A stretch of 23,987 nt of DNA from a virus: positions 1-23,987 of the IMG/VR virus record IMGVR_UViG_3300031565_000372. The stretch is one strand, 5' to 3'. Shown one piece after another: positions 1 to 23,987 of this stretch (the stretch's first letter is position 1; every line of letters begins with the position of its first letter). The translations under genes were made by a program, and so were the position numbers. Below the pieces are notes generated by a model. It was not told where the DNA came from. It saw nothing but the letters and a program-made list of their open reading frames with translations, and did no database searches.

Positions 1-452
1 AAGAAGCCTACACACAACCAAGTACTAACAATCCGCTTTCCCAGGCTATTGGCTGGACTCGGGCGCATTCGTTGCCAGAGTTAGCGGCTGGTGAGATGGG
101 CATGAAGTATGATGCTTATATTGACGGTTATGCTCGTAGTGAATATTACAGAGATGCGCCATACCTTCAGCGGGCTAGTTTTAAGGTATTAGGTCATCAT
201 ATCTGGTCGGAGAGTATTGGTCTTGGTTATGACACGATTGATATTGTTTGGCGGACGCAGAAAGATCAGTTGCATTTCATGCATGGGACTTGGATTGTAG
301 ACGGGTTCAGGCACATTATCTCAAGGAGGGGTTGGGTGACGATTTTGCACTGTCATCGTTTATATGCCAATGCTTCGGGCCAGAAGGTTGGTAAAACAAG
401 AACCACATATACTGGGGATATCAATCCCGAGGGTGGTATCGGTATTGTGTAA
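1..452 (+). CDS. C-terminal part of a putative baseplate hub (gp27/gpD-like) protein, cut by the window start
   Basis: The frame is open from the first bases of the window, so the true start lies upstream; the first in-window start-like codon is a TTG at 72 that sits inside the protein. About 149 residues are visible, ending in TAA at 450-452. The stretch HGTWIVDGFRHIISRRGW followed by VTILHCHR resembles the last beta-strands of phage hub proteins of the gp27 / late-control-D type, where the pattern is roughly Y.V..v.H.I..gGw.T.l.l.R. This is a resemblance judged by eye, not a search. A hub would fit, because the rest of the baseplate operon lies downstream on the same strand. A 2.7-kb block of minus-strand genes separates it from the tape-measure gene. 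The 8-base gap to the convergent gene holds no clear terminator. It could instead be another virion protein of the tail tip. Confidence 0.45.
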   Translation, partial: EAYTQPSTNNPLSQAIGWTRAHSLPELAAGEMGMKYDAYIDGYARSEYYRDAPYLQRASFKVLGHHIWSESIGLGYDTIDIVWRTQKDQLHFMHGTWIVDGFRHIISRRGWVTILHCHRLYANASGQKVGKTRTTYTGDINPEGGIGIV

Positions 453-460
453 TTTCGGGC

Positions 461-1102
461 TTAGTCTTCATAGCTATCGTAGGTGGCCCAGTCCATCACT
501 TCCCCGGTGACCATATCCAGTTTCAACTTGCTTTGGTGGTCGCAGGCGATGGCCTTGGTGTTGGGCGATCGGCTTTGTACTTTTCGCCAGAGTTCGATCA
601 GGCGGGTGTTCAGATTATTTTTCCAGGCGTTGTAGCGGGGCCGCTCTGACATTATATTGTTGATTTCGGGCCACTCTGCTCGGTGTTCGAGGGCTCGGGC
701 GATCTGCTCGTAGGATTCGTTGTAGGGTTGCATTGGATCGACGAAGAATTCGTCGACTTGAAGATCAGCCATCCAGTTTATGATTTCTTGTAGCATCCGA
801 TCTGATATTATTGGGATCGCTGGCGCGACGTTTATGTGGAGGCGGATTCCGGCCGCCTTGATTTTCTCTGCGGTTCGGTATCGGGCTTCGGTCTTGATGG
901 CTGCTGGCTCTAGCGCTTTCAGCAGGTCTGGGTCGAAGGGTGTGATGGTTAGGTGCACGCGCCCCTTGGGTAGCGTGGAGATTACGTCTAGGTCGCGGAG
1001 GACCAGTGGGCTTCTGGTGAAGATACCGACCTTGTTTAGCCCGCTTTTGGCTAGAATCTCTAGCGATTGCCTGGTCAGTTTTTCTTGGAAGATGGATTGA
1101 AA
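461..1102 (-). pseudogene. truncated radical-SAM, DNA-photolyase-like (SplB/Rv2578c type) remnant
   Basis: On the minus strand an open frame of about 213 codons runs from just after a TAA at 1103-1105 to the TAA at 461-463. Its residues match the C-terminal half of spore-photoproduct-lyase-like radical-SAM proteins: LTRQSLEILAKSGL, then IFTRSPLVLRDLDVI, VHLTITPFDPDLLKALEP, and AGIRLHINVAPAIPIISD. These are the family's typical strand and helix signatures in the right order. The N-terminal part, with the CxxxCxxC cysteines that hold the 4Fe-4S cluster, is missing. No such motif was found upstream on this strand. No ATG starts the frame; the only GTG, at 958, falls in the middle of the conserved fold. 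I therefore call it a remnant rather than a working enzyme. An alternative is a split protein whose other half lies outside the window. Confidence 0.6.
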
Positions 1103-1255
1103 TTATAAGTTTTGTTGTAGGTATTTATAGACATGTGTCCATTTGATATTTTGGGGGAAGTCTATCATCGTCAGGTCTTCACCCCAGTATTCTGAGTATA
1201 AGAACTGAATTTTTTCTGGGAGTCCTGATTTGGCGAGTATACGTGCTAGTTTTTT
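1103..1255 (-). other. candidate -1 frameshift site (A AAA AAC) and its 48-codon downstream extension
   Basis: Read on the minus strand, the last in-frame codons of the 78-residue gene are CAA AAA AAC TAG. The heptamer A AAA AAC (plus-strand 1249-1255) fits the X XXY YYZ rule for -1 slippage and abuts the stop. Slipping back one base gives CTA GCA CGT..., an open frame of 48 codons (LARILAKSGLPEKIQF..., WGEDLTMIDF...) ending in TAA at 1103-1105. This extension reads like a natural continuation of the upstream fold. I saw no convincing stem-loop just downstream, so a plain frameshift mutation or a homopolymer sequencing error is as likely as programmed recoding. Confidence 0.35.
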
Positions 1256-1482
1256 TGTTTTGGTCCTTTAACTAGTAGATATGGTCCGTACACTATTCCC
1301 TTGGAGGGTGATTTATGGCCTTGGCAGGAGCCTATTGTTGTATAACCAGCATTGTTGAGACCATAGATAATTTTTCTGAGGGTAGGCATGGGGTCTAGAT
1401 TACCGATTCTGATATCGAGCTCAGTGGGGGTTGTATCTAATGCTTCCAGGATTGCTTGCAATTGTTGGTCGAAATAATCCAT
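1246..1482 (-). CDS. small unrecognised protein with a GSCQGH motif, ending at a slippery A-run
   Basis: A 78-residue frame begins with ATG at 1482 and ends with TAG at 1246-1248. The core reads MPTLRKIIYGLNNAGYTTI then GSCQGHKS and YGPYLLVKG. It recalls small phage and bacterial proteins with a T.(A/G)SCxGH motif followed by a PY-hydrophobic strand; I do not know a function. The conserved-looking sequence does not stop at the TAG but appears to continue in the -1 frame (see 1103-1255). There is no clear Shine-Dalgarno sequence before the start. The gene lies in the minus-strand island between the hub-like gene and the tape measure. Whether the product is the 78-residue form, a roughly 126-residue frameshift product, or both cannot be decided here. 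Confidence 0.45.
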   Translation of the reverse strand: MDYFDQQLQAILEALDTTPTELDIRIGNLDPMPTLRKIIYGLNNAGYTTIGSCQGHKSPSKGIVYGPYLLVKGPKQKN

Positions 1483-1673
1483 ATCATATTTTTGAGGAAG
1501 TGATTGAGTAGTTATCTCATTGGTTATCTATAGATGCAGAGTGGTGTTGGGGCACCAAAGCTTGAACCAGCCATAATCGGCGGCGGTAGCTTGGGTGGTG
1601 GCGATGGTTGGGTTATTGTTCTGCATACTTTCAATCGGGCATAGTCAGAGTAACAGCATCTGCTGATACCAGA
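1483..1673. other. intergenic stretch with two overlapping short frames
   Basis: This 191-base gap separates two minus-strand genes. It holds a 36-codon plus frame at 1534-1644 (glycine-rich, with IIGGGSLGGGDGW) and a 32-codon minus frame at 1528-1626 (with ADYGWFKLWCPN). Neither has a clear ribosome-binding site, and they overlap almost completely, so at most one could be real. No terminator, promoter or RNA gene was recognised here. Confidence 0.2.
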
Positions 1674-2003
1674 TTATCCCAGGAATTGTAAGATTGCCGC
1701 GAGTGATCTTATTGCTCCAAATGACCCGCATGTGACACTAATAATGACTATGGCTATTCCATGACCAATTCTGCCTTTAGTCATAAGAATTACCCCACAA
1801 ACAAATGCGACAATACCAAGAGCGGGGAACAAAACAAGAGAAAAAGAAAGAAAACCGCAGACATACCCCGCCACAATAAGTCCGCCATGCTCCTTAATAA
1901 TGCCACACAATAATTCCAGAATGATTCCGGTCAGATCCGTTGTCCCGTTCTTTATGGGTGAACTAGTCTTGATTACCGGAGGTTGGATAGGTGGTACTGT
2001 CAT
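1674..2003 (-). CDS. small membrane protein, DUF4190-like
   Basis: The protein has about 109 residues if it starts at the ATG at 2003. That start follows GGTGAG at a good spacing and lies 5 bases after the upstream gene's stop. An ATG at 2015 is also in frame but has no such site. A proline-rich soluble N-terminus of about 25 residues is followed by a moderately hydrophobic segment and then two clear membrane segments (about residues 43-77 and 82-105). The order GFLSFSLVLFPALGIVAFVCGVI... then GRIGHGIAIVIIS resembles the short two-helix DUF4190-type membrane domains of bacteria. Its role is unknown. Its place directly after another membrane protein suggests the two are made together. A holin-like role is possible, but nothing specific supports it. 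Confidence 0.55.
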   Translation of the reverse strand: MTVPPIQPPVIKTSSPIKNGTTDLTGIILELLCGIIKEHGGLIVAGYVCGFLSFSLVLFPALGIVAFVCGVILMTKGRIGHGIAIVIISVTCGSFGAIRSLAAILQFLG

Positions 2004-2008
2004 TTTTC

Positions 2009-2521
2009 TCACCATCTGGTAATTGCCTTGGCCATTTGTTGGATGCGGTTATCGGGATTCTTTGAGAGTTTCTCAAGTTCCGCGGCCTGGTTATCACTCT
2101 CCGATAAGGTTGCCCGCAGTTCTGTAAAAGCGCTTTCCCATCTTCTCCATCTTCGACGTGTTTCCGAGGCTAGCATGTGAGTTTGACTAGTGTAATAGGC
2201 TGGAACGTCGACCCCTACTCGAACTCTCGAAACGACTTCCGGGACCCACGCTGCATCGATTCCTCCTGTCGCTTTGGCTACCTTGAGAAGATTTTCCTCT
2301 GCGATTGCAAAAGATTTTACAGATCTGGCGAGGGGATTACCGAAAATACCTCCTATCTGCGAGCCAAAGCACCATATCAATATGACTATAGTGGTGCTGG
2401 CAATCACGAGATCTCGCCCTGAGACACGAACTCTGCGCCGTCTCCGATACCTGTCTGGTAGCGTCGATTGGGACCTAGTTATTGGTGGCGGCTTAGGCGG
2501 TGGGGGTGGCGGTCGAATCAT
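2009..2521 (-). CDS. single-pass membrane protein with a polyproline/arginine-rich N-terminus
   Basis: The 170-residue protein starts with ATG at 2521. Residues 3-13 are nearly all proline, residues 24-36 are rich in arginine, and one membrane helix spans about residues 38-53 (LVIASTTIVILIWCFG). By the positive-inside rule the basic N-terminus would face the cytoplasm and the roughly 115-residue C-terminal part the outside. That outer part holds a predicted helical, charged stretch (ETRRRWRRWESAFTELRATL and on to the end). This topology is like an inner-membrane spanin, but the protein is longer than typical i-spanins and no partner o-spanin was seen. I therefore do not assign a function. The next gene starts 5 bases downstream, so the pair is probably co-translated. 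Confidence 0.6.
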   Translation of the reverse strand: MIRPPPPPPKPPPITRSQSTLPDRYRRRRRVRVSGRDLVIASTTIVILIWCFGSQIGGIFGNPLARSVKSFAIAEENLLKVAKATGGIDAAWVPEVVSRVRVGVDVPAYYTSQTHMLASETRRRWRRWESAFTELRATLSESDNQAAELEKLSKNPDNRIQQMAKAITRW

Positions 2522-2606
2522 TGTTTTTATTTCTTGCAGTATTTGAAGCCTTCCAGGTGAATAATATCATACCCTATCAAGCTTGCGTTCAGATAGTCTA
2601 GCCAAA

Positions 2607-3140
2607 TCATCGCTTCGCTAACTTATCGAGATTGGCCGACATCCGATCAAGTTGCCCGAAGCCCTTAACAGCACTATATGCCAGAACAATCTCACCGAGT
2701 CGCCCCAACAAGGTCATCCCGCCACTACCTGCCCCAGCATTCTTATTAGCTTGTACTACCGCCTGGCGTATGATTAATTGGTTATCGAAATCTTTTTTGT
2801 TGCCGATATATTGGCGCAATTGCGAGCGAGTGCGCCGCCAGACAGTATCAAACTGCTGTTCAGTCTTTTTGAGGGTTGTATCGTACTCCTTCCGAAGTCT
2901 GGTTATATCTGCCAGTCTACGTTGAGCAGCTACTTTCTTGTCTGGATCATCGAGGTCTACCTGTGCCTGAGTCAAACGCTTGTCCAACATGGCGTGACCT
3001 TTGGAGTTTAGGCCCCGTAGTTTTTCGATGCTGTCAAGTATTGATTCACAGCGATCTAGTGCCTCGAGCAGGTTGGATTCGAGTGCTCTGATACTTCGTA
3101 GGCTTCGGGCGCGGTCCAATTCAAATCTGGCATCAATCAT
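2607..3140 (-). CDS. unrecognised coiled-coil protein
   Basis: This 177-residue protein starts with ATG at 3140, behind a strong AGAAGGAGA ribosome-binding site 6 bases upstream. Residues 1-125 are almost wholly charged helix with heptad-like spacing (ESNLLEALDRCESILDSIEK; TRLRKEYDTTLKKTEQQFD). They are followed by a glycine-rich turn (AGAGSGGMTLLGRLGE) and a short mildly hydrophobic helix. There is no signal peptide. It is the first gene of the minus-strand group and is read away from the tape-measure gene, so its promoter must lie in 3141-3361. Its function is unknown; a structural or membrane-associated scaffold role would suit the shape. Confidence 0.6.
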   Translation of the reverse strand: MIDARFELDRARSLRSIRALESNLLEALDRCESILDSIEKLRGLNSKGHAMLDKRLTQAQVDLDDPDKKVAAQRRLADITRLRKEYDTTLKKTEQQFDTVWRRTRSQLRQYIGNKKDFDNQLIIRQAVVQANKNAGAGSGGMTLLGRLGEIVLAYSAVKGFGQLDRMSANLDKLAKR

Positions 3141-3361
3141 GGCGTTCTCCTTCTACCTTTTATAGCACAGGAACAAGCACAGCTCAATGTGGGTCATCCC
3201 TATTTTGGTGGGGTAATACACCCCACAATTCTCTAGCAGGTTGTAAGCTCTTCGCTACTGTGATCTTTCTTCGTGGGGTTAAAATGTTAGTATCTTGCTG
3301 CGGGTGCTCTTTCTAGATTTCAATTGAGTTGGGGTAAATATACTTATAGAGGACCCTCTCC
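3141..3361. promoter_or_regulatory. divergent control region between the minus-strand island and the tail operon
   Basis: Genes point away from both ends of this 221-base region, so it must contain start signals for both directions or lie within a longer plus transcript. A related word occurs three times on the plus strand: GTGGGGTAATA at 3208, GTGGGGTTAAAA at 3273 and GTTGGGGTAAATA at 3328. The AT-rich TAAATATACTTATAG just before the tape-measure ribosome site (AGAGGA at 3348) is the best place for a phage-sigma promoter. On the minus strand, GCTATAAAAGG lies just before the coiled-coil gene's ribosome site. No convincing host -35/-10 pair was identified. Confidence 0.35.
3208..3226. repeat. 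7-bp perfect inverted repeat in the divergent region
   Basis: GTGGGGT, five bases AATAC, then ACCCCAC form a perfect hairpin or a dyad operator. No T-run follows on either strand, so it does not look like an intrinsic terminator. Its left arm is one of the three related GTGGGGT words in the region. Confidence 0.4.
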
Positions 3362-6300
3362 ATGCCCGATGTGAATAGTTATTCTTTGAGTTTGCTTTTG
3401 GACCTACAAAGTACCGCTCCAGTGGTATTAGATGATGTATCTGACAGACTCAACAGGATAAACGACCAAATAGCCACGATAGCTGACAATTATAAGGATG
3501 CCTTGGGAGGAGCTGCCGAGAGTTTTGCCACGGCTACCGAGCAGATAGCCAATAGTATGGAGGAAGTCAATCAGACACTTAACCGCACACAACCAATTAT
3601 CGAAGAGTTCCGGGATATTCAGAAAGAGCGCATTGAGGACTTGCAGGAAGAGCTAGATCTTGTTCAGCAGATGCGGGATGTTGGACAGGAGGTGCTGAAG
3701 AATGTTCAGGTGCGTGCAGATGCTGAACAGCAGATAGCAGATGTTTTGCCCGGTCAAGTAGATGGTACTGGGAATATTGCAGATAATACAAATAGACTGG
3801 CAACTAATGCCCAGAAGGTTGCGGAGGGATTTAGGGATATTTTCTTCAGTATGAAGGCGATCAAGACTGCGTTTGCGGAGTTTATTGAGCTTGAGGATCA
3901 ATTCATAACTGCCAATTATCGTTTATATGGTGCCCAGGAAGAGATTGTGAGGCAGGTGAATGATATTTCTGATCAGTACGACCTATTGCGTGGTACCGCT
4001 CACGAAGCAATGAAGTCCTTGGCTATTTCTCTGCGTGTTCCAAAGGAGGAGTTGGCTAAATATGTGGCTCAAGTGAGTATGTTCCATAGGGCTACGGGGG
4101 CGTCCATAAGTCAAACTGGTGATTGGATTCGATCCATGACCCTTGCAGGATTTACCTCGAAAGATACTGAGCGATCATTGGGCCGTATGGTTAACATGAT
4201 GCGTATAGCGGGACTGACAACTGAGCAGATAAATAAAGCATTACAGCAACAAGCTGAGTGGACTGGGCTATTATCAGCGGCCTATGGTAAAGAAGGGGTA
4301 CAAGCCTTTAATGCTGGCTCAATGGCAATGGCTGCGTTGACTAGGGAGGTGCATGGCGACGCGGATGCTATGATGGCACTCTTTGAATCGATTGTGCGGG
4401 TACCATCTGCCTTGGTTTTTCTTAAAGATGCTTCAACTCTAACCGCGGATCAGTTAGCTGGGATGGATAGGGCTCAACAGGATGTGCTAAAGAGTGCTAG
4501 CGGTATGCTGAATTACTTTGCCGAGGTTGATGCTCGGACTCGGGGTTTAGATCCGGGTGTTGCCGAGGCGGTATTTGGGGGAATGGGGGTAGTGATTGGC
4601 ATGTCGGCGCAACAAATGGAGAGCCTAAATATTGCTCTCAAGGCGATGCGCGAGGAGATGGGTCTCACAGATCCAACAGCATTATTGGCACGCTTGAAGC
4701 CAATGATGGAGGAGTTCAATTATCAGAATGATCTGCTGGTAGAATTCAGCAAGTCCATGAACACGGTCAAGGCAGATTGGGAGAAAGCATTACGGCCTCT
4801 TTTCAATGCCTGGATCTCTTTGATGGTGGCATTAAAACCTGTCATGCAATTTATCATTGAGTTGGTTGGTGTTCTGGCCGATGTGCTTGCTTTCCTTATT
4901 AACACTCTGGCTGCAATCATCAATCCTATCGCTGCTTTCAAACGGCACTTAGAGGGTGTTAACGAGGCCGGCGAAAAGACGGTTGGTTTCTTCAAGCGGT
5001 TGGGTGCCGGAATTGCTAATTTTGTGCAGGCGCTACCTGGTCTTATTATTGGTATCGCTGCGCTGGTGGGATTGTATTTTGGGTTGCGGTTAGTTACTAA
5101 GTTGTTTAGTGATTGGGTGGGTTCGATGCGTCCTGCCAATTTGTTGGCCTTGGCCACAGCATTTCTGGCTATCGGGGCATCGGCGGTGATGGTGGCTACG
5201 GCTTTGGCCATTGTTGCGTCTTTGGGCTTAGAAGCTGCTTGGGCTTTGGTGATTTTGACGGCGGCGATGGCCGGTATGGCTGCGGTTATTGTTGTGTTGG
5301 GGAAGGCTGCGCGGGCAAATAGGTTAGTACTGAAGGAGTTGGCGGTTACGATGTTGGCTATTGGGGCTGCTGCAATAATGGTGGCTGGGGCCGTGTGGAT
5401 TGTTGCAGAAGCGATGAAGACTATAGCCGGTTTGGGCTGGGCAGCATTGGGGGCGGGGGTGGCTGTGGTGGGAATACTTGCTGCGATGACTGCTGTTTTG
5501 GCTACTCTAAGCTCGCTTGGTGCTCCCGTTGTTCCTATCATGCTGGCTGTTGGGGCGGCGTTTTTGATAATGGGGGCGGCTATTTGGCTGACTGCGAAGG
5601 CTTTTGAGGTGATTGTGGATTCGTTTGATAAGCTTGGTAAGTCAGCAATAGAGGTGGCTGAAAATGCTGGGGCTCTGGCTGCGGCGGTGGGTATTATTTC
5701 GTTGTCGCTTCTTGAGCTTACTGCTGTTGGATTGGTTACTGCATTGCCGTTGTTGGTTCTTGGCAATGCATTGCTCGTAGTGGGTGTTGCGGCGGTGATG
5801 ATTGCGGGTGCCTTTGAGACGGCTGTAAAAGCTATTAGGGCGTTTGCGGATATTAAAAATGTTAAAGATGCTGTGGCGGGATTGGAGGTGGCTATTGAGT
5901 CATTGATGCGCACGATGGCTGAGGTTTCTTATCGGTGGCGTTGGTATCTTCCGTTGATGGTGGCTGGTGCAGGTGTCCTTTTGGCTGTGGGTGCTGCTGC
6001 CTTTGTTGTTGCCAAGGCAATGGGTGTTATGGCCGATGCTCTTGAGAAGTTCGGTGATATGGATATGATTATTGACGCTCTAAAGGGTGTGGCGGTTGCT
6101 ATGGCTGGTCTGGCTGGTATTGCTCTTGTGATTTCTCCGGCTTTGGGGCCTATGATTCGGATGGGTGTGGCGATGATGGCGATCGGGGCAGGTGCTTGGT
6201 TAATGGCTGAAGCGATGAGTGCTAGTGCCAAGGCAATTAAAGAATTTGCAGAGGTATCTAAAGATGAGATATTGCAGGTTGGTCGGAATCTGGTGACATT

Positions 6301-7111
6301 TGGTAAAGTGCTAGCTGCTGCCGCCGCATCGATTCTTTCTGGCTCATTTTTAATGCTTCGGTCTGCCATAGCTCTTGGTGTGGCCTTGACTGCTCTGGGT
6401 GTTGCCCTGTGGATGGTGCCACTTGGCCGATTGAAGGAGATTGGTGCCGCTCTTGGCGCTCTCGGAGAGGGGCTTGAGGCTCTGTCCTCAAAGTCGATCT
6501 CGGATATCGCGCTTAGGGGCGATTCTTTTGGGGAGTTGGCAGTTACTATTGGTGGTGCGTTGGATGAGATTGAGGAGCAGGCGTTGAGGGCTGATGCTAT
6601 TGCTGATTCTTTTGTGCATATGAATGAGGCTATTGCTCGGGCTTTGGCTGGTCCTCCCGAGCCTGTTTATGGTGATGTGGCGAATGCTTTGCGGGATAAG
6701 ATGGATATGATTGAGGCGCAGGCCGCTCGGGCAGAAGCGATTTATGCTCCCATTGAGGGGATAGCAGAACAGGCAGAGCTCGCTTTGGCGATGAGTGGCG
6801 AACCGGCCGCGGAGGCTTTTGCGGAACCGGTTATTGGTGGTCTGGGCCCGGGGGCTGACGAGGATGTCATGGAGACTAGCAATTATATAAATCTGCGCAA
6901 GCAGACGATGTTGTTGGAGAAGATTGAGGCGGCAATGCCACCCGAGGCCATTGCTAACGCACTTGATAAGATTGTGGAGTTGCCTGGCAAGATTGGTGAT
7001 GCGATTGAGTATGCTATGGAGCATCCTTTAGCAGCGGCTGGGTATTATGCTACTGGTGGTATGGTTGGGTTATCTGCGGCTGCTACTCGACATGCTGGGG
7101 AGGATAACTGA
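3362..7111 (+). CDS. tail tape-measure protein
   Basis: The protein has 1,249 residues, with ATG at 3362 behind AGAGGA 8 bases upstream. It sets tail length by spanning the tail tube during assembly and is later released toward the host membrane. The N-terminal 480 residues are mostly helical and partly coiled coil (for example IQKERIEDLQEELDLVQQ near residue 90). From about residue 480 the protein becomes strongly hydrophobic. A run of alanine/glycine-rich segments repeats about every 67 residues to about residue 1020. A soluble C-terminal tail follows. The length, composition and place at the head of a baseplate operon are all typical of tape-measure proteins. It ends in TGA that overlaps the next ATG by one base. 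No peptidase or lysozyme domain was recognised. Confidence 0.9.
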   Translation: MPDVNSYSLSLLLDLQSTAPVVLDDVSDRLNRINDQIATIADNYKDALGGAAESFATATEQIANSMEEVNQTLNRTQPIIEEFRDIQKERIEDLQEELDLVQQMRDVGQEVLKNVQVRADAEQQIADVLPGQVDGTGNIADNTNRLATNAQKVAEGFRDIFFSMKAIKTAFAEFIELEDQFITANYRLYGAQEEIVRQVNDISDQYDLLRGTAHEAMKSLAISLRVPKEELAKYVAQVSMFHRATGASISQTGDWIRSMTLAGFTSKDTERSLGRMVNMMRIAGLTTEQINKALQQQAEWTGLLSAAYGKEGVQAFNAGSMAMAALTREVHGDADAMMALFESIVRVPSALVFLKDASTLTADQLAGMDRAQQDVLKSASGMLNYFAEVDARTRGLDPGVAEAVFGGMGVVIGMSAQQMESLNIALKAMREEMGLTDPTALLARLKPMMEEFNYQNDLLVEFSKSMNTVKADWEKALRPLFNAWISLMVALKPVMQFIIELVGVLADVLAFLINTLAAIINPIAAFKRHLEGVNEAGEKTVGFFKRLGAGIANFVQALPGLIIGIAALVGLYFGLRLVTKLFSDWVGSMRPANLLALATAFLAIGASAVMVATALAIVASLGLEAAWALVILTAAMAGMAAVIVVLGKAARANRLVLKELAVTMLAIGAAAIMVAGAVWIVAEAMKTIAGLGWAALGAGVAVVGILAAMTAVLATLSSLGAPVVPIMLAVGAAFLIMGAAIWLTAKAFEVIVDSFDKLGKSAIEVAENAGALAAAVGIISLSLLELTAVGLVTALPLLVLGNALLVVGVAAVMIAGAFETAVKAIRAFADIKNVKDAVAGLEVAIESLMRTMAEVSYRWRWYLPLMVAGAGVLLAVGAAAFVVAKAMGVMADALEKFGDMDMIIDALKGVAVAMAGLAGIALVISPALGPMIRMGVAMMAIGAGAWLMAEAMSASAKAIKEFAEVSKDEILQVGRNLVTFGKVLAAAAASILSGSFLMLRSAIALGVALTALGVALWMVPLGRLKEIGAALGALGEGLEALSSKSISDIALRGDSFGELAVTIGGALDEIEEQALRADAIADSFVHMNEAIARALAGPPEPVYGDVANALRDKMDMIEAQAARAEAIYAPIEGIAEQAELALAMSGEPAAEAFAEPVIGGLGPGADEDVMETSNYINLRKQTMLLEKIEAAMPPEAIANALDKIVELPGKIGDAIEYAMEHPLAAAGYYATGGMVGLSAAATRHAGEDN
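5152..6420 (+). repeat. seven degenerate ~67-residue repeats inside the tape-measure protein
   Basis: Related hydrophobic cores start near protein residues 597, 660, 726, 797, 863, 933 and 1003. Examples are MLAIGAAAIMVAGAVWIVAE, MLAVGAAFLIMGAAIWLTAK, LLVLGNALLVVGVAAVMIAG, LLAVGAAAFVVAKAM and MMAIGAGAWLMAEAM. The steps between them are 63-71 residues. The match is at protein level only; the DNA copies have diverged. Confidence 0.65.
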
Positions 7112-7812
7112 TGGCATCTAATTTGACGGCTCTTGATAATGCACTTATAAGCGATATGTTATTTAGGTTCCGTAGTGAGCAGATGCTTTCCGGGGACCTT
7201 AAGTACAGTACTAAAATCGAATTTCAATTCCCACCACGATTTTTATCTGATAATAGAAGGGGTGATTGGATTGAGGCACCATTGCGTGGTGACGAACCAG
7301 TTGCAGTTTATGCGACTTCTGGTGCTCGCGAGATTACAATGACTTGGACTTATATTGCTGGTGCTCGGGGAGGTGCTCGTAATTCACTCTTTACGCCTAG
7401 CAAAATAGCTACGCAAGTCCAGAATCTGCGTAGCTATTTTGCGAGTCCTTATAAAGAAATGAGTTTAACAAATGCTTTAATTGTATATTTCCATATGTGG
7501 CGACATACGGGGTTTAACCAATTTACTTGCCGTATGAAAAGTGTTGATGTCACTTATGGTAAAGCATTGGTGACCAACACGGAGGGCCCTCGCCCAGAAG
7601 TTGAGTTTCCGACTCTTGCCGGCGCGGTTCACCAGACTTATGCTCTTCGTACTGATGTTACTGTCGAGATGAGATTATGGACAAGGATCGGCGCTGGTGG
7701 TACGGTTAGGAACAAAGAGCAGGCTCAAGAAGCAGCAGGGGCGGCACAGGAGGGGCAGGAGAAACTTATGCTTCCGAACCTCGAATCCCGAGTTCCAATA
7801 GATTGGCAATAA
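7111..7812 (+). CDS. putative tail-tube/baseplate adaptor (contractile-system tube-adaptor-like)
   Basis: The protein has 233 residues; its ATG shares one base with the tape-measure stop and is preceded by GGGGAGG. The N-terminal part contains KIEFQFPPRFLSDNRRGDW, then P-rich spacing and SGAREITMTWTYIA. This recalls proteins linking tube and hub in contractile tails (CIS-tube/LysM-adaptor type, pattern FQFNP....r...W....GAR.ItltwTyI). There is no visible LysM domain; the last 40 residues are low complexity (EQAQEAAGAAQEGQEK). It sits between tape measure and gp53-like gene, the usual place for such adaptors. A 16-bp perfect hairpin lies inside the gene. The family call is by pattern, so a generic 'baseplate protein' label is the safer reading. 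Confidence 0.55.
   Translation: MASNLTALDNALISDMLFRFRSEQMLSGDLKYSTKIEFQFPPRFLSDNRRGDWIEAPLRGDEPVAVYATSGAREITMTWTYIAGARGGARNSLFTPSKIATQVQNLRSYFASPYKEMSLTNALIVYFHMWRHTGFNQFTCRMKSVDVTYGKALVTNTEGPRPEVEFPTLAGAVHQTYALRTDVTVEMRLWTRIGAGGTVRNKEQAQEAAGAAQEGQEKLMLPNLESRVPIDWQ
7400..7442. repeat. 16-bp perfect inverted repeat inside a baseplate gene
   Basis: The left arm GCAAAATAGCTACGCA is at 7400-7415, the loop AGTCCAGAATC at 7416-7426, and the right arm TGCGTAGCTATTTTGC at 7427-7442. The arms are exact reverse complements, with two more pairs outside one mismatch. It lies wholly in coding sequence (residues of SKIATQVQNLRSYFAS). No T-run follows on either strand, so it is not a standard terminator. 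Confidence 0.85.
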
Positions 7813-7814
7813 TT

Positions 7815-8132
7815 ATGACATTATTTGCGAATACTTATTCACGATTTCAATCGACTCGGACAGTACTCCAAGATGGGGAAGAAGTCTGGGGGGCGTGGAA
7901 CCAGCCCTTTTTCATCGCAGAGAAATTACCACAGAATCAGCAAATGGCTGTGAGGATCGGTAGTGATCGTGAGGGCAGGCCAGATCTTATATCGCAAGAT
8001 CTTTATGGGACGACGAAACTTGACTGGATGCTCATTGCGTTCAATAATGCTATTGCTGTGTTTAATTGGCCACGGAGTGGCACGGTGATTAGTGCCCCAC
8101 TTTCAGATATAGTGCTTGGGGAGGTTTTATGA
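7815..8132 (+). CDS. gp53-like baseplate wedge protein
   Basis: The protein has about 105 residues, starting at ATG 7815, 2 bases after the previous stop. A TTG at 7803 is in frame but inside the upstream gene. The central part, REGRPDLISQDLYGTTKLDW followed by MLIAFNNA, is the signature of T4 gp53-like wedge proteins (R.DLIS..LYG....W.ll..N.I). In T4, gp53 joins neighbouring wedges when the baseplate closes around the hub. This copy is much shorter than T4 gp53 (about 196 residues) and holds little beyond that core. The stop overlaps the next ATG as ATGA. No ribosome site precedes the ATG, which suggests coupled translation. Confidence 0.75.
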   Translation: MTLFANTYSRFQSTRTVLQDGEEVWGAWNQPFFIAEKLPQNQQMAVRIGSDREGRPDLISQDLYGTTKLDWMLIAFNNAIAVFNWPRSGTVISAPLSDIVLGEVL

Positions 8133-10435
8133 CGTCCAAGGCGTGTCGGCTAGATGACCTTGAGGGTGTTCGTACTGATGCACTTTTTGGTCTTTTTAAT
8201 AACTGGCATCGGGCTGAAGTGGTTGAGACGAATGATCCTCTTAATATGGGAAGGGTCCGATTTAAGTGCCCCGAGATGCACGATGAGGACCTAAAGAAAG
8301 ATGACTATCCCTGGGCACTACCTGCTCCAAGCCTAGGCGGTCCCAATTCTGGTGAATGGCGCACGCCCTGTATTAGTGATATAATCTTCATCTCTTTCGA
8401 GGAAGGCCATCCTTACAGCCCAATTTGGACATCCTCTGCCGATCCCACTAGACGAGGGCATTATACCCTACCGTCTATCCATATACCAACACCCCTACCT
8501 GTAGATAAGCGCGGTAATCCAGGCCAATACCCAGAGGATTATGATCTGGATTATCTGCCCAAGGACAATCGTCCTATGAGTCAGGGGTTAATGGATCGTT
8601 ATGGTAATTTGGATATGATGGGCGCAGTTGGATTCTTCCCTGTCGAGCACAAGGAGCCACCCCCGGCACCAGACTACGACGCGATCCAGAAGAAACGATT
8701 TAGCCAGAGTCAGCGATCACCAAAGGTTAACGATCCCGATTCGAAATTCATGATCAGGATGTCCAAATATGGACATATTATGATTAACGCGGACCAAGGA
8801 TACTGGTGGCAAAGAGAAGACCCTCCCCAATTAACCAGCCAGGAAAGAGCAGCCCTAACAGATAGCCAGCGGGCTGACAGACAAGACCAGTCTGAATTAG
8901 GCGAATTCTATGGCGACTGGGAGAAGGATAAAGAATGGGAAGTTAAGCGTTGGGAGTACCTACGCAATCTTTTTCATGAGGGTAATCCCAAGGGTAAGGA
9001 TCAGCGTCGCCTTCAGTTGTTTACCCGGTATGGTCATAAGTTTGAGATGCGTGATGTGGGGTGGGCACAGAAGGGTCCGATTAAGTCATACACGCGGCGT
9101 GGTGAGTATGATGATCCTCGTCGGATATCTCAGGAGGAAAAGCTTGATTTTCGCTGGATTAAGCTTCGTACCAAGGCAGGTATGCTATTTCAGATGTACG
9201 ACAAGGGCGCGCATCCTCAGGATGATTTGTTTGTTAAGAGACTTTTGAAGGATGAAACTGGGCAGAAGACAGAGGAGGAGGATGTTTACTGGGGCAAGAA
9301 GGACGGTCGGTTTATCAGGCTTATTACGCGGCATGGCTTTAAGTTTGTGATGGATGATCGTGGGTCGCATGATAAACGGGCTGAGGAGGAGGAGACTCCG
9401 CGTGGTAATGGAATATTATTGAAGGGTCGTCGGACGGCTGGTTCTCGGGCGAGGAGTATGTCCTCTAATGATGTCCCGAGGGAATGTGGTTTCTTTTGGG
9501 AGTTTAGTGAGAATGATACTACGAATATGACGACTTGGGGCACTCCGGCGGGTTCTACGGTTCAGATGAGTGATAAGCTTCAATACTTTATGGTTGCTGT
9601 GGCGAGGCGTGATTACTCGAGACGCTGGAAGAAGCACAGAGAGAATGAGTTCCTTCTAGAGCCGTTGGCCAGTCGAGATACGGAATTGGTTACACATCAT
9701 TTGAAGCTCGATCATGATAATGAGTATCTCAGACTAAAGACTAGAGCAGGTCATGGTTCGAAGCCATTGGATGGGTACGTTGTCCCGGAGGGTGATGAGG
9801 ATTTTGTGAATAAGGCAGAGCGCGGGTTGCAGCAGGGGATAGAGTGTCGTGATGGCGAGAAGGGGGATGGTCCTTGGGCCGAGCTTGTGGATATTGATCG
9901 TCGTGGTATTTGGTTCTCGCGCAAGTTCAAGATGTCAGTGTTTCGTGGCAGGACTACGGCCAGTGGTAGTAGTAATATGCTGATGTGGTATGATGAGGGC
10001 AGGACTGAGTATGTTCTGCGGAATAATGAGTCTGGATACTTCATACCGCCCCCAGAGGGTTCACCTATTGGGACCCCGTCGACGTTTGTTCCGGCTCGCC
10101 TTCAGATTTTTTGCCGCAAGAATATTGAAATCATTTCTGAGCAAGGTAAGATTAATATCAAATCGCGCGGTGATATTTCTATTTCTAGTAGTAGTAGGGT
10201 GGTTTTAAGTGGGGGTAGTGCTAAACTTGAATTGTCTGGTCGGAATCCCAAATTTAGCGGGACGGTTCTAATGCCGGGATTTATTGAATCTAATCCTCAT
10301 ATTCGGTTGCCATTGCCACCGGAACCGGCTGGGTCGCCGCGGATACAGCCGATTGATAGGGGTAAAAGATATAACAAGGAGCTTGAGGAGCCTGCCAAAC
10401 AGGATGATATTGAGCACCCAATTGAGGATGAGTAA
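8129..10435 (+). CDS. gp5/VgrG-like baseplate spike protein, no visible lysozyme domain
   Basis: The protein has 768 residues, with ATG at 8129 in an ATGA overlap behind GGGGAGG. Residues about 25-110 form a gp5-type OB fold: WHRAEVVETNDPLNMGRVRF, YPWALPAP, then DIIFISFEEGHPYSPIW. Residues about 200-550 carry several copies of a motif like (Y/F)IRL.TR.GH.F.M.D.G, at about 205, 293, 343, 395 and a weaker one at 533. The C-terminus, about 655-700 (IEIISEQGKINIKSRGDISI then SSSSRVVLSG), has the alternating hydrophobic pattern of the gp5/VgrG beta-prism needle. No lysozyme domain was recognised between OB fold and needle, unlike T4 gp5. By family knowledge it trimerises as the membrane-piercing spike under the hub. 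The part before about 9000 looks less G/T-biased than the rest. Confidence 0.85.
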   Translation: MTSKACRLDDLEGVRTDALFGLFNNWHRAEVVETNDPLNMGRVRFKCPEMHDEDLKKDDYPWALPAPSLGGPNSGEWRTPCISDIIFISFEEGHPYSPIWTSSADPTRRGHYTLPSIHIPTPLPVDKRGNPGQYPEDYDLDYLPKDNRPMSQGLMDRYGNLDMMGAVGFFPVEHKEPPPAPDYDAIQKKRFSQSQRSPKVNDPDSKFMIRMSKYGHIMINADQGYWWQREDPPQLTSQERAALTDSQRADRQDQSELGEFYGDWEKDKEWEVKRWEYLRNLFHEGNPKGKDQRRLQLFTRYGHKFEMRDVGWAQKGPIKSYTRRGEYDDPRRISQEEKLDFRWIKLRTKAGMLFQMYDKGAHPQDDLFVKRLLKDETGQKTEEEDVYWGKKDGRFIRLITRHGFKFVMDDRGSHDKRAEEEETPRGNGILLKGRRTAGSRARSMSSNDVPRECGFFWEFSENDTTNMTTWGTPAGSTVQMSDKLQYFMVAVARRDYSRRWKKHRENEFLLEPLASRDTELVTHHLKLDHDNEYLRLKTRAGHGSKPLDGYVVPEGDEDFVNKAERGLQQGIECRDGEKGDGPWAELVDIDRRGIWFSRKFKMSVFRGRTTASGSSNMLMWYDEGRTEYVLRNNESGYFIPPPEGSPIGTPSTFVPARLQIFCRKNIEIISEQGKINIKSRGDISISSSSRVVLSGGSAKLELSGRNPKFSGTVLMPGFIESNPHIRLPLPPEPAGSPRIQPIDRGKRYNKELEEPAKQDDIEHPIEDE

Positions 10436-11154
10436 TGATTGTTAGGTTTCCGACAGCACTGTATGAGTCTATTTTGCCCCAGGTGCCAGAATATGGTGGC
10501 AATGTGACCTATACTATCAGTATGGAAGATCCTCCTCGCATTTTTCAGACAACGATTAGGCTGCCGCCTGCGATAGAGCGTAGGAAAAAATCTGATAAGA
10601 TTATTGATGATAATACGAGGCGGATCCATCTTGGCGAAAGGATATTTACTATATCGAGGACAGGCAAGTCTGTTGCCGGTTCCGGCAAAAAGCAGTTTGA
10701 AGTGGGACAGATTCTTGCGTTTGGTTTGGATACTGATCCCGAAGTGGATCCGATGCTTGTTGGTGGGCTTGAACTTCGTCATGATACTAACTTGCTTGAT
10801 TTGGGTGGTCTCGGTCTAACTGACGAGGATATAGCTTCGGTGGGTTCGAGTGCTATGACACGTCTGAAAGAATTACAGGCAGAGTTGAGTAGTTATACTC
10901 AGCAGCGTAGCGATGCTGAGATCGCAATCAATGAGAACAAGAAGACTCAGAATGAGACTCAGAAGGTGGCTAATGCTATTGCTCAGTTGGCGGCTGTTGA
11001 TCCATCGTTTGATGAGATGCTGGCGGAGTTGAATGCTAAGTTGCCGGTTCTGGAGGATGAGTTGGGACAGTATGTTGAGATCGCGAATCAGGCTGCCAGT
11101 AATGCTGATACCACGAGAGACAAGATTCTAGACCTGATACAAGTGGTGAGGTAA
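10435..11154 (+). CDS. unrecognised baseplate-operon protein with C-terminal coiled coil
   Basis: The protein has 239 residues; the ATG at 10435 shares a base with the spike gene's TAA. The first 120 residues look like a small mixed beta fold (IVRFPTALYESILPQVPEYG, then EDPPRIFQTTIRLPP). Residues about 135-235 are long charged helices (MTRLKELQAELSSYTQQRSD ... LPVLEDELGQYVEIANQA) likely to form a coiled coil. No enzyme motif was seen. The position between spike and gp25-like gene suggests a small baseplate or hub-assembly factor. I cannot match it to a specific T4 protein. Confidence 0.6.
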   Translation: MIVRFPTALYESILPQVPEYGGNVTYTISMEDPPRIFQTTIRLPPAIERRKKSDKIIDDNTRRIHLGERIFTISRTGKSVAGSGKKQFEVGQILAFGLDTDPEVDPMLVGGLELRHDTNLLDLGGLGLTDEDIASVGSSAMTRLKELQAELSSYTQQRSDAEIAINENKKTQNETQKVANAIAQLAAVDPSFDEMLAELNAKLPVLEDELGQYVEIANQAASNADTTRDKILDLIQVVR

Positions 11155-11161
11155 TGATGTG

Positions 11162-11536
11162 ATGGCAATATATTTCGGCCCAAACGCGCCGTTTATTGGT
11201 GGTGCAGAGAAAGTTCTCTCTCGCCAGGAGGATTTGAGGCTTATCAAGAATGATTTGCTTCAGTTGATTATGACGTCGCCGGGTGAGCGTATTCATCGCC
11301 CGACTTTTGGGACGCCCATCCGTGAGACCTTGTTTGACCCTAGTGATGATATTAGTTATGATCTTTTGGCTGATGGTATTCGGGAGGAGATTCTTCGTTC
11401 TGAGCCGAGAGTGTTTGATCCGCAGGTGACAGTGCAGCCTCTGGATGATGGTCAGATTGTCAAGATTAAAGTGGTAGCGAATGTGACTTTCGATCCCAAC
11501 GCGATTTTGGAGTTAGAGCAGGATATTTCACTTTAG
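11162..11536 (+). CDS. gp25-like baseplate wedge protein
   Basis: The protein has 124 residues. I chose ATG 11162, with GAGGT 9 bases upstream; a GTG directly before it is also in frame. The core LLQLIMTSPGERIHRPTFGT followed by PIRETLFDP is the hallmark of the gp25/lysozyme-like wedge family (l.lltSPGER.mrPdFGs.l...lFep), which has no lytic activity despite the Pfam name. In contractile tails this protein starts sheath assembly: it resembles a sheath-domain handshake at the wedge core and binds gp6 and gp53 homologues, both encoded nearby. The next gene starts 9 bases downstream. Confidence 0.9.
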   Translation: MAIYFGPNAPFIGGAEKVLSRQEDLRLIKNDLLQLIMTSPGERIHRPTFGTPIRETLFDPSDDISYDLLADGIREEILRSEPRVFDPQVTVQPLDDGQIVKIKVVANVTFDPNAILELEQDISL

Positions 11537-11545
11537 GGGTGAGTA

Positions 11546-13195
11546 ATGGTTGAGACGCAATTGACGCTGTTTGATTTGCCAACTGATCCTGAAGAGATTG
11601 GTGTGCTTTTACCACCAGCCAGATTGCGGCGTGTGAATTTTAGCGCATTGGATTTTGATACTTCTCGGCGGGCAATAATTGAATATATCCAGACATATTA
11701 TCCCGATGATTTTAATGATTTTGTTGCTAGCAATGGGGTCATGATGTGGGCGGAGATCCAGGCTAGTAATACTGCTAAGTTAGCGTTGCGGGCAGATCTT
11801 TTGGCCAATGAGGCGTTTTTGCCAACGGCGCGTACGGAGGAGGCGGTCCAGAATCATCTTGCATTGATCAATCAGGCCATTAGGGCTCAGACGCCAGCCG
11901 TGGTCGATGTTGAGTGTTCGGTTACGTTGCCGCTTACTACCGATCTTGAGATTCAGCCAGGTACGCAGTTCACTTTTCGCGGTCCGGATGGTGAGTCTGT
12001 GACCTATGAGATCTATCGCTCTCCTGGAGATTTTACGGGTAAAGTTGCTATTCCGGCTGGGAAGCGTGGCGTGATTGCTTACGGCATTGAGGGTGAGTTT
12101 GCGGCACCGTTTAGTGTTTCGAGTCCTGGTGGACAGAATCAGAAGTATATCGTGGATGCTGTGCGGGTGTTGTCTGGGCCGGTGCAGGTAGAGATCGATA
12201 CTGGTGCGGAGATTCAGACTTGGTTGGCGACGATGGAGTCGTTGGAGAATTATGGGACCAACGATCGGGTTATGAATTATACTATTTTCGCGGGTCGGGT
12301 GGAGTTTTTGTTTGGCAACGATCTGAATGGCAAGTCGCCCTTGGCTGGTCAACAGATTGTGATTCGATACCGTACGGGTGGTGGTATACGAGGTCGTATT
12401 GGTAGTGGCACTATTAATGAGACTAGGTCGATTTCTCCTCTCCCTCCTGCTAGTTCGCCAGTACAGGTTCTGTTCAGGAATTTAGTGCCGAGTTCGGGTG
12501 GGACGGACAGGGAAACCATTGAGCAAGCCAAGAAGAGGGCTCCTCGCGATTTTACGGTTCGTGCTTTTGCTTCTGATCGTCCGGCTAGTATCGTGACGGA
12601 TGATGATTATATCCAGGTATCTAGTACGTTTGCTCATCCGACGTTTGGGGCAGTTGCGAAGGCGGCGGCTACAGTGCGGACTGGTTTGAATACGAATTTG
12701 GTTGAGGTGTATGTTCTTACTGAGGGTCCGGATACTTTAACTACGCCCAATTCGGGTCTTAAGCTGGCGTTGGAGAATTATCTTGATCAGTATAATGTAT
12801 TGACTGATTCTATTGAGGTTCTTGATGGGGCGATTAAGCCAGTAGATGTAGATATGACGGTGGTTATCAGCAGAAATGCCGATGCTACGTTTGTCAAGGA
12901 TAATGTTAATGTTGCCCTTGATGATTTGTTTAATACTACTAACCGGGACATGGGTCAACCACTTTATGTTTCGGATATTATTGAGGTGGCCAGCAATGTT
13001 GATGGTGTGGCCTATGTTGATCTCTTCACGCCGCCGGACAATATTTTGCCGACCAATGCATTGGCAAAGGCTGGTTCGACCGGTGTTGGGATTAACGAGA
13101 TAATCGTCGAAGGGAATCGGGAAGTTAGATTTTTCTATGAAAAAACTAATACGATTGGGGGTACAGAAACGCCCGGTGGGACTGATCGAAGTTGA
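11546..13195 (+). CDS. gp6 / baseplate J-like wedge protein
   Basis: The protein has 549 residues, with ATG at 11546 behind GGGTGAG. The N-terminal region has the J-like order of an RRAIIEYIQTYYPDDFNDF helix, then NTAKLALRADLLANEAFLPT, a beta-rich middle with a PGTQFTFRGPDG strand, and GGTDRETIEQAKKRAPRDF. This is followed by DDYIQVSSTFAHPTFGAVAK, then VYVLTEG and DVDMTVVISRNADATF. These are the standard blocks of the baseplate J/gp6 family. Gp6 dimers form the inner ring of the baseplate that holds the wedges together. It is the last gene of the tail operon here; an 82-base gap follows. Confidence 0.9.
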   Translation: MVETQLTLFDLPTDPEEIGVLLPPARLRRVNFSALDFDTSRRAIIEYIQTYYPDDFNDFVASNGVMMWAEIQASNTAKLALRADLLANEAFLPTARTEEAVQNHLALINQAIRAQTPAVVDVECSVTLPLTTDLEIQPGTQFTFRGPDGESVTYEIYRSPGDFTGKVAIPAGKRGVIAYGIEGEFAAPFSVSSPGGQNQKYIVDAVRVLSGPVQVEIDTGAEIQTWLATMESLENYGTNDRVMNYTIFAGRVEFLFGNDLNGKSPLAGQQIVIRYRTGGGIRGRIGSGTINETRSISPLPPASSPVQVLFRNLVPSSGGTDRETIEQAKKRAPRDFTVRAFASDRPASIVTDDDYIQVSSTFAHPTFGAVAKAAATVRTGLNTNLVEVYVLTEGPDTLTTPNSGLKLALENYLDQYNVLTDSIEVLDGAIKPVDVDMTVVISRNADATFVKDNVNVALDDLFNTTNRDMGQPLYVSDIIEVASNVDGVAYVDLFTPPDNILPTNALAKAGSTGVGINEIIVEGNREVRFFYEKTNTIGGTETPGGTDRS

Positions 13196-13277
13196 GGATT
13201 TGCAAGTAATCCCAGGTGCAATCTGGGAGCAGCCCCGTTACATTGCTCTTATATATAATTATTCTTGTGGGTGAAAT
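13196..13277 (+). promoter_or_regulatory. intergenic region after the baseplate operon: small hairpin and AT-rich block
   Basis: TCCCAG, seven bases, then CTGGGA (13210-13228) form a 6-bp hairpin 14 bases after the gp6-like stop. No T-run follows, so a terminator is only possible. TTATATATAATTATTC at 13249-13264 is the most AT-rich block and ends about 14 bases before the cupin ATG. It could be a phage-sigma promoter of the TATAAATA type, but it does not match that consensus exactly. Confidence 0.3.
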
Positions 13278-13628
13278 ATGGAAATCTACGGTAAAATATG
13301 GGGCACAACGAGTCGACTATTTTGCAAGAACAATGTCGAGATTTGTAGAATCACAGGTGTTAAGGGTGGTGAATCATCCACTCACAAACATTGTAGTAAG
13401 CACTCGATGTTTTATGTTGAATATGGATCAATCATGGTATCTGTCACCAAAGATTATGGTTTAATAGACAAAACGATACTTATGGCCGGGCAAACTACAA
13501 CTCTATTGCCCGGTGAATTCCACAAATTTGAGGTGCTGGAGGATAATACAATTTGTTATGAGATATACTGGGTTGAGTTGGACGTCGCAGATATTGAAAG
13601 AAAGGACCATGGTGGTATGCGGGCATGA
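13278..13628 (+). CDS. small cupin-domain protein (sugar-phosphate-isomerase-like)
   Basis: The protein has 116 residues, with ATG at 13278 behind GGGTGA. It is a single compact cupin. Motif 1 is GGESSTHKHCSKHSMFYVEYG, with H36, H38, H42 and E48 as likely metal ligands. Motif 2 is GQTTTLLPGEFHKF, with H82. The sequence is closest in feel to the C-terminal cupin of mannose-6-phosphate isomerase/GDP-mannose pyrophosphorylase, or to D-lyxose-isomerase-type cupins. The substrate cannot be told from the sequence. The next gene overlaps it as ATGA, so the two are translated together. It might modify a host or virion glycan, but that is a guess. Confidence 0.8.
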   Translation: MEIYGKIWGTTSRLFCKNNVEICRITGVKGGESSTHKHCSKHSMFYVEYGSIMVSVTKDYGLIDKTILMAGQTTTLLPGEFHKFEVLEDNTICYEIYWVELDVADIERKDHGGMRA

Positions 13629-14005
13629 ATTTTGAGGAAAAAGTCATTCTATTGTGGTTAATGGTCTTCGATCAAGATCCCGCTAAGACTTATCTCCTTA
13701 CGAGTAAGGATAAAGTCTTTGCCTCTGTTGAGGGTTTGGTTAGATCAGTAGCTCCGGATGAGGTGTCTGATCAGTTTGTGAAGATAGCGTTGGATATTTT
13801 GGATAATACCTGGGGTGCGTCGTTTATTCCCATGAGATTTGGGAATACTCAGTTATTTGTGCATCGTCTGGAGATTGATAAGCACAATCCGATACATCAA
13901 GCATTAGTGAAGTGTAGGGGTGCTTTGAAATCTGATTTTGCAAAACAGGAAGCTATAGAGTCTGTTGATGAGCTTCTGGTAGATCCGGTTGTGCTAGAGC
14001 GATAG
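13625..14005 (+). CDS. unrecognised 126-residue protein
   Basis: The ATG at 13625 overlaps the cupin stop by four bases (ATGA). The protein is soluble, with no signal or membrane segment, and mixes helices (EKVILLWLMVFDQDPAKTYL, DQFVKIALDILDNTWG) with short strands (FGNTQLFVHRLEI). It shows no motif I recognise. Its 3' end overlaps by 12 bases the 3' end of the convergent minus-strand gene. A small hairpin, AGAGC GATA GCTCT at 13996-14009, sits on that junction, but lacks a T-run on either side. Confidence 0.6.
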   Translation: MNFEEKVILLWLMVFDQDPAKTYLLTSKDKVFASVEGLVRSVAPDEVSDQFVKIALDILDNTWGASFIPMRFGNTQLFVHRLEIDKHNPIHQALVKCRGALKSDFAKQEAIESVDELLVDPVVLER

Positions 14006-14326
14006 CTCTTCATCCATTTGCTGGCGCAGCATTCTTAGGATGTGTGCTGCCAGGCGGGCTTGGTCGTAAATGTGCCCGGCTTTGTAGACCATCGGTGTGG
14101 CTGGGTATTTGGGGTCTACTACTATGGCCAGGGCTACTGGTACATTCTCCTGTTCAACGCGCTCGGATAATTGACTCATGAAGAGTTCGAAGCGCTCCTC
14201 AAATATCTTCTCGAGTTCTTCTTTGGTTTTGGGTGTCTCGTCGCTGTTCTCGGGGACATAGCCGGTTTCCTCTGTAATATCTGGTTCTTGGCTGTCGTTG
14301 AGTGATAGTTCAAGTTCATCTGGCAT
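13994..14326 (-). CDS. unrecognised small acidic protein
   Basis: The protein has 110 residues on the minus strand, with ATG at 14326 and GAGGT 8 bases upstream. Residues 1-35 are acidic and probably disordered (MPDELELSLNDSQEPDITEE). They are followed by a charged helix (KEELEKIFEERFELFMSQLS), a short beta stretch (VALAIVVDPKYP) and a C-terminal helix (ARLAAHILRMLRQQMDEE). No known domain was seen. It is the only minus-strand gene in the right half of the window and is divergent from the gene at 14355, with 28 bases between starts. The good ribosome site and balanced composition argue that it is real. Confidence 0.6.
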   Translation of the reverse strand: MPDELELSLNDSQEPDITEETGYVPENSDETPKTKEELEKIFEERFELFMSQLSERVEQENVPVALAIVVDPKYPATPMVYKAGHIYDQARLAAHILRMLRQQMDEELSL

Positions 14327-14354
14327 GGTTTGACCTCGTATTGAATATTTTGCA

Positions 14355-15011
14355 ATGTTTCAAATACATACTAGCGATGAGACTGTTTGGAAGGTTTGGA
14401 ATTGGTGTGTTGAGGCGTATCGAGAGTACGGACAAACACTTAAATTCCCAGAAGCTACCGACCCCACAAAAACATACCAATGGCGCTATGCTGCGAGACT
14501 TGCTAGAAAACTGGAAGAGTGGGAATTTGACGATCAAGCGAGCATCATCTTTATTCATTACGCAGCTCAATACGCCAAGGAGAAGAGGCTATTGCGGAAG
14601 GGACTTGCTGTATTCTTCCAAAGTAACACCTTAGATATTTGTTATGACCGTATTGATGGTAAATGCGAGGAAGTTGATCGTCATCTGGCACTACTTCGCC
14701 AGAATCGTGGCTTTCTCTTGGCCCGAGCCAATGGCAAATCGCTTACTGGTATATTGTTATCTCGTCCCGCACCCGATTCGTATTATAATATCGTCGAATG
14801 GTTTGAACGGCATTGTCTCAGCACTTTGTACATGGCAGTTTCGAAATCCTGTACGGTGGCTCTTTCACGGTTATCCAGGATTAGTCCCGAGCAGCATAGC
14901 TTATTACCCGGGAAAGCCGAATTGTTCTGTCTGCTGGGTAGTTCAACCGACAACATCACATTTAAAAAACAGGCAGCACAGATTTTAGGAAATGATTGGA
15001 GAACATTATGA
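14355..15011 (+). CDS. unrecognised protein translationally coupled to nrdJ
   Basis: The protein has 218 residues, with ATG at 14355; the region before it is AT-rich without a Shine-Dalgarno sequence. It is mainly helical, with a tryptophan-rich start (WKVWNWCVEAYREYG) and helices such as YQWRYAARLARKLEEWEFDD and ASIIFIHYAAQYAKEKRLL. No enzyme motif or membrane segment was seen. The last helix region contains several cysteines, but not in a zinc-site pattern. Its stop overlaps the ATG of the ribonucleotide reductase gene (ATGA at 15008-15011), and the reductase ribosome site lies inside this gene. It therefore probably belongs to the DNA replication or nucleotide block. Its function is unknown. 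Confidence 0.65.
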   Translation: MFQIHTSDETVWKVWNWCVEAYREYGQTLKFPEATDPTKTYQWRYAARLARKLEEWEFDDQASIIFIHYAAQYAKEKRLLRKGLAVFFQSNTLDICYDRIDGKCEEVDRHLALLRQNRGFLLARANGKSLTGILLSRPAPDSYYNIVEWFERHCLSTLYMAVSKSCTVALSRLSRISPEQHSLLPGKAELFCLLGSSTDNITFKKQAAQILGNDWRTL

Positions 15012-17191
15012 TAAAAACTGAGAACCTTGTCAAAGACTGTTTCTCGAGAATACTCAATAATAATGATGGTAATCAGAACGGGGCCAACAAACCATTTAAA
15101 TTAGACAAGGATTTCTTAAGCGGATTTCATGGCCAAAAACCCCAATTTGGGTTTGGTGGACTTGGTGAATTCGTTTTCTACCGTACTTATTCCCGCCTAA
15201 AGCCAGATGGCTCAAAAGAAAGTTTCGCTGATGTTTTGCAGCGGGTTACCGAAGGCGTCTATGAAATTCAACGGCAGCATTGTTATAAACAGCATGTACC
15301 GTGGACACGCAGCAAGGCTCAAGTATCGGCCCAAGAGATGTTCCAGCGGATGTGGGATTTCAAATTTTTGCCACCCGGGCGTGGTCTCTGGATGATGGGT
15401 ACCGAGTTCATGTGGGAGCGTGGCGGAGCCGCCTTACAGAACTGTGGGTATATATCCACCGAGAATATTGATAAAGACTTAGCAGAGCCGTTTCATTTTG
15501 TAATTGATATGGCTATGTTAGGAGTGGGTGTTGGTTTTGATACACGAGGTGCCGGAAAAGTTGTTATATGTCCACCCAAAGAATTTGATACTACATTTAC
15601 TGTGTCTGATTCTCGCGAAAGTTGGGCCGATTCTACGAAAGTTCTTATTGAATCATATACCGATCGCTCTAGGTTTGGTCGTGTTGAGTTTGATTATAGT
15701 CAGGTGCGACCTGCTGGAACACCCATAAAAGGGTTTGGTGGCGAGGCTTCCGGCCCCGGTATTTTGCGCGAATTACATGAGTCATTGCGAGGGTTATTTG
15801 ATAGTATTTTGCAAAGGAAAGATCACCATTTTACTAGTGTTGATATCGTAGATGCAATGAATTTGATAGGTAGGTGTATAGTTGCCGGGAATGTGAGGCG
15901 CGTAGCACTTTTGGCCCTAGGCGATGGGTGTGATGATGAATATTGTAATATTAAGAACTATTTAAGGGGACTTACTGATTATGAGGCAAAACGTTTTAAG
16001 GAAGTTGCCGATTCGTTATGTGCGAAATCAGTAATCTTTGCAACAGTTAAAGATTTTGAAGGTTGTAATATTAATCACGATCTACTGAAGCGTTCCATAG
16101 AGGTATGGAATGCTTGTAATAATCATAGATGGACATCTAACAATGCCATTTTTGCCCGGGTTGGCATGGATTATTCTGATATGGCAAAGAGGACCGCCGT
16201 CAATGGTGAACCAAGCTATATATGGCTTGATAATATTCAGAACTATGGAAGATTTATTGACGGCAAGCAGGCAACATCAGACAAAGCCACAGGTGTGAAC
16301 CCTTGTGCTGAAATGGCGCTTGAATCTCACGAATTATGCACATTGTGTGAGACATTTCCATCTCGGCACGACAATGTTGAGGATTATTATAGGACACTGA
16401 AGTTTGCATATCTCTACGCGAAGACCACAACGTTGCTACCAACTCATAATGCGAAAACCAATTCTATCATGCTTCGCAATAGAAGAATCGGTTTGTCGCA
16501 GAGTGGTATTGTTGAAGCCTTTAAGATTTTTGGTAGACGGACCGTACTGCGCGATTTTTGTGACAATGGCTACAAAGTTGTGAGGTCTTGGGACAATATC
16601 TATTCTGATTGGTTATGCTGTCCAAAATCCAATAAAGTCACAACTGTTAAGCCAAGTGGTTCACTGAGTTTGGTTGTTGGAGTTTTTGCTGGTATACACT
16701 ATTCCCTAGCGCCATCACGCAGCTATTGGCGTAGGGTTAGGATTTCAGCCAATAGTTCCATGATTAAGTCTTTGGTAGATGCTGGTTATGATATTGAGCA
16801 GGCTATTAATGACCCAGGCACCGTGATCGTGAAATTTGGTATTAATTCCTATACAAAAACTATTAGTGAGGTTTCAATATGGGAACAAGTCAAAAATAGT
16901 GTAGACTATCAGCGATTTTGGAGTGATAATAGTGTCAGCACAACTATCCAATTTAAAAAAGAAGAGGCCCACCAAATTGTTGGTGTTTTAGAGGCTTTTG
17001 ATGCTGAACTAAAGGCGATAAGTTTCTTACCCATAGAAGACCATGGATACGCCCAACCACCCTACGAGCAAGCAACAAAAAAAGAAGTCGACGAATACAA
17101 TAGTAGGTTAAAAGACATTGATTTTATGGGGCTCGACGAAGATGCAATTGGAGAAAAGCTCTGCAGCAACGATGTGTGTCAGGTTTATTGA
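15008..17191 (+). CDS. nrdJ: class II (adenosylcobalamin-dependent) ribonucleoside-triphosphate reductase, monomeric RTPR type
   Basis: The protein has 727 residues. I chose ATG 15008, which follows TTGGAG at 6-bp spacing and overlaps the previous stop; a TTG 12 bases earlier is also in frame. It converts ribonucleotides to deoxyribonucleotides for phage DNA synthesis, using a B12 radical. It matches the Lactobacillus leichmannii RTPR block by block: LQNCGYIS (C146), FGGEASGPG, WTSNNAIF, NPCAEMAL with the thiyl cysteine C433 and E435, ELC with the partner cysteine C444, and FWSDNSVSTTIQF. The tail C719-x4-C724 is the re-reducing pair. The 11-residue spacing C433-C444 equals that of C408-C419 in the bacterial enzyme. 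The length is close to the reference (739 residues). All catalytic cysteines are present and no intein interrupts it. The next gene starts inside its last 20 bases. Confidence 0.93.
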   Translation: MIKTENLVKDCFSRILNNNDGNQNGANKPFKLDKDFLSGFHGQKPQFGFGGLGEFVFYRTYSRLKPDGSKESFADVLQRVTEGVYEIQRQHCYKQHVPWTRSKAQVSAQEMFQRMWDFKFLPPGRGLWMMGTEFMWERGGAALQNCGYISTENIDKDLAEPFHFVIDMAMLGVGVGFDTRGAGKVVICPPKEFDTTFTVSDSRESWADSTKVLIESYTDRSRFGRVEFDYSQVRPAGTPIKGFGGEASGPGILRELHESLRGLFDSILQRKDHHFTSVDIVDAMNLIGRCIVAGNVRRVALLALGDGCDDEYCNIKNYLRGLTDYEAKRFKEVADSLCAKSVIFATVKDFEGCNINHDLLKRSIEVWNACNNHRWTSNNAIFARVGMDYSDMAKRTAVNGEPSYIWLDNIQNYGRFIDGKQATSDKATGVNPCAEMALESHELCTLCETFPSRHDNVEDYYRTLKFAYLYAKTTTLLPTHNAKTNSIMLRNRRIGLSQSGIVEAFKIFGRRTVLRDFCDNGYKVVRSWDNIYSDWLCCPKSNKVTTVKPSGSLSLVVGVFAGIHYSLAPSRSYWRRVRISANSSMIKSLVDAGYDIEQAINDPGTVIVKFGINSYTKTISEVSIWEQVKNSVDYQRFWSDNSVSTTIQFKKEEAHQIVGVLEAFDAELKAISFLPIEDHGYAQPPYEQATKKEVDEYNSRLKDIDFMGLDEDAIGEKLCSNDVCQVY

Positions 17192-18815
17192 TAAAGCTTC
17201 TGTTATCCACGGTGATAAGTACGACTATTCTGAAGTAGAATATATAAATAGCCGAACCAAAGTCAAAATAATCTGTGCCAAGCATGGAGCATTTTGGATA
17301 ACTCCGAAATGCCATATTCAAAACAGAGGATGCAAAGAATGCTGGTTAGAATCTTTACGCGATAACCAAGAATCAATAATTAACAAATTTATATCTGTGC
17401 ATAGTGGCAAATATGACTATTCTAAAGTCAAGTTCGTAGACAGACACACAAAAGTATTAATCATATGCAAGAAACATGGCACATTTGGCCAGACACCATT
17501 GATACATGTGCGTGGTCATGGGTGCACTAAGTGTGCAAATACGTCAAAACGTGGTATTAAAAGAAGTTATACCAGCATGGTTTCTGCTGCCAACAAAGTA
17601 CACGCTGCTTACTATACCTATGGTAATATTATTAGGGCAGATAACAGAACTATAATAGATATAATCTGTCCCGTACATGGAATTTTTAGACAGGATATGT
17701 GCATGCACTTGTCTGGCAGAGGCTGCAAAAAGTGTAGCACAGTCAGAACCTCCAACGTAACGAGACGCACAGACGCTATTTTCCTACAGTTGGCCACCAA
17801 GGTACACGGTGATACCTTTGATTACTCTCTGGTGGATTATATAAATTGTAAGACGCCGGTGATTATAATTTGTCGTGTCCATGGGCCATTCAATCAAACA
17901 CCATCAGATCATCTGCGAGGGGCCGGATGTCGATCTTGTAGCCTTATCGTGTCTAATGGCCACCGCGAGCTATTGAAGCTATTGCCATCAGATGTTGATT
18001 ATATTGTCAATGATAGATCGGTTATAGCACCGAAAGAATTGGATATATACATTCCAAAATACAAACTTGGCATAGAACATCATGGATATTATTGGCATAG
18101 TTACAATCGTAGAGAGTCATTCAAAGAGAAATATGCGCATTCTACCAAACACGATATGGCAAAAGCTGCTGGTCTAAAATTATTACAAGTGTTTGATTTT
18201 GAAACTAATCGTGTTGACATTTTAAAATCGATGCTTGCCCACCATTGTAATAGGTCCCGCAGAATACATGCTCGCAAATGCCAATTTGAAGTTATTAATT
18301 CGAAGGATGCTGGCAACTTTTTCAGAGCGCATCATTTGCAAGGACATAGGCCAACACAATTTTATGCTGGCTTAGTGTTCGATAATAAATTGTGCTGTGC
18401 TATTTCCTTGAGCAAGAAAGATAATGAGTGTGAAATAATACGATTTGCGACTATTTTCAATCATTATGTTGTTGGTGGCTTCAGTAAATTGCTTACCAGA
18501 AGTATGGACATATTAAGCCCACGGGCAGTTACCACTTTTGCTGATAGAAGATTTTCAAATGGAAATGTCTACTTAAAAAATGGTTTTCGTTTAAGCAAAA
18601 TAACAGCACCAGGATATAAATATATAAGTAGTAACGGTAAGGTGTTGTTGTCCAGATATCAATGTCAAAAGGGTAAGTTACATAAGCTTCTGGGAGATAG
18701 ATTTGATAACAATCTTTCTGAGTGCGAGAATATGTTTTGGTGTGGTTATAGGCGGTTGTGGGATGCTGGACATTATAAATTCCAGAAGTGTTTGCCCCAA
18801 TCGTGTCGTATTTGA
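17172..18815 (+). CDS. free-standing homing endonuclease: four zinc-ribbon repeats, Vsr-like (EDxHD) nuclease, GNAT-like C-domain
   Basis: The protein has about 547 residues. I chose ATG 17172 because the first repeat begins right after it; ATG 17142 and TTG 17118 are also in frame. Four repeats of 50-60 residues fill residues 1-255. Each follows HG/DYS...(V/I)IIC..HG.F.QTP..H..G.GC..C and has likely zinc ligands, although repeat 3 is divergent. Next comes a Vsr-like nuclease (about 265-360) with KELDIYIPKYKLGIEHHGYY, WHS and KHDMAKAAGLKLLQVFDFE, the E/D..H pattern of EDxHD homing enzymes. The last 170 residues (RFATIFNHYVVGGFSKLLTR, TTFADRRFSNGNVYLKNGF) resemble the acetyltransferase-like domain found on phage T-even endonucleases. 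It sits between nrdJ and the helicase, as free-standing homing genes often do. It is AT-richer than its neighbours, which suggests later arrival. The target is probably a nearby gene. Confidence 0.8.
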   Translation: MCVRFIDKASVIHGDKYDYSEVEYINSRTKVKIICAKHGAFWITPKCHIQNRGCKECWLESLRDNQESIINKFISVHSGKYDYSKVKFVDRHTKVLIICKKHGTFGQTPLIHVRGHGCTKCANTSKRGIKRSYTSMVSAANKVHAAYYTYGNIIRADNRTIIDIICPVHGIFRQDMCMHLSGRGCKKCSTVRTSNVTRRTDAIFLQLATKVHGDTFDYSLVDYINCKTPVIIICRVHGPFNQTPSDHLRGAGCRSCSLIVSNGHRELLKLLPSDVDYIVNDRSVIAPKELDIYIPKYKLGIEHHGYYWHSYNRRESFKEKYAHSTKHDMAKAAGLKLLQVFDFETNRVDILKSMLAHHCNRSRRIHARKCQFEVINSKDAGNFFRAHHLQGHRPTQFYAGLVFDNKLCCAISLSKKDNECEIIRFATIFNHYVVGGFSKLLTRSMDILSPRAVTTFADRRFSNGNVYLKNGFRLSKITAPGYKYISSNGKVLLSRYQCQKGKLHKLLGDRFDNNLSECENMFWCGYRRLWDAGHYKFQKCLPQSCRI

Positions 18816-18820
18816 AGGTT

Positions 18821-21787
18821 ATGATAGCACGCCTCACGAATCAATCGATCTATTTCGATAACATCACCGTCTGGGAAGAGGAAATTATCTCTGAGCGGTT
18901 TAGCGCAGAGAACCCAAATGCGCGGTATATCGATACTTCTGCCACCGCTTGGGATGGTGTTTATCGGAAGTATAACAGGACACACAAACGATTGGCCAGA
19001 CCGTTCTTGGCTGAGTTGCGGCTCTTGTGTAAGCAGAAAGATCTGTCTCTTCTGGTTAAGGATGAACGCGAGCCAAGCAAGTATCAACCACTATCACCGG
19101 ACGAGATTAATGCTGATTTTCTGCCCGGGATCACTTTAAAAGATTTTCAGATTGATGCCATAAGGAAGGTTTGCACCACCGAATGTGGAGTTGTATCAAT
19201 AACTACAGGTGGGGGAAAATCAGAGATAATGGCTGCAATATGTAAGGTAATGAACTGTCCCACAGTCATTATCGCCGAGCAAATAGTGGTTATTGATCAG
19301 CTTAGGGATCGTTTGGATCTTAGGGATGTCTGTAGTGAGCCCGGACTCTTTTATGCTGGGAAGATGCCTACTGGTGAGTTGATCATTATTGGCTCAATTC
19401 AGTCGCTTGTGTTGCCTAAGAAAAAGCCGGAAAAACCAAGCAGGGAGAATTATAAGGATACAGAATCGTCGACAGCGGCCCAGAAATTTAAACAAGCTCA
19501 AAAGCGATATGCAGCATCGTTGAAGGGATATCAGAGTAGGACCAAGAAGGCGCGGGCTTTGCACAAACTCATTGGTAAATGTGAGATGATACTTGTGGAT
19601 GAATGTGTTGATGAAGATACTTATATAAATACTGAGTCTGGATTAATCAGGGCAGTCGAGTTAGCAGATCGTGTCGAACACGGTATTGACAGTAGAGTTA
19701 TGGTCAATGGACATGCTTATTCTATCACTGGCATATCTAAATCCAGGCAAGAGGCATATTGCATAACTACGTCTACTGGCAGGAAGTTGATTGGTTCTGC
19801 CAACCATTTATGTGCCACATATGTAGATGGTTTTCGTGTTGACAGGCACATTATATCATTGCAGTATGGTGATGCATTATTATCTTGTAGGAATAATCTA
19901 AATCCAGTTTTTGACGATGGCTTTGGTTGCTGGTATGATTTGGGACTGTTTGTGGGTGATGGGCATATGCTTAACAATCGTCAAGTTAAATTCGGCGTCA
20001 GGAAAGATTGTGCAGATTGGATTGCGTGGTCTAAGATTGCTAGTGTGCGATGGTGTGGTACTAGTAGCGCTAAATATAATAAGCGTGGCGATTTAGTATT
20101 GCGATTACATGTTCCAGAGTTGTGTTCTTGGCTGCGTGAGCTTGGATTTACACCTGGTAGGAAAATGGGTTCCATAGACCCCAAATTTGAGTTCACCTCA
20201 TTATCTGCGATAATCAATTTTTTAAGAGGATTATTTGACTCGGATGGTTCGATAGGTGTGGGCCGTGCTGCTGTGGTGTCTATAGATTTAAAACTTATGG
20301 AATTTGTACAAATATTGTTATCTAGGATTGGTATTATGTCGTCTATTGGTTTGTCTGGCCGAGCTAAACAGGCGAATCATCATGATCAGTGGTTGGTTCG
20401 AGTAACGGGTGCAGAATTTGTTAAATTTATGCATCTTGTATCGTTTGGATTCAGCAGGAAACGATATAAGATGCATGAGTATATTAATATTAAAGATAGC
20501 AACAGAATGATTGATCCTAAGCCATATTTCGAGAGATGGCTTAAATCTGGCATAAAGAAATGTTGCCTAGCAAAGTCTATAGGGGTTGGAGATTTGACTT
20601 GCATTAGAGGCAAGATTAGTCTAAATCGGTTATTGCAATGGCAGGATTTATTGGCAGGTCTTTCGTCGATAATTATAGATGATTATTACACTGCTAAAAC
20701 ATTACTTGGTATATCATATGATAAGATAAGTAAACACAGTCATATGCCAATTATGACTGTGTATAACCATACGAAAAGAGGAGATAATACTTGGAAACAT
20801 CTTGTCGAGACAATTCAGTCAAAGCTGGCCATACCTATTGTAGATCACAATTTGGATGGTTATGGGATAGAGTTTGTTCGTGATGTGTCATATGTTGGTG
20901 TTAAAAATCTTATTGATTTTCAAGTAGATGATGTAGAAAGTTTTGAAGCTAATGGATTGCTTGTTCATAATTGTGATCTGGCCGTGGGAAATACCTACAA
21001 AAATTTATTTCGTCACTGGTTTAAGGGTAGACGACGAATCGGCTTTACCGGTACCCCATATGATGATTGTAAACCTGTGCAGAGGCTGATCTTGAATGAG
21101 CACTTGGGTTCTGTCATTTACCAGCAGAATCGTATCCAGGTTGAAGAAACTGGTTTAATTGTTCCGCTTGAGTATTATATGCTTGCTTTTGGGGAGGATG
21201 GAAATCCAAAGGACTCGTCTGCCTATGACATTGCGCTTGATGATTGGATGATTTATAATGAGGATTTTCATCGGCTGGTGAAAGCTATTTGCAATAGGCA
21301 TCCCGATGAGGGCACACTTGTTCTGGTGGAGCGACACGATCTTGGACATGCTTTGACTGCTCTAATTCCGGACTCTCAGTTTGTATATGGAGATACCCCC
21401 AAGAAGAAGAGACCCGGGATGCTTCAAGCTTTCGAAAGGCGCGATCGAAAGGTACTTATAGGTGGGAAGAATGTTCGGCGAGGGTTAGATCTTAGTGGTG
21501 GTTGTGAGAATTTAATCCTTGCGACTGGGGGTAAGCTGGTATCTGAATTTGATCAGCGTATTGGGCGGGCAAGAAGGCAAAATGAGCGCGGCAAAGCGAG
21601 AGTATATGATTTTCTTTTTTTGTGTAATAAGTATCTCTACGCACATTCGAGGAATCGTCTTAAGGCTGCAGTTGCCATGGGCTACAAGACCCAAGTTGTA
21701 TTCCGTAATGGTACCATAGATGGCGAAAAGTTTGTCAAATCAAGGTTCCGCCGTCCTAGGATCTCAGCCAGTAGTAGCACTGGATGA
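18821..21787 (+). CDS. uvsW: UvsW-like SF2 DNA helicase interrupted by an intein
   Basis: The precursor has 988 residues, giving 532 after removal of a 456-residue intein. I chose ATG 18821, 5 bases after the endonuclease stop with GAAGG just before it. Residues 1-85 resemble the small N-terminal domain of T4 UvsW (ARYIDTSATAWDGVYRKYN versus its WDG..YN pattern). Walker A is TTGGGKSE (about residue 127) and the Ia-like stretch is TVIIAEQIVVIDQLRD. Motif II is split: LVDE at 258-261 joins CDLAVGNTY after splicing, giving DECD. The motif III-like element is GFTGTP (about 741) and motif VI is QRIGRARR (about 912). UvsW-type helicases unwind branched and R-loop DNA in phage recombination and late replication. 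The helicase should be inactive until splicing joins the DEC box. The sigma gene starts 68 bases before its stop, in another frame. Confidence 0.85.
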   Translation: MIARLTNQSIYFDNITVWEEEIISERFSAENPNARYIDTSATAWDGVYRKYNRTHKRLARPFLAELRLLCKQKDLSLLVKDEREPSKYQPLSPDEINADFLPGITLKDFQIDAIRKVCTTECGVVSITTGGGKSEIMAAICKVMNCPTVIIAEQIVVIDQLRDRLDLRDVCSEPGLFYAGKMPTGELIIIGSIQSLVLPKKKPEKPSRENYKDTESSTAAQKFKQAQKRYAASLKGYQSRTKKARALHKLIGKCEMILVDECVDEDTYINTESGLIRAVELADRVEHGIDSRVMVNGHAYSITGISKSRQEAYCITTSTGRKLIGSANHLCATYVDGFRVDRHIISLQYGDALLSCRNNLNPVFDDGFGCWYDLGLFVGDGHMLNNRQVKFGVRKDCADWIAWSKIASVRWCGTSSAKYNKRGDLVLRLHVPELCSWLRELGFTPGRKMGSIDPKFEFTSLSAIINFLRGLFDSDGSIGVGRAAVVSIDLKLMEFVQILLSRIGIMSSIGLSGRAKQANHHDQWLVRVTGAEFVKFMHLVSFGFSRKRYKMHEYINIKDSNRMIDPKPYFERWLKSGIKKCCLAKSIGVGDLTCIRGKISLNRLLQWQDLLAGLSSIIIDDYYTAKTLLGISYDKISKHSHMPIMTVYNHTKRGDNTWKHLVETIQSKLAIPIVDHNLDGYGIEFVRDVSYVGVKNLIDFQVDDVESFEANGLLVHNCDLAVGNTYKNLFRHWFKGRRRIGFTGTPYDDCKPVQRLILNEHLGSVIYQQNRIQVEETGLIVPLEYYMLAFGEDGNPKDSSAYDIALDDWMIYNEDFHRLVKAICNRHPDEGTLVLVERHDLGHALTALIPDSQFVYGDTPKKKRPGMLQAFERRDRKVLIGGKNVRRGLDLSGGCENLILATGGKLVSEFDQRIGRARRQNERGKARVYDFLFLCNKYLYAHSRNRLKAAVAMGYKTQVVFRNGTIDGEKFVKSRFRRPRISASSSTG
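19604..20971 (+). mobile_element. LAGLIDADG intein in helicase motif II
   Basis: This is an in-frame insert of 456 residues. It starts with C (CVDEDTYINTESGLIRAVEL) and ends with GLLVHN directly before extein C, giving the Cys/His-Asn/Cys splice chemistry of class 1 inteins. The block B-like element is GSANHLCATYVDGF. Two dodecapeptide nuclease motifs are visible: DLGLFVGDGHML (about intein residue 109) and FLRGLFDSDGSIG (about 204). The block F/G end is LIDFQVDDVESFEANGLL then VHN. Both nuclease acidic residues (D in VGDG and in DSDG) are kept, so the homing enzyme may be active. Removal restores LVDE-CDLA, the helicase DECD box. A late helix-turn-helix-like stretch (YDKISKHSHMPIMTVYNHTK) may help bind DNA. 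Confidence 0.9.
20734..20762. repeat. 11-bp perfect inverted repeat inside the helicase intein
   Basis: ACACAGTCATA (20734-20744), seven bases TGCCAAT, then TATGACTGTGT (20752-20762) are exact reverse complements. The repeat falls in the stretch coding SKHSHMPIMTVYNHT. No T-run follows, so it is not a classical terminator. Confidence 0.75.
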
Positions 21788-23987
21788 TCCAGAGATTACC
21801 TATAGAAAGTTTTATTTCATAAATGAGGAAGTCGAAAGTAAGCTGCGCCATTATATTTGGACTGCTTGCACAGATGTTGAGATTCGTGATTCTATCATGA
21901 GTCATGCTACTGAGCTGATTACCCAAATCATTCGCAAGCAGAACCTACATATCATCTACCCGGGCCAGGAAGAATCAGCCTTCGGCGATCTGGTCCAAAC
22001 AGCTTGGTGTGTAGTACCAAGTACTTTGGTGTTTTCATCTGGCATATCTGAAATTGGTGATCTTGCTTGTGATGATGAGGGAGACTGCAACTTTGATATA
22101 ATTGGTGTGCATGGTGTTGATACTGTTAAATACTATTGCCGCAGGCCACCAACAAAGACATATAAACTTACATTAAAACAATCATATGCCCTCGAGGCGA
22201 CTGGTGAGCACCCGATATTAGTATTATCCCAAGATGGTCCTATTTGGGTACCGATGAATCAAGTAGCTGTGGGTGATTTGGTTGCTGTCCAGGCTGGTCA
22301 GAATTCGTTTGGTGATGATGATATTATTGATTTTACGCCGACTAGACGAGTGACACATCATTGGTGGCCTAAGAAATTTGACACAGACCTTGGATATATA
22401 ATTGGCTTGATTATCGCTGAAGGCTCAATTGAGGCCCAGCGCGTCGTAATCTACAATTATGATCAGGATATAATAGACTACTTACAGAAAATGCCAGCCG
22501 GACTGACATTCCGATATGAGGGAAATGGTAGGAATGTATGTAGCAGAGTGGCACTGGTAGACCTATTGGGACAGCTTGGATTCGAGCCTGGTATAGTCAA
22601 TTGTTACAACAAATTCATTCCGGGGCGGCTGCTGAGGTGTTCGAGATCAGTACTGGTTAGTGTACTTTGTGGAATGTTTGATGGCGATGGCCATTCTAAT
22701 AGGTATAACGGTGAAGTTGGGTACTCATCGGCGTCAAAATTGCTTATTGATCAGTTACGTATAGTGCTACTCAATTTCGATATCATATCAAAGACGTCAG
22801 TTAGTGAACGCGGGGTAGTTGTAGGACCAAAGGGGCATAAACATATCGCTGCTACTGCATATCAATTAAAGATGTCAACTATCGATTCTAATAAGTTCTA
22901 TGAGAAGATTGGTTTTAGGCTGCAATATAAGCAAGACAAGAGGCGGTATTTATCGAGTAAACCGTTTGTGCTGGTTGATAGGGTCACGACGCGCAGAATA
23001 CAAGATTTGCTGGCCGGTTACACCAAATCAGAAATTCGAATGGCGTGTAAATCGCAGCGGCATTTATTACAGAAAAAGAAACAGTTCACAATTGAGACTG
23101 TTAAGAAATTGGTACATGGCTTGAAAATTAGTGACCAATTTGTGCTCGATAGGTTGGCCGAAGCCGATGGTACTACTGGGATTAGAGTGGTGTGGCTGCC
23201 TGTAAGATCCAAAACAGTTGATTTTTCCAAGACTGTTAATCTAAGAGTTGATAAGCATCAAAGTTTTACAGCCAACGGAATTATAACTCATAATTGTCAG
23301 ATCGAACGGACACTCTATAAGTTCCGATCCCGTCCGCATTGCAGAGTATGTTATAATCCCGATCGTCCTATAGATTCAGCGTTGTATTTGCCCGGAGATG
23401 TTGAATATGGCATAATTAACTACGAGGAATTGTTTATCTGGCTTGGGATGAAGAGGGAGAAATATCCGGATAATTATTTGGACCTTTTCAAGTGTAATTG
23501 GCGCAATAGGCAGTTTCCTCCCGGCAAAGCGAAGCAGGCTAAGGCTGTGCAGCGGCTTGGCCATAATTGTCCACACTGCAAGACTATACTAGAGGCAGAA
23601 CCAGTAGTTACACCGTTGCAGGGTCGGTTTGGGGGCTCTGCTACTATCTTGTTCAGGGGCAATTCCAAGGTTTTTAACATGTGGTGCTTGAATAAATCAG
23701 AAATGGTCCTTAGTGACAATGGACCGATTACTATTAGTGAAGCCATAGATAAATCAAAAGTGTCTTCATGCGCCATTTATGGTCTTGAAGGATTATCTAA
23801 AATCGTTAATCATTTTTCCCGTGGTATTACCAAAACGCTCAAGCTAAAAACCTTGCTGGGGTATGAAATAGAATGTAGTCCAGAGCATCGTTTTTATTGC
23901 TTGAAATCAGATGGGCCGACTTGGATAGAGGCGAAAGATCTTCGTGAGGATGATTTACTGGGAATACAATATGACCAACGATTTTTT
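21720..23987 (+). CDS. phage sigma factor (gp55-like late sigma) carrying two inteins, cut by the window end
   Basis: I chose ATG 21720, directly after an in-frame TAG and inside the helicase gene's last 68 bases. The frame is open to the window end. Extein 1 (96 residues) ends IYPGQEESAFGDLVQTAW; extein 2 (130 residues, 23295-23684) begins CQIERTLYKF and ends GNSKVFNMW. Joined, DLVQTAWCQIERTLYKF...KVFNMW fits sigma region 2 (DLiQeG..gL..A...F...kFstya). It resembles late-transcription sigma factors of T4-like and large phages that redirect host RNA polymerase to late promoters. Between the two halves of region 2 lies an unusual insert of about 100 residues with CRVC and CPHC pairs, probably a zinc ribbon. 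The rest of the sigma factor, regions 2.4 and 4 if present, lies outside the window. The family call is by eye. Confidence 0.72.
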   Translation, partial: MAKSLSNQGSAVLGSQPVVALDDPEITYRKFYFINEEVESKLRHYIWTACTDVEIRDSIMSHATELITQIIRKQNLHIIYPGQEESAFGDLVQTAWCVVPSTLVFSSGISEIGDLACDDEGDCNFDIIGVHGVDTVKYYCRRPPTKTYKLTLKQSYALEATGEHPILVLSQDGPIWVPMNQVAVGDLVAVQAGQNSFGDDDIIDFTPTRRVTHHWWPKKFDTDLGYIIGLIIAEGSIEAQRVVIYNYDQDIIDYLQKMPAGLTFRYEGNGRNVCSRVALVDLLGQLGFEPGIVNCYNKFIPGRLLRCSRSVLVSVLCGMFDGDGHSNRYNGEVGYSSASKLLIDQLRIVLLNFDIISKTSVSERGVVVGPKGHKHIAATAYQLKMSTIDSNKFYEKIGFRLQYKQDKRRYLSSKPFVLVDRVTTRRIQDLLAGYTKSEIRMACKSQRHLLQKKKQFTIETVKKLVHGLKISDQFVLDRLAEADGTTGIRVVWLPVRSKTVDFSKTVNLRVDKHQSFTANGIITHNCQIERTLYKFRSRPHCRVCYNPDRPIDSALYLPGDVEYGIINYEELFIWLGMKREKYPDNYLDLFKCNWRNRQFPPGKAKQAKAVQRLGHNCPHCKTILEAEPVVTPLQGRFGGSATILFRGNSKVFNMWCLNKSEMVLSDNGPITISEAIDKSKVSSCAIYGLEGLSKIVNHFSRGITKTLKLKTLLGYEIECSPEHRFYCLKSDGPTWIEAKDLREDDLLGIQYDQRFF
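22008..23294 (+). mobile_element. LAGLIDADG intein 1 in the sigma factor (QTAW/C site)
   Basis: This is an in-frame insert of 429 residues, beginning with CVVPSTLVFSSGISEIGDL and ending TANGIITHN before extein C. Block B is LEATGEHPILVLSQDGPIW. Nuclease motifs are LGYIIGLIIAEGSI (about intein residue 128) and VSVLCGMFDGDGHS (about 220). The acid in the first motif is E instead of the commoner D. The block F-like end is VNLRVDKHQSFTANG, then IITHN. All terminal splicing residues (C1, H-N, C+1) are present. Removal restores DLVQTAW-CQIERTLYK, a continuous sigma helix. Confidence 0.9.
23685..23987 (+). mobile_element. start of intein 2 in the sigma factor (FNMW/C site), partial
   Basis: The frame after KVFNMW changes to CLNKSEMVLSDNGPITISEA (block A) and then GYEIECSPEHRFYCLKSDG with WIEAKDLREDDLLGIQ (block B and its GD-like end). 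These are strong N-terminal intein signatures. The first 101 residues are visible; the nuclease part, if any, and the C-terminal splice junction lie beyond the window. Its N-terminal sequence differs clearly from intein 1, so it is an independent insertion and not a duplicate. Confidence 0.85.

Follow-up and report, generated by a model that had tools for sequence, protein, structure and literature searches.

The window, that is, the whole stretch of 23,987 nucleotides analysed here (IMG/VR virus record IMGVR_UViG_3300031565_000372), contains an uninterrupted open reading frame at 17172-18815 on the plus strand, the product of which has 547 amino acids. It lies between two genes on the same strand, an upstream nrdJ-type class II ribonucleotide reductase gene (14996-17191), the last 20 nucleotides of which overlap the start of the open reading frame (17172-17191), and a downstream gene encoding an intein-containing SF2 helicase (18821-21787). 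The domain search with the 547 residues that had been advised in the preliminary description gave PHROGs matches to phrog_559 (E 1e-105), phrog_3339 (E 1.1e-77) and, over four stretches, phrog_4605, whereas the Pfam matches were weak (Vsr, E 0.043; DUF4379, E 0.42) and did not include DUF723. The NCBIfam search gave no match with the protein, and PADLOC gave an HEase match (E 3.5e-4). The domains were assigned from the matches of its relatives and from PHROGs.

Residue conservation was read from an alignment of 42 members, the relatives being 32-40 % identical to the window protein, and an AF2 model was built on the same alignment (mean pLDDT 88.3, pTM 0.56). The model consisted of four alpha-beta-beta repeats, a nuclease domain (residues 262-358) and an alpha/beta GNAT domain (residues 363-541), in agreement with the architecture first proposed; the relative orientation of these parts is unreliable.

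The putative zinc repeats, which agree in number and in shared motif with what had been claimed, are four and are located at 17172-17354 (residues 1-61; ligands C35, H38, C54 and C57), 17367-17549 (residues 66-126; C99, H102, C118 and C121), 17568-17762 (residues 133-197; C166, H169, C185 and C188) and 17772-17942 (residues 201-257; C234, H237, C253 and C256), all on the plus strand. Each has the ligand set C-x2-H ... C-x2-C, and the ligand columns of the 42-member alignment were invariant in repeats 1, 3 and 4 and at least 90 % conserved in repeat 2, a level of conservation which, as judged from the alignment, is beyond chance. The third repeat, already noticed as divergent, was an outlier in its pairwise scores (96-98, compared with 130-142 among the other repeats) and kept all four ligands. 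Pfam domains DUF723 and DUF4379 were found in 39 and 38, respectively, of the 42 aligned sequences, with the window protein itself below the cut-off; in these relatives the repeats are of the DUF723/DUF4379/CapR type. The best repeat-to-repeat matches between proteins were nearly independent of repeat position, and positional orthology of the repeats was rejected for this reason; the position-independence may be a result of saturation, and alone it is no proof of shuffling. Matches of the full model in BFVD included proteins of giant viruses (mimivirus R892, Terrestrivirus and Barrevirus), suggesting that the zinc repeats also occur there.

The Vsr/EDxHD-type nuclease domain (17955-18245, plus strand, residues 262-358) contains the residues E289, D291, E302, H309 and K326. 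A profile of repeat 4 and the nuclease had one clear match among solved structures, 3r3p, the catalytic domain of I-Bth0305I (E 1.5e-6), and the same structure ranked first when a separate model of this region was used in Foldseek. In VIA-align, this model gave Z scores of 11.6 with 3hrl, 11.3 with 3r3p and 10.6 with Vsr (1cw0). The Vsr-type cutter recognized in the preliminary description is, by profile and fold, a homologue of I-Bth0305I, the solved EDxHD enzyme. Residues D291, E302, G305, H309 and K326 were invariant in all 42 members and E289 was present in 40; the fold match implies that the active-site residues cluster in space.

The tail, suspected earlier to be GNAT-like, forms a Mom-homologous GNAT-fold domain (18258-18794, plus strand, residues 363-541). 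GNAT structures matched it with VIA Z scores of up to 14.5 over residues 368-547 and a Foldseek E value of 6e-6, and the structure of the S124A mutant of phage Mu Mom (8bv8) gave a Z score of 13.3. Pfam Mom was matched at E ≤0.05 by 20 of the 42 aligned members, and hhalign of the tail profile against 11 phage Moms gave a probability of 98.7 (E 2.2e-16). By homology, the tail is descended from a Mom-type GNAT. Counterparts of H58, E108, R111, D149 and Y159 of Mom are mostly kept in the tail family, that of D149 in 38 of 42 members, with Asn in three T-even relatives (FL23, AM101 and RPN226). Residues Y59, N121 and E123, invariant or nearly so in the 11 Moms, are absent from the members aligned here (42/42). 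As none of these 42 has either the N-x-E-S loop of Mom or the Tyr after the His, the tail is unlikely to be a Mom enzyme, and Mom chemistry is unsupported. At the position of S124, mutation of which is described as inactive in the title of 8bv8, there is Ser in 21 members, including the window protein, and Gly in 16. The acyl-CoA loop, G-x-G/A in GNATs, has A or G in 36 members, and the window protein (G-G-F) is one of four with Phe.

Being conserved, the tail probably matters. With H388, R424, D458 and Y467 each kept by 38-41 of the 42 members, an enzymatic role is still conceivable. For a domain which is the constant partner of the nuclease and has lost the diagnostic residues of Mom, we infer an architectural or DNA-binding role and not that of an acyltransferase. 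It seems rather unlikely that the Mom-derived domain has remained an acyltransferase that marks, by a chemistry other than that of Mom, the DNA bound by the zinc array. If it had, the homing endonuclease would itself provide protection or a mark for its site, and the selfish gene would mark its own allele while cutting those without a mark.

Gene-free loci were sought among viral contigs with related nrdJ genes, and nrdJ was followed by the same helicase in 20 contigs, several of them near-duplicates, with a gap of ≤530 nt in 18. In the nearest gene-free locus (L087), nrdJ abuts the helicase gene; identity was 60 % at the amino acid level for nrdJ and 71 % for the N-terminal part of the helicase, and the sequence TTATGATAGCACxCCTCACGAA around the helicase start is common to this locus and the window. 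The flanks of gene-free alleles, about 60-70 % identical in the nearest one, are too diverged to locate an insertion to the base or to tell gain from ancestral loss with certainty. A relative is also present at the same nrdJ/helicase junction in another contig (L115; 42 % identical), and in a tree of the nuclease-tail part it fell in the same small clade as the window protein, with moderate support. A scan of the viral contigs with the N-terminal part of the helicase gave nothing that was confirmed, and no DNA-level relatives were found in the phage collection.

The overlap with nrdJ resembles the overlaps of 20-24 nt listed for segC, mobA and mobC of T4 in a study in which translational coupling was suggested for mobE (PMC2988022), and its 20 nt suggest that the window gene, too, may be expressed by translational coupling. 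Overlap with the upstream open reading frame was found in only 6 of 44 relatives, for which reason it was rejected as a hallmark of the family and is regarded as a local feature.

Matches to the family were found in 896 phage records, and the combination of domains, presented earlier as a rich architecture, is common, not rare. Some genomes have copies at up to 10-11 places, and other sites occupied by relatives include uvsX/recA, the interval between gp24 and gp23, the tail tube and baseplate genes. Among plasmids, 24 records were matched, mainly by the zinc repeats, none of the matches covering 80 %. Most repeat-bearing relatives have 2-7 repeats, usually four, by a simple motif count. Two syntenic loci with flanks of 96-98 % identity carry alleles with seven repeats (L043:3983-6196) and four repeats (L073/L074:3983-5632), about 860 nt in one corresponding in position to about 300 nt in the other. 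Elsewhere the whole N-terminal part is swapped: the relative at L042:1618-3168 shares 75 % with that of L047 in the nuclease-tail part, and its N-terminal part is DUF7487 without zinc repeats, while a relative in Paride has HTH units as its N-terminal part. These array alleles of different lengths at one locus and swapped N-termini agree with the modular change that had been suggested from the divergence of repeat 3, and they indicate that the nuclease and the GNAT tail are a constant unit with an exchangeable DNA-binding part. Exchangeable modules around a nuclease-tail core extend what was found for T5orf172 endonucleases (PMC10448857). The seven- and four-repeat loci are a natural pair for asking what the repeats recognise.

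With the domains and their conserved residues, the gene-free arrangement, the mobile positions of the family and the exchange of modules around the nuclease-GNAT core observed, the gene very probably encodes a freestanding Hef-like homing endonuclease. The four zinc repeats would bind to a long stretch of DNA close to the nrdJ/helicase junction, alleles without the gene would be cut by the Vsr/EDxHD nuclease, and recombination repair from a gene-bearing phage would copy the gene in. A homing endonuclease had already been proposed in the preliminary description, and this fits both the comparison with gene-free sites and the Hef locus. The interval between nrdA and nrdB is the reported locus of Hef, described for phage U5 as an endonuclease which targets and cleaves nrdB (PMC2988022), and in E. 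coli phage FL23 a relative of the window protein (L132:1379-3013) lies between nrdA and nrdB, overlapping nrdA. By its locus and annotation, the FL23 protein appears to be Hef (F-PhiU5I-type). Taking FL23 as the representative of the T-even Hef, the two genes are alike in being freestanding beside ribonucleotide reductase genes and in encoding a homologous nuclease and Mom-like tail (37 % identity over both), and both proteins match phrog_559 and phrog_3339. They differ in that the FL23 protein has an unrelated N-terminal DNA-binding part, whereas the window protein has four zinc repeats and its gene has a class II nrdJ as a neighbour.

Other known endonucleases share parts of this architecture. 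I-Bth0305I, compared through its catalytic domain (3r3p), has the same nuclease fold with sequence similarity but is intron-encoded, unlike the freestanding window gene with its Mom-like tail. Endonucleases with three to five CapR/DUF723/DUF4379-like repeats followed by an EDxHD/Vsr nuclease were described in phage group II introns in 2025 (PMC12350094); the order of zinc repeats and nuclease is that of the window protein, but they are located in introns and are described as ending with the nuclease, whereas the window gene is freestanding and its product continues into a GNAT tail. The T5orf172 homing endonuclease genes with CapR repeats (PMC10448857) have similarly repetitive, recombining zinc DNA-binding modules, together with a different nuclease domain and no Mom-like tail.

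The Mom homology of the tail (hhalign probability 98.7) is shared with Mom-REase fusions of jumbo phages, for which restriction-modification was proposed in a 2021 survey (PMC7824862). Read in that way, the window protein would be a single-chain momylating restriction-modification enzyme, its Mom domain marking the adenines of the phage and its REase cutting DNA without this mark. Five momylating enzymes were reported for PA5oct (PMC7824862), the window tail was matched at five places in every one of three PA5oct-like (Wroclawvirus) records, and the structures closest to the window model include a PA5oct protein with the name putative homing endonuclease; from the five places per record and this structural match, the PA5oct Mom-REase fusions and the PA5oct-like relatives of the window protein are very likely the same proteins, one family treated in two literatures. 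The window protein is, however, without the key loop of Mom: Y59, N121 and E123 have no counterpart in any of the 42 members, S124 is matched in only half of them, and D149 is replaced in the T-even relatives. The gene is also missing at the same junction in relatives, and the family has many loci, many copies per genome and swappable DNA-binding arrays. The optional presence at the site, the relative at the Hef locus, the number of copies and the absence of Mom residues speak for homing, and a restriction-modification enzyme is improbable.

Marginally less probable still is that the protein, as a CapR-like DNA-binding protein or nuclease, has been domesticated, has lost its mobility and serves the phage in regulation or as a weapon against competing phages. 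Repressors that arose by domestication of CapR-type zinc domains are known (PMC10448857), but the window protein keeps every invariant nuclease residue, and its arrangement and pattern of presence and absence are those of a mobile gene. That the gene is encoded in a self-splicing intron, as are related zinc-EDxHD endonucleases in group I and II introns of phages (PMC12350094), can be dismissed almost entirely, as both of its neighbours are intact genes, the nrdJ stop falls within it, and no Rfam intron was matched in either the window or 15 related loci.

The gene is accordingly filed as a Hef-like EDxHD homing endonuclease and not as a Mom enzyme, a kind of gene that has already been partly described. 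In print, this one protein family has been taken both for homing endonucleases and for momylating restriction enzymes. The gene-free sites support the homing reading, as do the Hef locus and the absence of Mom residues, and the annotations are worth correcting accordingly. In addition, the family offers a natural collection of DNA-binding parts, namely arrays of 2-7 zinc repeats, DUF7487 and HTH, that can be exchanged on a common nuclease core, and this could be of help in deciphering how these zinc modules read DNA.

Further insertions were observed around nrdJ and the helicase gene. In one contig (L089:7803-9755), about 2 kb of unrelated open reading frames separate the two genes, so this junction takes other insertions as well. 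In another (L100:10671-12518, minus strand), the helicase gene, its open reading frame split in two, is closely followed by a related endonuclease gene on the opposite strand. The intein of the window helicase (19604-20971, plus strand, 456 amino acids) has a LAGLIDADG domain and is inserted directly after LVDE of the Walker B motif, a site which is uninterrupted in the helicase of L087 (LVDECDLATSK). Several nrdJ relatives (L099, L101-L106 and L112-L115) have extra-long open reading frames of 1091-3046 amino acids, the longest in L112 (3046 amino acids), which suggests several inteins or other in-frame insertions in the reductase.
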